Assembly: GCF_002001205.1 (NCBI RefSeq)
Contig: NZ_MUNZ01000118.1
Span: forward strand, 1 to 64,000
Direction of reading: 5' to 3'
Origin: Hydrogenophaga sp. A37
GTDB lineage: Bacteria; Pseudomonadota; Gammaproteobacteria; Burkholderiales; Burkholderiaceae_C
Length of the DNA: 64,000 nucleotides
Position 1 is the first letter of the stretch. Every line of letters begins with the position of its first letter. The notes beneath the pieces were generated by a model. That model did no database searches, was not told where the DNA came from, and worked only from the letters and a program-made list of their open reading frames with translations. A program made the position numbers and the translations under genes. Shown here in pieces: positions 1-64,000 of this stretch.

Positions 1-939
1 CCTGCGGGGGCCCTCACCCCAGCCCTCTCCCGCGAGCGGGAGAGGGGGCAAGACCGCTTCTCCGGCGAGTGGGGGCAAGACACGCGTGCCGGAGAAGCTG
101 TCTCACTCCCTCTCCCGCGTGCGGGAGAGGGCAGGGGTGAGGGTGCCCCCGCTCCCGTATTCCCCGCCGCCGACCTGCTCGCCCTCATGCCCCCGCACCA
201 CCGCGAGCCGGTGGACATGCGCGAAGTCATGCTGCGCATCACCGACGGATCGGACCTCCTCGAATTCAAGCCCCTCTACGGCGCCGCCACGGTCTGCGCG
301 CAGGCCCACATCGGCGGCCACGCGGTGGGCCTCATCAGCAACAACGGCCCCATCGACGTGGCCGGCGCCAACAAGGCCACGCACTTCATCCAGTGGATGT
401 GCCAACTCGGTCACCCCATCATTTATTTGCAGAACACCACCGGCTACATGGTCGGCAAGGACAGCGAGCAGGCCGGCATGATCAAACACGGCAGCAAAAT
501 GATCCAGGCCGTGACCAACGCCACCGTGCCGCAGATCACCCTCCAGTGCGGGGCGTCGTTCGGCGCCGGCAACTATGGCATGTGCGGCAGGGGCTACGCG
601 CCGCGTTTCCTCTTCACCTGGCCGAATGCGCGCACCGCCGTCATGGGCGGCGAGCAGGCTGCGAAGACCATGCAGATCGTGGCCGAGGCCGGCATGGCGC
701 GCAAAGGCATCGCCACCGACACGCCCGAGGTGCAGGCGCAGATGAAGACGCAGTTCGACGCCATCGTGCAGAAGTTCGAATCGCAGGCCGACGCCTTCAG
801 CACCAGCGGCCTGGTGCTCGACGACGGTGTGATTGACCCGCGCGACACGCGCGCGGTGTTGAGCTTCTGTCTCGACACCTGCGCCGAAGCCGCGGCGCGC
901 GAGCCACGCCGCATGCAGTTTGGCGTCGCCCGCATGTAG
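1..939 (+). CDS. atuC: Acyl-CoA carboxylase carboxyltransferase subunit, 5'-truncated by window edge (geranyl-CoA carboxylase beta, AtuC-like)
   Basis: This is the C-terminal half of a biotin-dependent carboxyltransferase, which moves a carboxyl group from biotin to an acyl-CoA in the cytoplasm. The reading frame is open from base 1, so the start lies outside the window. Family blocks include ISNNGPIDV, FLQN-type YLQNTTGYMVG and FGAGNYGMCGRGYAPRF, followed by the WPNARTAVMGGEQA block typical of methylcrotonyl/geranyl-CoA carboxylase beta subunits. The first 50 codons encode no family sequence: they are a class A palindromic repeat (11-143) read through in frame. Homology resumes at about codon 53 (VFPAADLLALM), the usual linker between the two crotonase-like domains. 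The atuCDEF-like order of the following genes favours geranyl-CoA over methylcrotonyl-CoA as substrate, but leucine-type MccB remains possible. Confidence 0.85.
   Translation, partial: PAGALTPALSRERERGQDRFSGEWGQDTRAGEAVSLPLPRAGEGRGEGAPAPVFPAADLLALMPPHHREPVDMREVMLRITDGSDLLEFKPLYGAATVCAQAHIGGHAVGLISNNGPIDVAGANKATHFIQWMCQLGHPIIYLQNTTGYMVGKDSEQAGMIKHGSKMIQAVTNATVPQITLQCGASFGAGNYGMCGRGYAPRFLFTWPNARTAVMGGEQAAKTMQIVAEAGMARKGIATDTPEVQAQMKTQFDAIVQKFESQADAFSTSGLVLDDGVIDPRDTRAVLSFCLDTCAEAAAREPRRMQFGVARM
11..143. repeat. Class A palindromic repeat inside the carboxyltransferase gene
   Basis: A 133-bp element with inverted ends: CCCTCACCCC then CCCTCTCCCGC on the left, and GCGGGAGAGGG then GGGGTGAGGG on the right. 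Related copies lie between genes at 2152-2259 and 30855-30973. This copy is fully open in the frame of the host gene and contributes Arg/Glu/Gly/Pro-rich residues to the protein. No transposase is associated. Confidence 0.85.
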
Positions 940-962
940 ACACACACGACCAGGAGACAAAG

Positions 963-2135
<1,173 letters not shown>

Positions 2136-2151
2136 GGCTGCTGCACGCCGG

Positions 2152-2259
2152 CCCTCACCCCAACCCTCTCCCGCACGCGGGAGAGGGAGCAAGACACGGT
2201 CTCCGGAGAGAGGGCATTCAACTCCCTCTCCCGCATGCGGGAGAGGGCCGGGGTGAGGG
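2152..2259. repeat. Class A palindromic repeat (intergenic)
   Basis: A 108-bp element between two operon genes. It begins CCCTCACCCC and ends GGGGTGAGGG, with two internal GCGGGAGAGGG-type hairpins. It is transcribed as part of the operon and should fold into strong hairpins. It ends 19 bp before the next start codon. Confidence 0.85.
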
Positions 2260-2277
2260 CAGCGCAGGAGACCAACC

Positions 2278-3081
2278 ATGACCACTTTTCAGATCGTCCG
2301 AGACCACGACACCGAGCGCTGGACGCTCAATCACCCGGCCTCGCGCAACGCCTTGTCCGACACCATGGTGCTCGCGCTGTTCGAGGCCTGCCTGCGCGCG
2401 AAAGACGACAAGACCCTGCGCACGGTGGTGCTCACCGGCGCGGCGGGCGCCTTCTGCGCCGGCGGCAGCCTGGGCGCCTTCGCCAGTGCCATCGGTCAGC
2501 CGCTGCAGCCCGGAGAAGACGACCCGTTGATCGCCCTCAACCGGGGCTTTGGCGATGTGTTGCACGCGCTGACCGAGCTGCCGCAGTTGCTGATCGCCGC
2601 GGTCGACGGCCCTGCCATGGGCGGGGGCTTCGGCCTGGCCTGTTGCGCGGACGTGGTGCTCGCCACGCAGCGCTCGGTGTTCGCCACGCCCGAGGTCACG
2701 CTCGGCCTGCCGCCCGCACAGATCGCGCCCTTCGTCTGGATGCGCTTGGGAGAGCGGGCCGCGCGCGAATGCCTGCTCTCGGGGCGCCACTACCGGGCCG
2801 GTGAGGCGCGCGAACTCGGATTGGTGAACGAAGTGGCGGCCGACGGTGAGCTCGAAGATGCCTTGCACGACACGCTGCTCAAGTTCAGCCGAGCGGCCCC
2901 GGGCGCAACCGCCGCCACCAAGCGCCTGCTGCAGCGCCTGCGAGGCCCCGTGCCCGACCTGCGCGACGAGGCGGCCATCGCCTTCGTCAGCGCCCTGCGC
3001 GGCAGCGAAGCCGCGACCGGCCTGCAGGCCTTCGCACGTCAGCAGATCGCACCCTGGGTCAAAAAGAGCGCTGCGCCATGA
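2278..3081 (+). CDS. atuE: Enoyl-CoA hydratase/isomerase (isohexenylglutaconyl-CoA hydratase AtuE-like)
   Basis: A 267-residue crotonase-fold protein. The oxyanion-hole segments are GAFCAGGSLGAFA and DGPAMGGGFGLACCADVVLA, and the TPEVTLGLPP block carries one candidate catalytic Glu. It would hydrate an unsaturated acyl-CoA product of the carboxylase and dehydrogenase steps. The ATG overlaps nothing upstream and has an AGGAG site shortly before it. Its last four bases (ATGA) overlap the start of the biotin carboxylase gene, indicating translational coupling. It could alternatively be a methylglutaconyl-CoA hydratase of leucine breakdown. The position between AtuD- and AtuF-like genes favours the terpenoid role. 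Confidence 0.8.
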   Translation: MTTFQIVRDHDTERWTLNHPASRNALSDTMVLALFEACLRAKDDKTLRTVVLTGAAGAFCAGGSLGAFASAIGQPLQPGEDDPLIALNRGFGDVLHALTELPQLLIAAVDGPAMGGGFGLACCADVVLATQRSVFATPEVTLGLPPAQIAPFVWMRLGERAARECLLSGRHYRAGEARELGLVNEVAADGELEDALHDTLLKFSRAAPGATAATKRLLQRLRGPVPDLRDEAAIAFVSALRGSEAATGLQAFARQQIAPWVKKSAAP

Positions 3082-5141
3082 AGAAGCTGCTCATTGCCAA
3101 CCGGGGGGAGATCGCCCGGCGCATCGTCCGCACCGCCCACCGGATGGGCATCGCCACAGTGGCGGTGTATTCCGACGCCGACCGCGACGCCCTGCACGTG
3201 CGCGAGGCCACCACAGCGGTGGCGCTCGGTGGCACGGCCTCGGCCGACAGCTACCTGCGCGTGGACAAGCTGATCGCCGCCGCGCGCGCCACCGGTGCGG
3301 ATGCTGTACACCCCGGCTACGGCTTCCTGAGCGAAAACGCGGACTTCGCCCAGGCCGTGATCGACGCGGGCCTGATCTGGGTCGGCCCGCCGCCCGCCGC
3401 GATCCACGCGCTCGGCAGCAAGTCCGCCGCCAAGGCGCTGGCGTTGCGACAGGGCGTGCCCTGTCTGCCCGGCTACTTCGGCAGCGACCAGCGCGATCAG
3501 ACCTTCGTGGCAGAGGCGCAGCGCATCGGCTTTCCGCTCATGGTCAAGGCCGTGGCCGGCGGGGGCGGGCGCGGCATGCGGCAGGTCGCAAGCGCGGAGC
3601 AACTGCTGCCCGCGTTGCTGAGCGCGCGCTCGGAAGCGCTGTCCGGTTTCGGCAACGGCGACCTGTTGATCGAACGCGCACTGCTCGCCCCGCGCCATGT
3701 GGAGGTGCAGGTGTTCGCCGACGCGTTCGGCCACTGCATCCACCTCGGCGAGCGCGACTGCTCCGTGCAGCGCCGCCACCAGAAGATCATCGAAGAGTCA
3801 CCCAGCCCGGCGGTGTCGCCCGAGCTGCGCGCCGAGCTGGGCCGCTGCGCCGTGGCGCTGGCGCAGGGCGCTGGCTATGTGGGGGCGGGCACGGTGGAGT
3901 TTCTGCTGGAGGGAGAGCAGGAGCGTTTCGCCGCCGGGCCGCCCCAAGGCGAAACAGCCCCCTTGGGGGGCAGCGACCCGCGCAGCGGCGGAGCGTGGGG
4001 GCGTTTTTTCTTGATGGAGATGAACACGCGCCTGCAGGTGGAACACCCTGTGACCGAAATGCTCACTGGCCTTGATCTGGTCGAGTGGCAGATCCGTGTG
4101 GCGCGTGGCGAAGCGCTGCCGCTCACGCAAGACCAGGTGCACCTCAACGGCCACGCCATCGAGGTGCGGCTCTGCGCGGAAGACGCGCACTTCCGCCCCC
4201 ACACCGGCCGCGTGTCGCACTTCAGCGAGCCCGACATGCGCGGCCCCGGCCTGCGCTTCGACCATGCGCTGGAGGTCGGCACCGAGGTCAGCCCGCACTA
4301 CGACGCCATGCTCGGCAAGCTGATCGCCCATGCGCCCACGCGCGCCGAGGCAATCGAAAAGCTGGCCCAAGCCTTGGACGCCACCGAGGTGCTGGGCCTG
4401 CCCACCAACCGCGCTTTTCTGGCGGCCTGCCTGCGCCACCCGGTGTTCCGCGCGGGCGAGGCCACGATTCCCTTTATCGCCGAGCATGGCGACACGCTGC
4501 GGGCCGGCCTGCAGGCCACGCCCGCGGCCGAATGCGTGGCCGCGCTCGCCATCGTGTTTGCCTCGCGCCTGCCCGCGATGGCCCTGCCGTCGCCGTTCGC
4601 GCGTGGCGTGTGCCTGGGTGATCCGCAGGCATCGACCCCGGCGCTCTGGGCCGCCAGCCTGCGCGAAACCGGCCAGGGCGCCGTGGCGCTGGAGGTGGAT
4701 GGGCAGGCGCACCGCGCCAGCGTGTCCGCCGCTGCCGACGGACAACGCTGCATCACGCTCAACGGTCAACGCTGGCGCGCGCGCGCGCAGCGCCTGCCGG
4801 TCCCCGACCACTGGCAGGTCCAGCTCGACGGTCCTGAGGGCAGCTTTGAGTTGCAGCGCGAAGACCGCAGCTTCACCCCGCGCGAGCGCGTGGGTGGCGG
4901 TGCCGCTGCGCGTGAACTGCGTGCCCCGTTCAACGGCAAAGTGCTGACCGTGCACGCCGTGCCCGGTCAGGCGGTGCGGCGCGGCGATCCGCTGCTGGTG
5001 ATCGAGTCCATGAAGCTGGAGCACACGCTCGCCGCGCCGCACGATGCGGTGATCGAGAGCGTGGGCCCCTCGGTGGGCCAGCAACTCGCACCCGGCCAGC
5101 TGTTGATGAGCTTCCTGGTCGAAGCCGGTGCCGCCGCATGA
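3078..5141 (+). CDS. atuF: Acyl-CoA carboxylase biotin carboxylase/BCCP subunit (geranyl-CoA carboxylase alpha, AtuF-like) with in-frame repeat insertion
   Basis: A 687-residue subunit that carboxylates its own biotin using ATP and bicarbonate. The order is N-terminal biotin carboxylase domain (KLLIANRGEIARRI at residue 3), ATP-grasp glycine loop KAVAGGGGRGMR near residue 157, catalytic EMNTRLQVEHPVTEM near residues 313-327, then the C-terminal biotinyl domain with ESMKLE, biotinylated Lys at about 646. Residues 285-308 are foreign. A 72-bp class B repeat is inserted in frame at the beta-hairpin turn just before EMNTR, flanked by duplicated GCGTTT (encoding Arg-Phe each time). Deleting 78 bp restores the expected family sequence. 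ATG overlaps the previous stop by 4 bp and its own stop overlaps the next start by 4 bp. Confidence 0.87.
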   Translation: MKKLLIANRGEIARRIVRTAHRMGIATVAVYSDADRDALHVREATTAVALGGTASADSYLRVDKLIAAARATGADAVHPGYGFLSENADFAQAVIDAGLIWVGPPPAAIHALGSKSAAKALALRQGVPCLPGYFGSDQRDQTFVAEAQRIGFPLMVKAVAGGGGRGMRQVASAEQLLPALLSARSEALSGFGNGDLLIERALLAPRHVEVQVFADAFGHCIHLGERDCSVQRRHQKIIEESPSPAVSPELRAELGRCAVALAQGAGYVGAGTVEFLLEGEQERFAAGPPQGETAPLGGSDPRSGGAWGRFFLMEMNTRLQVEHPVTEMLTGLDLVEWQIRVARGEALPLTQDQVHLNGHAIEVRLCAEDAHFRPHTGRVSHFSEPDMRGPGLRFDHALEVGTEVSPHYDAMLGKLIAHAPTRAEAIEKLAQALDATEVLGLPTNRAFLAACLRHPVFRAGEATIPFIAEHGDTLRAGLQATPAAECVAALAIVFASRLPAMALPSPFARGVCLGDPQASTPALWAASLRETGQGAVALEVDGQAHRASVSAAADGQRCITLNGQRWRARAQRLPVPDHWQVQLDGPEGSFELQREDRSFTPRERVGGGAAARELRAPFNGKVLTVHAVPGQAVRRGDPLLVIESMKLEHTLAAPHDAVIESVGPSVGQQLAPGQLLMSFLVEAGAAA
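3929..4000 (-). repeat. Class B 72-bp repeat inside atuF-like gene
   Basis: A 72-bp copy of the class B unit (GGGCCGCCCCAAGGC at one end, GCAGCGGCGGAGCGTGGGG at the other), inserted in coding sequence. It is flanked by GCGTTT at 3923-3928 and 4001-4006, a candidate 6-bp target-site duplication. 72 plus 6 is a multiple of three, so the frame is kept. The minus strand is given because the intergenic copies at 40860 and 58535 read in the opposite sense. Confidence 0.9.
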
Positions 5142-6385
5142 ACGCGATGGCGCCCGACTTCACCGACGCTGACGTCGAGGCGCTGACCGACACCGTGCGG
5201 CGCTTCGCCAGCGAGCAAGTGCGCCCGCATGTGGACGCCTGGGACACCGCGTGCGAGTTCCCGCGCGCGCTCTACCGCCAGGCCGCCGAGTTGGGCCTGC
5301 TCGGCCTGGGCTACCCCGAACACCTGGGCGGCACGCCCGCACCCTGGCGCGCGCGCAACGCGCTCTCGCAGACGCTGGCGCGGCATGGTGGCAGCGGTGG
5401 CGTGATGGCCAGCCTGTTCTCGCACAACATCGGCCTGCCGCCGGTGCTGACCCACGGCTCGCCCGAGCTGCAGGCCGAAGTGATTCCCCCGGTGCTGCGC
5501 GGCGAGCAGATCGCGGCGCTGGCCATCACCGAGCCCGGCGGCGGCTCCGACGTGGCCAGCCTGCGCTGCACCGCGCGGCTAGACGGCAGCGACTACGTGA
5601 TCGATGGCGAGAAGGTGTTCATCACCTCCGGCATGCGGGCCGACTGGATCACGCTAGCGGTCAGAACAGGTAACGAGCCCCCACACTTCGCCGCTGCGCG
5701 GGTCGTTGCCCCCCAAGGGGGCTCGGCCACCTTGGGGCGGCCCGGCGGTGACCGTTCTGCCAGCCAAGGCGCCAGCGGCATCTCCATGATCGTGGTGCCC
5801 GGCGACGCAGCAGGCCTCTCGCGCAGCCCGCTGCAGAAGATGGGCTGGCACTGTTCCGACACCGCGCAGCTGCGCTTCGAGGGCGTGCGCGTGCCGGCGC
5901 GCTACCTGCTGGGCGAGGAGGGCGCGGGCTTTCGCATCATCATGGGCAACTTCAATGGCGAGCGCCTCGCCATGTCGGCCATGGCGCTGGGGTTTGCGCA
6001 GGCCTGCTTCGACGAAGCGCTCGATTGGGCACGCCAACGCCAGACCTTCGGCGCCCCACTCATCGAGCGCCAGGTGATCCGCCACAAGCTCATGGACATG
6101 CAGATGCGCATCGGCTCCACGCAGGCCTGGGTGGACGCGCTCACCGCCCGGGTGGACGAGGGCGACCTGAGTCCGGACTGGGTGGCAAATGTGTGCTTGT
6201 TGAAAAACCATTCGACCCAGACCATGCAGTTCTGCGCCGACGCCGCCGTGCAGATCCTCGGTGGCATGGGCTACATGCGCGGCACCGTGAGCGAGCGGAT
6301 TTACCGCGAGGTCAAGGTGATGATGATCGGCGGCGGTGCCGAGGAGATCATGAAAGAACTGGCCGCCCGGCAACTCAATCTGTGA
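5138..6385 (+). CDS. Acyl-CoA dehydrogenase with in-frame repeat insertion
   Basis: A 415-residue acyl-CoA dehydrogenase, about 30 residues longer than relatives. FAD and substrate blocks include LAITEPGGGSDVASLRCTAR and VFITSGMRADWITLAVRTG. The C-terminal domain has QILGGMGYMRGTVSERIYRE and then MIGGGAEEIM instead of an EGT-type catalytic segment, as in its paralogue at 963. The excess lies at residues 178-207. It is a class B repeat read in frame in the middle beta domain, between AVRTG and GISMIVVPGD. Coupled to the upstream gene through an ATGA overlap, it ends the operon just before a terminator hairpin. The exact acyl substrate cannot be told; a second dehydrogenase is expected when the shortened acyl-CoA is oxidised further. 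Confidence 0.85.
   Translation: MNAMAPDFTDADVEALTDTVRRFASEQVRPHVDAWDTACEFPRALYRQAAELGLLGLGYPEHLGGTPAPWRARNALSQTLARHGGSGGVMASLFSHNIGLPPVLTHGSPELQAEVIPPVLRGEQIAALAITEPGGGSDVASLRCTARLDGSDYVIDGEKVFITSGMRADWITLAVRTGNEPPHFAAARVVAPQGGSATLGRPGGDRSASQGASGISMIVVPGDAAGLSRSPLQKMGWHCSDTAQLRFEGVRVPARYLLGEEGAGFRIIMGNFNGERLAMSAMALGFAQACFDEALDWARQRQTFGAPLIERQVIRHKLMDMQMRIGSTQAWVDALTARVDEGDLSPDWVANVCLLKNHSTQTMQFCADAAVQILGGMGYMRGTVSERIYREVKVMMIGGGAEEIMKELAARQLNL
5679..5750 (+). repeat. Class B 72-bp repeat inside acyl-CoA dehydrogenase gene
   Basis: The same 72-bp unit as in the atuF-like gene but in opposite orientation (CCCCACACTTCGCCGCTGCG to CGGCCCGGCGGTG). It is read in frame and without stops. Clear target duplications are not seen at its borders, so the insertion may be older or the flanks have diverged. 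Confidence 0.88.
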
Positions 6386-6392
6386 ACGTCAA

Positions 6393-6418
6393 AAAGCCCC
6401 ACTAGCGAGCGGGGCTTT
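6393..6418. terminator. Bidirectional intrinsic terminator
   Basis: Perfect 8-bp stem AAAGCCCC/GGGGCTTT around a 10-base loop, between the end of the catabolic operon and the convergent DUF4148 gene. The stem's A/T ends give U-runs on both strands. Confidence 0.8.
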
Positions 6419-6456
6419 CGGCGCCAAGGGCGGGAGGCCCAGGGAAGAGATGCCGT

Positions 6457-6825
6457 TCAGCGGGCGGCCGTGAGCGCATCCACGGCGGCCTTCGCGGCGT
6501 AGCGGGCAGGGAACAGCTCGTTGAGTTTTTTGCCCGACTCGCCGTCGGCCACGATGTTGCCGGTGCGAACGGCTTCGTTCAGCTCGGCCTTCACCTCGGC
6601 GCGGGTCTTGCCGACCGAGCGCTCCTGGCTGGGGTAGAGGTCCGGGCGGACCTGGTTGAGCATCAGGCCGCTTTCGTTGTCGGCCGGCACATTGCCGGTG
6701 CGCACGGCTTCGGCCAGCTCGGCCTTCACTTGTTCGCGGGTCTTGGGGCCGTCGGCGGCGAACACCTGAGTGGCGGACAGAGCGATCAGGGCGGCGGCGA
6801 TGGCGGTGATGTGCTTGCGGTTCAT
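6457..6825 (-). CDS. Secreted DUF4148 protein with two tandem copies of the domain
   Basis: A 122-residue exported protein typical of Burkholderiales. A signal peptide (MNRKHITAIAAALIALSATQVFA) is followed by two copies of the short DUF4148 repeat, each reading like VKAELAEAVRTGN, then ADxESG, then a Leu-Asn segment before Pro-Tyr or Ala-Arg-Tyr. The function of the family is unknown. The start at 6825 is chosen over a longer frame because an ACAAGGAG ribosome site precedes it and the signal peptide begins there. It is transcribed divergently from the two-component system. Confidence 0.85.
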   Translation of the reverse strand: MNRKHITAIAAALIALSATQVFAADGPKTREQVKAELAEAVRTGNVPADNESGLMLNQVRPDLYPSQERSVGKTRAEVKAELNEAVRTGNIVADGESGKKLNELFPARYAAKAAVDALTAAR

Positions 6826-7023
6826 GATGAAACTCCTTGTGGGCGGTTGAACGGGGTGGGTCCGAAGCCGGGGGTCTGGCTTCGAGGGGAAAGCCGTCAT
6901 GCCTTCCCTGGAGATGAATTCTCAAGACCCAAACTCACGTTTTCCGCACAGCCAGATTACAAATATGTCATCCTCCCGAGCGGCCCTGTGTGCGACCATC
7001 CTCACCTGATCGGTTCTTCCAAC

Positions 7024-7722
7024 ATGAGCTCTGCGATGCGTGTCCTTGTCGTCGAAGACGAACCCAAACTGTCCCAGTACCTGCACCAGGGCCTCAGTGA
7101 AAACGGCTATGTGGTGGACGTGGCGCACGACGGCATCGAAGGCAGGCGCCTGGCCACGGGCGGCCGCTACGACCTCATGCTGCTCGACGTGATGCTGCCC
7201 GGTGTTGACGGCTATGGCGTGTTGTCCAGCTTGCGCGCCGAAGGCAACAAGACGCCGGTGCTGATGCTGACCGCGCGGGACAAGATCGAAGACCGCGTCA
7301 AGGGCCTTGAAGGCGGCGCAGACGATTACCTCATCAAACCCTTTGCCTTCTCCGAGCTGCTCGCCCGCATGGGCGCGCTGCTGCGGCGTGGCCCCTTCGC
7401 CAGCCCCCAGTCGGCCACGGTGTTGCGCCTCGCCGACCTGGAGATCGACCTCGTGTCGCGCCGCTGCACCCGCGACCAGCAGCGCCTGGACCTGACCGCC
7501 AAGGAGTTCAACCTGTTGGCGCTGCTGACCCGTCGCCGTGGGCAGATACTGTCGCGCACCACGCTGGCCGAACAGGTCTGGGACATGCATTTCGACTCCG
7601 ACACCAATGTGGTGGAGGTGGCGGTGCGCCGCCTGCGCGCCAAACTCGACGACCCGTTCCCCACCCGCCTGCTCCACACCGTGCGCGGCATGGGCTATGT
7701 GCTGGAAGAGCGCTCGGAATGA
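7024..7722 (+). CDS. OmpR/PhoB-family response regulator (CusR/CopR-like)
   Basis: A 232-residue DNA-binding response regulator. The receiver domain starts MRVLVVEDEPKL, with the phosphoacceptor Asp in LMLLDVMLPG near residue 54 and the conserved Lys in YLIKPF. The C-terminal winged helix has FDSDTNVVEVAVRRLRAKLD and ends VRGMGYVLE. The DSDTNVV block is typical of regulators of heavy-metal resistance. It overlaps the sensor kinase start by ATGA, so the two are co-translated. The DUF4148 gene is divergent; a role in its control is possible but not shown. Confidence 0.88.
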   Translation: MSSAMRVLVVEDEPKLSQYLHQGLSENGYVVDVAHDGIEGRRLATGGRYDLMLLDVMLPGVDGYGVLSSLRAEGNKTPVLMLTARDKIEDRVKGLEGGADDYLIKPFAFSELLARMGALLRRGPFASPQSATVLRLADLEIDLVSRRCTRDQQRLDLTAKEFNLLALLTRRRGQILSRTTLAEQVWDMHFDSDTNVVEVAVRRLRAKLDDPFPTRLLHTVRGMGYVLEERSE

Positions 7723-9110
7723 ACCGCAGCACCTCGCTCCAACAGGTCGCCGCCGTGCCCGCCGGGCGGTGCCTGCCCCTGCCGTGCGGCCCATCGATCG
7801 CGCGGCGCCTCGCGCGTGCCATGGCCTTGTTCATGCTGGTGGGCCTGGGGGTGCTCAGCGTCGCGAAATACTCCGCCATTGCCATGCGCATGGACGTGGA
7901 CCAGCAGACCACGCTGGAAGACAAGCGCCAGTACCTGTCGCATGCCATCGGGGTCGCCTGCGAAAACGGTGAGGCCGGTCTGCTTCAGCGCATGACCCTG
8001 TTTGACCCCGTGCGCTCGTCCACCCGCCTGAAGCTGTGGCGTGGCGACGGCTCCGTGCTCTTCAGCGACGACATGCCGCCGTTCGCCCACAGCCGTAACC
8101 TGGAGTTCGATGTACCGGCCCCGCAAATGACCGGCGGCAAGGTGCGCGTGGCGCTGGAGATGGACACCTCCCACGACCACAGGATCCAGCGCGAGGCGGC
8201 GATCACGCTGCTGGTCACCACCCTGTTCGGGGCCGTGGTCTCCGGGCTCGCGATCCAGTGGCTGGTGCGCCGCGAGCTGCGCCCGTTGCTCTCGCTGGCG
8301 CGGCAGATGAACGGCATCTCGCCGCAGCGGCTCGACCAGCGGCTGGTGGTCGAGCGCTCGTCCGAAGAGCTCGACCCCTGGGTGGCCCAGTTCAACGCGC
8401 TCATGGACCGGCTGCAGCGCGCCTACACGCAGCTCGAAGCCTTCAACGCCGACGTGGCCCACGAGCTGCGCACGCCGCTCACGGCCCTGATCGGTCAGAC
8501 CGAGGTGGCGCTCTCTCGCGAGCGCAGCGCCGACACGCTGCGCGACACGCTGACCTCCAACCTGGAAGAAATGCAGCGCCTCTCGGCCATCGTCAACGAC
8601 ATGCTGTTCCTTTCACGCGCCGACCGCGGCGCCGTGGCGCGGCGCAGCGAACCCGTGAGCCTGGCCGAACTCGCCCACCAGGTGGCCGAGTTTCACGAAG
8701 GCGTGCTGGACGAAGCGGGCCTGCGGCTCTCGGTGGTGGGCGACGCCCACGTCGCGGTGGACGCTTCGCTCGTCAAGCGCGCCCTGTCCAACCTCATGGG
8801 CAACGCCTCCCGCTTTGCCGACCACGGCTCCACCGTGCAGGTGACGATCGAGCCCGGCACGGGCGCCGGTGGCGGCGTGCAGGTGGTGGTTGAAAACCAG
8901 GGGCCGGCCATCGAGCCCCAGCACCTGCCGCACCTGTTTGACCGCTTCTTCCGCGCCGACGCCTCGCGCTTCTGTGCCAGCGAAATCCACCACGGTCTCG
9001 GCCTGGCTATCGTGGCGGCCATCGCGCGCATGCACGCGGGCGACACCTTCGTGCGCTCGCAAAACCGCGTGACGCAGATCGGTTTCACCCTCGGGCCGCA
9101 GACCGCCTGA
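7719..9110 (+). CDS. Sensor histidine kinase, heavy-metal sensor type
   Basis: A 463-residue membrane kinase partnered with the preceding regulator. It has two transmembrane segments (about 28-50 and 160-183) enclosing a periplasmic sensor of about 110 residues. HAMP follows, then the HisKA box DVAHELRTPLTALIG with the phosphorylated His near residue 248. The ATPase domain has an N-box NLMGNASRFA and a HHGLGLAIV glycine box. The sensed ligand is not evident: the periplasmic part lacks a clear Cys or His cluster, apart from HSRN and SHDH-type pairs. Function as a metal or stress sensor is inferred from family resemblance. Confidence 0.87.
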   Translation: MNRSTSLQQVAAVPAGRCLPLPCGPSIARRLARAMALFMLVGLGVLSVAKYSAIAMRMDVDQQTTLEDKRQYLSHAIGVACENGEAGLLQRMTLFDPVRSSTRLKLWRGDGSVLFSDDMPPFAHSRNLEFDVPAPQMTGGKVRVALEMDTSHDHRIQREAAITLLVTTLFGAVVSGLAIQWLVRRELRPLLSLARQMNGISPQRLDQRLVVERSSEELDPWVAQFNALMDRLQRAYTQLEAFNADVAHELRTPLTALIGQTEVALSRERSADTLRDTLTSNLEEMQRLSAIVNDMLFLSRADRGAVARRSEPVSLAELAHQVAEFHEGVLDEAGLRLSVVGDAHVAVDASLVKRALSNLMGNASRFADHGSTVQVTIEPGTGAGGGVQVVVENQGPAIEPQHLPHLFDRFFRADASRFCASEIHHGLGLAIVAAIARMHAGDTFVRSQNRVTQIGFTLGPQTA

Positions 9111-9147
9111 ACGTCCGTGGGCTGAGCGCATCGACCACAATAGGCCG

Positions 9148-9630
9148 ATGCGAACCACACCGCCTGCCCCCACCGGATTCGAGCCCGAGTTCATCGCCGG
9201 CCTCAAAGCCATCTTTGAAGAAAAAATCGCCTTCAACCAGGTGCTCGGCCTGAAGATCACCAGCCTGCTGCCCGAGCGCGTGATCGGGCGCATCGACATG
9301 AAGCACGAGCTGATCGGCCACTACAGCCACAACCGCATCCACGGCGGCGTCATCAGCGCCGGGCTCGACGCCATGGGCGGCCTCGCCTGCATGGCCGCCA
9401 TCGGCGCACGCCACATGGATGAGTCGCCCGAGCAGCGCCTGCACCGCTTCGGCAAGCTCGGCACCATCGACCTGCGCATCGACTACCTGCGCCCCGGCAT
9501 CGGCGAGTTCTTTGAACTGCGCGCCGAAGTCATGCGCCTGGGCTCGCGTGTCGCGTCCACGCGCATGGAGTTCCTGGGGTCAGACGGCAAGCTGTTGTCG
9601 TGCGGCTCGGGCGCTTATATCGTGTCGTGA
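9148..9630 (+). CDS. Hotdog-fold thioesterase (PaaI/YiiD-like)
   Basis: A 160-residue single hotdog domain. The helix motif HNRIHGGVISAGLDAMGGLA matches the HGG signature of acyl-CoA thioesterases, and the following TIDLRIDYLRPG strand is typical of the PaaI-like group. Substrate unknown. It stands 37 bp after the sensor kinase on the same strand, so it may be co-transcribed, though a functional link is not obvious. The downstream gene starts within 12 bases of its stop. Confidence 0.75.
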   Translation: MRTTPPAPTGFEPEFIAGLKAIFEEKIAFNQVLGLKITSLLPERVIGRIDMKHELIGHYSHNRIHGGVISAGLDAMGGLACMAAIGARHMDESPEQRLHRFGKLGTIDLRIDYLRPGIGEFFELRAEVMRLGSRVASTRMEFLGSDGKLLSCGSGAYIVS

Positions 9631-9641
9631 CAGCGCGCGCC

Positions 9642-10052
9642 ATGCACCGCCGGTCGTCAACGCCGACACAGCGCCTGCTGCGCTGGGCGCGCGTGCTCTG
9701 GGCCTCGCCCAACTCGTTCATCGGCCTGGTGCTCGGGGTGTTGCTGCTCCCGGCGGGTGCGCGATTCCGGCGGGTGGACGGTGTGCTCGAAATCGCCGCC
9801 CTGCGCCGGCCATCCCGGCGCCACTGGCCCTTCGCCGCCATCACCTTCGGCCATGTGATCCTGGGCATCCACGCGCAGGAACTGGAGCGCCTGCGCGACC
9901 ACGAGCGGGTGCATGTGCGGCAGTGCGAGCGCTGGGGGCCGCTGTTTCTGCCGGCGTATTTGTTGGCGGGGGCATGGCAGTGGGCGCGAGGCAGGCGGGC
10001 TTATTGGGACAACCCGTTTGAGGTGGAGGCACGGCGGATTGGGGGGTGTTGA
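9642..10052 (+). CDS. Small membrane protein with an HExxH-like motif, function unknown
   Basis: About 136 residues. A hydrophobic segment (SFIGLVLGVLLLPAG) sits near the N-terminus and a second one (LFLPAYLLAGAWQWA) near the C-terminus. Between them lies DHERVHVRQCERWG, which contains His-Glu-x-x-His as in zinc metalloproteases; no further zinc ligand or peptidase domain can be named. ATG 9642 is chosen. A GTG at 9627 overlapping the previous stop (GTGA) is an equally possible start. Conserved hypothetical proteins of this layout are common in Burkholderiales, but I cannot assign a function. Confidence 0.6.
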   Translation: MHRRSSTPTQRLLRWARVLWASPNSFIGLVLGVLLLPAGARFRRVDGVLEIAALRRPSRRHWPFAAITFGHVILGIHAQELERLRDHERVHVRQCERWGPLFLPAYLLAGAWQWARGRRAYWDNPFEVEARRIGGC

Positions 10053-10171
10053 GAGGCAGGTTGCGACCCCAAGCGGGTCCACGTGAGCGACTGCTTCGAC
10101 GAAGGCCAGCCAACAAGTGCGGTTTCGCTTTAGTGGCCAGAGGACGTTGCGAAGCCGGACTGTCGCGGCCT

Positions 10172-11137
10172 TTATTCACAAATTTCGAAGCGCTTGAGAG
10201 TCTCTGCTGCTGCGACCAAGTCTTGAACCCCGATGCCGACGAACTTTGCCACTGTAATTTCTGCATCCGACGAGCGCCCGGCTCGTCGGCCCGCCAACAC
10301 GTCACCGATTTCGCCGGCGACTTGTTCGAGCGCGTAGTTTCCGGCTTTCACGGCGCGGTGCACATCACCGTTGGCGGCCGTGGTCTCGAACTCGTCGACG
10401 AATACGCGCGCGCGTCGCAGCGCGGCGGCATCCAATTCGCACTTGGTGGGGTCGTCCGCGCCGACGGCGGTGATGTGCTGCCCTTCGTGCAACCATTCGC
10501 CGCGCACAAGCGGTTCCTTGGCAAGGGTCGCGGTGATCAGCACATCCGCCTCGCGTACGGTGCTCTCGAGGTCGGTTGAGACGCTGATCTGGACGGCTGG
10601 AAGCTTCTCCTTCAGCGCTGATTGGAGTTGACTGGATTTCTCGGGGTTGCGCGCCCAGATCAGCAACCGCTCGAAAGGACGCTCAAGGTACAAGGCTTGT
10701 GGTTGCCAGTACGCTTGCACTCCCGAGCCGATCACTGCGGCTGTCTTGACCTTGGTGGGGGCCAATGCGCGAGCGGCGAGCGCACCTGCGGCTGCCGTGC
10801 GAATGTCGGAGAGGTAGTGCTGCTCGTCGAGGATGGCGAGGGTGTGCCCGGTTTCGCTGTCGAACACACCGATGAAGCCACCTTGGGGTTGCCCGCGCTC
10901 GAGGTTGACCCTGAACCAAGGCGAGACCTTGACGATGTACACCGCGTGCCCGCGCAGGACGCCGGTTTTCACGTAGACATCGCCCGCTTCGCGCGATGCG
11001 GCGGGGAACATCACGATCAAGCCATTTTCGGACTGCCCAGCGCTGGACTCCTGAAAGGCTTTGGACACAGGTTCGATCAGGTCGGCGAATCCCACCCGCG
11101 CGCGGATCTCGTCGGCGCTCAGGATACGCACGCTCAC
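10172..11137 (-). CDS. Ornithine cyclodeaminase/mu-crystallin family protein
   Basis: A 321-residue NAD(P)-binding enzyme of the ornithine cyclodeaminase family. The dinucleotide loop reads AAVIGSGVQAYWQ, with the family's DIRTAAAGALAARALAP before it and KCELDAAALRRARVFVDE after. Members act as cyclodeaminases, imine reductases or ectoine-catabolism EutC enzymes; the substrate cannot be fixed here. The start is GTG at 11137, overlapping the TGA of the upstream reading frame, so it is the last gene of a minus-strand operon led by an ArsR regulator. Confidence 0.8.
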   Translation of the reverse strand: MSVRILSADEIRARVGFADLIEPVSKAFQESSAGQSENGLIVMFPAASREAGDVYVKTGVLRGHAVYIVKVSPWFRVNLERGQPQGGFIGVFDSETGHTLAILDEQHYLSDIRTAAAGALAARALAPTKVKTAAVIGSGVQAYWQPQALYLERPFERLLIWARNPEKSSQLQSALKEKLPAVQISVSTDLESTVREADVLITATLAKEPLVRGEWLHEGQHITAVGADDPTKCELDAAALRRARVFVDEFETTAANGDVHRAVKAGNYALEQVAGEIGDVLAGRRAGRSSDAEITVAKFVGIGVQDLVAAAETLKRFEICE

Positions 11138-11340
11138 GCGGTCCTCGCGATCATCTCGATCTCCACCAATGCACTCGGCGGCAGTTCCTTGACCTTCTCC
11201 GTGGTGCGGGCCGGATACCATGCGGTGAACTGTTCGGCGGCATTGCACGAGATTGGCCCTGAGACGTACGCACTGTGTCCCCCGGGTAGCCTCGAACGCC
11301 TGCGAGAACTGCGGCGAGCCCGGCGGGCTCGGTGGCTAGA
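11134..11340 (-). pseudogene. RidA (YjgF) family remnant, frameshifted
   Basis: The final 29 codons in one frame carry the RidA tail (TTEKVKELPPSALVEIEMIA). In a second frame just upstream, QALATEPAGLAAVLAGV followed by DTVRTS resembles the central RidA helix and strand. The N-terminal half with the substrate-binding region is missing. Intact ridA genes beside cyclodeaminase-type genes are common, so this looks like a once complete operon member that decayed. Confidence 0.6.
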
Positions 11341-11679
11341 GCTTGTGCTCCACGCCACACACTCTGTATCGCTGGGCTCCATGCTCAGAACCCGATAGTG
11401 CATGACCATTTTGTCCGGGACGAGACCAAAGGCGTCATCCTCTGGGTACAGCACCGCGACCTCCGGCGTGCTGCCGGCGTAGGCGCGGATCGCGTCAAGG
11501 TCGCGCCACACCGAGAGCAGCAAGAAGCTCGCCCACCGGTCTGCATCGCTCCGCCAAAGCCGAACCTCGAGGCATCCCGGCTGCTGTCGGTAGTCGCTCA
11601 CGCCCGTCTTGAGCAGGTGGCGATGAAAGCAGCCAGCATGTTCTTGAGGCACCCTGCCGTTCCAGCTCCGGGCGATCAT
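11134..11679 (-). CDS. Antibiotic biosynthesis monooxygenase-like protein fused to a RidA remnant
   Basis: A 181-residue frame. The first ~100 residues look like a small ABM-type ferredoxin-fold protein (GCLEVRLWRSDADRWASF, then a VWRDLDAIRAYAG strand-helix). The next ~40 residues are basic low-complexity sequence and appear to be out-of-frame DNA. The last ~35 (AWYPARTTEKVKELPPSALV onward) match the C-terminus of the RidA family. The present protein is probably an accidental fusion created when a ridA gene was deleted and frameshifted. The start ATG overlaps the stop of the PhzF-like gene. Confidence 0.55.
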   Translation of the reverse strand: MIARSWNGRVPQEHAGCFHRHLLKTGVSDYRQQPGCLEVRLWRSDADRWASFLLLSVWRDLDAIRAYAGSTPEVAVLYPEDDAFGLVPDKMVMHYRVLSMEPSDTECVAWSTSSSHRARRARRSSRRRSRLPGGHSAYVSGPISCNAAEQFTAWYPARTTEKVKELPPSALVEIEMIARTA

Positions 11680-12539
11680 GGCAGTACCTCGAGCGTTCCG
11701 CGTCCGACAAAGGCGACATCGCCTCCGACTTTGACTGACTTTGGGGCTTCGCGGTTGCCCTCGGTCTGAATGCGCAGCTGGCTGGGGCGACCGTTGAAGC
11801 GGCCCTGGTGCAGCAGGAAGGTCTCCCCTGCACGCGCCAGTCCGTGCTTGAGTCGATACGCGCCAACCGATCCTGCCGCGCTGCCAGTCGCCACGTCCTC
11901 AATGATGCCGTCGTTGTTCCAGTGGCGAACCTCGAGCGCGGCCTCATCGAGCAGCACTGCGAACTGAGCACCGAAACCGCGCAACAGTTCGCTGATGTCG
12001 CTCGGGATGCCGGCACGTTCCAGTGCTCCGGGCCGCAACGGAACCACCAGGTAGCGCAAACCCGTGCTGACCACCTCAAGTGGCAAATCGTCGCGCAAGT
12101 CCCCAGGTTGAAGGTTGAAAGCCTTTGCGATGCTGGCGCGGTCTTGAACCGTACCCAGAAATTCGGGCGTTCCCTGGTCGAGCAGGCCGTAGTAGCCGCG
12201 CTCGGTGCGTTCCGTGACGATGGTTACGGTTTTGGCGCTGAGCATCACCCGCCGCACTTGCGCGTCGCTTCCTCGAGACTCCCGATGCAGCACGGCTGCC
12301 GCGCCAATGATCGGATGGCCCGCGAAAGGCAGTTCCTCGAACAGATCGAAGACCCGAGTGCGGACGCTCTGTCGGTCTGCTGTTGGCTCGAGAAAGATCG
12401 CCTCAAAGTGGCGCAATTCCTGGGTGATGCGCAACATTTGCGCGGCACTCAGACCTCGAGCATCCGGGAAGACCGCGAGGCTGTTGCCGCTGTACGGCTC
12501 GGGGCTGAACACGTCAACGTGAACGAATTCAATGGACAT
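11676..12539 (-). CDS. PhzF-family isomerase
   Basis: A 287-residue protein of the PhzF/diaminopimelate-epimerase-like fold. Recognisable are HVDVFSPEPYSGNSLAVFPDA at the N-terminus, a HFEAIFLE segment holding the candidate catalytic Glu, ELPFAGHPIIGAAAVL, and EDVATGSAAGSVGAYRLKHG in the second half. The family catalyses proton-transfer isomerisations. The substrate is unknown and phenazine synthesis is not implied, as no other phz gene is present. It starts 9 bp after the ArsR gene with an AGAGGAG site and overlaps the following gene by ATGA. Confidence 0.83.
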   Translation of the reverse strand: MSIEFVHVDVFSPEPYSGNSLAVFPDARGLSAAQMLRITQELRHFEAIFLEPTADRQSVRTRVFDLFEELPFAGHPIIGAAAVLHRESRGSDAQVRRVMLSAKTVTIVTERTERGYYGLLDQGTPEFLGTVQDRASIAKAFNLQPGDLRDDLPLEVVSTGLRYLVVPLRPGALERAGIPSDISELLRGFGAQFAVLLDEAALEVRHWNNDGIIEDVATGSAAGSVGAYRLKHGLARAGETFLLHQGRFNGRPSQLRIQTEGNREAPKSVKVGGDVAFVGRGTLEVLP

Positions 12540-12548
12540 GGCGCTCCT

Positions 12549-12875
12549 CTAAAGCTCGTTGCTGATGGCACGGGCGAAATCTGCGATGGCGCTGTCATTG
12601 CGGCGGTAGAACGTCCAGCCCTTCTTTCGAGTGGCGACCAGCAACTCAGCTTCGGTAAGCAAGGTGAGGTGGCGCGATGCAGTGGCCGCTGCAATCCCGA
12701 GCTTTTCTCGGATGAAGTCGGCGCACACACCGTCGGACACCAAATCGCCGTCCACCTGCGGCGGGAAGTTCGCGATGGGGTCCTTGAGCCAATCAAGGAT
12801 TTGGAGGCGGGGTGCGCTGGCGATTGCCTTGAGTCCGCTTAGGCGCCGTCTTTGGTCTATTTTTATATTTCGCAT
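12549..12875 (-). CDS. ArsR-family transcriptional regulator
   Basis: A 108-residue winged-helix regulator (SAPRLQILDWL, then GIAAATASRHLTLLTEAELL as recognition helix region, and a KKGWTFYRRN wing). No Cys pair for metal binding is evident, so its ligand is probably organic. It heads the minus-strand operon with the PhzF, ABM and cyclodeaminase genes. ATG 12875 is preferred over longer frames because family similarity begins there. An inverted repeat overlaps this start codon and could be its own operator. Confidence 0.8.
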   Translation of the reverse strand: MRNIKIDQRRRLSGLKAIASAPRLQILDWLKDPIANFPPQVDGDLVSDGVCADFIREKLGIAAATASRHLTLLTEAELLVATRKKGWTFYRRNDSAIADFARAISNEL

Positions 12876-12886
12876 AAAAGCGAATT
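12867..12886. promoter_or_regulatory. Candidate ArsR operator overlapping the start codon
   Basis: Inverted repeat TTCGC-N6-GCGAA (near-palindromic out to ATTTCGC/GCGAATT) in an AT-rich patch. It covers the ATG of the ArsR gene, a position consistent with autorepression. Confidence 0.4.
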
Positions 12887-13489
12887 GTAGATGTTTTGAC
12901 CTTTGGCGCAAGTACGTGGGGCTGGGCAGCTTTTGCCGCGTCGTGCGGCTCGGGCCTCGAGCGGTCTGCGAGCGGTCTGCTTTGCTCGCCAATGATGACT
13001 GCCCCGCTTCCGGAAGTGTCCGTTCGCCAGCCGCCCTGGGAATGACAGTTTCGGTACCGCTGCCGATTCAAATTCCCAGTTGACATCACCACCCATGAGC
13101 TGTGTCCGGGCGTTGAACCGCGAGTTGTTGTCTCATTGCGCCTGACTGGAGCCCAATCCGCCGGAACCGGCGATCGTCAGCTTCCTGGTGCGCCATTTGC
13201 GAACCTAGAGTTCCGCTCCTGGCCGGGACTGCCTGTTCGCGGTCAAGCCTGGCAGCGGTCCTTGGTCATGTACCGGATCGAAGGACCGCTGTCCACCTGC
13301 TGCAGCCGGACCAATCCGGCTGCCTGCGCTTGATCGAGCAGTTGGCGATGCCTGGATTGGGCCCTTGCGGTGCCTGTTTGGTTGATGGGATTCCAGAGGC
13401 CAGGTGACGCGTCCGAGCTGCCAGTCTGTCGCCACCGTTGCGGGCCATGACATCATCGATGCGCTATCTATCCACCAGGGGCTGCATCG
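12887..13489. other. Intergenic region without a recognisable gene
   Basis: About 600 bp between the divergent ArsR operon and the CorA-like gene. Short open frames exist on both strands, but none has a family motif or a good ribosome site. It may hold the two promoters and decayed sequence, as the neighbourhood contains several relics. Confidence 0.5.
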
Positions 13490-14464
13490 ATGTTGATCAA
13501 CTGCGTCGTCTACGAAAACGGGGCCAAGCTGGCCGACATTCCGGTCGCTGACATCAGCGACTACATGACCCGCTCCGGCTGTTTCGTCTGGGTTGCATTG
13601 CTCGATGCAACGCCGGATGAACTGGACGAGATGAAGCACGAATTCGGCCTGCACGACCTGGCCGTCGAGGACGCGCGGCACGGCCACCAGCGCCCCAAGA
13701 TCGAGGAATACGGCAACTCACTGTTTGTCGTCCTCCAGTTGCTGGAGGCTGCGGCCGACGCCCCGAACGGCCTGAATGTCGGCGAGGTCGATGTGTTCGT
13801 CGGCCCGAACTACGTGCTGTCCGTGCGCAACAAGAGCAAGCTGGGATTTCTCGGCGTTCGCGAGCGCTGTGAGCGCGAGCCCGAACTGTTGCGCATGGGC
13901 TCAGGCTTCGTGCTCTATGCCTTGATGGATGCGGTGGTTGATCGCTACTTTCCGATCATCGACGCGCTGGAGGCCGAACTGGAGACCATCGAGCACGAGA
14001 TCTTCACCAAGGGCGCAGCAAAGAAGATCATCAAGCAACTGTTCGAACTCAAGCAGCGTGCTATGGTGCTGCGGCACGCGGTGGCGCCGCTGCTTGAAGC
14101 CGTGGGCAAGCTGCACGGTGGCCGCGTGCCGCAGGTCTGCGCCGGTTCACAGGACTACTTCCGTGACGTGGAAGACCACCTGACCCGGATCGAAACCACG
14201 ATCGACTCCATGCGCGACACGATCGGCACGGCCATCCACGTCAACCTCGCGATGGTGACCATCGAGGAAGCGGAGGTGACCAAACGCCTGGCGGCGTGGG
14301 CTGCCATCTTCGCGGTGTGCACCGCCTTCGCCGGCATCTGGGGCATGAACTTCGAGCACATGCCCGAGCTGAAGTGGCAGTACGGCTATGCCGGGGCACT
14401 GACCCTCATCGTTTCGACCTGTTCCTATCTGTTCTACCGGTTCCGCAAGGCGCGCTGGTTGTAG
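13490..14464 (+). CDS. corA: CorA-family magnesium/divalent cation transporter
   Basis: A 324-residue inner-membrane channel protein. A long soluble N-terminal alpha/beta domain and a stalk helix (EAELETIEHEIF onward) lead to two C-terminal membrane helices. The signature Gly-Met-Asn at about 285-287 (IWGMNFEHMPEL) closes the first one. The second ends in a short positively charged tail. Full length for the family. A GGGGCTGC stretch before the ATG serves as a weak ribosome site. Transports Mg2+, possibly Co2+ or Ni2+; the closest subgroup cannot be told from sequence alone. Confidence 0.88.
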   Translation: MLINCVVYENGAKLADIPVADISDYMTRSGCFVWVALLDATPDELDEMKHEFGLHDLAVEDARHGHQRPKIEEYGNSLFVVLQLLEAAADAPNGLNVGEVDVFVGPNYVLSVRNKSKLGFLGVRERCEREPELLRMGSGFVLYALMDAVVDRYFPIIDALEAELETIEHEIFTKGAAKKIIKQLFELKQRAMVLRHAVAPLLEAVGKLHGGRVPQVCAGSQDYFRDVEDHLTRIETTIDSMRDTIGTAIHVNLAMVTIEEAEVTKRLAAWAAIFAVCTAFAGIWGMNFEHMPELKWQYGYAGALTLIVSTCSYLFYRFRKARWL

Positions 14465-14504
14465 GCGAAAGAAACGAGCAGGGTCCCGCGTCGGCGGCGG
14501 CTGC

Positions 14505-15245
14505 TCACGCAACTCTGTCGAACCACCACACCGACAATCCAGCGGCCACCAGCATGAACAGCCCGGCAAGGTCGGCGAACAGCGCCGTGACCTCGGTCTC
14601 GCGCTTTTCGAACACGAGCCGGCTCTTGAGTGCGTCGTAGACCCGTTTCAAGTCGGGTGAACTCCGGCGGGGCGGGCCTGGCCGCACCGCCCAAGGGTGT
14701 TGCGCGAGGCATGAGACGCTGGCCGTTGATGTTCGACAAGTCGATTCCCGCGTCCGGGAAGATCGTCGCCAGCGAGATCACGATGCCGCTGCCGATGGCG
14801 GTGCCCCGCTGCAACTGGAAACGATCGATCGCAGCGGTCACATCGTCTCGGCTCAGGGTGGGTGGCTGCACCAGCTGCGCCGTGCCGGCATAGGCCACCA
14901 CGCCGATGCGCACATTGCGCGGCAACTCGGACACGAAGGCCTTGGCGCCGACCTGCGAGGCACTGATGCGGTCCGGCGCCACATCGGTGGCACGCATGCT
15001 GCCCGAGACGTCCATGGCCAGGATGATGGTCTGCTGCTGGGTCGGCAGCTGGATCACCGCCATTGGCCGCGCGGCCGACACCACCAGCGCCGCGAAACCA
15101 GCGAGCAGCAGGACGGGCGGGACATGCCTGCGCCAGCCGATGGACTTGCCGACCGCCTGCTTGACCAGCGCCAGGCTCGCGAAGCGCAAAGTGACCTTCT
15201 TGCGCCGCCGCAGCAGCCAGGCGTACAGGATGACCAGGTTCTGGG
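14505..15245 (-). pseudogene. VWA-domain (BatA-like) membrane protein, internally deleted and frameshifted
   Basis: One frame gives the N-terminal membrane part and half a von Willebrand A domain: YAWLLRRRKKVTLRF, then RRHVPPVLLLAGFAALVVSAAR and the MIDAS start IILAMDVSGSMRATD. The match stops near 14697 after INGQRLMP. The C-terminal membrane tail (KRVYDALKSRLVFEKRETEV, ending GLSVWWFDRVA) follows at once in another frame. The second half of the VWA domain, about 100 residues, and the first ~18 residues are absent. The gene is therefore broken. It converges on corA, with 40 bp between the stops. Confidence 0.8.
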
Positions 15246-15342
15246 TGAAGACCGGCTCGGTCGAAGCGCTCCTGGCCGATCTTCGGGCGACGTTCTCCGC
15301 TCGAATATCGGCATCCGTTGTCCGGCGCGCCGACCCCTGCAA

Positions 15343-16260
15343 CTATGCCCGCGGCAGCGTCACCGACAGCAGCTGCGCCGGCACCCCTCGGTCATCGCCG
15401 TCGGTCACCAGCAGCAATTCAAAGCCTTTGCCATCATCCGCTACGGCAATCCCTTCGGCCTTGCAGGCCTGATCGATCGGCTCCAGCAGGACCAGTTCGC
15501 CCTCGGCGCTGACGATGCCGACGGCCGAGCCCGCACAGCGCCCGTCGGCGTAGCTGTCGGAGGTGTCTTCGGCGGCAGCGCAGAACACCCAGTTGCCGGT
15601 CGTCAGGCCGGCAGCGTCGGTGAAGCTCAACGGGACCCCCTCAACTTCGCCCAGCTCGAAAACGCTGACGGACCGAGATGACGGCGTTGGGCCGATGCCT
15701 CGAATCCATTGCTCGATATCGGGCCAAGCGAACCGGACGCAGGCATTGACTCTTGACGCTCGGTTGCCGCGTTGCAGCAGGCACAGTTCGCCACCGGCGA
15801 CGAACAGTCCTTCGATGTTGAGGTCAGGGAACCGATTCCGGAGCGGGTCGTAGAGGGGGGCAAGGTCGACGTGCCTGGCGGAACCGTCGATGGCACCGTG
15901 TCCATCCAGCCGCAACAACGCGGCGCGCTGCCGGTTCGGCTTCGAACCCGACCCAACGGCGAGCAAGGCACCGAAGGGATGGCTCTCGAACGCGGGCAGC
16001 ACCGTCATCGCCTCCAGATCGGGCTTCCCCGCCTTGCGATCTTTGTGACGCTGGGGCAGTTCGCCTGCGAAGAGCCGGAACAAGCGGCCCGGACCGCTGT
16101 CGCCGAGGTCGAAGACGCCAAGGCTGTGTTCGTCGTCGGCAATGACATAGAGACGCCGTCCGATCAGCGCCAGGCCGCTGGCCGCGCTCAGGTACTCAAT
16201 CGCGTCCTCACCGGGCGGTGCCGACACGTCGAGCGTGCGAAGGATTCGAGCGTTAACCAC
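15343..16260 (-). CDS. Conserved hypothetical protein, probable beta-propeller-like (DUF6929-like)
   Basis: A 305-residue protein with alternating beta-strand patterns. Its segments include SAASGLALIGRRLYVIADDEH, DLEAMTVL, LNIEGLFVAGGELCLLQRGN and AEGIAVADDGKGFELLLVTDGD, which look like repeated blades of a propeller of the esterase-like or SdiA/YncE kind. No signal peptide is evident. I assign no function; the DUF6929 label is from resemblance only. It lies between gene relics, but its frame is intact. Confidence 0.6.
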   Translation of the reverse strand: MVNARILRTLDVSAPPGEDAIEYLSAASGLALIGRRLYVIADDEHSLGVFDLGDSGPGRLFRLFAGELPQRHKDRKAGKPDLEAMTVLPAFESHPFGALLAVGSGSKPNRQRAALLRLDGHGAIDGSARHVDLAPLYDPLRNRFPDLNIEGLFVAGGELCLLQRGNRASRVNACVRFAWPDIEQWIRGIGPTPSSRSVSVFELGEVEGVPLSFTDAAGLTTGNWVFCAAAEDTSDSYADGRCAGSAVGIVSAEGELVLLEPIDQACKAEGIAVADDGKGFELLLVTDGDDRGVPAQLLSVTLPRA

Positions 16261-16374
16261 ACCGGTTCCCTTTAAGACTTTGGACCTTCGATTGTCGATC
16301 CGCTCTGGATTACGCCGTTTCTGAAGCGATGACTACGCTATCTTGTCGGATCGAGCGAACCCTCACCGACATGC

Positions 16375-16476
16375 GACAAACAGCAATTCTTCGACTGGGC
16401 CCTGAAGCGGGGCCAACAAGCTGCCGTCAACCTCGACTATGTGCCGTTGCCGGATTCGGCCGTCGAGCTGCTTGGG
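16375..16476 (+). pseudogene. Relic of the PstS phosphate-binding protein C-terminus
   Basis: An open stretch with no start reads QQFFDWALKRGQQAAVNLDY then VPLPDSAVELLG before TAG. This matches the last helix-strand of periplasmic phosphate-binding proteins. Nothing upstream resembles the rest of PstS and no pstCAB genes are nearby. Confidence 0.6.
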
Positions 16477-16804
16477 TAGAGCTGGGCGGAGCAAGTTCGA
16501 TCGCCTGTAAGTGGTGCAGTCTGGCCCGACGCCCCAACCTACGGCACTGATCCTCCATCCGCGCAAGCCAAGACATCCACGCCAAGCGAACTCCTGCGGC
16601 ACACGTAAAGAGATCCATGCTTGCGGGTTCAGGCGCGTGCCGCGAGGTTGGCGCGCGCTTGGCCGCGCAGGTGGGTTATCGCACAGACTTTCGGCGCAGC
16701 GTGGACGACAGTCCATCAGTGGCTCAGTCTGGCACTCTGCGACGCCTGAGGCACTGCCGCACCCGGTACGTACCGGCCCGCCCATTCGAGACCGAAAGCC
16801 CGTG
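16477..16804. other. Intergenic region with no supported gene
   Basis: About 330 bp after the PstS relic. No convincing coding frame, RNA or repeat is seen. Confidence 0.4.
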
Positions 16805-17002
16805 ATGAAACAAGAAGTCCACACTACCACCGGGCCGCAGACGCCGCCCGCTCCCCAGGGCCCGCCACAAGGCCCGACGCATGGGCAGACAGATGCCACT
16901 GCCAATCGAGAACAGGTGCGTGAATCGATTGCGCGGGTGCCTGCTCCTCGCGAGTCCAAACGGCCGGCCGAGCGCAGCGACAAGGGCCACAAGGGCAACT
17001 GA
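16805..17002 (+). CDS. Possible small Pro/Gln/Lys-rich protein
   Basis: A 65-codon frame starting MKQEVHTTTGPQ, low in complexity and rich in Pro, Gly, Gln and charged residues, ending HKGN. There is no family resemblance, no signal peptide and only a weak ribosome site. It may not be real. It is listed because the frame starts cleanly and has no competing gene. Confidence 0.25.
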   Translation: MKQEVHTTTGPQTPPAPQGPPQGPTHGQTDATANREQVRESIARVPAPRESKRPAERSDKGHKGN

Positions 17003-17283
17003 CGGCGCCCCGACGACCCCAGGCGACTGCCAACCTGCACCGACGCCTCGGCTACATGCGCGATGATCGATCGGCTTGATAGATCGCTCGATACCGGTCG
17101 CTCGTGACTTTCAGGTGATGGCCGCGAACTGCCATCCGGATCGGGTGCCGATCAAACTGTTTGGTGTTCGGCTGGCCGAATCCAGCACCCAGCTCCAGCC
17201 GTGCAGGCGCCGACGCACTTGCAGGCGATTCCTGCTCGTGAACGGGACGATCCACCAAACAGGGGCATTCCCTCACATCGGCA
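17003..17283. other. Intergenic region with nothing recognised
   Basis: About 280 bp. Short open frames on both strands have no family similarity. Confidence 0.35.
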
Positions 17284-17577
17284 TCACCGGGCGATCTTGC
17301 GTTCGATCTCGGCGACGCGGCCCGAGTGGAACCGGAGGATTGTGAGCGTCTGAGGGTCCCGGGCGTGGGGGAAGTAGGTCCAGCTCTTCTCTTCGGGGTG
17401 ACCCCTGACGGCACGGTGGAAGGCTTCGTGGTCGGGCTTGCCGATCTTCAGCACCACCTCCCCTTCGCCCATGCCTTTGCGGATGAACTTGCGCTCCCCG
17501 GCGTCTGGCTCTGTGGACAGGGCGGATGCGCTGGCCAGCGAGAGCAGGGCCAGTGCGGTGAATCTTTTGAGGTCCAT
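17284..17577 (-). CDS. Small secreted protein, SmpA/OmlA-like
   Basis: A 97-residue exported protein. After a signal peptide (MDLKRFTALALLSLASASA), the mature part reads IRKGMGEGEVVLKIGKPD, then SWTYFP and LTILRFHSGRVAEIERKI. This pattern resembles the small BamE/SmpA fold (helix pair, then Gly-Lys-Pro, then two strands). There is no lipobox Cys, so it is probably periplasmic. The start at 17577 has a GAAGGAG site; the longer frame lacks one. It is the third of three small envelope genes on this strand, 20 bp after the previous one. Confidence 0.6.
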   Translation of the reverse strand: MDLKRFTALALLSLASASALSTEPDAGERKFIRKGMGEGEVVLKIGKPDHEAFHRAVRGHPEEKSWTYFPHARDPQTLTILRFHSGRVAEIERKIAR

Positions 17578-17597
17578 CGGTCGCTCCTTCGTCAGCT

Positions 17598-18026
17598 TCA
17601 GCAACGCCCGGCCGTGCGCAACAAGGCGTTGCACGCTGCGCCGGGGTCCTTCGCCGCAGGGGCTGGCAGGCTTCCCTTGCCTGATTCCCCCGCCATGGCG
17701 GTGCAGATGGCGTCGGAATGCGGTGTCTGCCCGAAGCTCATGGCCTTCTGGAAACCTGTGGCCCCGTACAGGTAGCAGCGATAGGCCTTACCGTCGCGGG
17801 TGGTGGCGGTGTAGTTGATGCGACCGCCGGTTTCCTCGCTGCGGTCGGTGATGGTGAACTGGCCGGCGGGTCGCCCGATGGCCTGAGCGGTGCGCTGCTC
17901 CAGGCCATCCTGGTCTATGGTGGCGGCGCACCCGGACAGAAGTGCCAGGGCCGCGGCCAGGGGTGCACCGCGTGTGACGAAGGAACGAAGGTGCAAGAAA
18001 AGTTCCGTGGTGTGCATGGGGTTCAT
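17598..18026 (-). CDS. Putative lipoprotein, function unknown
   Basis: 142 residues. The hydrophobic segment ending LALLSGCAA is a lipobox, with the lipidated Cys near residue 33. The rest has a strand-rich central part (GQFTITDRSEETGGRINYTA) and four further Cys residues that may form disulfides. No family recognised. It overlaps the upstream lipoprotein gene by ATGA, so both are in one transcript. Confidence 0.6.
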   Translation of the reverse strand: MNPMHTTELFLHLRSFVTRGAPLAAALALLSGCAATIDQDGLEQRTAQAIGRPAGQFTITDRSEETGGRINYTATTRDGKAYRCYLYGATGFQKAMSFGQTPHSDAICTAMAGESGKGSLPAPAAKDPGAACNALLRTAGRC

Positions 18027-18574
18027 CGGCCGAAGCAGTTGTCCGCGGGCACGGTGGCCAGGCTGGCGGACACCGCTGACAGCGAGGGCTGGATGCTGGG
18101 AATTTCATCGCCCAGCAAGCACAGGCTGTCGCCGGTGCGCAGGGTCCAGATGGCGCCGAAGCGTGTGCCGGTCACGGTCAGGAAGGTGCCCCAGTGCGCG
18201 GCCAGGCCCTGGTTGGCCTCGGAGCGCGCGAAGGTCACGGTGCCCAGCTTGGAGGGGCCGGCCAGCACCGATGCACCTTCGCACCCGTTGCCGCCGAAGC
18301 TCAACACACCCTCGAAATAGTCCAGGGTGGTGGGGCCGGTGATGCGTGCCCGGAGGAATTTTTTGAACGATTGCGCACCGGTCTTCACGCAGCCTTTCTG
18401 CACCCAGTCGCCCTTCAGCGCCTCGATGGACGCCGAAGGGCCGGTGCCTCCCGAGCCGTCATCCGGGGGCGCATCGCTGCCGCCACCGCAGGCGCTCAGG
18501 CCCAGTGCCGTCGCGGTGATCAAGGCCAGGGTAGAGCGGCGCGCGGGGCCTTGCAAGCTTGAGAAAACCGGCAT
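18023..18574 (-). CDS. Putative lipoprotein with Gly/Ser-rich linker
   Basis: About 183 residues. The lipobox LGLSACGGG is followed by a disordered linker (SDAPPDDGSGGTGPSAS) and a globular domain starting LKGDWVQKGCVKTG. Paired Cys residues are consistent with periplasmic disulfides. The WVQKGC opening resembles small lipocalin-like 'amount of substance' domains in Burkholderiales hypotheticals, but no function can be named. ATG 18574 is chosen over 18592 because the signal peptide fits better. First gene of a three-gene envelope operon. Confidence 0.55.
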   Translation of the reverse strand: MPVFSSLQGPARRSTLALITATALGLSACGGGSDAPPDDGSGGTGPSASIEALKGDWVQKGCVKTGAQSFKKFLRARITGPTTLDYFEGVLSFGGNGCEGASVLAGPSKLGTVTFARSEANQGLAAHWGTFLTVTGTRFGAIWTLRTGDSLCLLGDEIPSIQPSLSAVSASLATVPADNCFGR

Positions 18575-18682
18575 GGAAAACTCCTGTGTCAATGTGGAAG
18601 CGAGAGCAACGGGCGAGCGACAGCGGCCCGACGGGTGCTGGCCCGGGCGATGAAAACAGGGCCGCGGTCGCGGCGGGGACGT

Positions 18683-19381
18683 TCAGGCCGGCTTGCGGGC
18701 CACGATGAAGACCCGGATGTCTTTGCCCCGGGTGCCGTGCCGCTCGACCGAGACGATCTCCAGCCCCTGCTGCTCCATGGCCGAGACCAGCGCATCCCCG
18801 TTGAAGCACAGCACGTGGGGCGCCTTGCCGATGGCGCGCATCAGGGGCAGCGCGAGGTAGGGAATCAGCGGGTTCATCTCGCTGATGCACGCCGTCTTTG
18901 AAATCAGCAGGCCGCCCGGCCGCAGGGTCTGCACCGCGAGCGCCAGGGCCTGATCGAGATCGCTCACGAGGTGCAGCAGGTTGAAGGCCAGCACCCGGTG
19001 AAACTTGGCCTGGCCGAACACCGGCGCATCGGCGTCGGCCACCGCGAAGCTCAGCTGCGGCACCGGCTGGGCCGCCAGCTTCTCGATGGCGATGTCGATC
19101 ATGCTGGCCGAGACGTCGGTTGTCAGCAGGCGCCGGGTGTGCGGCGCCAGCCGCAGCGCGGTGGTGCCGGTGCCGCAGCCGATCTCCAGCACGTCCTGAT
19201 CGGTCGACAGCAGGCCCTTCACGCGCCGCAGCGTCGCCTCGTAACCCGCCATGTCGGCGATCGGGTCGGCGGCGTACTTGCGGGCGATGCGGTCCCAGAA
19301 GCGGGCCTTGCGGGCGGCCGAGGCACCCGCCTCGGTCAAGGGCGCAGCGTCGGTGCTTCGGGAGATGGTGGAGAGCGGCAT
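18683..19381 (-). CDS. Class I SAM-dependent methyltransferase
   Basis: A 232-residue cytoplasmic methyltransferase. Motif I is VLEIGCGTGTTALRLA, followed by acidic TTDVSASM, the motif near VADADAPVF, and the RPGGLLISKT post-motif loop. The segment ARFWDRIARKYAADPIAD before it is common in UbiE-like small methyltransferases. The substrate is not evident. The start at 19381 is chosen because the region upstream is not conserved and overlaps the promoter of the divergent LysR gene, which may regulate it. Confidence 0.75.
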   Translation of the reverse strand: MPLSTISRSTDAAPLTEAGASAARKARFWDRIARKYAADPIADMAGYEATLRRVKGLLSTDQDVLEIGCGTGTTALRLAPHTRRLLTTDVSASMIDIAIEKLAAQPVPQLSFAVADADAPVFGQAKFHRVLAFNLLHLVSDLDQALALAVQTLRPGGLLISKTACISEMNPLIPYLALPLMRAIGKAPHVLCFNGDALVSAMEQQGLEIVSVERHGTRGKDIRVFIVARKPA

Positions 19382-19492
19382 GGGGTGTGTGGAAGGTGGA
19401 TCGGGGCCCCTCAATGGGCGACACCTGGATGCTATCCATGCACATTGCCGCAGGGAATTGCGCTAAATTGCAGTGAACATATACATAAACGC

Positions 19493-20374
19493 ATGAATCA
19501 ACTCGACTGGAACCAGCTCAAGGCGTTTCTGGAGACCGCTGAAACCGGCTCGCTCTCGGCGGCCGCGCGCAAGCTGGGCCTGACCCAGCCCACGCTGAGC
19601 CGCCAGGTGGCCGCCATCGAGCGGCAGATGGGCGTGACCCTGTTCGAGCGCGTGGGCAAGGCGATGGCGCTCACCCCCACCGGGCTGGACCTGCTGGAAC
19701 ACGCGCGCGCCATGGGCGCGGCCGCCGAGGCCCTTGGGCTGGCCGCCACCGGCCGCTCGACGGCCGTGGGCGGCGTGGTCTCGGTTTCGGCCACCGATGC
19801 GGTCGCTGCCTTCCTGCTGCCCCCGCTGGTGCAGCGGCTGCGCGAGCAGGAGCCGGGCATCACCATCGAGGTGATCCCGTCCAACGCGCTGAGCGACCTG
19901 CTGCGGCGCGAGGCCGACATCGCGATCCGCCACGTCAAGCCCGAACAGCCGGACCTGATCGCCCGGTTCATCCGCGAGGCCACGGCCTACTTTTACGCGT
20001 CAGAGGACTGGGTGAAGACCCACGGCCACCCGCGCAACAGCGAAGACGCCGCCCACCTGCCCTTCGTCGGCTCCGACCGCACGGGCCAGTACCTGGGCTA
20101 CCTGCGGGCGCACGGCCTGCCCCTGAGCGAAGCGAACTTCAGCTGCTATTGCGACCACACCGTGGCGCACTGGGCGCTGGTGCGCCAGGGCATGGGCATC
20201 GGCGCCATGATGGAAGAGATCGCCCTCGACACGCCGGGCATCGTGCGGGTGCTCGACGAAGTACCGGCGGTGCGCTTCCCGATCTGGCTGGTCACCCACC
20301 GCGAACTGCGCACCTCGCGACCGATGCGGGTGGTGTTCGAGGCGCTGGCGCAGGGTTTGACGGAAGGCCACTGA
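19493..20374 (+). CDS. LysR-family transcriptional regulator
   Basis: A 293-residue regulator. The N-terminal helix-turn-helix reads FLETAETGSLSAAARKLGLT then QPTLSRQVAAIERQ. The C-terminal co-inducer domain has VSVSATDAVAAFLLPPLV and IAIRHVKPEQPDLIAR. It is divergent from the methyltransferase gene with 111 bp between starts. A TTGC-N8-TGCA region before its start (TTGCGCTAAATTGCA) has the T-N11-A shape of LysR boxes. The inducer is unknown. Confidence 0.85.
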   Translation: MNQLDWNQLKAFLETAETGSLSAAARKLGLTQPTLSRQVAAIERQMGVTLFERVGKAMALTPTGLDLLEHARAMGAAAEALGLAATGRSTAVGGVVSVSATDAVAAFLLPPLVQRLREQEPGITIEVIPSNALSDLLRREADIAIRHVKPEQPDLIARFIREATAYFYASEDWVKTHGHPRNSEDAAHLPFVGSDRTGQYLGYLRAHGLPLSEANFSCYCDHTVAHWALVRQGMGIGAMMEEIALDTPGIVRVLDEVPAVRFPIWLVTHRELRTSRPMRVVFEALAQGLTEGH

Positions 20375-20391
20375 GCCCGGGCCTTCGAGTG

Positions 20392-20838
20392 TTACCACCA
20401 GCGAGGCACGTCCCTGCAATACTCTGCGTATTCGTTCCCAAACTTCAATGTCATGGCCCGTTCCTCAATGGGGATGTAGAAGCGCTCCGCAAGGATGAAG
20501 AACCCGAGGGGCCCTGCGAACGCTGACAACGATCCCAGCACGCAGGCGGCACCGATCAGGACAAAGACCATGCCGAGGTACATCGGATTTCTGGTGCGAC
20601 GGAACAAGCCCTCCGTCGTCAGCGTCCCTGGCTCGCCAAAGGTATTGATGTTGGTGCCGATGCGGCGAAACAGCCGCGCATGCCAGTTGGCGACGCCAAG
20701 CCCGAAAATGACCAGCAGAATCCCGCCCCAGTTCACGGGCTGCGGCAGCAACAGCAAGACAGGAACCTCCGCGTCGAGCAGAAACATCGAACCGACAAGC
20801 AGGAGCACAACGATGGGTGGAAGCAGCAGTAGACGCAC
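20392..20838 (-). CDS. Isoprenylcysteine carboxyl methyltransferase-like membrane protein
   Basis: A 148-residue integral membrane protein with about four helices. It contains the ICMT/PEMT signature: LFRRTRNPMYLGMVFVLIG, then ILAERFYIPIEERAM and EYAEYCRDVPRWW at the C-terminus. Bacterial members are small SAM-dependent methyltransferases of mostly unknown substrate. It converges on the LysR gene with 17 bp between stops and diverges from the Crp-type regulator. Confidence 0.8.
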   Translation of the reverse strand: MRLLLLPPIVVLLLVGSMFLLDAEVPVLLLLPQPVNWGGILLVIFGLGVANWHARLFRRIGTNINTFGEPGTLTTEGLFRRTRNPMYLGMVFVLIGAACVLGSLSAFAGPLGFFILAERFYIPIEERAMTLKFGNEYAEYCRDVPRWW

Positions 20839-20915
20839 GGCAGTGACCTCTGTGTGGAACGGTCATTGCAGTTTGCCCACCCGCGCTCAGAACGCCGATA
20901 ACCTGGGTTAACGGC

Positions 20916-21515
20916 ATGTGCGTCCCCCATGTACCCACCCTTGAGGTCTTCAGGCGCCTGGCGGGTGGCGATTTGCCCGCTTCAGACGAGCTGACGAGCG
21001 CCTCGTGCCCACGCCAACTCGGTCCTGGCGAACCCTTGTTTCAAGCAGGTGAAAGAACGCCCTTTGCCTTCGTGGTCAACCAGGGGGTGATCAAGTTGGT
21101 GTACGAAACCTCAGAGGGCGATGCCTGGATCAAGGGTTTTGTGAAGGCCGGTGTGTGCTTCGCCAGTCTGACATCGCTGATGACGGGCGGAGTGGCCAGC
21201 TTCTCTGCTTATGCGGTGGTGGACACCCACGTTGACCAGATCGCATTCGGCACGCTGGAGCGACTGGCCGACCGGCACCTAGGTTGGCAGAGGGCGCTCA
21301 GCAACGCCTACAAACTCTATGGCCAACGAAAAGAACAGCGTGAGATGGAGCTTCTGACATGCTCCCCCGAAGAAAGGTACCTCAGCTTTCTGTGTGAGCA
21401 TCCCGAACTCGTTTCCTGCCTCCGCCAAAGAGACATCGCGAGCTACATCCGGGTGACGCCGGTGGCGCTCAGCCGAATCAGATCCCGACTGAAAGCCCAG
21501 AGACGGCTGGCGTGA
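20916..21515 (+). CDS. Crp/Fnr-family transcriptional regulator
   Basis: A 199-residue regulator. The cyclic-nucleotide-binding-like beta-barrel (GEPLFQAGERTPFAFVVNQGVI) lacks a clear cAMP-binding Arg-Ser motif. The C-terminal winged helix ends IASYIRVTPVALSRIRSRLK. No Fe-S Cys cluster as in Fnr is seen. It diverges from the ICMT-like gene with 77 bp between starts, so it may control that gene. Confidence 0.8.
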   Translation: MCVPHVPTLEVFRRLAGGDLPASDELTSASCPRQLGPGEPLFQAGERTPFAFVVNQGVIKLVYETSEGDAWIKGFVKAGVCFASLTSLMTGGVASFSAYAVVDTHVDQIAFGTLERLADRHLGWQRALSNAYKLYGQRKEQREMELLTCSPEERYLSFLCEHPELVSCLRQRDIASYIRVTPVALSRIRSRLKAQRRLA

Positions 21516-21599
21516 GACCCACGGCACGTCGAAACGCGCGGTTCAACAGGGGCGGGCGATGGCCCGTCGTCAGCGGGCTTTGCCCACTTCGGCCTTGGC

Positions 21600-21992
21600 T
21601 CAGCGCCGGGGCCGCACCCACCACCAGGCCCCCGCCACCAGCGCTGCAAATGCGGTGTACGCCGCCACGAACGCCCACCAGGGCAGGTCCCAGTACAGCA
21701 GGCGCGAGAGCCAATGTTCGATGAAACTTTCGCGGTAGGCGGCTTGCCCGGCCAGTTGACGCAGGTCCTGCTCCCACACCGTCAGCGGGCAGAGCTGGCC
21801 CAGCCAGGCCTGGGCGGCGATGAACAGCATCAGCCCCAGGTGGGTGAGCCGAAGGCCGCGGTGGCGCACCCAGCGCCAGCCGCGCGCGCCGCCGACGATG
21901 ACCAGGGGCAGCAGCGCCACGACGAACAGCACGATGCCCACGTGCAGTGCGAGCAGTGCATCGGCGAGCAAGGCGGCGACGATGGGGTTCAT
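21600..21992 (-). CDS. DUF2784 membrane protein
   Basis: A 130-residue inner-membrane protein with four predicted helices: LADALLALHVGIVLFVVALL, LGLMLFIAAQAWLGQLCPL, the LSRLLYWDLPWWAFVAAYTA region, and the last near LVAGAWWWVRPRR. It also carries the family's HVGI..F, CPLTVWE and FIEHWLSRLLYWDLPWW blocks. Function unknown. The start at 21992 begins the first helix; the longer frame runs into the terminator hairpin. Confidence 0.8.
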   Translation of the reverse strand: MNPIVAALLADALLALHVGIVLFVVALLPLVIVGGARGWRWVRHRGLRLTHLGLMLFIAAQAWLGQLCPLTVWEQDLRQLAGQAAYRESFIEHWLSRLLYWDLPWWAFVAAYTAFAALVAGAWWWVRPRR

Positions 21993-22025
21993 TGCGCTCC
22001 AGTGTGCCTGTGTTGGCCCCATAAA

Positions 22026-22057
22026 AAAGCCGCCGGAGCACCAGGCACGGCGGCTTT
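22026..22057. terminator. Intrinsic terminator between livK and the DUF2784 gene
   Basis: Stem AAAGCCGCC/GGCGGCTTT with a 14-base loop, preceded by AAAAA. It lies downstream of the livK stop (22096) on the minus strand and upstream of the DUF2784 gene, so it most likely ends the liv operon. Confidence 0.75.
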
Positions 22058-22095
22058 CACGCATGGCCTGACAACGCAGGCGGCGCGGAACGGGT

Positions 22096-23259
22096 TCAGT
22101 TCGTCGGGTACTCGGAAATCACCTTCCACTTGCCGTCGGTGATCTGCGACATGCGCGAGGCGTTGCTGCCCAGGCGCTTGTTGGGGCCGAAGCTGGCCGG
22201 GGCGCTGCCGAAGATGTCGGGCGGAATGGTCATGCTGTCCATCACCTTCACGAAGCTGTCGGTGGTCAGGTTGCCGCCCGCCTTGCCGGCGGCCTTGGTG
22301 AAGGTGTCGATGATGTTGTAGCCGTAGACCGAGAACACCGTCGGGTCTTCGTTGAACTTGGTCTTGTACTTGTTGGCCCAGAAGCGCACCGGTTGCGAGG
22401 CGTCGTCGGTGTAGGGGTTTTGCACCGTCATCGTGGCGTAGAGGCCGTTCATGGCCGGGCCGCCGAGCTTGTGGATCAGGTCGGTGTAGAGCGCGCTGCT
22501 GCCCATGAAAGTGGGGTTGAAGCCGAGCTTGCGCGCGGTGGCGATGCCGCCAATCGTCTCGCGGATGATGGTGCCGAGCACGACGAAGTCGCACTGCGAC
22601 GAAGCGAGCTTTTGCATCTGCGAGGCGAAGTCGGTGGCGCCGCGCTTGAAGCTGGTTTCTTCGGCCATTTCCATGCCGATGGTCTTCAGGCCTTCCTTGG
22701 CGCCGCGCACCACCTCCAGGCCGAACTCGTCGTCCTGGTACATGGTGCAGACCTTCTTGGCGCCTTTTTCTTTCACCAGCTTGGGCAGGGCCATGCGCAT
22801 CTGGTCAAAGTAGGTGGCGGCGAAGCTGTACTTGAGCTTGTGGAAGGGCTCGTACATTTCGCGCGCGGCCGTCACCGGGAAGAAGTTGACCACGTTCTTC
22901 TGGAACTGCACGGGCATGGCGGCCATGTTCTGCGCCGTGCCGAGGTGGCCGACCATGGCAAAAATCTTGTCTTGATTCACCAGCTTCTGCGCGGCGAGCA
23001 CGGCGCGTTTGGGGTCGTAGCCCGAGTCTTCGACCAGCAGCTTGAGCTTGCGACCGTTGATGCCGCCTTGCTCGTTGACCTCGTCCACGCGCAGGTTCAT
23101 GCCCAGGCGGATCTGCTTGCCGAAGCCGGCCAGCGGGCCCGACAAATCCTGGATGGAGCCGAGCACGATCTCGTCTTTGCTCACACCTTGTGACTGCGCC
23201 CACACGCCGCTGGTGGCCAGCAGCAGGGCGGCACCGATCAGGGGGAATTTTTTGTTCAT
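22096..23259 (-). CDS. livK: Branched-chain amino acid-type ABC transporter substrate-binding protein
   Basis: A 387-residue periplasmic binding protein of the LivJ/K family. A signal peptide (MNKKFPLIGAALLLATSGVWA) is followed by KDEIVLGSIQDLSGPLAGFG and the two-lobe pattern with INGRKLKLLVEDSGYDPKRA. Last gene of the minus-strand liv operon, placed after the acyl-CoA ligase rather than beside the permeases. Family members bind amino acids but also aromatic and fatty carboxylates. Linkage to an acyl-CoA ligase points to an organic acid here, which is inference. Confidence 0.85.
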   Translation of the reverse strand: MNKKFPLIGAALLLATSGVWAQSQGVSKDEIVLGSIQDLSGPLAGFGKQIRLGMNLRVDEVNEQGGINGRKLKLLVEDSGYDPKRAVLAAQKLVNQDKIFAMVGHLGTAQNMAAMPVQFQKNVVNFFPVTAAREMYEPFHKLKYSFAATYFDQMRMALPKLVKEKGAKKVCTMYQDDEFGLEVVRGAKEGLKTIGMEMAEETSFKRGATDFASQMQKLASSQCDFVVLGTIIRETIGGIATARKLGFNPTFMGSSALYTDLIHKLGGPAMNGLYATMTVQNPYTDDASQPVRFWANKYKTKFNEDPTVFSVYGYNIIDTFTKAAGKAGGNLTTDSFVKVMDSMTIPPDIFGSAPASFGPNKRLGSNASRMSQITDGKWKVISEYPTN

Positions 23260-23306
23260 ATGGCTGGTCTCCTTGGGTTGAAACGGGTCGGTAAAGGGGT
23301 GGATGT

Positions 23307-25163
23307 TCAGCGGTACATCGCGTCGATCTGGGCCGCGTATTTCTGCTGCACCAGCTTGCGCTTGAGCTTCATCGTGGGCGTGAGTTCTTCGTCTTCGGCG
23401 CTGAGCTGGGTGTCGAGCAGGAAGAATTTTTTGATCTGTTCCACGCGGGCAAACTTCTTGTTCACGCGGTCGATCTCGGTCTGGATCAACGCCTGCACCT
23501 CGGGCGCGCGGGTCAGGCTGGCGTAGTTCGAGAACGGCACGTCGGCGTCCTGCGCAAACTTCTCCACGTTGTCCTGGTCGATCATGATGATCACGGTGAG
23601 GTAGGGCTTCTTGTCGCCGATCACCACGGCGTCGGTCACGTAGGGCGAGAACTTCAGTTCGTTCTCCAGTTCGCTGGGCGTGATGTTCTTGCCCCCTGCG
23701 GTGATGATGATGTCTTTCATGCGGTCGGTGATGCGGAAAAACCCTTCCTCATCCACCACGCCCACGTCGCCCGTGTGCAGCCAGCCGTCGGCGTCAATCG
23801 TCTCGGCGGTTTTCTCGGGCTGGTTCAGGTAGCCCATGAACACGTTGGTGCCACGCACCAGGATTTCGCTGGTTGCTGGGTCGAGCCGCACTTCGTTGAA
23901 GCTGGCCGCCGGGCCGATGCTGCCGGGCTTCATGCGGTTCGCTGGCACGCCGGTGGCCGCGCCGCAGGTCTCTGTCATGCCCCACACCTCCAGCATGGGC
24001 ACGCCCAGCGCGAGGTACCAGCGCACCAGCTCGGGCGAGATCGGCGCTGCACCGGTGACGAGAAAGCGCGCGCGGTGGATGCCGATGAGCTTGCGCACGT
24101 TGTCCAGCACCAGCAGGCGCGCGGCGCGGAACTGCAGCTTCAGGCCACCGGGCACCGGCTCGCCCTTGAGCACGTGCTCGGCCACGCGCTGGCCCACGCC
24201 AATGGCCCAGGCGTAGGCGGCCTGTTGAAGTTGGCTGGCCTCCTTCAAGGTGATCATCACGCCCGAATAAAACTTCTCCCACACGCGGGGCACGGCGGTG
24301 AACACGGTGGGCGCGATCTCGCGCACGTTCTCGGGCACGGTCTCGGGGTTCTCGACGAAGTTGAGCTTGCCGCCGGTGTAGAGCGAGAAGTACTCGCCGC
24401 CCAGGCGCTCTGCGATGTGGCACAGCGGCAGAAAACACATGCACTCGTCGCTTTCGTGGCGCGCGATCAGGGTGTTGTAGCCCCGCACGGCATGGACCAG
24501 GCCACGGTGGCTGTGCATGGCGCCCTTGGGCCGGCCGGTGGTGCCTGAGGTGTAGACGAGGATGGCCAGGTCGTCGGGCTGGTTGGCGGCGATGCGCTGG
24601 TTCAGTGCCTCGGGGTGCAGGCGCAGGTGCTCGCGGCCGAGCTCGCGCAGGGCGGCCAGGCTGATCACCTGCGGGTCGTTCAGGTCGCGCAGACCGTCCA
24701 TGTCGTCGACGATGATTTTCTTCAGCTTCGGCAGCTTGTCGCGCACCTCCAGCGCCTTGTCGAGCTGCTCGTCGTCTTCCACGAAGAGCATGGTGGTGCC
24801 CGAGTCCAGGCACAGGTACTCCACCTGCTCGGCCGCGTCGGTCGGGTAGATGCCGTTGGACACGCCGTTGGCGCTGAGCACCGCCAGATCACACAGCACC
24901 CACTCCACCGTGGTGTTGGAGAGGATGGACGCGGTCTCGCGTTCGCCGAAGCCCAGCGCGATCAGGCCGTGGCCGATCTCGCTCACCGCCTCTGCCGTCT
25001 GGTTCCATGTCCAGCTGCGCCAGATGCCGAAGTCCTTCTGCCGCATCCAGATGTTGGGGCCGCGCTGTTTGGCCGCGTTCCAGAAGATCGCGGTCATGGT
25101 GTCGCCGGGGACGACGATCTTGTTTTCGGGCTGGATGGCGGACAGATCCCAGAGGTATGTCAT
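23307..25163 (-). CDS. AMP-forming long-chain acyl-CoA synthetase
   Basis: A 618-residue ligase that activates a carboxylic acid with ATP and CoA. The phosphate loop is LVYTSGTTGRPKGAMHSHRG. The adenylation core has EVWGMTETCGAATG, and the hinge reads GWLHTGDVGVVDEEGFFRIT then DRMKDIIITAGGKNITPSEL. It is full length for the FadD15-like branch. Its position inside a Liv transporter operon, between livF and livK, suggests uptake coupled to CoA activation. A long or branched acyl substrate, such as an isoprenoid acid from the atu-like pathway, would fit. It is not shown. Confidence 0.87.
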   Translation of the reverse strand: MTYLWDLSAIQPENKIVVPGDTMTAIFWNAAKQRGPNIWMRQKDFGIWRSWTWNQTAEAVSEIGHGLIALGFGERETASILSNTTVEWVLCDLAVLSANGVSNGIYPTDAAEQVEYLCLDSGTTMLFVEDDEQLDKALEVRDKLPKLKKIIVDDMDGLRDLNDPQVISLAALRELGREHLRLHPEALNQRIAANQPDDLAILVYTSGTTGRPKGAMHSHRGLVHAVRGYNTLIARHESDECMCFLPLCHIAERLGGEYFSLYTGGKLNFVENPETVPENVREIAPTVFTAVPRVWEKFYSGVMITLKEASQLQQAAYAWAIGVGQRVAEHVLKGEPVPGGLKLQFRAARLLVLDNVRKLIGIHRARFLVTGAAPISPELVRWYLALGVPMLEVWGMTETCGAATGVPANRMKPGSIGPAASFNEVRLDPATSEILVRGTNVFMGYLNQPEKTAETIDADGWLHTGDVGVVDEEGFFRITDRMKDIIITAGGKNITPSELENELKFSPYVTDAVVIGDKKPYLTVIIMIDQDNVEKFAQDADVPFSNYASLTRAPEVQALIQTEIDRVNKKFARVEQIKKFFLLDTQLSAEDEELTPTMKLKRKLVQQKYAAQIDAMYR

Positions 25164-25168
25164 AGGGC

Positions 25169-25231
25169 CCCCACGCTCGCCACTGCGTGGGCATCGCTGC
25201 CCCCCAAGGGGGCGCGAACTTGCTTGAGGCG
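25169..25231 (+). repeat. Partial class B repeat between ligase and livF
   Basis: Begins CCCCACGCTCGCC and contains GCTGCCCCCCAAGGGGG, then diverges from the unit. It lies inside the operon between livF and the ligase gene. Confidence 0.6.
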
Positions 25232-25253
25232 GCTCTGCGCTGCGTTCATCTGT

Positions 25254-26042
25254 TCATCTCCAATTTTTCTTCTTCTTCCAGCGCCGGTCTGCCCGCACGC
25301 CTTCTGCCTTCATGCCGAGGTAGAACTCCTTGATGTCGTCCTTCTCGCGCAGGCGGGCGCAGGTGTCTTCCATCACGATGCGGCCGTTCTCCAGCACGTA
25401 GCCGTAGTCCGACGCGTTGAGCGCCATGTTGGCGTTCTGCTCGACGAGCAGGATGGTGGTGCCGCGCTCGCGGTTGATGCGCACCACGATCTCGAAAATC
25501 TCTTTGGTCAGCTTCGGCGAGAGGCCCAGGCTGGGTTCGTCGAGCAGGATCAGGTCGGGGTTGGCCATCAGCGCGCGGCTGATCGCGAGCATCTGCTGCT
25601 GGCCTCCCGAGAGCAGGCCGGCGTCTTGTGCGGCGCGCTCGCGCAGGATGGGGAAGTAGTTGAAGACCACCTCCATGTCGCGCGCCACGCCATCGCGGTC
25701 CTTGCGGGTGTAGGCGCCCATGAGCAGGTTGTCGCGCACCGAGAGCAGCGGGAACACCTCGCGCCCTTCGGGCACGTGCATCAGGCCCTGCTGCACGATG
25801 TGCGCCGGGTCTTGCGCGGTGATGTTGCTGCCCTTGAACTCGATGCTGCCTTTGCGCGGGTCGATGATGCCGCTGATGGTCTTGAGGATGGTCGTCTTGC
25901 CCGCGCCGTTGCTGCCCAGCACGGTGGCGATCTCGCCGCGCCGCACCTGCAGGCTCACGCCACGGATGGCTTTGATGGGGCCGTAGGCGCTCTCGACGTT
26001 GAGCAGCTTGAGCACCGCGTTGTCGGTGACCGGCGCCGTCAT
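25254..26042 (-). CDS. livF: Liv-type ABC transporter ATP-binding protein LivF
   Basis: A 262-residue ATPase: Walker A LGSNGAGKTTILKT, signature LLSGGQQQMLAISRALM, Walker B LILLDEPSLGLSP and the switch His in LLVEQN context. The C-terminal tail is Lys/Arg rich (RRWKKKKNWR), longer than usual. ATG 26042 overlaps the stop of livG by ATGA. Confidence 0.88.
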   Translation of the reverse strand: MTAPVTDNAVLKLLNVESAYGPIKAIRGVSLQVRRGEIATVLGSNGAGKTTILKTISGIIDPRKGSIEFKGSNITAQDPAHIVQQGLMHVPEGREVFPLLSVRDNLLMGAYTRKDRDGVARDMEVVFNYFPILRERAAQDAGLLSGGQQQMLAISRALMANPDLILLDEPSLGLSPKLTKEIFEIVVRINRERGTTILLVEQNANMALNASDYGYVLENGRIVMEDTCARLREKDDIKEFYLGMKAEGVRADRRWKKKKNWR

Positions 26043-26869
26043 GTGGACGCTCCCACATGGTTCTCGCGACGCAAGCTGGACACGTCGTCCACCGAGCCGA
26101 GGTAGGCCTCGATCACGCCCGGGTCGCGCTGCACCTCGGCCGGTGTGCCGGTGGCCAGCTCGGCGCCCATGCTCATGGCGAGCACGCGGTCGGACACCTT
26201 GGACACGAGCGTCATGTCGTGCTCGACCATCAGCACCGTGATGCCAAGTTCGTTCTTGATGTCGGCGATCCAGAACGCCATGTCTTCGGTTTCTTCCACG
26301 TTCAGACCCGAAGACGGTTCGTCGAGCAGCAGCAGCTTGGGCTCGGTGCACAGCGCGCGCGCCAGTTCCACCACCTTGCGCACGCCGTAGGGCAGGCCGG
26401 CGATCATGGATTCGCGGTGGTGCTGCAGGTTCAGAAAGTCGATCACCTGCTCCACCTTTTCACGCGCCTCAACCTCGGCGGCGCGGGTCTTGCCGCTGAA
26501 GAAGATCTCGCTCCACAAGCCGGTGCGGCGGTGCGTGTGGCGGCCGATGAGCAGGTTCTGCAGAACCGTTGCATGCTCGAACAGCTCAATGTTCTGAAAG
26601 GTGCGCGCGATGCCCAGGCCCGCGATCTTGTGTGGCGGCTGCTCGGTGAGCCGCAGCGTGCCGCTCGGCCCCGCGTAATCGATCTGGCCGGAGGTCGGCG
26701 TGTAGATGCGGCTGATGAGGTTGAACACGGTCGTCTTGCCCGCGCCGTTGGGGCCGATCAGCGTGAACACCTCGCCCTTCTTCACGTCGAAGCTCACGTT
26801 GTTGACCGCGAGCACGCCGCCGAAGCGCACGCTGAGGTTCTGGGCAGAAAGGAGGATGTCGTCGTTCAT
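26039..26869 (-). CDS. livG: Liv-type ABC transporter ATP-binding protein LivG
   Basis: A 276-residue ATPase: Walker A LIGPNGAGKTTVFNLIS, the LivG-specific GIARTFQNIELF insertion block, signature-like GLPYGVRKVVELARAL (a degenerate LSGGQ as usual in LivG) and Walker B LLLLDEPSSGLN. It pairs with LivF to drive import. It begins 4 bp after livM. Confidence 0.88.
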   Translation of the reverse strand: MNDDILLSAQNLSVRFGGVLAVNNVSFDVKKGEVFTLIGPNGAGKTTVFNLISRIYTPTSGQIDYAGPSGTLRLTEQPPHKIAGLGIARTFQNIELFEHATVLQNLLIGRHTHRRTGLWSEIFFSGKTRAAEVEAREKVEQVIDFLNLQHHRESMIAGLPYGVRKVVELARALCTEPKLLLLDEPSSGLNVEETEDMAFWIADIKNELGITVLMVEHDMTLVSKVSDRVLAMSMGAELATGTPAEVQRDPGVIEAYLGSVDDVSSLRRENHVGAST

Positions 26870-26873
26870 GGCA

Positions 26874-27950
26874 TCACTTCAATCGGTCGGATTTCTGGAA
26901 GCTCTTCTGCCGCTTGAACAAACCCTTGCGGTAGAACGGGAACAGCTGGAACCAGGTGCGGACCTTGAGCCAGCGGCCGTACAGGCCCATGGGCTCAAAC
27001 AACACAAAGGCGATCAGCACCAGGCCATACACCGTGCCTTGCAGGCCGGTGGACTGGCCGATGGCTTCGGGCAGGTGGTCCTTGCCCAGCGCGATCAGCT
27101 GCGGCATCACGATCAGGAAGATCGCGCCGAGGAAGGCGCCGTGGATCGAGCCCAGGCCGCCGATCACCACCATGAGCAGCAGGTCGATGGACTGGATGAT
27201 GCTGAACTGCTCGGGCGAAAGAAACTGGATCTTGTGCGCGTACAGCGCGCCGCCGATGCCGGCCAGCGCTGACGAGAGCGCGAAGCTCATGGTCTTGTAG
27301 CGCGCGAGGTGGATGCCCATGCTCTGCGCGGAAATCTCCGAGTCGCGGATCGCCACAAACGCGCGGCCTGTGCTGGAGCGCATGAGGTTGACGATGGCGA
27401 GTGTGGCGAGCACGGTGACCACCAGGCACAAGAAGTAGAACTCGTTGGTGGACTCCAGTTCCCAGCCGAACATGGCCGGCGGGTTCACCGAGAGCCCCGA
27501 GTTGCCGCCGGTCACGCTCTCCCAGCGCGCCAGGCCTTCTTCGACGATGAAGCCGAAGGCCAGCGTGGCCATGCCGAGGTAGATGCCCTTCACGCGCAGC
27601 GCCGGCAGGCCCACCACCATGCCCACGGCCGCAGCCAGCAGGCCGGCACTGGCCATGGCGATGGGGAAGGGCACACCGGCGTTGACCATCACCGTTTCGG
27701 TGTAGGCGCCCACGCCGAGGAAGGCCGCGTGGCCGAGCGAGAACAGCCCCGTGAAGCCCGCCAGCAGCATCAGCCCCAGGCCCACCACGGCGTAGATCAG
27801 CACGAAGGTGAGCTGCGCCAGCCAGTACTCCTCGATCACCCAGGGCGCGGTCAGCAGGAACAGGCCCAGCAGGCTGTACCAGAACACGTGCCCGCCGTGT
27901 TTGGTGAGCTGGATGTCCTGGTTGTAGTCGGTCTTGAAAATGAAGCGCAT
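26874..27950 (-). CDS. livM: Liv-type ABC transporter permease LivM
   Basis: A 358-residue inner-membrane permease with about ten helices and the LivM coupling block (GRAFVAIRDSEISAQSMGIH). The C-terminus is basic (QKSFQKSDRLK). Starts 4 bp after livH; both contact the LivF/LivG ATPases. Confidence 0.87.
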   Translation of the reverse strand: MRFIFKTDYNQDIQLTKHGGHVFWYSLLGLFLLTAPWVIEEYWLAQLTFVLIYAVVGLGLMLLAGFTGLFSLGHAAFLGVGAYTETVMVNAGVPFPIAMASAGLLAAAVGMVVGLPALRVKGIYLGMATLAFGFIVEEGLARWESVTGGNSGLSVNPPAMFGWELESTNEFYFLCLVVTVLATLAIVNLMRSSTGRAFVAIRDSEISAQSMGIHLARYKTMSFALSSALAGIGGALYAHKIQFLSPEQFSIIQSIDLLLMVVIGGLGSIHGAFLGAIFLIVMPQLIALGKDHLPEAIGQSTGLQGTVYGLVLIAFVLFEPMGLYGRWLKVRTWFQLFPFYRKGLFKRQKSFQKSDRLK

Positions 27951-27954
27951 GTGT

Positions 27955-28830
27955 TCAGACCTTCTTGCGGAGCTTTTCGCCGAACAACCCGTTCGGCTTC
28001 AGCACCAGCATCAGCAGCACCACGATGTAGGGCGCGATGTCCTTGAAGCCTTCGGGCAAATAGAAGCCCGAGAACGATTCGACGAGGCCGATGATCAGGC
28101 CGCCCACGATGGCGCCGGGCAGGCTGCCGAAGCCGCCGACCACGGCGGCCGGGAAGGCCTTCAGGCCAATGAAGCCCATGTTGGCGTGCACGAAGGTGAT
28201 GGGCGCGAGCAGCAGGCCGGCCACGGCGGCCACTCCCGCGGCCAGGCCCCAGACCAGGCCGTTGAGCCGCTTGACCGGGATGCCCATGTAGTAGGCCGCG
28301 AGCTGGTTCTGCGACGAGGCCTGCATGGCCACGCCCAGCTTGGAGTAGCGGAACATCGCAAACAGCCCGGCGCACAACAGGCCGGTGACGCCGATCACCA
28401 CGATTTGCTCGGCCGACACGACCAGCGTGCCCAGGCGCAGCAACTCGCCCGCGTAGGGCACGGGCAGGGTGTGGGTGTCGGTGCCGATGTTGGGGATCAT
28501 GGTGATCAGGCCGCGCAGCACGTAGCCGACACCGATGGTCAGCATGACGATGGAAAACGCGGGCTGGCCCAGGATGGGGCGGATCACCAAACGCTCCAGC
28601 ACCACGCCAAACAGGCCCATGGAGACGATGGCCGCCGGCACCGCGAGCCAGAACGGAAACCCCAGCGCCGTCATGGTAGCCAGGCCGCCGAAGGCGCCGA
28701 CCATCATCAGGTCGCCCTGGGCGAAGCTCACCGTTTCGGTGGCTTTGTAGATCAGCACGAAGCCCAAGGCGATGAGGCCGTAGATGCACCCCTGGGCCAC
28801 GCCGCTGATGAGCAGTTGCAGCAATTGCAC
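27955..28830 (-). CDS. livH: Liv-type ABC transporter permease LivH
   Basis: A 291-residue permease: LLISGVAQGCIYGLIALGFV at the N-terminus and the loop SSQNQLAAYYMGIPVKRLNG. First gene of the liv operon, divergent from the AtuA-like gene, so both units are fed from the 28831-29061 region. Confidence 0.87.
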   Translation of the reverse strand: MQLLQLLISGVAQGCIYGLIALGFVLIYKATETVSFAQGDLMMVGAFGGLATMTALGFPFWLAVPAAIVSMGLFGVVLERLVIRPILGQPAFSIVMLTIGVGYVLRGLITMIPNIGTDTHTLPVPYAGELLRLGTLVVSAEQIVVIGVTGLLCAGLFAMFRYSKLGVAMQASSQNQLAAYYMGIPVKRLNGLVWGLAAGVAAVAGLLLAPITFVHANMGFIGLKAFPAAVVGGFGSLPGAIVGGLIIGLVESFSGFYLPEGFKDIAPYIVVLLMLVLKPNGLFGEKLRKKV

Positions 28831-29061
28831 GCGCTTGTCTCCTGTTGTTCGGGTGGTCTGGGCTGAGGTCGCTGCTGCAAGTTCTGTGGCACGCCGCGCT
28901 GACGTTGTGCGAGGTTTATAGCTGTCTTGCCCCAGACCGGCGCTAGGGTTGACCCGATGGAAAGTCGCCGATGCGCCAGTATGTTTTATTTTTACAAATC
29001 AAACGCTTGGTATAAATGTTGCAAACCCGTATGCTGCACCATCTGCTTCGGGAAACACCTC
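28831..29061. promoter_or_regulatory. Divergent promoter region between livH and the AtuA-like gene
   Basis: A 231-bp gap with an AT-rich core near 28980-29020 in an otherwise GC-rich sequence. TTTACA (28991) and TATAAA (29011) occur but only 14 bp apart, too close for a standard sigma-70 pair. CAAACGCTTG (29000 region) is an imperfect palindrome and a possible operator. No precise promoter is claimed. Confidence 0.4.
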
Positions 29062-30465
29062 ATGAAGTCCATCCGCATCGGCGCCGGCCTCGGCTTTTAC
29101 GGCGACAACTGGAAACCGGTGGTCGCCAGCATCGAGCGCGGCGGAGTGCAGTTCATTGCCAGCGATCACCTGGCCGAACTCACGCTCGCCATCCTGCAAA
29201 AAGACCGCCAGCGCGACCCCACGCTGGGCTACGCACGCGACGTGGTGCCCATGCTGCTGCGACTGTGGCCGTTGATGCGCGAGCGCGGTGTGCGCTTCGT
29301 CTGCAACGCGGGCGGCTTGAACCCCATGGGTGCGGCGCAGGCGGTGCTGGCCGCGTTCACCGCCAAAGGCTGGGCCGCACGCATGGCGGTGGTGAGCGGC
29401 GACGACGTGTTGCCTCGGCTGTTGGACGATTCGGCGCCTTCGGGCGAACTGGCGCATCTGTTCACCGGCGACCCGGTGGCTGGCGTGCGCGAGCGGCTGG
29501 TGTTCGGCAACGCCTACCTCGGCGCAGCGCCCATCGTGCAGGCGCTGGACGCGGGAGCGGACATCGTGATCACCGGCCGCGTGGCCGACGCCGCGCTCTT
29601 CCTCGGGCCGCTGGTGCACAGCCTGGGCTGGACGCTGGGCGGCGCCACCTCCTCACAAGACCTGAACCGCCTTGCGCAAGGCCTCACGGTGGGGCATCTG
29701 CTGGAGTGTTCGGGCCAGGGCAGCGGCGGCAACTTTGGCAGCCAGGGCGCGTGGAAAGACATTCCCGATCTGGCCCACATCGGCTACCCAATAGCCGAGG
29801 TGTGGGAGGACGGCACCGCGCTCATCACCAAGGCCCCCGGCACGGGCGGGCGCATCAACTTCGACACCGTGCGCCAGCAGCTGCTCTACGAGGTGCACAA
29901 CCCGCTCGCCTACCACTCGCCCGACGTGGTGCTCGACATGGGCGGCATCACGCTGCACGACGAGGGCCATGACCGCGTGCGCGTCACCGGCGCGCGTGGC
30001 ACGGCGCCGGGCGAGCAGCTCAAGGTGGTGGCCGGGTACCGCGACGGTTTCAAAGCCGAGGTCACCTGGGGCTTCTCGTGGCCCGATGCCTGGGACAAGG
30101 CGCAAGCGGCCGTGGACACCATCCGTTGCCAACTGGCCGACAAACACATCCCGCACGACGAGCTGTTCGTGGAGCACCCGGGGCTGAACTCCGCGCACGG
30201 TCCGCTGGCGCCGCTGCCCGACCCCGCAACCCTGAACGGCATGAACGAGATCTGGACCCGGCTGGTGCTTCGCACGCAGAGCAAGACCGCCGCCGACGGC
30301 TTCGGCCGCCTGTTCCCGTGGATCGGCCTGAGCGGCCCGGCCTACACCTGCGGCTTCACGGGGCTGCACAACACCAGCGAGCTGCTGGGCATCTGGCCCA
30401 CGCTGATCCCGCGTGCGATGGTGGAGCCGAGTGTGCGGGTCGAACTGTTGGAGAGCGCGAAATGA
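29062..30465 (+). CDS. atuA: AtuA-like acyclic terpene utilisation family protein (DUF1446)
   Basis: A 467-residue protein of the AtuA/DUF1446 family, needed for growth on acyclic terpenes in pseudomonads but without a defined reaction. It opens KSIRIGAGLGFYGDNWKPVV and contains FVCNAGGLNPMGAAQAV, DIVITGRVADAALFLGPL, and LLECSGQGSGGNFG. ATG 29062 is preferred because conserved sequence begins there, while the longer frame runs into the promoter. It couples to the next gene through ATGA. It sits divergent from the liv-ligase operon and about 23 kb from the atuCDEF-like block at the window's start. Confidence 0.85.
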   Translation: MKSIRIGAGLGFYGDNWKPVVASIERGGVQFIASDHLAELTLAILQKDRQRDPTLGYARDVVPMLLRLWPLMRERGVRFVCNAGGLNPMGAAQAVLAAFTAKGWAARMAVVSGDDVLPRLLDDSAPSGELAHLFTGDPVAGVRERLVFGNAYLGAAPIVQALDAGADIVITGRVADAALFLGPLVHSLGWTLGGATSSQDLNRLAQGLTVGHLLECSGQGSGGNFGSQGAWKDIPDLAHIGYPIAEVWEDGTALITKAPGTGGRINFDTVRQQLLYEVHNPLAYHSPDVVLDMGGITLHDEGHDRVRVTGARGTAPGEQLKVVAGYRDGFKAEVTWGFSWPDAWDKAQAAVDTIRCQLADKHIPHDELFVEHPGLNSAHGPLAPLPDPATLNGMNEIWTRLVLRTQSKTAADGFGRLFPWIGLSGPAYTCGFTGLHNTSELLGIWPTLIPRAMVEPSVRVELLESAK

Positions 30466-30848
30466 GCACCGTGCACATCCCCCTCGTGCGCATCGCGCAC
30501 GCGCGCAGCGGCGACAAGGCCGACTGGGTGGACTTCGGGCTCTTCGCCTGGAACGCCGCGGGCTACCGGCTGCTGGCGCGCGAGGTCACAGCCGAGCGCG
30601 CGCGCGCGCACTTCGCGCCCTGGCTGCCGGGCGAGGTGGACGCCTGGGCGCTGCCGAACATCCTCGCTCTCAAGTTCGTGCTCAAGGGCGCGCTGCAAGG
30701 CGGCGGTGCGCGCAACCTGAGGCTCGACAACCTGGGCAAGGCCATGGCCGGGGCGCTGCTTCGAATGGAGATCGAAGTGACGGAAGCCGAGCTGGCCGAA
30801 GCGTTGGACAGCCCGCGTGTGGGCTGGTGGGGCGATGGCCAGGCATGA
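30462..30848 (+). CDS. AtuA-associated small ferredoxin-fold domain protein
   Basis: A 128-residue protein with VRIAHARSGDKADWVDFGLF, then LPNILALKFVLKGALQGGGA and LRLDNLGKAMAGALLRMEIE. This resembles the C-terminal domain found fused to AtuA in some species, here a separate gene coupled by ATGA to the AtuA-like gene. It is likely to form a complex with it. Biochemical role unknown. Confidence 0.7.
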   Translation: MSTVHIPLVRIAHARSGDKADWVDFGLFAWNAAGYRLLAREVTAERARAHFAPWLPGEVDAWALPNILALKFVLKGALQGGGARNLRLDNLGKAMAGALLRMEIEVTEAELAEALDSPRVGWWGDGQA

Positions 30849-30854
30849 CGAGAG

Positions 30855-30973
30855 CCCTCACCCCAACCCTCTCCCCGCGGGAGAGGGCGTTGAAGCCCTT
30901 CGCCCCGAGAAAAGCCCATGAAGCGAACGCGTGACTTGCTCCCTCTCCCTCTGGGAGAGGGCAGGGGTGAGGG
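30855..30973. repeat. Class A palindromic repeat (intergenic)
   Basis: A 119-bp element, beginning CCCTCACCCC and ending GGGGTGAGGG, between the AtuA-partner gene and the hydratase. Third class A copy in the window; all three are within terpenoid-type catabolic clusters. Confidence 0.85.
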
Positions 30974-31003
30974 CCGGCCCGCCCATCCACAGGAAAGAAC
31001 GAG

Positions 31004-31804
31004 ATGAACCCATCCCCCGTCACGACCGAAACACAAGGCGACCTCTGGATCGTCACCCTGAACCGCCCCGAGGTCCGCAACGCCGTCGACAGTGCTACCG
31101 CACAGGCCCTGCACGCAGCCTTCCTGGCGTTCGAAGACGACCCGGCCGCGAAGGTCGCGGTGTTCCACGGCGCTCACGGCCATTTCTGCGCCGGCTGGGA
31201 CCTGCAACACGGTGCGCGGCTGGCAGCGTCGGGCGAAGCCGGCGGCCTGGACCAGTTGGACTTCAACCCGCAAGACCCACGCGCCCCCGGCCCCATGGGC
31301 CCATCGCGCCTGCGCCTGTCCAAGCCGGTCATTGCGGCGGTCAGCGGCGCGGCCGTGGCCGGCGGCATGGAACTCGCGCTCTGGTGCGACCTGCGCGTGA
31401 TGGAGGCCGATGCCTACTTCGGTGTCTACTGCCGGCGCTTCGGCGTGCCGCTGATCGACGGCGGCACCGTGCGCTTGCCGCGCCTGATCGGCATGGGCCA
31501 CGCGATGGACCTCATCCTCACTGGCCGAAAGGTCGAGGCCACCGAAGCGCTGCAGATGGGCCTGGCCAACCGAGTGGTGCCGATCGGCACGGCGCGCGAA
31601 GCGGCCATCGCCCTCGCGCAACAGCTCGCGGCCTTCCCGCAGGCCACGATGCGCGCCGACCGCAGGAGCGCCTGCGCGCAATGGGATCTGTCGCTGGGCG
31701 AAGCCCTGCAGCAGGAGTGGCAGCGCGGACGGGCTCGCATTCCCGACGCGCTGGAGGGCGCCACCCGCTTCGCGCAAGGCCAGGGCCGCCACGGCAAATT
31801 CTGA
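31004..31804 (+). CDS. Enoyl-CoA hydratase family protein
   Basis: A 266-residue crotonase-fold enzyme. The oxyanion-hole segments are FCAGWDL and SGAAVAGGMELALWCDLRV. The usual Pro-Glu block before the last helix is replaced by CRRFGVPLIDGGTVRLPRLI, a variant common in one crotonase subgroup, so a catalytic Glu found in classic hydratases is absent there. It follows the AtuA pair and the class A repeat. Role in breakdown of a branched acyl-CoA is inferred from context. Starts 30 bp after the repeat ends, with an AGGAAAG site. Confidence 0.8.
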   Translation: MNPSPVTTETQGDLWIVTLNRPEVRNAVDSATAQALHAAFLAFEDDPAAKVAVFHGAHGHFCAGWDLQHGARLAASGEAGGLDQLDFNPQDPRAPGPMGPSRLRLSKPVIAAVSGAAVAGGMELALWCDLRVMEADAYFGVYCRRFGVPLIDGGTVRLPRLIGMGHAMDLILTGRKVEATEALQMGLANRVVPIGTAREAAIALAQQLAAFPQATMRADRRSACAQWDLSLGEALQQEWQRGRARIPDALEGATRFAQGQGRHGKF

Positions 31805-31886
31805 CGGTCCTGCTGCGGTGGCGGCTCCCGCCAACCGCGCACGATTGGTCCCCCACGCGGACGCCCTCCAGCCCATCATCGGGGCC

Positions 31887-32624
31887 ATGAACGCTCCCCC
31901 GACCGACAGCACCCAGGTGCTCGTGCTGCAACACCTGAACGAAGACGGCCCGGGCTACCTCGGGCAGTGGCTCGACGAGCAAGGGGTGCGTTGGCAGGTG
32001 CGGTGCACCGAAGCCGGCGATGCCTACCCCGCGTCGGTGCAGGGTTTGCTAGGCCTGGCGGTGTTGGGTGGCGCCTGGAGCGCCAACGATGACCGCCCCT
32101 CGCTGCGCCAGGCTGAAGCATTGATCCGCGAGGCCGACGCGCTGGGCATCCCGGTGCTGGGCCACTGCCTGGGCGGCCAGCTCATGGCGCGCGCCTTCGG
32201 CGGGCGTGTCGAGACGCTGGCGAAGCCCGAAATCGGCTGGCATGCGATCACCCACAACGGCAGCGAAGCGGCCCGCACCTGGCTGGGCGACGCGCCGGAT
32301 GCCGTGGTCTACCAGTGGCACCACGACGGCTTCGTGGCACTGCCACCCGGTGCCGAGCTGCTCGCCAGCTCACCGGCCTGCGCCCACCAGGCCTTCGCGC
32401 TGCGGCAGCACTTGGCGATGCAGTTCCACATCGAGATCACGCCGGCCAAGATCACCGACTGGCTGGCGTACCCGGGCCACGTCTATCCGGTGCAGGTGCT
32501 GCTGCACCGAGACAGCGTGCAGGACCCGGCCGGCATGCAGGCCGCCACGGCCCGCAACCAGGCGGGCAGCGAAGCGCTGGCGCGCCGGATTTACGGCACC
32601 TGGCGTTCGCGCTGGCGGGGTTGA
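31887..32624 (+). CDS. Class I glutamine amidotransferase-like protein
   Basis: A 245-residue GATase domain. The nucleophile Cys is in VLGHCLGGQLMA (about residue 93), with the catalytic His in the MQFHIEIT strand. No synthetase domain is attached; such stand-alone proteins act as GMP synthase-like or gamma-glutamyl hydrolase-type amidases of unknown substrate. ATG 31887 is chosen over an in-frame upstream ATG (31818) because the family match begins there. It ends 6 bp before a convergent thioesterase gene. Confidence 0.8.
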   Translation: MNAPPTDSTQVLVLQHLNEDGPGYLGQWLDEQGVRWQVRCTEAGDAYPASVQGLLGLAVLGGAWSANDDRPSLRQAEALIREADALGIPVLGHCLGGQLMARAFGGRVETLAKPEIGWHAITHNGSEAARTWLGDAPDAVVYQWHHDGFVALPPGAELLASSPACAHQAFALRQHLAMQFHIEITPAKITDWLAYPGHVYPVQVLLHRDSVQDPAGMQAATARNQAGSEALARRIYGTWRSRWRG

Positions 32625-32630
32625 GCCGAC

Positions 32631-33071
32631 TCAGCCCACCAGACCCGGAATGCTCAGCCCGTCCTTCGGAATCGGCCGTGGTTTGCCGTCCATGTCGATC
32701 GCCACATAGGTGAGGCTGGCCTCGGTCACTTTCACGTACTGGCCCTGGGCCGAGAATCGCTCGGCGAACACCTCGACCTGCACCGTGATCGATGTGTTGC
32801 CCACGCGGGTGACGTGCGAGAAGAAGCTCAGGATGTCGCCCACGCGCACCGGCTGCTTGAAGATGAACTGGTTGACGGCCACCGTGGCCATGCGCCCACG
32901 CACATAGCGCGCCGGCAGCACAGAGCCCGCCAGGTCGACCTGGGCCATGACCCAGCCGCCGAAGATGTCGCCGTTGCCGTTGGTGTCGGCCGGCATGGGA
33001 ATGACCTTGAGCACCAATTCGCGGTCTTGCGGCAAGGCGGTTTGCGGGCGGGGGCTTGATTCGGTGGACAT
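32631..33071 (-). CDS. Acyl-CoA thioesterase, hotdog fold (YciA-like)
   Basis: A 146-residue thioesterase. The signature MPADTNGNGDIFGGWVMAQV includes the active-site Asn/Asp-Gly segment; the SFFSHVTRVGNTSITVQVEV strands complete the hotdog. YciA enzymes hydrolyse many acyl-CoAs. The ATG is 39 bp from the divergent ABC transporter gene, so the promoters overlap. Confidence 0.83.
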   Translation of the reverse strand: MSTESSPRPQTALPQDRELVLKVIPMPADTNGNGDIFGGWVMAQVDLAGSVLPARYVRGRMATVAVNQFIFKQPVRVGDILSFFSHVTRVGNTSITVQVEVFAERFSAQGQYVKVTEASLTYVAIDMDGKPRPIPKDGLSIPGLVG

Positions 33072-33110
33072 GGGCACAATCTCTGAATAACGATCTCCCC
33101 ATTGTCCCGC

Positions 33111-34973
33111 ATGCGTCCTTCTTCTTCGTCCCGCGTTTCCATGCCCCTGCCCGCCGGGCCCGACACCGCTGTCGGGCCGGCGCAGCGCCGCTCCGATTGG
33201 GCCACGCTGCAGCGCCTGTTCCCCTACCTGTGGCAATACAAATGGCGCGTGGGCTTCGCGCTGGCCTTCATGGTGGGGGCCAAGATGGCCAACGTGGGCG
33301 TGCCGCTCTTGCTCAAGGAGCTGGTGGACGCGATGACGATACAACCCGGCAGCGTCGAGGCGATGCTGGTGGTGCCGCTGGGCCTGCTGCTGGCCTACGG
33401 CCTGCTGCGCCTGTCCACCAGCGTGTTCACCGAGCTGCGCGAACTGGTGTTTGCCAAAGCCACCGAAGGCGCCACGCGCAGCATCGCGCTGCAGGTGTTC
33501 GGCCACCTGCACGCGCTCAGCCTGCGTTTTCACCTGGAGCGCCAGACCGGCGGCATGACGCGCGACATCGAGCGCGGCACGCGCGGTGTGCAGTCGCTCA
33601 TCTCGTATTCGCTCTACAGCATCTTCCCGACGCTGATCGAAGTGATCATGGTGCTCACGCTGCTGGGCACCAAGTTCGACATGGGCTACGTGTGGATCAC
33701 GCTGGTGGCGCTGGTGCTCTACATCACGTTCACGGTGATGGTGACCGAGTGGCGCACCACCTTTCGCCGCCAGATGAACGAGCTGGAGTCGGTGAGCCAG
33801 ACGCGCGCCATCGACTCGTTGTTGAACTACGAGACCGTCAAGTACTTCAACAACGAACTGTTCGAAGCGCGGCGCTACGACGAGGGGCTGGAGAAGTTGC
33901 GCCGCGCGCGCATCAAGAGCCAGACCACGCTCTCGGTGCTCAACACCGGGCAGCAACTGGTGATTGCGGTGGCGCTGGTGCTGATGCTCTACCGCGCCAC
34001 GCAGGGCGTGGCGCAGGGGCACATGACGCTGGGCGACCTGGTGATGGTCAACGCCTTCATGATCCAGCTCTACATCCCGCTGGGTTTTCTGGGCGTGCTC
34101 TACCGCGAGATCAAGCAGAGCCTGACCGACCTGGACAAGATGTTCGTGCTGCTGGAGAAGGAGCGCGAGATCGCCGACCAGCCGGGTGCGCAGGACCTGG
34201 TGCTCGACGGCCCGCCGGCGGTGCAGTTCGAGAATGTGCGCTTCTCGTACGAGCCGGCGCGCGAGATCCTGCACGGCATCAGCTTTCACATTCCCGCCGG
34301 CAAGACGGTGGCGGTGGTCGGGCCGTCGGGCTCGGGCAAGAGCACGCTGGCCCGTTTGCTGTACCGCTTCTACGACGTGACGAACCACGATGACACGGGT
34401 CCGCACGGCGGTGGCCGCATCACCATCAACGGCCAGGACATTCGCGAAGTGACGCAGTCCAGCGTGCGCCGGGCCATCGGCATCGTGCCGCAGGACACGG
34501 TGCTGTTCAACGACACCATCGAATACAACATCCTCTACGGTCGCCCTGAGGCGGGACATGACGCCGCGGTGGCGGCGGCGCAGGCGGCGCACATCCACGG
34601 CTTCATCGAAAAGCTGCCGCTGGGTTACGCCACCACGGTGGGCGAGCGCGGCCTGAAGCTGTCGGGCGGCGAGAAGCAGCGGGTGGCAATTGCACGCACG
34701 CTACTGAAGAACCCCCCCATCGTGATCTTCGACGAGGCAACCTCTGCGCTCGACTCAGCGAACGAACGGGCGATTCAGGCGGAGCTGAAGAGCGCGGCAC
34801 GGAACAAGACCTCGCTGGTGATTGCGCACCGCTTGTCCACCGTGGTGGATGCGCACGAAATCCTGGTGCTCGTCAATGGCGAGATCGTGGAGCGGGGGAC
34901 GCACGCGCAGCTCGTGTCGTCGGGTGGGGTGTACGCGGGGATGTGGGCGCTGCAGCAGTCGGGCGCCGACTAA
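33111..34973 (+). CDS. Atm1-type ABC exporter (fused membrane and ATPase domains)
   Basis: A 620-residue half-transporter. A six-helix membrane domain covers about residues 25-320, including SLRFHLERQTGGMTRDIERG, which is typical of Atm1/HMT1 exporters of glutathione or metal-sulfur species. The C-terminal ATPase has Walker A VGPSGSGKSTLARLL, signature LSGGEKQRVAIART and Walker B IVIFDEATSALDS. It works as a homodimer. The ATG at 33111 is preferred to an upstream TTG. Its stop overlaps the convergent CoA-transferase stop by four bases. Confidence 0.88.
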   Translation: MRPSSSSRVSMPLPAGPDTAVGPAQRRSDWATLQRLFPYLWQYKWRVGFALAFMVGAKMANVGVPLLLKELVDAMTIQPGSVEAMLVVPLGLLLAYGLLRLSTSVFTELRELVFAKATEGATRSIALQVFGHLHALSLRFHLERQTGGMTRDIERGTRGVQSLISYSLYSIFPTLIEVIMVLTLLGTKFDMGYVWITLVALVLYITFTVMVTEWRTTFRRQMNELESVSQTRAIDSLLNYETVKYFNNELFEARRYDEGLEKLRRARIKSQTTLSVLNTGQQLVIAVALVLMLYRATQGVAQGHMTLGDLVMVNAFMIQLYIPLGFLGVLYREIKQSLTDLDKMFVLLEKEREIADQPGAQDLVLDGPPAVQFENVRFSYEPAREILHGISFHIPAGKTVAVVGPSGSGKSTLARLLYRFYDVTNHDDTGPHGGGRITINGQDIREVTQSSVRRAIGIVPQDTVLFNDTIEYNILYGRPEAGHDAAVAAAQAAHIHGFIEKLPLGYATTVGERGLKLSGGEKQRVAIARTLLKNPPIVIFDEATSALDSANERAIQAELKSAARNKTSLVIAHRLSTVVDAHEILVLVNGEIVERGTHAQLVSSGGVYAGMWALQQSGAD

Positions 34974-36517
34974 GACTTCATGCTGCCCGTCCGCTCATAC
35001 CGGCTGTGCCACGACAGCGCCTCGTCCAGCAGGTGCGGTGTGTGCATGCCGCCGTGCCCCGCGCGGGCGTTGGCTTCGCTGCGTTCCACGTAGTCGAGCA
35101 GGGCGGGCTTGAAGTCCGGGTGGGCGCAGCGTTCGATGATCAGGCGCGAGCGCTGGCGCGGCGACAGGCCTCGCAGGTCGGCCAGGCCTTGTTCGGTCAC
35201 GACGATCTGCACGTCGTGTTCGGTGTGGTCCACGTGGCTGACCATGGGCACGATGCAACTGATGCTGCCGCCCTTGGCGGTGGACGGCGTCATGAAGACC
35301 GAGAGGTAGGCATTGCGTGCGAAGTCGCCCGAGCCACCGATGCCGTTCATGATGCGCGTGCCCATCACATGCGTGGAGTTCACGTTGCCATACAGGTCGG
35401 CTTCGATCATGCCGTTCATGGCAATGATGCCGATGCGGCGGATCACCTCGGGGTGGTTGCTGATCTCCTGTGGCCGCAGCACGATGCGCTCGCGGTAGAA
35501 ATCCAGGTTGGCGAGAAACTCTTGCATCACCGGCGCCGAAAACGAGAGTGCGGTGGACGAGGCCATGGCCATCTTGCCGGACTTGAGCATGGCGAGCATG
35601 CCGTCCTGCAGCACCTCGGTGTAACCCTGCAGATCGTTGAACGGGCCATCGTTCAGGCTTTCCATCACGGCGTTGGCGATGTTGCCCACGCCCGACTGCA
35701 GCGGCAGCAGCTCGGGCGGCAGGCGGCCTTGTTTCACTTCGTCTTGAAGGAAGGCCATCAGGTGACCGGCGATGCGTTTCGACGCTTCGTCGGGTGCCGA
35801 GAAGCGGGTGTCGCGGTCGGGCAGGTGGGTCTCGACGATGGCGATCACCTTGGCCGGGTCGCAACGCAGGTAAGGCTCGCCGATGCGGTCGCCGGCGTGC
35901 GTCATCGGGATCGGTTTGCGGTGCGGCGGGCGCTCGGTGCCGTAGTAGATGTCGTGCATGCCCTCCAGCCCCAGGCTGTGGCCGTGGTTGACCTCCAGGA
36001 TCACCTTGTCGGCCTGGTCCAGCCAGGTCTTGTTGTTGCCCACCGAGGTGGCCGGGATCAGGCGGCCGTCTTCCAGGATGCCGGCGACCTCGATCACCGC
36101 CACATTCAGTTTGCCCAGGAAGCCGAACCACACGTATTGCGCCACGTGCGAGAGGTGGATGTCGATGTAGGCCATCTCGCCGTCGTTGATGCGCGCGCGG
36201 CAGGTCGGGTCGGACTGGTAGGGCAGGCGCATGTCCATGCCGCCGACCTTGGCGAGCGCGCCGTCGAGCTCGGGGGCGGTGGAGGCGCCGGTCCAGACGC
36301 CGATGCGGAATTCTTTGCCAGCGTCGTGGTGCGCCTGGATGTGCTTGGCCAGCGCGAGCGGAATGGCCTTGGGATAGCCGGCGCCGGTGAAGCCACTCAT
36401 GCCCACGTGGTCGCCGTTTTCGATGAGGGCCGCGGCCGCTTCGGCCGACATGATTTTCTGGCGCAGGCCGGCGTGGGCGATGCGGGACGGGAAGACGGCG
36501 GGCGGGTTCTGTGTCAT
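34970..36517 (-). CDS. Succinyl-CoA:acetate CoA-transferase / acetyl-CoA hydrolase
   Basis: A 515-residue class I CoA-transferase of the AarC/Ach1 family. Segments include GMSGFTGAGYPKAIPLALA near the start, FNDLQGYTEVLQDGML with the Glu that forms the acyl-enzyme ester, NGMIEADLYGNVNSTHVMG, and GIGGSGDFARNAYLSVFM. It interconverts succinyl-CoA and acetate with acetyl-CoA and succinate, helping dispose of acetyl or acyl-CoA. Divergent from a LysR-type gene across a perfect 12-bp palindrome. Confidence 0.87.
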   Translation of the reverse strand: MTQNPPAVFPSRIAHAGLRQKIMSAEAAAALIENGDHVGMSGFTGAGYPKAIPLALAKHIQAHHDAGKEFRIGVWTGASTAPELDGALAKVGGMDMRLPYQSDPTCRARINDGEMAYIDIHLSHVAQYVWFGFLGKLNVAVIEVAGILEDGRLIPATSVGNNKTWLDQADKVILEVNHGHSLGLEGMHDIYYGTERPPHRKPIPMTHAGDRIGEPYLRCDPAKVIAIVETHLPDRDTRFSAPDEASKRIAGHLMAFLQDEVKQGRLPPELLPLQSGVGNIANAVMESLNDGPFNDLQGYTEVLQDGMLAMLKSGKMAMASSTALSFSAPVMQEFLANLDFYRERIVLRPQEISNHPEVIRRIGIIAMNGMIEADLYGNVNSTHVMGTRIMNGIGGSGDFARNAYLSVFMTPSTAKGGSISCIVPMVSHVDHTEHDVQIVVTEQGLADLRGLSPRQRSRLIIERCAHPDFKPALLDYVERSEANARAGHGGMHTPHLLDEALSWHSRYERTGSMKS

Positions 36518-36530
36518 GGGATGAGAATTA

Positions 36531-36542
36531 AGGGTTAACCCT
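36531..36542. promoter_or_regulatory. Perfect palindrome AGGGTTAACCCT between divergent genes
   Basis: A 12-bp perfect palindrome 14 bp from the CoA-transferase start and about 92 bp before the LysR start. It is a candidate operator; no regulator is known to bind it. Confidence 0.4.
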
Positions 36543-36634
36543 AGGTTTTTGCTATCGTAACGGAAGCATGTGGCCGCTAAGCGTCAAAAAAGCACCGATT
36601 CCCGGGTGATGACCGGCGCGCATAATCCGCGGCC

Positions 36635-37561
36635 ATGGAAACCAAGTGGCTGGAAGATTTTGTGAGCCTGGCTGAAACGCGCAGCTTCAGCCGTTCGGCG
36701 CAGCTGCGCCATGTCACGCAACCCGCGTTCTCGCGCCGCATCCAGTCGCTCGAAGCCTGGGCTGGCACCGACCTGGTGGACCGGTCCTCGTACCCCACCC
36801 GGCTCACCCCGGCCGGCCAGACGTTGTACGACCAGTCGATCGAGATGCTGCAGGCCCTGCAGAGCACGCGCGCCATGCTGCGCGCCCACACCGCCGCGGC
36901 GCAGGACGTGATCGAGTTCGCCGTGCCGCACACGCTGGCCTTCACGTTTTTCCCGTCCTGGCTCTCGGGCCTGCGCGAGAGCTGCGGCCCGATCAAGAGC
37001 CGCCTGATCGCGATGAACGTGCACGACGCGGTGATGCGCCTGGTGGAGGGCAGTTGCGACCTGCTGATCGCCTACCACCACACCTCGCAGCCCATTCAGC
37101 TCGACGCCGCGCGCTACGAGATGCTGCCGCTGGGGCGCGAGACGCTGTCGCCTTTTGTGAAGCCCAACGAGCAGGGCGAGCCCCTGTTCACGCTGCCCGG
37201 CACCGTGGCCCACCCCTTGCCGTATCTGGCCTACGCACCCGGCGCCTACATGGGTCGCGCGGTGGAGCAAGTGCTCAAGCAAAGCCCGGCGCCGGTGCAC
37301 CTCGACCGCATCTACGAGACCGACATGTCCGAGGGCCTGAAAGCCATGGCGCTGGAAGGCCACGGCATCGCCTTCCTGCCCGCCAGCGCCGTGCGGCGCG
37401 AGCTGCGCGGCAAACGCCTGGTGAGCGCCGGGCAGGGGCTGGACACCTCGCTGGACATCCGCATCTACCGCGAGCGGCCCGGCACGCGCAAGGCCAAGGG
37501 CACGGTGGATGTGTTCTGGGAAGACCTGGAAAAACACCTGGCCGCTGCGGCCAAGGCCTGA
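36635..37561 (+). CDS. LysR-family regulator, HypT-like
   Basis: A 308-residue regulator whose N-terminus, METKWLEDFVSLAETRSFSR then QPAFSRRIQSLEA, matches the hypochlorite-responsive HypT/YjiE group more than ordinary LysR proteins. The co-inducer domain has FFPSWLSGLRES, SCDLLIAYHH and ALEGHGIAFLPASAVR. HypT is activated by methionine oxidation. Several Met residues are present here, but equivalence is not established. Divergent from the CoA-transferase gene, so that gene is a candidate target. Confidence 0.78.
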   Translation: METKWLEDFVSLAETRSFSRSAQLRHVTQPAFSRRIQSLEAWAGTDLVDRSSYPTRLTPAGQTLYDQSIEMLQALQSTRAMLRAHTAAAQDVIEFAVPHTLAFTFFPSWLSGLRESCGPIKSRLIAMNVHDAVMRLVEGSCDLLIAYHHTSQPIQLDAARYEMLPLGRETLSPFVKPNEQGEPLFTLPGTVAHPLPYLAYAPGAYMGRAVEQVLKQSPAPVHLDRIYETDMSEGLKAMALEGHGIAFLPASAVRRELRGKRLVSAGQGLDTSLDIRIYRERPGTRKAKGTVDVFWEDLEKHLAAAAKA

Positions 37562-37586
37562 CCTGGCCATTTGAGACAATCCGGGG

Positions 37587-38633
37587 ATGACTGCTCCAGC
37601 CCCCCAGACCCTCACGATCACCCGCCCCGACGACTGGCACTTGCACGTGCGCGACGGCGAGGCCCTGCGCACCGTGGTGCCGCACACGGCGGCCCAGTTC
37701 GGCCGCGCGATCATCATGCCCAACCTCAAGCCGCCGGTGACCACCGCGGCCCAGGCCTTGGCCTACGCCGAGCGCATCCGCGCCGCCGTGCCCGCGGGCG
37801 TGAGCTTCGAGCCGCTGATGACGCTGTACCTCACCGACAACCTGCCGGCCGAGGAGATCGCGCGCGCCAGGGATGCCGGTGTGGTCGCGGTCAAGCTCTA
37901 CCCGGCCGGTGCCACCACCAACAGCGACGCCGGCGTGACCGACCTGCGCAAGACTTACCAGACGCTGGAGGCGATGCAGAAGGCCGGCCTGCTGCTGCTG
38001 GTGCACGGCGAAGTGACCAGCCCCGACATCGACCTGTTTGATCGCGAGGCCGTGTTCATTGAGCAGCAACTGCAGCCGCTGCGCCGCGACTTCCCCGAAC
38101 TCAAGATCGTGATGGAGCACATCACCACGAAAGAGGCTGCCCAATACGTGGCCGAGGCCGACAAGTACCTGGGCGCCACCATTACCGCGCACCATCTGCT
38201 CTACAACCGCAACGCCCTCTTCACCGGCGGCATCCGCCCGCATTACTACTGCCTGCCGGTCTTGAAGCGCGAAACCCACCGCCAGGCCCTGGTGGCCGCG
38301 GCCACGGGCGGGAATGCGAAGTTCTTCCTCGGCACCGACAGCGCGCCGCACCCGGCCCAGCTGAAGGAACACGCCACCGGCTGCGCCGGCTGCTACACCG
38401 CGCATGCCGCGATCGAGATGTACGCCGAAGCGTTTGACGCGGCGGGTGCGCTCGACAAGCTGGAAGGTTTCGCCAGCTTCAACGGCCCGGCCTTCTACGG
38501 CCTGCCGCGCAACACCGGCACCATCACCCTGAAGCGCGAAAGCTGGACGCCGCCGGTGAGCTTTGCCTTCGGCGAAGCCGAGCTCAAGCCGCTGCGCTCG
38601 GGCGAGGCATTGCCCTGGAAGCTGGTGGACTGA
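37587..38633 (+). CDS. pyrC: Dihydroorotase (class II, PyrC)
   Basis: A 348-residue zinc amidohydrolase of pyrimidine synthesis that cyclises carbamoyl-aspartate to dihydroorotate. Zinc ligands are in [12 protein letters not shown], the carboxylated Lys in [19 protein letters not shown], His in LVHGEV and MEHITT, and the catalytic Asp in GTDSAPH. Full length for the family. It lies 26 bp after the LysR gene with an unremarkable start; PyrC is usually constitutive. Confidence 0.93.
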
Positions 38634-38638
38634 CCCAC

Positions 38639-39415
38639 ATGTGCGCGTTCGCCGAGGCGGCGCAGACCTGGCCGTCGCCCGATTGGACGCGGCCATGGAA
38701 CGCGCCGTTTGCCTTGGACGGCGCGGCGGTGCGCGCGGCCTGTGACACCGGCGTTCCGCTGGCACAAGCGCTGACGGAGCGCATCGGCCCCGCTGGCCCC
38801 GGCTTCATGCCGCAAACCGAGCTGCCCGAGGGCATCGCCTACGAGCAGTTCATCTTTGACACCGGCCAAGTGCCCACCCGCGAAGGTCTGCACGACTTCT
38901 TCAACGGTCTGGTCTGGATGCGTTTCCCCGCCACCAAGCGCCTGCTCAACCGCCTGCAGGCCGCCGAGATCCAGACCGCCGGCGTGGGTCAGGTGCGTGG
39001 GCCCGTGCGCGACGCGATCACGCTGTTTGACGAAAACGCGGTGCTGCTGCAGGCACCCGAAGAACTGTGGGACGCGCTGATCGCGCGCGAATGGACCCAG
39101 CTTTTCGTGGCGCTGCGACCTTTGTGGGCACAGGCGCGGCTGGTGTTGTTTGGCCACGCACTGACCGAAAAATTGGTGGCACCCTACAAGTCCATCACTG
39201 GCCATGTGTACCGCGAGCCGGTGCCGCCGGCCTTGGGGGATGACCTGGCCGCCTGGGACGTCTGGCTGGCCAAGCGCCTGACCGCCGCCGAGCTGGCCAG
39301 CAAACCCTTCACGCCGCTGCCGGTGCTGGGTGTTCCAGGCTGGTGGCCCGCCAATGAAGACCCCGCTTACTATGCCGATGCCGGGGTGTTTCGCCCCAAA
39401 CGCATGCCCGCATGA
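38639..39415 (+). CDS. DUF3025 domain protein
   Basis: A 258-residue protein recognised by LPEGIAYEQFIFDTGQVPTR, HDFFNGLVWMRFPATKRLLN and the DAITLFDENAVLL block. Function unknown; it often follows pyrC in Burkholderiales, and here begins 5 bp after it, so the two share a transcript. There is no signal peptide, membrane segment or catalytic motif that I can name. Confidence 0.82.
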   Translation: MCAFAEAAQTWPSPDWTRPWNAPFALDGAAVRAACDTGVPLAQALTERIGPAGPGFMPQTELPEGIAYEQFIFDTGQVPTREGLHDFFNGLVWMRFPATKRLLNRLQAAEIQTAGVGQVRGPVRDAITLFDENAVLLQAPEELWDALIAREWTQLFVALRPLWAQARLVLFGHALTEKLVAPYKSITGHVYREPVPPALGDDLAAWDVWLAKRLTAAELASKPFTPLPVLGVPGWWPANEDPAYYADAGVFRPKRMPA

Positions 39416-39464
39416 GGCGCGGCGCCGTCGTGAATGACGCGCCATTTGTTTTTCTGGAATCCCC

Positions 39465-40850
39465 ATGACCTTGCCCGTTTCGCCCTCGTGGTTCCACCTC
39501 AACCTGACGCAGGACGCGGACCGCGCCGCGCTCGCCGCGCACTTCCGCGAGACCGGCGTGCGTGATGTGGAGTGCCTGTTCGCCGACGTCACCGGCTACC
39601 CGCGCGGCAAGCTCATGCCCGCCACCAGCTTCGCCGCCGGCAGCGAGCTGCGCATCTGCCAGGCGATTCCCATGCAGTGCGTGACAGGCGAATACAGCTA
39701 CGACCCGATCTTCCCGGACAGCGACCCGGACGTGCGCCTCGTGCCCGATCTCAACACGCTCAAGCGCTCGCCCTGGGCCAGCGTGCCGCGCTACCTGGCG
39801 GTGCACGACGCGTTTGAGATGGACGGCAGCCTGTGTGAGTTCGCGCCGCGTTCGGTGCTGAAGAACGTGGTGGCGCGCTATGCCGCAGCGGGGCTCACGC
39901 CCGTGGTGGCGCCCGAGATCGAGTTCTACCTGACCGCCGCGATGAGCGACCCGGCCTTGCCGCTGGCCTCGCCGCCCGGCAAGGGCGGTCGGCCCGAAGT
40001 GGGCCAGTCGGCCTTCAGCCTGAACGCGCTCAACGAGCTGGCGCCGTTCTGGGACGCCTTTCACGCCGCCATCGACGGCCTGGGCATCCGGGCCGACACC
40101 TGGCTGCACGAGGTGGGCGAGAACCAGTACGAGATCAACTTGCAACACGGCGACCCGGTGGCGGTGGCCGACCAGGCCTTCCTGTTCAAGACCGCGGCGC
40201 GCGAGATCGCTTTGCAGCACGGCCTGAACGCCGTCTTCATGGCCAAACCCATCGCCGGCCAGGCCGGCAGCTCCATGCACCTGCACCAGAGCGTGGTGGA
40301 CACGCAGGGTCGCAACGTGTTCAGCCAGGCCGACGGCTCGGCCAGCGAGGCCTTCTTTCACTACATCGGCGGCCTGCAGGCTTACACCCCGGACCTGATG
40401 CTCATTTACGCGCCCACCGTCAACAGCTACCGCCGCTACGTGGCCGGCAGCCAGGCGCCGACCAACGTGCAGTGGGGCTACGACAACCGCACCGCCGGCC
40501 TGCGCGTGCCGGTGAGCGCCCCCGTGGCGCGTCGGGTGGAAAACCGCCTGGCCGGCGCCGACGCCAACCCCTACCTGGCCTTGGCCGCCACGCTGGCGGC
40601 CGGGCTGGCGGGCATGCAAGACCAACGGCCTCCCACGACGCCGGTGGAGGGCAATGGCTATGACCAGGCGCGCGGCTTGCCCCGAACTTTTGACACCGCC
40701 CACGAACAAATGGCAGCGAGCGAGCACGCATCGCGCCTGCTGGGTGAGCGCTTCGTGCGCGGCTACCTGGCGGTCAAGGCGCTGGAGCACGACCACTACC
40801 TGAACGAGATCAGTGCCTGGGAGCGGCGTTACCTGCTGCCGCAGGTCTGA
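39465..40850 (+). CDS. Glutamine synthetase family protein (gamma-glutamylamide/polyamine synthetase-like)
   Basis: A 461-residue enzyme of the glutamine synthetase superfamily that joins glutamate to an amine using ATP. The core has VVAPEIEFYL and EVGENQYEINLQHGDPV. It also shows AGSSMHLHQSV, with the ATP/metal His, and VQWGYDNRTAGLRVPVS, with the ATP-binding Arg. The adenylylation Tyr loop of true GlnA is not present, and such proteins often act on putrescine or other amines. It is not a catalytic-site-damaged pseudoenzyme as far as can be seen. Confidence 0.83.
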   Translation: MTLPVSPSWFHLNLTQDADRAALAAHFRETGVRDVECLFADVTGYPRGKLMPATSFAAGSELRICQAIPMQCVTGEYSYDPIFPDSDPDVRLVPDLNTLKRSPWASVPRYLAVHDAFEMDGSLCEFAPRSVLKNVVARYAAAGLTPVVAPEIEFYLTAAMSDPALPLASPPGKGGRPEVGQSAFSLNALNELAPFWDAFHAAIDGLGIRADTWLHEVGENQYEINLQHGDPVAVADQAFLFKTAAREIALQHGLNAVFMAKPIAGQAGSSMHLHQSVVDTQGRNVFSQADGSASEAFFHYIGGLQAYTPDLMLIYAPTVNSYRRYVAGSQAPTNVQWGYDNRTAGLRVPVSAPVARRVENRLAGADANPYLALAATLAAGLAGMQDQRPPTTPVEGNGYDQARGLPRTFDTAHEQMAASEHASRLLGERFVRGYLAVKALEHDHYLNEISAWERRYLLPQV

Positions 40851-40859
40851 GGCCGTTGC

Positions 40860-40931
40860 CCCCACGCTCCGCCGCTGCGCGGGTCGCTGCCCCCCGTTGG
40901 GGCTGATCCGCCTTGGGGCGGCCCGGCGGCG
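40860..40931 (+). repeat. Class B 72-bp repeat (intergenic)
   Basis: Complete 72-bp unit (CCCCACGCTCCGCCGCTGCG to CGGCCCGGCGGCG), between the glutamine synthetase homologue and htpX. It has the same length as the two intragenic copies. Confidence 0.85.
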
Positions 40932-41022
40932 GGTCGTTTGCCCGGTCCCAATGCCCTTGGCTTGAAAAGGGCGCCTTGGCCCTCACTATGATCTGCAACG
41001 CTTTTTCCCCTCCGGAGCCTTC

Positions 41023-41892
41023 ATGAAACGCATCTTCCTGTTTGTCCTGACCAACTTCGCCGTGATGGCGGTGCTGCTGGTCACCACCCGCATCCTGGGT
41101 GTGGACCGTTTCCTCACCGCCAACGGGCTGAACATGACGGCCCTGGCCGGGTTCTCGCTCGTGATCGGTTTTGGCGGCGCCATCATCTCCCTGCTGATGA
41201 GCAAGACGATGGCCAAGATGAGCACCGGCGCGCGCATCATCAACCAGCCTCAGAACGCCGACGAGGCCTGGATCGTGCAGACCGTGCAGAAGTTTGCCGA
41301 GAAGGCCGGCATCGGGATGCCCGAAGTGGCCATCTACGACGGCGCGCCCAACGCCTTCGCCACCGGCGCCTTCAAGAACTCGGCCCTGGTCGCGGTGTCC
41401 ACCGGCCTGCTGCAAGGCATGACGCGCGATGAGGTCGAGGCCGTGATCGGCCACGAGGTGGCCCACGTGGCCAACGGCGACATGGTCACCATGACGCTGA
41501 TCCAAGGCGTGATGAACACCTTCGTGGTGTTCCTCAGCCGCGTGATCGGTTACGCGGTGGACAGCTTCCTGCGCCGCGGCAGTGACAGCAACTCCGGCCC
41601 GGGCATCGGCTACATGGTGACCACCATCGTGATGGACATCGTGCTGGGCTTCCTGGCCGCCATCATCGTGGCCTGGTTCAGCCGCCAGCGCGAGTTCCGC
41701 GCCGACGCGGGTGCCGCCAACTTCATGGGCCGCAAGCAGCCCATGATCAACGCGCTGGCCCGCCTGGGCGGCCTCACCCCCGGCGAGCTGCCCAAGACCA
41801 TGCAGGCCATGGGCATCACCGGCAACCTGGGCAAGCTGTTCTCGACCCACCCGCCGATGGAGGACCGCATAGCGGCCCTCCAGAAATTGTGA
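41023..41892 (+). CDS. htpX: Membrane metalloprotease HtpX
   Basis: A 289-residue M48 zinc protease that degrades misfolded inner-membrane proteins. The zinc motif HEVAH is at about 144-148 ([15 protein letters not shown]), with the third ligand Glu in [13 protein letters not shown]. Two N-terminal helices and a pair near 155-230 anchor it. Full length. Starts with a TCCGGAG site (41009-41015); a terminator 117 bp after its stop ends the transcript. Confidence 0.92.
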
Positions 41893-42152
41893 CCCCCCGC
41901 GCCGCCTGACGGCGTCACCCCCCAGGGGGCGATGCGAGTGGCCTGGCAAAGCCAGTTCCACCGCATCCTGATTTGGGGCTCATGCATCCGGAGATGCTTC
42001 CCCGATAAGAAAGAGCGACCCGTGGGTCGCTCTTTCTATTTCTTCTTACGGCTCCGGCGTGAGTGCCTCGACCCAGAACGCGGCGGAACCGGCTTTGCCA
42101 GGCCGGAAGCAAAGCCCCCCGGGGGGTGACGCCGTCAGGCGGCGCGGGGGGT
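41893..42152. repeat. Class C inverted-repeat block flanking a terminator
   Basis: GC-rich arms CCCCCCGCGCCGCCTGACGG (continuing) at 41893-41923 and its exact inverse at about 42121-42152. Inside them is a second inverted pair around GGCTTTGCCAGGCCGG. The block is about 260 bp, without a coding frame, and lies between htpX and the glycine-zipper gene. Confidence 0.75.
42009..42036. terminator. Intrinsic terminator after htpX
   Basis: A 13-bp perfect stem GAAAGAGCGACCC/GGGTCGCTCTTTC with a two-base gap, followed by TATTTCTTCTT. Very stable and T-rich, so a clear rho-independent terminator for htpX. Confidence 0.85.
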
Positions 42153-42157
42153 GTCAT

Positions 42158-42796
42158 TCACCTCCAGTTGCGGTCCCACTGTCCGTCGTCACGGTAACGG
42201 CGATCCGGGTCGCGGTAATAGCCGCCGGGGCGCTGGCCGCCGATGCGCACGATGTCGCGCTCGGGCTGTGGCTGGTAGTAGCCGTGGGCTGGCCGAACCG
42301 GGGCCGCGACCACGGGCTGCACGCTCACGGGCACGTAGCGGCCGGGGGCCCGGTCCGTCTGCATGCTGTACTGGCGGCCCGCGTATTCGTAGACCACGTT
42401 GTAGGCCACAGTGCGGTTTTCATAGGTGTTCTGCGTGGTGCATTCCTGCACGGTGCGGGTGTGGGACTCGCCACGGCCTTCGATGTGGTTGCCCAGAATG
42501 GCGCCGCCGAAGATGCCGAGGGCGGTGGCGGCTGCGCGGCCAGAGCCACCGCCAATTGCGTTGCCCGCCGCGCCACCGGCGACCGCGCCGAGCAGGGCGC
42601 CAGCACCCGAGCGGTGGGCAGGTTCGCGCACGGTCACGTTCTGGCAGACCTCGCGCGGCACGGCGACCTGCTGCACGATGGGCGTGCTGCTGAGCACACG
42701 GCCACGTTCGTCCTGCGCCTGGGCGGTGGAGGCGGCGGCCAGGGCGATCACGCCGGTGAGGACGGGGATCAGGAGAGAACGGTCAGGGGATTTCAT
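42158..42796 (-). CDS. Exported glycine-zipper 2TM protein
   Basis: A 212-residue protein with a signal peptide (ending STAQAQ) and two Gly-rich segments (GALLGAVAGGAAGNAIGGGS and ALGIFGGAILGNHIEG) typical of the glycine zipper 2TM domain. The C-terminal half is Tyr/Arg/Pro rich (GYYRDPDRRYRDDGQWDRNW). Related proteins are outer-membrane lipoproteins, but no lipobox is seen here. Function in envelope stress is unproven. Confidence 0.8.
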   Translation of the reverse strand: MKSPDRSLLIPVLTGVIALAAASTAQAQDERGRVLSSTPIVQQVAVPREVCQNVTVREPAHRSGAGALLGAVAGGAAGNAIGGGSGRAAATALGIFGGAILGNHIEGRGESHTRTVQECTTQNTYENRTVAYNVVYEYAGRQYSMQTDRAPGRYVPVSVQPVVAAPVRPAHGYYQPQPERDIVRIGGQRPGGYYRDPDRRYRDDGQWDRNWR

Positions 42797-42899
42797 GGAA
42801 AGCTCCTCGGTGGATGGGAGCCTCCATCGTGCGGACCCTGTGTCAAGCCGCTCCTCACTCTGTGTAAAGCTGCGGGGGCAGGTGTAACGCCCTGTGTCT

Positions 42900-44735
42900 T
42901 CAGCCGGTGACCGGCCCGCCCAGCAGGTCTTTGGCCAGCGCCTCGGCCACCTTGAGACCGTCCACCCCGGCCGAGAGAATGCCGCCCGCGTAACCCGCGC
43001 CTTCGCCGGCTGGGTACAGGCCGCGCGTGTTCAGGCTCTGCAGGTTGTCGCCGCGCGTGATGCGCAGCGGCGCCGAGGTGCGCGTCTCCACGCCCGTGAG
43101 CACGGCGTCGGCCATGTCGTAGCCCTTGATCTTGCGGCCGAACACCGGGATGGCTTCGCGCATGGCCTCAATGGCGTAGGCGGGCAGGGCGGGCGAGAGG
43201 TCGCCGAGCTTCACGCCCGGTTGGTACGACGGCGCCACCGTGCCCAGCGCCTGAGACGGTTGTTGCGCCACGAAGTCGCCCACCAGCTGGCCGGGGGCCT
43301 CGTAGCTGCCACCGCCGAGTTCAAAAGCCCGCGCCTCCAGCTGGCGCTGCAGCACGATGCCGGCCAGCGGGTGCGTCTGGCCTTGCTGGGTCATCGCCTC
43401 GGCCTGTGTGGCGTAGCGCGCGCCGTCGGCCTCGCCGAAGGCGGCGGTCCACAGCGGCGTGTCTTGCGGAAAGGTCTGCGGGAAATCGCCCACGTCGATG
43501 CCGACCACCATGCCGGCGTTGGCGTTGCGTTCGTTGCGTGAATACTGGCTCATGCCGTTGGTGACCACGCGGCCCGGCTCGCTGGTGGCGGCCACCACCA
43601 TGCCGCCCGGGCACATGCAGAAGCTGTAGACCGCGCGGCCGTTTTTCGCGTGGTGCACCAGCTTGTAGTCGGCCGCGCCCAGCAGCGGGTGGCCGGCGTG
43701 GCGGCCCCAGCGCGCGCGGTCGATCACGCTCTGCGGGTGCTCGATGCGAAACCCCACCGAGAACGGCTTGGCTTCGAGGAACACGCCCGCGTCGTGCAGC
43801 AAAGCGAAGGTGTCGCGCGAGCTGTGGCCCAAGGCCAGCACGGCGCGTTGCACCGGCATGTCGACGGTGTCGCCGCTGTCCAGCCGATGCACACGCAGGC
43901 CGGTGAGCTGCTGCTGGCCGTTCGATCCCGGGGCGAGCGTGAGGCCCACCACCTGCTGCTGGAAGCGGATCTCGCCGCCCAGCGCGATGATCTTCTCGCG
44001 CATCGCCTCGACCACCTTGACCAGCTTGAAGGTGCCGATGTGCGGGTGTGCCTGGTACAGGATCTCGGGCGGCGCGCCCGCGTCCACGAACTCGTTCATC
44101 ACCTTGCGGCCCAGGAAGCGTGGGTCCTTGATCTGGCTGTAGAGCTTGCCGTCGGAGAACAGGCCGGCGCCGCCTTCGCCGTACTGCACATTGCTTTGTG
44201 GATTCAAAACCTTCTTGCGCCACAGGCCCCAGGTGTCCTTGGTGCGTTCGCGCACCGGTTTTCCGCGCTCCAGCACGATGGGCTTCAGGCCCATCTGCGC
44301 CAGCGCCAGCGCGGTGAACAGGCCGCAGGGCCCGAGGCCGATCACCACCGGGCGCTCGGCTTCGCTCCGCGGCCAGCCGGCAGGCGCGTGGCCCGGCGCG
44401 TGCCAGGCCATGTCGGGCGTGGGCTGGATGTGCGGGTTGTTGTCGTGTTGCGCGAGCAGGCCCGGTTCCAGCGCCGGGTCGGTCAGCGTCACGTCGACGA
44501 TGTACACGGCCAGCAGATCGGCCTTGCGGGCGTCGAAGCTGCGCTTGAAGACCTGCAGGTGAGCGATGCCTTCAGGGGGGATGGCCAGTGCCTGTGCAGC
44601 AAGTCGGGTGAGGGCGTCGATCGGGTGCGGCGGCGGCGTGCGGTCCTGGTCGGTTTCGGCGGGCGCGTCGGCGGCGCGGCGGTGCTCGGATGGCACCTGT
44701 TCGAGAGGGAGTTTGAGTTCGGCGATGCGGATCAT
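42900..44735 (-). CDS. FAD-dependent oxidoreductase (COG2509-like)
   Basis: A 611-residue cytoplasmic flavoprotein. The N-terminal ~130 residues are a small domain with FKRSFDARKADLLAVYIVDV. The FAD-binding site is VVIGLGPCGLFTALALA, then YGEGGAGLFSDGKLYS and the RALCSF-like FCMCPGGMVVAA. Such proteins are annotated as uncharacterised FAD-dependent dehydrogenases; the substrate is unknown. ATG 44735 is chosen because conserved sequence starts at MIRIAELKL. Confidence 0.82.
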   Translation of the reverse strand: MIRIAELKLPLEQVPSEHRRAADAPAETDQDRTPPPHPIDALTRLAAQALAIPPEGIAHLQVFKRSFDARKADLLAVYIVDVTLTDPALEPGLLAQHDNNPHIQPTPDMAWHAPGHAPAGWPRSEAERPVVIGLGPCGLFTALALAQMGLKPIVLERGKPVRERTKDTWGLWRKKVLNPQSNVQYGEGGAGLFSDGKLYSQIKDPRFLGRKVMNEFVDAGAPPEILYQAHPHIGTFKLVKVVEAMREKIIALGGEIRFQQQVVGLTLAPGSNGQQQLTGLRVHRLDSGDTVDMPVQRAVLALGHSSRDTFALLHDAGVFLEAKPFSVGFRIEHPQSVIDRARWGRHAGHPLLGAADYKLVHHAKNGRAVYSFCMCPGGMVVAATSEPGRVVTNGMSQYSRNERNANAGMVVGIDVGDFPQTFPQDTPLWTAAFGEADGARYATQAEAMTQQGQTHPLAGIVLQRQLEARAFELGGGSYEAPGQLVGDFVAQQPSQALGTVAPSYQPGVKLGDLSPALPAYAIEAMREAIPVFGRKIKGYDMADAVLTGVETRTSAPLRITRGDNLQSLNTRGLYPAGEGAGYAGGILSAGVDGLKVAEALAKDLLGGPVTG

Positions 44736-44818
44736 GGGCTTGTGTTTATCAAGCAAGGGGCTTCTATTGTCGCCAAAGCGGTGCCGGGCCTGTCGCGGCC
44801 CGCCAGGTGCCCGCTGGA

Positions 44819-44869
44819 GGATTTAAATAAATCCGGGTAAAACAATAACACCCGTATATAATTAGGGTC
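44819..44869 (+). promoter_or_regulatory. AT-rich promoter/operator before the DUF2239 gene
   Basis: A perfect TATAAT (44857-44862) sits 7 bases before the start codon, so a transcript from it would be leaderless or nearly so. Upstream are the palindrome GGATTTA-AA-TAAATCC (44819-44834) and the inverted pair CGGGT/ACCCG around 44834-44854. The -35 is weak. Confidence 0.45.
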
Positions 44870-45475
44870 ATGAAACAGATCACTTCCCCCACCTGCACCG
44901 CTTTTCTGGGGTACAGCCGCGTGGCGAGCGGCCCCTACGCCGAGGTGGACCGGGTGCTTCGTGCGCTGGGCCCGAGCGACAGCGGCCTGCTGGTCTTTGA
45001 CGACACCACCGGCGCCCTTGTGGACCACCCCTGGCCGGCGGGTTACGCGCCCGCACAACCCGCCGACGGGCCCGCCGACGCATCCGAAGCAGCGACCGCC
45101 GCGCCGGGGGTGGGCCGCCCGCGCCTGGGCGTGGTGGCGCGCGAGGTCACGCTGCTGCCGCGCCACTGGGAGTGGCTCGCGCAGCAGCGCGGTGGCGCGT
45201 CGGCCGCGCTGCGCCGTCTGGTGGAAGAGGCTCGGCGCAGCCAGGGCGACCAGGACGTGCAGCGCCTGGGCAAAGAGCGCGCCTACCGGTTCATGAGCGC
45301 CATCGGTGGCGCTCTGCCCGGTTTCGAAGAGGCTTCGCGGGCGCTGTTTGCGCAGGACGGTGCGGCGTTCGCCCACCGCACGGCGCACTGGCCCGCCGAC
45401 GTGAAGGCCCATCTCGCCTGGTTGGCCCGCGACGCCTTTGTGGCCGCGGAGCCTTCCGCCACTCACACCGCCTGA
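44870..45475 (+). CDS. DUF2239 family protein
   Basis: A 201-residue protein: FLGYSRVASGPYAEVDRVL at the start, then GRPRLGVVAREVTLLPRHWE, ASAALRRLVEEARR and AYRFMSAIGGALPGFEEASR. All are hallmarks of the DUF2239 family, which has no known function. The RRLVEEAR helix suggests a nucleic-acid or protein partner, but nothing is established. The gene's promoter region is rich in palindromes. The MATE gene follows after 35 bp. Confidence 0.85.
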   Translation: MKQITSPTCTAFLGYSRVASGPYAEVDRVLRALGPSDSGLLVFDDTTGALVDHPWPAGYAPAQPADGPADASEAATAAPGVGRPRLGVVAREVTLLPRHWEWLAQQRGGASAALRRLVEEARRSQGDQDVQRLGKERAYRFMSAIGGALPGFEEASRALFAQDGAAFAHRTAHWPADVKAHLAWLARDAFVAAEPSATHTA

Positions 45476-45510
45476 GTGCCGTTGTTTCACCTTTCCCCCC
45501 GCTTTTTCCA

Positions 45511-46887
45511 ATGACCCGAACCATGTCACCCCCAGCTTCCGGCCCAGCCCGACCCCTCTGGCGCATCTACCTGGTGTTTCTTGCGCCCATGGTGTTGTCC
45601 AACTTCCTGCAGAGCCTCTCGGGCACGCTCAACGGCATCTTCATCGGCCAGATGCTCGGCACCCACGCGCTGGCCGCGGTGTCGGGCATGTTCCCGATCT
45701 TCTTTTTCTTCATCTCATTGGTGATTGGCCTTGGTACCGGCGCCTCGGTGTTGATCGGTCAGGCCTGGGGCGCGCGCGAGACCGAGAAGGTGAAGGCCAT
45801 CGCGGGCGCGGCGCTGGCGCTGGGCGCCTTGATCGGCATCGTGGCGGCGCTGCTGGGCAGCGTGTTTGCGCGCGAGGGACTGCAGGCGCTGGGCACGCCG
45901 GCCGACGTGCTCGACGACGCCACCGCCTACGCGCGGGTGATGATGTTGCTGATGCCGCTGCTGCTGGTGGTCATTCTCTACACGCAGTTGCTGCGCGGTG
46001 TGAGCGACACGGTGACGCCGCTGCTGGCCCTGCTGCTGTCCACAGGCGTGGGCCTGGTGTTGACGCCGACCTTGATCAAAGGCTGGCTGGGCCTGCCGCC
46101 CATGGGCATCCAGAGCGCGGCGCTGGCCGGCTTTGTGTCACAGGCCGCGTCACTGTGGTTCCTGGCCTGGCGCCTGCTGCACAAGCGCAGCGTGCTCGCG
46201 CCGGACCGGGCGCTGCTCAAGTCCATGCGGTTGGACGGCGCGATCCTTGCCCAGGTGATGCGCATCGGCCTGCCCACCGGGCTGCAGATGGTGGTGATCT
46301 CGATCTCGGAGCTGGTGATCCTGTCGCTGGTCAACGGCCACGGCTCGCAGGCCACGGCGGCCTACGGCGCGGTCACGCAGATCGTCAACTACGTGCAGTT
46401 CCCCGCGCTGTCCATCGCCATCACCGCCTCCATCCTGGGCGCGCAGGCCATCGGCGCGGGCAAGGCGGAGCGCCTGGGCGCCATCCTGCGCACAGGGCTG
46501 TGGATGAACGTGTGCGTGACCGGCGCGCTGGTGCTGCTGGGCTACGCGCTGTCGCACTGGCTGCTGGGTTTGTTCATCACGCAGCCTGAGGTGCTGGCGC
46601 AGGCCGAGCACCTGCTGCACATCATGTTGTGGAGCATGTTGTTGTTCGGCTTCCAGTCGGTGGTGGGCGGCATCATGCGCGCCAGCGGCGTGGTGCTGGT
46701 GCCGGTGGCGATCTCCATCGCCTGCATCCTGCTGGTGCAGCTGCCGGTGGCCTACGGGCTGAACCAGCGCTTCGGCCTGGAGGGCGTGTGGATGGCGTTC
46801 CCCGTGACCTACGCGGCCATGCTGGCGCTGCAGACCGGCTACCACCAGCTGGTGTGGCGCTTCAAGAAGATCGAGCGCCTGGTGTGA
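45511..46887 (+). CDS. MATE-family multidrug/toxin efflux transporter
   Basis: A 458-residue inner-membrane transporter with twelve hydrophobic segments. Recognisable are SNFLQSLSGTLNGIFIGQML and GASVLIGQAWGARETEKVKA in the first half and the matching LSIAITASILGAQAIGAGKA in the second. It exports cationic compounds using H+ or Na+. Starts 35 bp after the DUF2239 gene and may be in one transcript. Substrate unknown. Confidence 0.87.
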   Translation: MTRTMSPPASGPARPLWRIYLVFLAPMVLSNFLQSLSGTLNGIFIGQMLGTHALAAVSGMFPIFFFFISLVIGLGTGASVLIGQAWGARETEKVKAIAGAALALGALIGIVAALLGSVFAREGLQALGTPADVLDDATAYARVMMLLMPLLLVVILYTQLLRGVSDTVTPLLALLLSTGVGLVLTPTLIKGWLGLPPMGIQSAALAGFVSQAASLWFLAWRLLHKRSVLAPDRALLKSMRLDGAILAQVMRIGLPTGLQMVVISISELVILSLVNGHGSQATAAYGAVTQIVNYVQFPALSIAITASILGAQAIGAGKAERLGAILRTGLWMNVCVTGALVLLGYALSHWLLGLFITQPEVLAQAEHLLHIMLWSMLLFGFQSVVGGIMRASGVVLVPVAISIACILLVQLPVAYGLNQRFGLEGVWMAFPVTYAAMLALQTGYHQLVWRFKKIERLV

Positions 46888-46905
46888 CGGTTCGGTAGGG
46901 CGATC

Positions 46906-47052
46906 CGCCGCCGGGCCGCCCCAAGGCGGATCAGCCCCCTCGTGGGCAGCGACTCGCGCAGCGTGGGGGCTGAGGGCCGCAGCGCCGGGCCGCCCCAAGC
47001 AAGGCCGCACCCCCTCGGGGGGCAGCGACCCGCGCAGCGGCGGAGCGTGGGG
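46906..47052 (-). repeat. Two tandem class B repeats immediately upstream of rnpB
   Basis: A shortened copy of 63 bp (46906-46968) and a full 72-bp copy (46981-47052), both in the orientation of the atuF-like copy. The -35 position of rnpB falls in the last bases of the second copy. Confidence 0.75.
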
Positions 47053-47071
47053 GGCTTTTCCATTGGATAAT
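47043..47071 (+). promoter_or_regulatory. Probable rnpB promoter
   Basis: GATAAT at 47066-47071 lies 7 bp before the predicted 5' end of RNase P RNA. The expected -35 position falls inside the repeat end, with no good TTGACA. Confidence 0.45.
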
Positions 47072-47077
47072 CGCGCC

Positions 47078-47441
47078 GTGAAGCGCGCCAGGCCGTCGCT
47101 GGCACGAGACCCGAAAGGGTGTGCTGGAGGAACGTCCGGACTGCACAGGACAGCGCAGGAGGTAACACCTCTCCACCGACAAGCCGGACAGGGCAACCTG
47201 GAAGGCCCTAAGGTGAGGATCAGAGCAACAGAGACGAGCCGCTTCAGTGCGGGTGAAACGGGCAATCTCTGCGCGCAGCAATACCAAATAGGCCAACGTT
47301 GACGTGGTTCCGCGGAGTTGGCGGGTAGGTAGCACCGAGCCGGGTGGGTGACCCCCGGCCCAGATGAATGACGGTCACGTTCGGGGCCCTCGAAAGGGGG
47401 TTCAGGACGCACAAAATCCGGCGTATCGGCGCGCTTCACAC
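47078..47441 (+). ncRNA. rnpB: RNase P RNA, type A
   Basis: The catalytic RNA of RNase P, which trims the 5' ends of tRNA precursors. A 12-bp P1 helix pairs GTGAAGCGCGCC (47078) with GGCGCGCTTCAC (47428). The universal core GGAGGAACGTCCGGACTGCA begins near 47126, with AGAGCAACAGAGAC, GGGTGAAACGGGCAA, GGTAGGTAGCACCGAG and AGATGAATGACGGTCA following in the expected order. CTATTTTTTG after the P1 strand is the terminator U-run. Confidence 0.93.
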
Positions 47442-47674
47442 TATTTTTTGTCGCCACTCAGCCCGTTGGGGGCGCCCTGCGGGCACATGTGCCATGGCGG
47501 CCATGGTCCGCGAGTTTGAGGATCTGGAATGTCCTCCCATCACGTGATCCGCCGGGTGTGTGGACGGCTCATACGGTTTCGCCTTCAAACGTATCACTGC
47601 GTTGCAACGCCATGCCGTGCTTTCGCACTGTCTGCGGCTTCGCGCCTTGTTCTACGCTTGAATGCAAAACCGTA

Positions 47675-48085
47675 TCAGGTGTCCGGCGTGTCGGTGTCCT
47701 TGAACCCCTGATCCAGCTGGGCGCGGGCGGCAGCGGCCAGGGCCTGGTATTTCGCTCTGAATGCGTCCAGGTTGTCTTCTTCCAGTTCTTCCAGGTCCAG
47801 CAGGGCGTTGTGTGCGCCTTTGGTCGCGCGGATGAGCTCGTCCAGCTTCACCTGGATCGCCTCGGTGTCGCGGTTCTGCGTGTTCTGGATCAGGAACACC
47901 ATCAGGAAGGTGACGATGGTGGTGCCGGTGTTGATGACGAGCTGCCAGGTGTCGCTGAAGTTGAACAGCGGGCCGGTCACCAGCCACACGGCGATCACCG
48001 CGACGGCCATCGTGAACACCCGTGGCCGCCCGCAGAAATGCGAGGCGGCTTTGGCGAAGCGCGAGTACCAGATGGTGTTTTGCAT
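47675..48085 (-). CDS. Low-affinity iron permease family protein
   Basis: A 136-residue protein with two predicted membrane helices (FTMAVAVIAVWLVTGPLF and LVINTGTTIVTFLMVFLIQN). It is followed by NTQNRDTEAIQVKLDELIRA, the signature of the small bacterial low-affinity iron permease family related to yeast Fet4. Ferrous iron transport is the family label but rarely tested. ATG 48085 fits the first helix; a much longer upstream frame is a shadow. Confidence 0.8.
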   Translation of the reverse strand: MQNTIWYSRFAKAASHFCGRPRVFTMAVAVIAVWLVTGPLFNFSDTWQLVINTGTTIVTFLMVFLIQNTQNRDTEAIQVKLDELIRATKGAHNALLDLEELEEDNLDAFRAKYQALAAAARAQLDQGFKDTDTPDT

Positions 48086-48108
48086 GGGGCGTCGTCGAAT
48101 GGGTTGAC

Positions 48109-48909
48109 TCAGGGTCTGGGCATGTAACCCGTGCGCAGGGCGTAAGCCCAGTCGGGGCGACTCCGCTGATCGGCCAGCAAGGCCATGGCCTCGTGGTCGT
48201 ACGGCACGCTGATCAAGTCGCAGGTCCAGCGCCCGTGGCGCTTCTCGACCACCGCATAACGCGCGTCCGGGCTGCCGGTTTCGATGCGGTGGTAATTCGA
48301 CAGCGGGTATGGGTGGTCGTCGTCGTAGGCGGGCAGGCCCACGCTGCCCGGGTTGACGATCAACAGGCCCCGGCCAAGCCTCACGGACCTGCTCACGTGG
48401 GTGTGGCCGCAGGCGAGCAGCCCGATGTGCGGCGGAATGCGCCCGTCCAACCGTTCTTCGATTTCGGCCGATGTCGCCAGCCGGGCGGCTTCGCCCACCG
48501 GCGTTTCCAGCAGGTATTCGATGTCGCTGCGCGGGCTGCCGTGGCACAGGGCCACGTCGCTGCCCAGCCGGTCGGGCCACAGGTTTCCCTGGTGCAATCG
48601 GGGGTCGCAGGGGTCGGCGTGGCTGGCCAGCCAGGCTTTGTCGGCCTCGGTCAGCTGGCGGCTGGTGTAGGCGTCCGTCGGGCTCTGGCGCGGCAGGGGC
48701 AGGCACAGAACCTGCCGCTCGTGGTTGCCCGCGACGTGCAGCCAGGGCAGAGGGCGCAGGCGCTGAGCGGTTTCCAGCGGCAGCAAAGGGCCGCTGAGGG
48801 TGTCGCCCAGGTTGACGACTTGGTCCACTTGGCGGCGTTCGATGTCTTGCATGACGGCTTCCAGGGCGGCCAGGTTGCCGTGGATGTCGGATACCAGTGC
48901 CAGGCGCAT
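48109..48909 (-). CDS. Metallophosphoesterase (YfcE/serine-threonine phosphatase-like)
   Basis: A 266-residue calcineurin-like phosphoesterase. Metal ligands are in LVSDIHGNL, VNLGDTLSGP, VAGNHER, LCHGSP and ACGHTHV. It is related to small cyclic-nucleotide phosphodiesterases and diadenosine hydrolases; the substrate is not evident. The start at 48909 is chosen because the conserved SDIHG block begins shortly after it. It ends 23 bp before the iron permease gene on the same strand. Confidence 0.83.
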   Translation of the reverse strand: MRLALVSDIHGNLAALEAVMQDIERRQVDQVVNLGDTLSGPLLPLETAQRLRPLPWLHVAGNHERQVLCLPLPRQSPTDAYTSRQLTEADKAWLASHADPCDPRLHQGNLWPDRLGSDVALCHGSPRSDIEYLLETPVGEAARLATSAEIEERLDGRIPPHIGLLACGHTHVSRSVRLGRGLLIVNPGSVGLPAYDDDHPYPLSNYHRIETGSPDARYAVVEKRHGRWTCDLISVPYDHEAMALLADQRSRPDWAYALRTGYMPRP

Positions 48910-48925
48910 GCGTCCTCCCGCTTCT

Positions 48926-50614
48926 TCAGAGATTGAAACCGCCCAGGCTCTGGAGGCGCTCCACGTGGGCCAGCAGCGAGCGCTTGGCCACCGGCCACAG
49001 GCGTTCGGGCACGTCATCGTAGGCGAGCTTCACCCAGTCGTCCATGGTGCCCTCGGGCTGCGCCTGCATAGCGCGCGCCACCTTGGCTTCGCGTGCGAGG
49101 CGGTGGGCTTTCAGGTGGGCTATTGCCCCGCGGGCGCCACCGTGTTCCGGTGCGCTCGGGTTGTCCGCGGTTTGTTTCAGGTCGCCCAGCACGTGGCCGT
49201 GCGCCGGCAGGATGAATTCGACCTCGTGTGCCTCGCACAGCCGGTCCAGCTTGTCCAGCGAGTCGAGGTAGTCGCCCATGTGGCCGTCGGGTGGGTCGAT
49301 CACGGTGGTGCTGCCGTTCAGGATGTGGTCGCCGCTGAACAGCAGACCGTCTTCCTCCAGCAGCAAGCAGAGGTGGTTGGCTGCGTGGCCGGGGGTGTGC
49401 ACCACCTGCAGCGTGTGCGTCATTCCATTGGCGCCTTGCAGCACCAGGCGTTCACCGTCGGCCAGCGAACGTTCGGGCGTGAAGCGGCTGTTCTCGCGCG
49501 AGGTGGGGGCGCTGGGCAGGCCAAGGATCGGTGGCCTTTTTGCGCAGAGTGATTGCAGCCGCGCGGCGCCGGGTGAATGGTCGGGGTGCGAATGGGTGCA
49601 GGCGATGGCGCGGATGTCGCCACCTGCCGCGCGCCACAGGCGTTCAATGTGTTCCGGAATGTCCGGTCCTGGGTCGATGGCGATGTGGCCGCTGACGGGG
49701 TCGCCCACCAGGTAGCTGTTGGTGCCCGGGCCGGTCATGAAGCCCGGGTTGGGCGCGGTGAGCCGTTGCACGTTCTTGAGCAGTGGCACCGGGCGCTCGG
49801 TCTGCCAGGCCAGCTCGTGCACGATCTGGCCATCCGGGCAGACCATGGCGAGTTCACCGAAGGGTTGCTCGTGTTCCATGTGGCGCGATTCGTGGCCGTT
49901 CAGCAGGCCGGCGCGCGGGCAACTGGTGAACAGCGGTTCATCGTTGACCGCACAGGCTTTCAGAACGTCATCCACCGAGGCGTAGGTCTGGAGCCGCTCC
50001 AGCGTGCGGACGGTCGGGAAGATGATGAAGAAGCCGCCCGCCGCGTGGCGCGCCAGCGCGTCGGTCGGGCGCACCCAGAGGGGTTCGAATTGCTCGGTCT
50101 CGTCGGCCACCGGCTCCTGGCCCTCGGGCATGCGCGCGACGAGGAAGGGCACGTCGAAGCGACGCGGCAGGTCGCGGTCGGTGATCCAGTGGGCGAGCAC
50201 GAAGACCTCGGCGCCGGACAGCGTGAGGCCTTGTGTGGCGCATTGCTCAGCAAACGGACCCTTGCGGTCGAGTGCCGCGATCTGAGGAGTGCCCAGGTGC
50301 GAGCCGTCGGCGCGGCGCGCGAGCAGGATGCCCAGCTCTTCGAAGCTCTCGCGGATGGCCGCAATGGCCTGGGTCAGGTGCAGGTCGCTTTGTGTCGCGC
50401 GGCGCGTGGACTGGCCGTGTGATTGCGCGTCGGCGGCGTCGATGCCACCGCCGGGGAACACGTAGGCGCCGGGCGCGAAGCTCGCCGTCATGGAGCGGCG
50501 GGTCATCAGCACTTCGACACCTTGGGGGCTGTCGCGCAGCAGCAGCACGGTGGCGGCGGGGCGCAGGGCGGCGAGCGTGCGGACGGGGTGCAGGAGTTGG
50601 GATGAGCGGACCAT
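48926..50614 (-). CDS. Nudix hydrolase fused to a metallo-beta-lactamase-fold hydrolase
   Basis: A 562-residue two-domain protein. Residues ~20-230 form a Nudix domain, with PGGGIDAADAQ and the box AIRESFEELGILL. After a linker, residues ~270-560 form an MBL-fold hydrolase with ACTHSHPDHSPGA as the HxHxDH zinc motif, VVHTPGHAANHLCLLLEED, SGDHILNG and the C-terminal LACTB2-like helical tail. It probably cleaves a nucleoside diphosphate derivative and a second ester or thioester. The combined substrate is unknown. Full length, with both motifs intact. Confidence 0.85.
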   Translation of the reverse strand: MVRSSQLLHPVRTLAALRPAATVLLLRDSPQGVEVLMTRRSMTASFAPGAYVFPGGGIDAADAQSHGQSTRRATQSDLHLTQAIAAIRESFEELGILLARRADGSHLGTPQIAALDRKGPFAEQCATQGLTLSGAEVFVLAHWITDRDLPRRFDVPFLVARMPEGQEPVADETEQFEPLWVRPTDALARHAAGGFFIIFPTVRTLERLQTYASVDDVLKACAVNDEPLFTSCPRAGLLNGHESRHMEHEQPFGELAMVCPDGQIVHELAWQTERPVPLLKNVQRLTAPNPGFMTGPGTNSYLVGDPVSGHIAIDPGPDIPEHIERLWRAAGGDIRAIACTHSHPDHSPGAARLQSLCAKRPPILGLPSAPTSRENSRFTPERSLADGERLVLQGANGMTHTLQVVHTPGHAANHLCLLLEEDGLLFSGDHILNGSTTVIDPPDGHMGDYLDSLDKLDRLCEAHEVEFILPAHGHVLGDLKQTADNPSAPEHGGARGAIAHLKAHRLAREAKVARAMQAQPEGTMDDWVKLAYDDVPERLWPVAKRSLLAHVERLQSLGGFNL

Positions 50615-50667
50615 CCGCCCATTGTGCTGCGACCGCCAGCCCGTCGCTGTCGCCGTGGTCTTGGGAT

Positions 50668-51414
50668 TTACGAGGCCGACCCGAGGGAGTTCATTTCGAG
50701 CGACAGGCCCTGCCAGGCGATGTCGAAACCCGGCGTGCGGCGCGCCGGCGGCAGTGGCGGCGTGCGCAGTGCCCAGTGGGTGCCGGCGGTGACGCTGTCG
50801 ATCACCGGGACCGGCACGTCGGCCTGCACCGCAGCGGCCATGCCGGCGAGCCCGGCGCCACCGAGAATGACGGCCTGCACGCCGAGCTGGTGCGCGGCAT
50901 CGCGGCAGGCCTGGGCCAGCAGGCGGTGGGCGGCGGCCGGGTCGGCGGCGAGCTGGGCGCCCGTGGGCACCACGGTGTGGATGCCGGCGAGTTGCTGCGC
51001 CTGCCCCAGCGCCTGTGCGAGGCGCTGCAGCATGGGGCCCCAGCGCTCGCCGCCGGTGACGATGGCGTAGCGGCCGTGGCGCGCGGCCTCGATGAAAGCG
51101 GCCTCGGCCAGGCCGGTGACCGGCGCCGGGCTCGATTCGCGCAGCGCCATCAGGCCGGGGTCGCCGAAGCAGCCGATCAGCACCGCGTCGGGCGCGGGGT
51201 CGGGGCCGCTCAGCGCGGCGGCCCAGGCGTCGAGCGCGGCGTGGGCGGCCACGGCGTAGCTCGCTTCATCGGCGATGTAGGGCGCGCCGAAACGGGCCGT
51301 GACGGTGCGCACCTTCACATGCAAGCCGGCAGCGGCCTGCACATGGGTTTGCAGCAGCGCGCTCACGCGCTCTGAGGTGTTGGGGTTGATGACGAGCAAA
51401 CGCTTCATGCTCAA
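50668..51414 (-). CDS. Aspartate/glutamate/hydantoin racemase family protein
   Basis: A 248-residue racemase of the Asp/Glu/hydantoin group. The N-terminus KRLLVINPNTSERVS leads to DAVLIGCFGDPGLMALRE, which carries the first active-site Cys. The second is near VILGGAGLAG, where the usual Cys appears replaced by Gly, so activity or site assignment is uncertain. Last gene of the polyamine-type transporter operon; its start overlaps the GntR stop by ATGA. It suggests the imported compound has a chiral centre, such as a hydantoin or amino acid derivative. Confidence 0.72.
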   Translation of the reverse strand: MSMKRLLVINPNTSERVSALLQTHVQAAAGLHVKVRTVTARFGAPYIADEASYAVAAHAALDAWAAALSGPDPAPDAVLIGCFGDPGLMALRESSPAPVTGLAEAAFIEAARHGRYAIVTGGERWGPMLQRLAQALGQAQQLAGIHTVVPTGAQLAADPAAAHRLLAQACRDAAHQLGVQAVILGGAGLAGMAAAVQADVPVPVIDSVTAGTHWALRTPPLPPARRTPGFDIAWQGLSLEMNSLGSAS

Positions 51415-52136
51415 CCGAACAGCTGCAACAAATCGGGTGCCGCGTCGGGAGAACCTGTGAAGCTGAGTTGCGACTCCAGCCGCTCCAGGTGCTCGCGCAT
51501 CAGGCGTGCCGCCTCGCGCGCATCGCGCAGCTTGAGCGCCGCCAGCAGGGCGCGGTGTTCCTGGCAGCCGCAGGCGGTGGCGTCGTCGCGCGCCTGGCTG
51601 TGCGGCGCGCTGTAGGTCATGAGGATCAGCGAGGTGCGCGAGACCAGCTCGCGCAGGATGCGGCCGAGCGTGTCATGGCCGGCGTGGTCGGCGATGTGCA
51701 GGTGGAAGTCGCCCGAGAGGCGGATCGCGCGGCGCATGTCGCCCGCAACGCGCGCCGCCTCTTCGTCGCGGATGCAGCGGGTAAGGGTCTGGAGGTCGGC
51801 GGCCGTGGCCACGGCCACGAAACGCTCGACCAGCGTGGGCTCGATCAAACGCCGCACCTCGAACACCTCGCGTGCTTCCTGCTCGCTGGGTTGCGCGATG
51901 GACGCGCCCCGATTGGGCGTGAGCGTGACCACCTGTTCGTTGGCCAGTCGCACCAGCACCGGGCGTATGCGCGTGCGCGAGACGCCAAAGGCCTCGGCCA
52001 ACCGGTCTTCCACCAGCTTGGTGCCGGGCGGCAACTGGTGGTCGAGGATGGCCGAGACCATGCGCTCGTAGATGTCGTTGTCCGACAGCACCGCCGGCAC
52101 CGCGTCGGCGGTCTTGCGGACGCGGGTGGCGCTCAT
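51411..52136 (-). CDS. GntR-family (FadR/FCD) transcriptional regulator
   Basis: A 241-residue regulator. The N-terminal winged helix is LSDNDIYERMVSAILDHQLP followed by AEAFGVSRTRIRPVLVRLAN. The C-terminal FCD ligand domain has EVFEVRRLIEPTLVERF, DFHLHIADHAGHDTLGRIL and a CQEHRALLAALKLRD segment. It is in the same operon as the ABC transporter (ATGA overlaps on both sides), so probably a local repressor. The inverted repeat at 56611-56653 is the natural candidate operator. Confidence 0.85.
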   Translation of the reverse strand: MSATRVRKTADAVPAVLSDNDIYERMVSAILDHQLPPGTKLVEDRLAEAFGVSRTRIRPVLVRLANEQVVTLTPNRGASIAQPSEQEAREVFEVRRLIEPTLVERFVAVATAADLQTLTRCIRDEEAARVAGDMRRAIRLSGDFHLHIADHAGHDTLGRILRELVSRTSLILMTYSAPHSQARDDATACGCQEHRALLAALKLRDAREAARLMREHLERLESQLSFTGSPDAAPDLLQLFG

Positions 52137-53026
52137 CCGGCCCGCCCCTGCTTCTGACGCCGGCCCAGCAGCATGGCCAGTCCGACGGTGACGCCGATCA
52201 CCGCGAAGGAGACCACGGTGGTCACGGTGCCCAGCGCGTAGATGGCCGGCGTGGTGACGGTGGAGGTGAGGCCCTGCAGTTCCAGCGGCAGGGTGTTGAC
52301 GTCGCCGATGGCCTGCGAGGTGCGGGCGATCTCGTCCCAACTGAGGGTGAAGCCGAACATGCCGATGCCGACCACCGACGGGCCGATCAGCGGCAGCACC
52401 ACGTGGCGGAAGGTCTGCCAGGGCGTGGCGCCGAGGTCGCGTGCCGCTTCTTCGTACGCCGGGTTGAAGCGGTTGAACACCGCGAACATGATCAGCAGGC
52501 CGAAGGGCAGCGTCCAGGTGAGGTGCGCGCCGAGCGCCGAGGTGAACAGGCCGAGGGCGGTGCCGTATTCCTCCAGCGTGGTGGTGGCGCCCACCGCTTC
52601 CAGCAGCCACTTGAGGCCGCCGTCGAGCAGGCGGAACTGCAGGCCGATGCCCAGCGACACGATGATGGACGGCATGATCAGGCTGGCCACGGTCACGTAA
52701 AACAACGCGTTGCCGCCGCTGAGCTTCTTGCGAAACGCCAGACCGGCCAGCACCGACAGCAGCACGGTGAACAGCATCACCACTCCACCCAGCATGAGCG
52801 AGCGCAGGAAGGCCGCGCCGATGTCCACCGTGCCCAGGCCCTCGGCCAGCTGACGGAACCAGTGCAGCGATGCGCCCCGCATTGGAAAGGTGAGGCCGCC
52901 CTCCGGCCCCTGGAACGAGAGCACGAAGATCACGAACATCGGGCCGTACATGAACAGCACGAAGAGGGCGAAGACCAGCGCCAGCGGCCAGAAGCCCGGC
53001 GCGCGCGATTCGGAGGAATGGGCCAT
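52133..53026 (-). CDS. ABC transporter permease (PotC-like)
   Basis: A 297-residue permease with six predicted helices. The PotC EAA-type loop reads YEEAARDLGATPWQTFRHVV. It starts at 53026, 2 bp after the PotB-like gene, and overlaps the GntR start. Spermidine/putrescine-type by family, though such systems also carry other cations. Confidence 0.85.
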   Translation of the reverse strand: MAHSSESRAPGFWPLALVFALFVLFMYGPMFVIFVLSFQGPEGGLTFPMRGASLHWFRQLAEGLGTVDIGAAFLRSLMLGGVVMLFTVLLSVLAGLAFRKKLSGGNALFYVTVASLIMPSIIVSLGIGLQFRLLDGGLKWLLEAVGATTTLEEYGTALGLFTSALGAHLTWTLPFGLLIMFAVFNRFNPAYEEAARDLGATPWQTFRHVVLPLIGPSVVGIGMFGFTLSWDEIARTSQAIGDVNTLPLELQGLTSTVTTPAIYALGTVTTVVSFAVIGVTVGLAMLLGRRQKQGRAG

Positions 53027-53028
53027 GG

Positions 53029-53949
53029 TCAGAGTTCCTTCCGGATGTCCACGAGGCGCGTCAGACCCCAGATGATCATCAGCACCACCGAGAGCAGGAT
53101 CACCGCGTTGGCCGCGGCCAGCGGGAACTGCAGGTAGCTGGTCTGTACCTGGATGATCTTGCCGACCGAAGCGATCTGCTGGCCGCCCATGACGCCGATG
53201 GTCACGAAGTCGCCCATGACGATGGTGATGACGAAGATCGAGCCGATGATGATGCCGGTCTTGCACAGCGGCACGATCACATTCCACAGCGTCTGCCAGC
53301 CGCTGGCCCCGGCGTCGCTGGCCGCTTCGAGCAGGCTGCGGTCGATGCGCATCATGCTGTTGAAAATGGGCACGATCATGAACATGGTGTAGAGGTGCAC
53401 GAAGGCCAATACCACCGAAAAGTCGGAGAACAGCAGCCACTCGATCGGCGTCTGGATCAGGCCCAGGCCCTGCAGGCTCTGGTTCACCAAGCCGTTGCGC
53501 CCGAGCAGCGGCACCCACGAAATCATGCGGATCACGTTGGAGGTCCAGAAAGGCACGGTGCACAGAATGAACAGCGCCGTCTGCATGCCCGAAGACCGCA
53601 CGTGGAAGGCCAGAAAGTAGGCCACCGCAAAACCCAGCACCAGGGTGATGCCCCAGACCAGCAGGCTGAATTTCAGCGTGGACAAATAGGTGGAGAGCGA
53701 GACGCAGAAGTCACCGTGTTCGGTGAGCGTGGAACAGCCTTCGAAGATGGCGAAGTAGTTGCGCAGCGTGAACGCCGGCAACAGCTCGTACTCATTGAAA
53801 TCCCAGAAGCTGACCATCACGATCAGCCCCAGCGGAATGAGGAAGAACAGCACAAACACCAACGTGAACGGCGCCGCCTGCCACCAGGCGTGCAGCGTGC
53901 GGTTCGGGCTGTCGGCGACAGGACCGGCGGTGGCGGATGTGCTGCTCAT
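53029..53949 (-). CDS. ABC transporter permease (PotB-like)
   Basis: A 306-residue permease with six predicted helices and the EAA loop LLEAASDAGASGWQTLWNVI. ATG 53949 is used; four extra codons upstream are possible. It forms the membrane channel with the PotC-like subunit. The 241-bp gap before it holds a class C repeat that separates it from the binding-protein gene. Confidence 0.85.
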   Translation of the reverse strand: MSSTSATAGPVADSPNRTLHAWWQAAPFTLVFVLFFLIPLGLIVMVSFWDFNEYELLPAFTLRNYFAIFEGCSTLTEHGDFCVSLSTYLSTLKFSLLVWGITLVLGFAVAYFLAFHVRSSGMQTALFILCTVPFWTSNVIRMISWVPLLGRNGLVNQSLQGLGLIQTPIEWLLFSDFSVVLAFVHLYTMFMIVPIFNSMMRIDRSLLEAASDAGASGWQTLWNVIVPLCKTGIIIGSIFVITIVMGDFVTIGVMGGQQIASVGKIIQVQTSYLQFPLAAANAVILLSVVLMIIWGLTRLVDIRKEL

Positions 53950-53994
53950 GGAGAAAACCAATCAAGGAAGAAAGCGAGCGTGGAGCGAGACTTC

Positions 53995-54185
53995 GCGGCG
54001 AGCGCAGCGAAGCCCCCTCCAGGCCACCGCGGAACCGGCTTTGCCGGGCCGCCAGTGGCGCTCCCCTCTGGGGGGCTGAGGACCGCGGCTCCAAGCCTGC
54101 CTGCGCAGGCTTGGACGGGACGAAGGGGCATCGCCTCTGGCGATGACGCGGCCTGCAAGGCACGCCGCCGGCGGCGCGGGGGGGA
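53995..54185. repeat. Class C repeat inside the ABC transporter operon
   Basis: About 190 bp with inverted GC-rich ends (ACCGCGGAACCGGCTTTGCC and GCCGCCGGCGGCGCGGGG) plus an internal palindrome. It sits between the binding-protein and permease genes, so it is transcribed with them and may alter their expression ratio. Confidence 0.55.
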
Positions 54186-54190
54186 ATTCG

Positions 54191-55477
54191 TCACGCAGCG
54201 ACGAATTCATTCCACTTCCTGACCATGTACTCGTTCTCATCCATCACCGCGTTCCAGCAGGCGATGCCGCCCATGCGCGCTTCGTAGCTGCCGCCGTCGC
54301 GCACCGCGCCGGCCTTGGCCAGCACGTCGCCGTTCGGGCTCTTGATGTCCTGCGAGGCGGGCTTGCCTTCCATCCAGTAGGCCCACTCGTAGGCTTCCAT
54401 CTTGGACTTGGCGGTGTCCAGCACGGCGCTGTAGTAGCCCTGGCGGTTCAGGTAGGCGCCGGCCCAGCCGTCGAGGAACCAGTTGATGAACTCGTAGGCA
54501 CCGTCGAGCTTGCGGCCGCTCAGCGTGGCAGGCAGACCGAAGCCGGCGGCCCAGGCGCGGTATCCCTCTTTGAGCGGCTGGAAGTTGCAGGCGATGCCCT
54601 TGGTGCGCACGGCGGTCACGGCCGGGCTCCACATCGACTGGATCACCACCTCGCCCGAGGCCATCAGGTTGACCGACTCGTTGAAGTCTTTCCACAGCGC
54701 GCGGAACTGACCGGCCTTCTTGGCTTCGATCAAGGTCTTGATCGTCAGGTCGATCTCGGCCTTGGTCATGTTGCCCTTGTCGGGGTACTTGTAGAGGCCC
54801 ATGGCTTCCACGACCATGGCGGCGTCCATGATGCCGATGGACGGAATGTTCAGGATGGCGGTCTTGCCTTTGAACTCGGGGTTCAGCAGCTCGGCCCAGG
54901 AGTTGATCGGGCGCTTGATCAGGTCGGGGCGGATGCCCAGCGTGTCGGCGTTGTACACGGTGGGGATCAGGCTCATGAACTGGGTCGGACTCTTGGCGAA
55001 GACCTTGCTCTTTTCGCCTTCGAGGTAGATCACCTTCTTGGGCGCGGTGCCTTGGTCGCCGACCGTCTTGCCGGCCACGCTGCCGGTGGTGAACAGCGGA
55101 GTGATCTTGTCGGCGTTCTTGATTTTCTTGACGTCGATGCCCTTGAGGTTGCCCGTGGGCACGATCTTCTTGAGTGAGAAGTACTCGGTGTCGATCAGGT
55201 CGAAGCTGTTGGGCGCGGTGACGGCGCGTTTGGTGACATCGTCGGTGGTCACGGCCACGTACTGGATCTTGATGCCGGTGTCCTTCTCGAACTTTTCGGC
55301 GATGGTTTTGTCCTGGTTCACCGCGGTGCCCAGGTAACGCAGGGTGATCTTCTCTTGGCCGATGGCTGGCGAGATGCCGCTGGCCAGGATGCCGGCCATG
55401 CCGGCGGTGCCTTGCAGCAGGCTGCGGCGCGAGAGGCCAGCTGTGTCGGCGGGGGTGTCTTTGATCGAATCTGACAT
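54191..55477 (-). CDS. ABC transporter substrate-binding protein, polyamine type, Tat-exported
   Basis: A 428-residue periplasmic binding protein of the PotD family. The N-terminus LSRRSLLQGTAGMAGILASG has a twin-arginine signal. The mature protein opens EKITLRYLGTAVNQDKTIAE and contains TNSFDLIDTEYFS-like strands and the GMGLYKYP region. It is 428 residues against about 350 for PotD, so a larger ligand is possible. The gene follows the ATPase gene after 62 bp, with a good site before the ATG. Confidence 0.83.
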   Translation of the reverse strand: MSDSIKDTPADTAGLSRRSLLQGTAGMAGILASGISPAIGQEKITLRYLGTAVNQDKTIAEKFEKDTGIKIQYVAVTTDDVTKRAVTAPNSFDLIDTEYFSLKKIVPTGNLKGIDVKKIKNADKITPLFTTGSVAGKTVGDQGTAPKKVIYLEGEKSKVFAKSPTQFMSLIPTVYNADTLGIRPDLIKRPINSWAELLNPEFKGKTAILNIPSIGIMDAAMVVEAMGLYKYPDKGNMTKAEIDLTIKTLIEAKKAGQFRALWKDFNESVNLMASGEVVIQSMWSPAVTAVRTKGIACNFQPLKEGYRAWAAGFGLPATLSGRKLDGAYEFINWFLDGWAGAYLNRQGYYSAVLDTAKSKMEAYEWAYWMEGKPASQDIKSPNGDVLAKAGAVRDGGSYEARMGGIACWNAVMDENEYMVRKWNEFVAA

Positions 55478-55539
55478 GGGTCGAGCTCCAGTGAGGAAGG
55501 TTTCGGGGAGGGAACGGGCAAAGAAAACGGGATGCGATG

Positions 55540-56583
55540 TCAGGCGGCAGCGGGGACGTCGAGCACGGGCGGGAAGGTGTGGGCCTGCCAGGGCGCCCAG
55601 CTCAGGCTCACCGCGTCGCCGGGGCTGTAGGGCTGTTGCACGAACGTGGCCTCGGGCAGCATCACGGACACGCTGTTGTCGTCCGTGCCGTCGCCGGCGC
55701 TCAGCTTCAGGCCGAGCAGCACATAGGTGCCCTGGTACTCGACGTCGCTCACGGTGGCGGGCCAGCCGCTGGCGCCGGTGTGGGCGGGTGCGAGCTGGAT
55801 GTGGTCGTTGCGCACGGCCACCTTGCCCTGCGTGGTGGCGAGCACGTTGTGGCCGCCCATGAAACGCGCGACGAATTCGCTGGCCGGCCGGTTGTAGACC
55901 TCGCGTGGCGCGCCCACCTGCTCAATGCGGCCGTGGTTCATCACCACCATGGTGTCGGCCAGCGCCATCGCTTCTTCCTGCGAGTGCGTGACGTGGATGA
56001 AGGTCAGGCCGAGTTCGCGCTGCCAGTGGCGCAGCTCGGCGCGCATCTGGATGCGCAGGAAGGGGTCGAGTGCCGAGAGCGGCTCGTCGAGCAGCAGCAC
56101 ACGCGGCTGGGTGATCAGCGCGCGGGCCAGCGCCACGCGCTGCTGTTGGCCGCCCGAGAGTTCGCCCGGCTTGCGCTGTGCGAGGTGCCCCATGGCCACG
56201 CGCTCCAGCAGGTCTTGCGCCTGGCGGTGGCGGGTGGCCTTGTCCACGCCTTTCATCTTGAGGCTGAAGGCCACGTTGTCCAGCGCCGTGAGGTGCGGGA
56301 ACAGCGCGAAGCTCTGGAACATCATGGCCGTGCCGCGGTCGGCGGCGGGCAGGGCGGTGATGTTGCGGTTCTCCAGCAGGATGTCGCCGCTGGTGGTGCT
56401 CTCGTGGCCGGCGATCATGCGCAGCGTGGTGCTCTTGCCGCAGCCCGAGGGGCCGAGCAGGCAGCAGTAGCTGCCACTGGCGATGCGCAGGTTGACGCTG
56501 TCCACGGCCACGCTGCCCTGGGCGTAGCGTTTGGTCAACGCGATGAGTTCGATGGCGGCGGGCGTGGGGGTGGGGTCGTCCAT
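55540..56583 (-). CDS. ABC transporter ATP-binding protein (PotA-like)
   Basis: A 347-residue ATPase: Walker [18 protein letters not shown], signature [16 protein letters not shown] and Walker [14 protein letters not shown]. It also has a C-terminal TOBE-type domain ([20 protein letters not shown]). First gene of the operon ATPase, binding protein, two permeases, GntR, racemase. The promoter region holds the perfect inverted repeat at 56611-56653. Confidence 0.87.
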
Positions 56584-56610
56584 GCCTCCAGCAGTGCATC
56601 AACCGTGCCA

Positions 56611-56653
56611 GCTGTTTTGTATGCAATGTGCACCGGATTGCATACAAAACAGC
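56611..56653. promoter_or_regulatory. Perfect 17-bp-arm inverted repeat, candidate GntR operator
   Basis: Arms GCTGTTTTGTATGCAAT and ATTGCATACAAAACAGC, separated by 9 bp. Each arm contains TTGTATGCAA, itself near-palindromic. It is 27 bp upstream of the ABC ATPase start and divergent from dapF. GntR proteins of the FCD type often bind such TTGTAT-type sites. Confidence 0.6.
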
Positions 56654-56788
56654 ACAAGCTTTGTGCGCAAAATGGCCCGAAGAGGGCCGCGACGGGCTGT
56701 CGCGGTGCGTGCGCACCGGCGTGAGGCGCACCACGCCGCGGCGACACCGGGGCGCCGGTGTGCACCGCTCTGGACGGATAATCCGCGC

Positions 56789-57664
56789 ATGCACATCCGC
56801 TTCACCAAAATGCAGGGCGCGGGCAACGATTTTGTCGTGCTCGATGAGACGCGCGGGCGCCTGGGTCTGACCCACGCGCAATACCGCTGGCTGGCCGACC
56901 GGCATTTCGGCGTCGGCGCCGACCAGATCCTGAGCGTGCGGCCCTCGCCCGGCCCCGGGCTGGACTTTGAGTACGTGATCCACAACGCCGACGGCGGTGA
57001 GGTGGAGCACTGCGGCAACGGCGCCCGCTGCTTCGTGCGCTACGTGCACGACAAAGGACTGACCACCCTCAACCCGGTGCGTGTGAAGGTGAAGCAGGGC
57101 GAGATCAGCCTGGCGCTGAACGATGACGGCCGCGTCACCGTGGACATGGGCGCGCCGGTGTTTGAGCTGGAGCGCGTGCCGTTCGACGCGAGCGGCCTTG
57201 TCTCAACGACGATGGGCAATGTCGAACGCTGGCCGCTGGCCTTGCCGGACGGCGACGAGGCGCTGGTCTGTGTGCTGTCCATGGGCAACCCGCACGCTGT
57301 GCAACTGGTCGACAACGTGGACACCGCCCCGGTCCTGCTCCAAGGCCCGCAGATCGAATGGCACCCGCGCTTCCCGTCACGCGTGAACGCCGGCTTCCTG
57401 CAGATCGTGAACCGCGGCCAGGTGCGCCTGCGCGTGTTCGAGCGCGGCGCGGGCGAGACGCTGGCCTGCGGTACCGGCGCCTGCGCCGCTGTCGTGGCCG
57501 GCATCCGCCTGGGCCTGCTGGATTCGAGCGTGGACGTGCACACCCACGGCGGCGTGCTCACCATTCAATGGCAGGACACGCCTGCACACGACGCACCGGT
57601 GTTCATGACCGGCCCGGCCACCACCGTCTTCGAGGGCGAGATCGAGGTGCCTGAACTGGCCTAA
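56789..57664 (+). CDS. dapF: Diaminopimelate epimerase
   Basis: A 291-residue enzyme that epimerises L,L- to meso-diaminopimelate for lysine and peptidoglycan synthesis. The two catalytic Cys residues are in [14 protein letters not shown] (near 75) and [13 protein letters not shown] (near 227). The family blocks [19 protein letters not shown] and [12 protein letters not shown] are complete. ATG 56789 is the first in the family's expected place. It starts the dapF-DUF484-xerC group. Confidence 0.93.
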
Positions 57665-57824
57665 GAGGCTGAGAGTCTTTCGTTCATGCCCGCTCACCAC
57701 CCCAAAACGCACCCGATCTGCGTTGCAAATGCTCGCCATGGCCTGAGCCATGGCTGTGCTTTGCGCCTTGATCGGACGCGTTGTGGGGCATTGCTCGGGC
57801 ACGCCCGAATAACGCTCAGCCTCT
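57664..57824. repeat. 161-bp palindromic element (class D) after dapF
   Basis: Two imperfect inverted arms of about 78 bp meet at GCCATGGC-CTGA-GCCATGGC (57735-57754). Outer ends are AGAGGCTGAG and CTCAGCCTCT. Inner matches include AAACGCACCCGATC against GATCGGACGCGTTG. It begins at the last base of the dapF stop codon and has no coding frame. Confidence 0.7.
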
Positions 57825-57852
57825 CGTCTCCCTCCTATATGCTCCCCTGACC

Positions 57853-58533
57853 ATGACCGATCCCTTCATTCCCCCGATCACCGAAGACGACATCGCCAAC
57901 TACCTGGCCAACACGCCCGACTTTTTTGATCGGCACGCCGGTGTGCTGGCGGCGGTTCAGCTCAGCAGCCCACACGGTCAGCGCGCCGTGAGTCTGCAGG
58001 AGCGCCAGGCCGAGTTGCTGCGCGACAAGATCAAGGGCTTGGAGCTCAAGGCGGCCGAGATGATCCGCCATGGACAGGACAACTCCACCATCGCCGACCG
58101 TCTGCAACGCTGGACCCGTGAACTGCTGCGGACCCGCGAAGCCCGTGATCTGCCCGAGGTCGCCGCCCGCGAAATCGCCACCCAGTTTCTCGTGCCACAA
58201 GTGGCGATCAAGGTCTGGGATGTGGCGCCCGCGTTCATGACCCTGGCCTGTGCTCAAGGCGCGAGCGAAGACGTGAAGGCGTTTTCCAGCTCGCTCAGCC
58301 GCCCCTACTGCGGCGCCAACCCCGGGCTGGAGGCCGCCGGCTGGCTGGACGACCCGAAGGCGGTGGCGTCCCTGGCGCTGATCCCGCTTCGGACGGCTGA
58401 GGGGCAAGCGGCCTTCGGTTTGCTGGTGCTGGGCTCGCCCGATGCCCAGCGGTTCGCGGCCGACATGGGCACCGACTTCCTGGAGCGCATGGGTGAACTC
58501 ACCAGCGCGGCGCTGTCGCGCCTGAGGCCATGA
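57853..58533 (+). CDS. DUF484 family protein
   Basis: A 226-residue GAF-like protein that lies between dapF and xerC in many proteobacteria. The N-terminus reads ITEDDIANYLANTPDFFDRH then VSLQERQAELLRDKIKGLEL, followed by a GAF-type sensory domain. Function unknown; the conserved location suggests a link to XerC or DapF. ATG 57853 fits the family start. Confidence 0.85.
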   Translation: MTDPFIPPITEDDIANYLANTPDFFDRHAGVLAAVQLSSPHGQRAVSLQERQAELLRDKIKGLELKAAEMIRHGQDNSTIADRLQRWTRELLRTREARDLPEVAAREIATQFLVPQVAIKVWDVAPAFMTLACAQGASEDVKAFSSSLSRPYCGANPGLEAAGWLDDPKAVASLALIPLRTAEGQAAFGLLVLGSPDAQRFAADMGTDFLERMGELTSAALSRLRP

Positions 58534-58534
58534 C

Positions 58535-58607
58535 CCCCACGCTGGTCACTTCGTGTACGGCGCTGCCCCCCAAGGGGGCTGGCCTGCCTTGGGGCGGCCC
58601 GGCGGCA
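58535..58607 (+). repeat. Class B repeat between DUF484 and xerC
   Basis: Near-complete 73-bp unit. It starts one base after the DUF484 stop codon and ends 15 bp before the xerC start. The left half has drifted (GGTCACTTCGTGTACGG region), while the right half GCTGCCCCCCAAGGGGGC is intact. Confidence 0.7.
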
Positions 58608-58621
58608 GGCCGTTCGCGGGC

Positions 58622-59632
58622 ATGAAAACCGCAGCCAGCGTGGACGATGCCGCGCTGGTGCAGGCCTACCTCACCCATGTGCGGGTGGAAAAGCGCCTGG
58701 CGACCCGCACTGTCGAGCTTTACACCCTGGACCTGCAGCGCCTGTCGCAACAGGCGGCGCAGGCCTCGCTGGCGCTGCGCGAGGTGCACAGCGCCCACAT
58801 CCGTCGCTGGGTGGCCCAGATGCACAGCGCCGGGCGCAGCGCGCGTGGCATCGCGCTCATCCTGTCGGGCTGGCGTGGTTTCTATGTCTGGCTCGGTCGC
58901 CAGGGCCTGATCGACCACAACCCGGTGCAGGACGTGCGCGCGCCCAAGGCCGGCAAGCCACTGCCCAAGGCGCTGGGGGTGGACGAGTCGGTGCAGCTCG
59001 CGTCCCATGTGGAAGAGGCCGACCACCCCGCACTCGAAGCCCGTGACGCCTGTTTCACCGAGTTGCTTTACGGCTGCGGCCTGCGCATCGGCGAACTGGT
59101 GGGGCTGGACGTGCAGGCGGGGCCCGGCGCACGCGGCTGGATCGATGCCGAGGCCGGCGAGGCCCATGTGCTGGGCAAAGGCTCCAAGCGACGCAGCGTG
59201 CCGGTGGGCCGCGCCGCGCTGGCCGCCCTGGAGCGCTGGCTGGCGCAGCGCGCGGCCTGGGGCCGGGACGATCCGGCGCTCTTCATCGGCAGCCGCGGCC
59301 AGCGCCTCACACCCCAGCACATCCGCGTGCGCCTCAAACGCCGTTCGCAACTGGCCGGGCTGGCCACGCCGGTGCACCCGCACATGCTGCGCCACTCGTT
59401 TGCCAGCCACGTGCTGCAGTCCAGCGGCGACCTGCGGGCGGTGCAGGAGCTGCTGGGGCACGCCAGCATCAGCACCACACAGGTCTACACGCGGCTGGAC
59501 TTCCAGCACTTGGCCAAGGTGTATGACGCGGCGCACCCACGGGCACTGGCGCGTGGCCGAGCAAAGGGCGAAGAGGGCCCCGTCAGCCCGTCTGCTTTGG
59601 ATGTGCCCGCAACGCCCAAGCCCAAGGGTTGA
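58622..59632 (+). CDS. xerC: Tyrosine recombinase XerC
   Basis: A 336-residue recombinase that resolves chromosome dimers at dif with XerD. An N-terminal SAM-like core-binding domain is followed by the catalytic Arg in YGCGLRIGELVGL, Lys in GKGSKRRSVPV, HxxR in HMLRHSFASH, the His in LLGHASISTTQVYT and the nucleophile Tyr in the same block. About 30 Pro/Ala-rich residues at the C-terminus exceed E. coli XerC. The ribosome site must fall between the repeat and the ATG. Confidence 0.92.
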   Translation: MKTAASVDDAALVQAYLTHVRVEKRLATRTVELYTLDLQRLSQQAAQASLALREVHSAHIRRWVAQMHSAGRSARGIALILSGWRGFYVWLGRQGLIDHNPVQDVRAPKAGKPLPKALGVDESVQLASHVEEADHPALEARDACFTELLYGCGLRIGELVGLDVQAGPGARGWIDAEAGEAHVLGKGSKRRSVPVGRAALAALERWLAQRAAWGRDDPALFIGSRGQRLTPQHIRVRLKRRSQLAGLATPVHPHMLRHSFASHVLQSSGDLRAVQELLGHASISTTQVYTRLDFQHLAKVYDAAHPRALARGRAKGEEGPVSPSALDVPATPKPKG

Positions 59633-59750
59633 CCGGCCAGATGCACGGGATCTCGGTGGTCGATCAGGCCGGGTTATCCCTGTAGGACGCCCCGCTCCAG
59701 CCTTGACAATCACTTCATAAGCAATCGCTTTTCTTCTTTTGGAGAACACC

Positions 59751-60188
59751 ATGTTCAAGTTCCTCACCGCCCTCAAGTCATTGCTGCTCGCCGCGGTGCT
59801 GTCCACGTCGCTGTCGTCGCAGGCGGCCGATGATGTGATCAAGACGGTTTATCACATGAGCGAAGGCATTCCCCAGGCAACGCGCGCCATCAGCAACATC
59901 CGCAACCACTTGGCGGCCGATCCCAAGGCCAAGATCGTGGTCGTGACCCACGGCCCGGGGATCGACTTCTTGCTGGAGGGGGCCACCAACCAGATGGAGC
60001 AGCCTTTTGCGGGAGCCATTGGCGAGCTGGCCAACAAGGGTGTGGAATTCCGGGTCTGCAACAACACGCTGGTCTCGCGCAAGATCGACCCCAACAAGGT
60101 CGCGATGGAAGCCAAGATCGTGCCGTCGGGCGTGGCCGAAGTGGCCCGACTGCAGGCCCGTGAGGGCTTTGTCTACCTGCGACCTTGA
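59751..60188 (+). CDS. Periplasmic DsrE-family protein
   Basis: A 145-residue exported protein. The signal peptide ends SLSSQA; the mature part reads TVYHMSEGIPQATRAISNIR then KIVVVTHGPGIDFLLEG and GVEFRVCNNTL, the DsrE/F-like fold with one Cys near residue 100. Similar exported DsrE proteins are linked to sulfur handling, but none of the partners is here. ATG 59751 has a TTTTGGAGAA site. Confidence 0.8.
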   Translation: MFKFLTALKSLLLAAVLSTSLSSQAADDVIKTVYHMSEGIPQATRAISNIRNHLAADPKAKIVVVTHGPGIDFLLEGATNQMEQPFAGAIGELANKGVEFRVCNNTLVSRKIDPNKVAMEAKIVPSGVAEVARLQAREGFVYLRP

Positions 60189-60196
60189 CAAGAATC

Positions 60197-60386
60197 ACCC
60201 CCGCGCCGCCTGCGTCACCCCCTCAAGGGGGCGGCACTGGCCGTCCGGCAAAGCCGGCCCGGCGGTGCCCTGGCGCAACGCCCCCTCCGACGTGAGATGC
60301 CTTCATCCGTGGATGCGGTGGAACCGGCTTTGCCGGGCCACTCGCATCGCCCCTGGGGGGTGACGCCGCAGGCGGCGCGGGGGTGG
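60197..60386. repeat. Class C repeat with inverted ends before the methyltransferase gene
   Basis: Arms CCCCCGCGCCGCCTGCGTCA (60199) and its near-exact inverse ending at 60386 enclose about 190 bp with inner inverted GGCTTTGCCGGGCC segments. It ends 11 bp before the RlmI-like start codon. Confidence 0.75.
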
Positions 60387-60397
60387 ACAATTGCTCT

Positions 60398-61582
60398 ATG
60401 AAAATCATTCGACTCAAGCCCGGCAAAGAACGCTCGCTGCAACGCCGTCACCCCTGGGTGTTTGACGGTGCGGTCGCCCGGGGCGGTGGCGATGCCGGAG
60501 AGACCGTTCGCGTCGAAAGCCACGAGGGTCAGTTCCTGGCCTGGGGCGCGTTCTCGCCGGCTTCGCGCATTCGCGTGCGCGCCTGGAGTTTTGACGAAGC
60601 GCAGCGCATCGACGCCGCTTTCTTCCGCGACAAGCTCGCCCAAGCCCTCGCCTTGCGCGAGCGTTTGGGCATCGAAAGCAACGGCGTGCGCCTGGTGCAT
60701 GGCGAGTCCGACGGCCTGCCGGGCCTGATCGTCGACCGCTACGGCGACACGCTGGTAGCGCAGTTCACCGCCTGCGGCGTGGAGCGCTGGAAGGGCCCAA
60801 TAGCCGACGCGCTGATCGAGCTCACCGGCTGCCCGCGCCTGTACGAACGCTCCGACACCAGCAGCCGCAAGCTCGAAGGCCTGCCCGAGGTCACGGGCTG
60901 GCTGCGTGGCAGCGGCGAGACGGCGTTCGAGCTGCTGGAGCACGGCTGGCGCCTGGGCCTGGACATCGCTCATGGACACAAGACCGGCTACTACCTCGAC
61001 CAACGTGACAGCCGCCTGGCCCTGTACCAATACACGAAGCGCCTGGGTTTTGCCCAGGTGCTCAACTGTTTCAGCTACACCGGCGGCTTCAGCGTGGCCG
61101 CGCTGGCGGGTGGGGCGGGGCACGTGACCAGCATCGATTCGTCCGGCCCGGCCTTGGAGCAGGCGCGCGCCAATCTGTTGCTGAACGGACTGGACCCGGC
61201 GCAGGCCACCTTCATGGACGCCGATGTGAACGCTTCGCTGCGGCAGTTCGTGATTGAGGGGCGCAGCTTCGACGCCATCGTGCTCGACCCGCCCAAGTTC
61301 GCGCCCACGGTGGCCCACGCCGAGCGCGCCGCCCGCGCCTACAAAGACCTCAACCGCCAGGCCTTCAAGCTGCTCACGCCTGGTGGCGTGCTGTTCACCT
61401 TCTCCTGCTCGGGCGGCATCGGCGTGGAGCTGTTCCACAAGATCGTGGCTTCGGCAGGGTTGGACGCAGGCGTGGACGGCGCCATCCTGCAGCGCCTGGG
61501 CGGTGCCTGCGACCACCCCATGACGGTGAATTTTCCGGAAGGTGAGTACCTCAAGGGCCTGGTGATCATGAAAAAACCGTGA
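60398..61582 (+). CDS. SAM-dependent rRNA methyltransferase (RlmI-like)
   Basis: A 394-residue RNA m5C methyltransferase. An N-terminal PUA domain (KPGKERSLQRRHPWVFDGAV) is followed by the Rossmann methyltransferase with VLNCFSYTGGFSVAALAGGA, the catalytic DPPKF (IVLDPPKFAPTVAHAERAAR) and FTFSCSGGIG. E. coli RlmI methylates C1962 of 23S rRNA; the present gene is a likely orthologue or relative. ATG 60398 follows the class C repeat closely. Confidence 0.85.
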   Translation: MKIIRLKPGKERSLQRRHPWVFDGAVARGGGDAGETVRVESHEGQFLAWGAFSPASRIRVRAWSFDEAQRIDAAFFRDKLAQALALRERLGIESNGVRLVHGESDGLPGLIVDRYGDTLVAQFTACGVERWKGPIADALIELTGCPRLYERSDTSSRKLEGLPEVTGWLRGSGETAFELLEHGWRLGLDIAHGHKTGYYLDQRDSRLALYQYTKRLGFAQVLNCFSYTGGFSVAALAGGAGHVTSIDSSGPALEQARANLLLNGLDPAQATFMDADVNASLRQFVIEGRSFDAIVLDPPKFAPTVAHAERAARAYKDLNRQAFKLLTPGGVLFTFSCSGGIGVELFHKIVASAGLDAGVDGAILQRLGGACDHPMTVNFPEGEYLKGLVIMKKP

Positions 61583-61671
61583 ATTGATCTGGAACCGTTC
61601 ACCGGGGATTGGGGTCGCATACACTCCCCCGCTGCCACCGCCTTCCTCACCGCCGCTGGAGTCGTTTCCCC

Positions 61672-62748
61672 ATGTCCCTGATCCCCGTCACCATCCTCAC
61701 CGGCTTCCTTGGTTCGGGCAAAACCACGTTGCTCAAGCGTGTGCTGACCGAGGCCCACGGCCAGAAGATCGCGGTGATCGAGAACGAGTTCGGCGAGGAA
61801 AACATCGACACCGAGATCCTCGTGGCCGACACGCAGGAAAACATCATCCAGATGAGCAACGGCTGCATCTGCTGCACCATCCGCGACGACCTGCGCGCCA
61901 CCTTGCATGATCTCGCCGAGAAGAAGCGCAAGGGCGAACTCGATTTCGAGCGCGTGGTGATCGAGACCACCGGCCTGGCCGACCCCGGCCCGGTGGCGCA
62001 GACTTTCTTCATGGACGACGAGGTCGCCGAGCAGTATTTGCTCGATTCCATCCTGACCCTGGTGGATGCCAAACACGCGGCCCAGCAGCTCAACGACCGC
62101 CAGGAAGCGCGCCGCCAGGTGGGTTTTGCCGACCAGATCTTCATCAGCAAGGCCGATCTGGTGGACCAGGATGAGCTGGCCGCGCTGACCCATCGCCTCA
62201 AGCACATGAACCCGCGCGCGCCGATGCGCCCGGTGCACTTTGGTGAGGTGGCGCTCAAGGAGGTGTTCGACCTGCGCGGTTTCAACCTGAACGCCAAGCT
62301 CGACATCGACCCGGACTTTCTCAAGGCCGATGACGACCACGATCACCACGATCATGGTCATGAACATCACGATCACGCCCCTGGCGAAACCTGTGACCAC
62401 CCCTCGCACCAGCACGGCCATGAAGACCACGGCCACCACCACCATCACGATGACGACGTAAAGAGCTTCGTCTACCGCGCCACCCGGCCGTTCAACCCGG
62501 CCAAGCTGGAAGACTTCCTGGGGGCCATCGTGCAGGTCTACGGCCCGCGCATGCTGCGCTACAAGGGCGTGCTCGACATGCAGGGCACCGACCGCAAGGT
62601 GATCTTCCAGGGCGTGCACCAGCTCATGGGCAGCGATCTCGGCCCGGCCTGGGCAGAAGGCGAGCCACGCGTGAGCAAAATGGTGTTCATTGGGCTTGAT
62701 CTGCCCAAGGACATCCTGGTCCAGGGGCTCGACCAGTCGCTGGTCTGA
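61672..62748 (+). CDS. COG0523 GTP-binding metallochaperone (CobW/ZigA-like) with a His-rich insert
   Basis: A 358-residue G3E GTPase. Walker A is TGFLGSGKTTLLKR, followed by NEFGEENID and the metal-binding CxCC in NGCICCTIRDDL (about 64-67), Walker B and the guanine motif SKADLV. Between the GTPase and the C-terminal domain is a His-rich stretch (about 221-263, with runs such as HDHHDHGHEHHDH), expected to bind zinc. It is a cytoplasmic metal-insertion chaperone by family; the client is unknown. No Zur box was found upstream by eye. Confidence 0.86.
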   Translation: MSLIPVTILTGFLGSGKTTLLKRVLTEAHGQKIAVIENEFGEENIDTEILVADTQENIIQMSNGCICCTIRDDLRATLHDLAEKKRKGELDFERVVIETTGLADPGPVAQTFFMDDEVAEQYLLDSILTLVDAKHAAQQLNDRQEARRQVGFADQIFISKADLVDQDELAALTHRLKHMNPRAPMRPVHFGEVALKEVFDLRGFNLNAKLDIDPDFLKADDDHDHHDHGHEHHDHAPGETCDHPSHQHGHEDHGHHHHHDDDVKSFVYRATRPFNPAKLEDFLGAIVQVYGPRMLRYKGVLDMQGTDRKVIFQGVHQLMGSDLGPAWAEGEPRVSKMVFIGLDLPKDILVQGLDQSLV

Positions 62749-63075
62749 GTCACCCTGGTCGGCCCCCACACATCAGAAACAGACCCGGCCGTGTTCTTTG
62801 TCTCGCTTCTCCAACGCCTGGGATTTCATTCCGACCCCCAGTCGGTGGTGGTTCCACGCGCGTCGTTACAATCGCCCCCCAAGTCGGGTGCCCGTGACCC
62901 GGCCAGGTCTGTTGCTAACCTGCCGGTTGAGCGTCGAGCCGGAGCGGGACGCAAACGGGGTATAACCACAGACCAGCCGGTCTCGACCGAGCACCGTGAC
63001 GCGCCCCGGGGGCTTGCCCGAGGCAGCGCACCGCCCCAGGAACAGGCATCGTCAGGCATTGAGAGGAGACCCCTT
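62749..63075. other. Intergenic region upstream of dksA
   Basis: About 330 bp without a supported gene. It must hold the dksA promoter, but no pair of promoter boxes with acceptable spacing could be picked. TATAAC near 62961 has no suitable -35. Confidence 0.4.
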
Positions 63076-64000
63076 GTGAAAGCCCCGGCCACCCCCACCG
63101 CAAAGAACAAAAAGCCCGCGCCCAGCGCCGGCAAAGTGCGGAACACACCGGTCGCGGCAGCCACCAAATTGCCCGTCAAGACCGCGCCCAAGGCTGCGGC
63201 CAAGAAGCCCGCTTCCGCGAAAAATGCGGTGCCGGTGAAGAAGCCTGTGCCCGCCAAGGTGTCCAAGGCCCCTGCGGTCAAGGCCGCAGCCAAGCCGGTC
63301 GTGAAGGCGGTGGCCAAAAAAGCGCCTGTCAAAGTCGCCGCGCCTGCGCCTACCACTTCGGCCAAATCCGCTGCAAAATCGGGCGCCAATGCCTCGGGGT
63401 CGGTGTCCAAGTCGACACCGACACCGGGGGGCAAAGCCGGCAAGCCAGCCACAACCTCTGGAGCGACCAAGCCTGTGGCTGTGCCCAAACCCGCACCGAT
63501 CGTCGTCGAGCCGACGCCCCGCCCTCTGGGCAAGCGCGCGGCCAAGAAGGTCATGATGGAGCAAATGACCCAGGCGGCGGTGGTTCCGACCCATGCTCCC
63601 GATGCCGCGAAAGCGACATTTTTCACCTCGAATGAACGCGTAATGACCCCACCCGTGCCCTCCTCCATCCAGAAAGACCCCAAGCGGGCGAACAACTGGA
63701 AGTCCATGTCCGTCGATCAACTCACCGACCAGGATGTGCAGGCCATGCCCGACGCCGAGTACATGAACGACGTCCAGCTCGCTTTTTTCCGTCGCAAGCT
63801 CACGCTGCTCAAGGATGACATGCTGGCCAATGCCGGTGAAACCACCGAACACCTGCGTGAAGACACGGTGGTGGTGCCCGATCCTGCCGACCGCGCGACC
63901 ATCGAGGAAGAGCATGCTCTGGAGCTGCGCACCCGCGACCGCGAGCGCAAGCTGCTCAAGAAAATCGAGCAAGCGATCACCCGCATCGACTCCGGCGATT
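63076..64000 (+). CDS. dksA: RNA polymerase-binding transcription factor DksA with long basic N-terminal tail, 3'-truncated by window edge
   Basis: Open to the end of the window; no stop yet. A GTG start at 63076 follows a GAGGAGAC site. Residues 1-~140 are Lys/Ala/Pro/Val rich (KNKKPAPSAGK, PKAAAKKPASAK), then a short linker. The DksA part begins near residue 211 with SVDQLTDQDVQAMPDAEYMN, continuing to the coiled coil whose tip carries DPADRATIEEEHALELRTRD, the conserved Asp-x-x-Asp-x-Ala. Expected zinc finger lies beyond 64000. With ppGpp it alters RNA polymerase at rRNA and amino-acid promoters. The tail resembles histone H1-like proteins and may contact DNA or RNA. Confidence 0.85.
   Translation, partial: MKAPATPTAKNKKPAPSAGKVRNTPVAAATKLPVKTAPKAAAKKPASAKNAVPVKKPVPAKVSKAPAVKAAAKPVVKAVAKKAPVKVAAPAPTTSAKSAAKSGANASGSVSKSTPTPGGKAGKPATTSGATKPVAVPKPAPIVVEPTPRPLGKRAAKKVMMEQMTQAAVVPTHAPDAAKATFFTSNERVMTPPVPSSIQKDPKRANNWKSMSVDQLTDQDVQAMPDAEYMNDVQLAFFRRKLTLLKDDMLANAGETTEHLREDTVVVPDPADRATIEEEHALELRTRDRERKLLKKIEQAITRIDSGD

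Follow-up and report, generated by a model that had tools for sequence, protein, structure and literature searches.

An AtuF-like biotin carboxylase gene from a Hydrogenophaga-type betaproteobacterium contains, in frame and directly before its MEMNTR motif, a copy of a dispersed, hairpin-forming repeat, here referred to as unit U, and the same unit lies in frame in 15 further conserved genes of this genome. Very probably, U is a structured repeat of the BRE (Beta-proteobacterial repeat element) type that has spread in Comamonadaceae, some copies of which survive in genes as tolerated loops, with the AtuF turn having been entered repeatedly. In the mechanism that we propose, a non-autonomous structured repeat of about 81 bp with three hairpins would have been spread through Comamonadaceae genomes by a putative trans-acting enzyme. 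Most copies would settle between genes, often directly behind a stop codon, and those in-gene copies that leave the frame open in a surface turn would persist as an extra Gly/Pro/Ser-rich loop. The AtuF-type turn between ...GTVEF and MEMNTR would be so tolerant that U and at least two unrelated repeat families entered it repeatedly, and U would sometimes have grown there into tandem arrays that kept the frame open.

The 687-amino-acid host protein contains the Pfam domains Biotin_carb_N, CPSase_L_D2, Biotin_carb_C, and Biotin_lipoyl, and its best PDB match is 3u9s, the P. aeruginosa methylcrotonyl-CoA carboxylase alpha; the name AtuF is suggested by gene order. The nearest named homologues come from Hydrogenophaga and then from other Comamonadaceae, which bears out an earlier reading of this DNA, here called the sequence-only reading, that had likened the genome to that of a betaproteobacterium. 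The reading frame (3078-5141 of the window, the whole 64-kb stretch of DNA analyzed) stays open across the unit. Residues 278 and 308 of the host protein align to residues 285 and 288 of 3u9s, placing the insert within one turn, directly before MEMNTR, and by homology the added loop is predicted to be surface exposed. Purifying selection acts on AtuF (dN of 0.082 and dS of 0.409 relative to the AtuF of genome G047), and the enzyme presumably continues to function with its insert. A second in-frame copy, overlooked previously, is located on the opposite strand in the next gene, encoding an acyl-CoA dehydrogenase whose middle-domain match ends at residue 180, where the unit starts (Table 1).

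Table 1. Coordinates of unit U, its structural elements, its further copies, and the two unit-bearing genes within the window
Feature	Position	Strand	Basis
AtuF-like biotin carboxylase/carboxyl carrier subunit, host gene	3078..5141	+	open frame; Pfam
Unit U, in frame in AtuF, reads RFAAGPPQGETAPLGGSDPRSGGAWG	3925..4002 (model bounds 3923-4003)	+	R1 101 bits (3923-4003), E 7.4e-16 within window
Hairpin 1: stem GTTTCGCC (3925-3932)/GGCGAAAC (3948-3955), loop GCCGGGCCGCCCCAA	3925..3955	+	covariation
Hairpin 2: GCCCCC TT GGGGGGC	3957..3971	+	alignment A1; pairing in 94.8% of cells, double changes absent
Hairpin 3: CCGC-GCA-GCGG, loop GCA or GAA	3978..3988	+	pairing in 95.3% of cells, double changes absent
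Conserved tail GCGTGGGGGC, abutting stop codons in many non-genic copies	3993..4002	+	alignment A1
Acyl-CoA dehydrogenase gene (next to AtuF) with second in-frame unit	5138..6385	+	Pfam Acyl-CoA_dh_N/M/1
Second in-frame unit, opposite orientation, reads EPPHFAAARVVAPQGGSATLGRPGGDRS	5676..5756	-	R1 98 bits
Diverged unit copy	25166..25249	-	R1 59.9 bits
Non-genic unit copy	40857..40937	-	R1 84 bits
Shortened unit copy, first in tandem pair	46900..46971	+	R1 70.8 bits
Unit copy, second in tandem pair	46973..47055	+	R1 57.5 bits
Unit copy with different hairpin 3	58532..58613	-	R1 78.1 bits

The window, the genome, and its relatives were scored with a covariance model built from genome copies (R1), and base pairing was assessed in an alignment of 32 copies over about 80 bases (A1). 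Stem 1 shows strong covariation, with both-sided changes at 7 of its 8 pairs; elsewhere it reads GATCCGCC/GGCGGATC, GATCCGGC/GCCGGATC, and others, such that the letters shift and the pairing stays. Double changes occupy 53 cells of the whole structure, a count that none of 500 shuffles reached and that was lost when pairing partners were slid, and the letters of hairpin 2 are constant across copies. The case for structure rests on this covariation because folding z-scores were not strong; for six stretches cut close to the bounds of the sequence-only reading and folded as single-stranded DNA, the best was only -1.17. By the model the unit is about 81 bp long (range, 69 to 85 bp; most copies, 80 to 84 bp), and the mean GC content of 84 copies is 77.4%. 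We considered the open frames of the unit as an adaptation and discarded the idea; 86% of frames are open, compared with 75% in shuffles, which mostly reflects composition. Two sub-threshold Rfam matches within window positions 3500-6500, including mir-2968 (25 bits; gathering score, 70), which overlaps the second unit, were taken as chance.

With these boundaries, several proposals made for the insert could be evaluated. The sequence-only reading had placed a 72-bp unit at 3929-4000 between two copies of GCGTTT, at 3923-3928 and 4001-4006, which it took for a candidate target-site duplication. Both hexamers are there with the repeat in between, and removal of 78 bp does yield GEQERFFLMEMNTR, as had been stated. 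However, the conserved unit measures 78 bp (3925-4002; 3923-4003 by model bounds), and GTTT pairs with AAAC inside it. As pairing in stem 1 persists despite letter changes, GTTT in the left hexamer belongs to the stem and is not target sequence. The two closest orthologues, the AtuF genes of G047 and G040, share the insertion and have no matching hexamers, with GACCGTTT on the left side and GGCGCTTT on the right side. A target-site duplication is therefore not supported at this site, and the hexamer identity in the window looks like a private later change. Genome-wide, direct repeats of at least 6 bp flank 13 of 74 non-tandem copies, against 4.5 expected; nearly all consist of CATG motifs or of tail sequence from the unit itself, and their length is not constant. 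The supposed gain of 26 codons becomes a net insert of 27 to 28 residues, VEFL-to-MEMNTR spanning 36 residues in the window versus 8 to 9 in 35 of 40 empty orthologues, and the model assigns 81 bp (40857-40937) and 83 bp (46973-47055) to the intergenic copies cited at 72 bp. The notion of an element with a length of 3n that never shifts the frame also fails, as the lengths of 68 non-genic copies equal 0, 1, and 2 modulo 3 in 27, 20, and 21 cases, respectively, and only 5 of 16 in-gene copies measure 81 bp. Because unit lengths are not multiples of three, the in-frame copies are more likely to be survivors, with junction changes, than products of such an element.

The unit is widespread in the host's family. 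The window contains seven copies, all with E values below 1e-7, and 84 were found in the 5.55-Mb genome at an E value of ≤0.001 when the best 150 candidates were scored. With this genome counted in both samples, 127 of 150 family genomes have the unit, as do 12 of 120 genomes from the order, 3 of these 12 belonging to the family. Among 72,556 plasmid records, five carry the unit (Acidovorax, Rhodoferax, Azoarcus, Variovorax, and Burkholderia), and the phage records searched gave no match. It is of note that on the Rhodoferax antarcticus plasmid NZ_CP019241.1 the unit (24217-24290) lies under a feature annotated as "Fic family protein," possibly an in-gene copy, and that a stretch of genome G028 (C1:2692254-2692658) consists of five tandem units with a period of 81.

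Of the 84 copies, 16 are located in frame within conserved genes, with a coding signal on both sides, and the remaining 68 are non-genic. Dispersal of a repeat in frame into unrelated coding genes, the principle of the Rickettsia palindromic elements invoked by the sequence-only reading, is thus upheld. The genes encode AtuF, the acyl-CoA dehydrogenase, Mpl, an OHCU decarboxylase/allantoate amidohydrolase fusion, a salicylyl-CoA 5-hydroxylase/oxidoreductase, MoeA, an EamA transporter, an AmgK-like kinase, a GNAT acetyltransferase, CobQ, GlnE, a metallophosphoesterase, a cytochrome d1-type protein, a DUF3833 protein, a carbonic anhydrase, and an XdhB-like protein. Each of these proteins has a Pfam match, and several exceed an NCBIfam cutoff. 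Six units are oriented with the gene and 10 against it, and several reading frames are used. A second, cruder coding scorer recovered 13 of the 16 copies, missing those in Mpl, the metallophosphoesterase, and the DUF3833 protein, and added C127:22236 and C16:4649, the latter being left off the list since it is upstream of an apparent pyrF start. Applied to the 15 best copies in each of two other genera, the crude scorer called 3 and 8 as candidate in-gene copies.

For the 15 in-gene copies besides that of AtuF, the flanks were searched for in four relatives, G047, G040, G020, and G066. Contiguous flanks were found in at least one relative at 14 of the 15 sites, the exception being Mpl, and the acyl-CoA dehydrogenase flanks are contiguous without the unit in all four. 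Base-by-base alignment at 13 of the 15 sites revealed no clean duplication or fixed junction, and some of the loop bases around the unit are, as a rule, also unlike those of the empty sites. At the amidohydrolase site, our genome has a family A repeat (described below) plus U, and G066 has family A only. The EamA and GNAT sites contain the unit in G066 and are empty in the nearer G047, a pattern that suggests turnover.

The sequence-only reading had proposed that empty sites be sought among the AtuF genes of relatives, and such sites exist. Our census and tree comprised 70 AtuF proteins, 51 from 67 genomes of the genus and 19 from named relatives, and the parser accepted only frames open through the turn. 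The turn contains U in 15 proteins, family A alone in 7, family R alone in 2, and other inserts in 6, and it is labeled empty in 40, so that the insert is not common to all homologues; family A occurs in 9 in total (2 together with U) and family R in 3 (1 together with U). "Empty" here means empty or nearly so, with 8 to 9 turn residues in 35 of the 40, as in outgroup genera. Tandem in-frame arrays of 2, 3, 4, and 5 units are present in L164, L166, L179, and L182, each copy adding 27 to 28 residues and the frame remaining open through all. The AtuF turn is therefore an insertion hotspot for U and for unrelated repeats, and we infer that its tolerance is the reason for these insertions. Omitted from the tree were L163 (partial, with U), the paralogues L165, L167, and L168, L214 (ending before the turn), L195 (a frame change at the turn), and L203 (5' end missing, with a long non-U insert). 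In L195, the AtuF gene of draft genome G050, the frame change occurs at this same turn without a recognizable unit, and the 309-base turn region of L203 is made of short repeats (SGSALTEGG-like) beside a family R-like peptide. In L157 and L150, the hairpin-2 loop of the in-gene unit holds extra, partly palindromic bases and is still in frame.

Instead of repeated gains, this distribution could stem from one early insertion in the common ancestor of the genus that was then lost many times, precisely or nearly so. Such a history would fit with U having the same orientation in all 15 tree sequences that contain it, and the same start frame in nearly all, as well as with L160, which resembles an internally deleted remnant; L142, L143, and L164 clearly have one insertion in common. 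The tree, which counts changes without direction, required 13 changes for "empty," of which well-supported branches force 12, and 8 changes for single U. However, we regard a single origin as unlikely. Most empty turns have the same 8- to 9-residue length as those of the outgroup genera, repeats of unrelated families are also found in this turn, and U-bearing and empty sequences form sister pairs (e.g., L151/L188, L150/L186, and L158/L193). In addition, U is present at this turn in paralogous carboxylases, namely, 1 of 20 that were fetched (L308, the gene of L168) plus L165 and L167. Selection on the peptide itself or on the number of its copies, which would make the insert a length-variable linker tuning the carboxylase, is less probable still and would be a surprise. 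The in-frame growth to five copies and the constant orientation in AtuF would suit such a linker, but the peptides SPHPNPLPxAGEG and VRAEPVEA..LRQAQGER found at the same place are unrelated to it, 40 of the 70 AtuF proteins do without any insert, and unrelated enzymes hold units in other frames. An assembly or contamination artifact is hardly credible; our assembly is a draft in 195 contigs, but its completeness is 100 and its contamination 0.06, and the same AtuF insert is present in the single-contig genome G047 and in further independent assemblies.

A second hotspot is the turn of Mpl, which contains U in both orientations in different species. Among the 30 best-scoring Mpl loci (L322-L351), seven contain U in gene orientation, as seen from its AGPPQ peptide, a few more contain worn forms, and in G040 and G061 the unit is reversed. 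Other Mpl genes, from different species, have an unrelated insert reading SAQVKEEPAQRAGDTEQSAQPPR, and in many of the remaining genomes both sides match without an insert. G120, from another genus, has a unit copy at the same place in Mpl. Two further dispersed repeats were observed in the window. Family A (CCCTCACCCC..CTCTCCC) occurs at 89-143, 2152-2206, 2221-2259, and 30935-30973, and its peptide SPHPNPLPxAGEG also occupies the AtuF turn of relatives. The other, around GGAACCGGCTTTGCCGGGCC, is found at 41892-42152, 54019-54066, and 60196-60385 and includes an 88-nt inverted pair; a Polaromonas (L042) has a similar stretch in its AtuF turn.

The placement of non-genic copies is non-random. 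A gene 3' end is found on the tail side in 49 of the 68 copies, with the stop codon within 9 nt in 39 of these 49, and on the head side only 6 of 18 are within 9 nt of a stop codon. One co-directional arrangement prevails by 38 to 8 (31 to 11 with the other scorer), and the units near stop codons are mostly antisense to the genes. Furthermore, five orthologous in-gene units differ at 11 positions, compared with 33.7 predicted from their coding flanks (P = 5e-6). These five were hand-picked from nine compared sites as those where both genomes have the unit, and the sample is small; for C113, one of the five, the deficit taken by itself is unclear (P = 0.22). The XdhB and DUF3833 units keep private stems, and a stem among the rate-test units reads, for example, TTTTTT/AAAAAA. 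Gene conversion would pull units toward the consensus, and since these stems have stayed private, constraint on structure is the better reading of the slow in-gene units. Units that change more slowly than the coding flanks at some sites weigh against merely tolerated filler, and together with the placement at stop codons they point beyond tolerated junk.

In light of this, it is conceivable, if on balance doubtful, that the unit is kept for a nucleic acid function, as intergenic hairpins of RNA or single-stranded DNA, and that translated in-gene copies retain this function. Stem covariation, the tail-side gene ends, and the rate deficit, private stems included, are what such a function would lead one to expect. 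However, the rate pairs had been selected by hand. The sites and relatives not used were Mpl, whose inserts differ; EamA and GNAT, which are occupied in G066 only and perhaps independently; the metallophosphoesterase, whose site is empty in G066; and the second relatives for AtuF (G040 and G031), C113 (G040), and GlnE (G040). Two of the left-out pairs have no deficit, C113 versus G040 (7/81 differences; flank, 58/599) and EamA versus G066 (9/76; flank, 70/599). A deficit is found for AtuF versus G040 (3/81; flank, 67/600), GlnE versus G040 (3/83; flank, 49/600), and GNAT versus G066 (5/83; flank, 113/571), and AtuF versus G031 gave 7/81 with a flank of 107/596. The arrangement bias was also not seen among the 15 best copies each of G120 (2 versus 6) and G197 (2 versus 1), although a tail start value of -9, which is a GTG in the unit's own tail, inflates the opposite class in our genome and in these two. 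From tail to stop codon, the five cases in G120 span -1 to 1, and G197 has distances of 1, 11, 25, and 53. A G-U wobble test gave 40 versus 59 in the 84-copy alignment, which is loose at its ends, and does not clearly separate the strands, and no Rfam match exceeded the gathering score in window positions 3500-6500.

As for relationships to known systems, BRE is the nearest element that has been described. The passage on BRE in a 2011 BMC Genomics paper (PMC3110155) describes elements of 75 to 91 bp that are GC rich (63.7 to 78.9% in Bordetella), occur in Bordetella and the Comamonadaceae (Polaromonas, Acidovorax, Delftia, and Rhodoferax), are mostly intergenic, form tandem arrays of variable number, and in some copies lie wholly inside coding sequences. 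As far as this description goes, U agrees in length, in GC content, in taxa (Comamonadaceae and some other betaproteobacteria), in its tandem arrays (one to five copies at the AtuF turn and the G028 array), and in its location, mostly non-genic with a minority in genes. U is therefore probably BRE or a sister family, a likeness of description rather than of letters. That same passage does not analyze in-frame location and reports neither empty sites nor covarying hairpins nor hotspots of insertion. The BRE locus of Bordetella adjoins lexA; in the nine genomes from outside the family that have the unit, none of which is known as Bordetella, no listed unit lies beside lexA.

The Rickettsia palindromic elements (RPEs), in the account given by a review (PMC10969869), are about 150 bp long and encode conserved peptides. 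Judged by that account, they resemble U as short dispersed elements in frame in unrelated metabolic genes; U differs in being about 81 bp long and in using several frames and both orientations, with no single peptide frame. The NCBIfam library includes an RPE model, and for the 16 unit-bearing proteins no RPE family model was among the best 25 NCBIfam matches listed at an E value of ≤1e-5. REP/RAYT elements and MITEs, as portrayed in part of PMC3733652, are like U dispersed, hairpin forming, non-autonomous, and found in tandem pairs. Unlike MITEs, U has no terminal inverted repeats, its head (GATCCGCC/GTTTCGCC) and tail (GCGTGGGGGC) not being complementary, and no constant target-site duplication was seen among the 74 non-tandem copies. 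A RAYT partner was considered and set aside, as the single Y1_Tnp match (C162:24345) is not linked to a unit, the only listed one on that contig being at 96826. In the literature searched, to which subscription journals mostly did not belong, we found no systematic in-frame use of the unit, shared landing turns, or in-gene tandem growth.

Frequent in-frame dispersed repeats are best known from Rickettsia, with its reduced intracellular genome, and here they are found in many genes of a Hydrogenophaga-type betaproteobacterium, from a genus with cultured species, near relatives of which have empty sites. Together with the AtuF and Mpl turns, hit repeatedly by different repeats, these constitute natural replicates that bear on how DNA parasites become protein parts and on tolerance near an active site. 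More speculatively, and in our view rather improbably, certain enzyme turns may be landing pads on which unrelated small repeats replace one another, with the resident hairpins selected more tightly than the surrounding enzyme. If this were true, the same bases would serve both as a peptide loop and as a working RNA or DNA element that is normally located behind stop codons.
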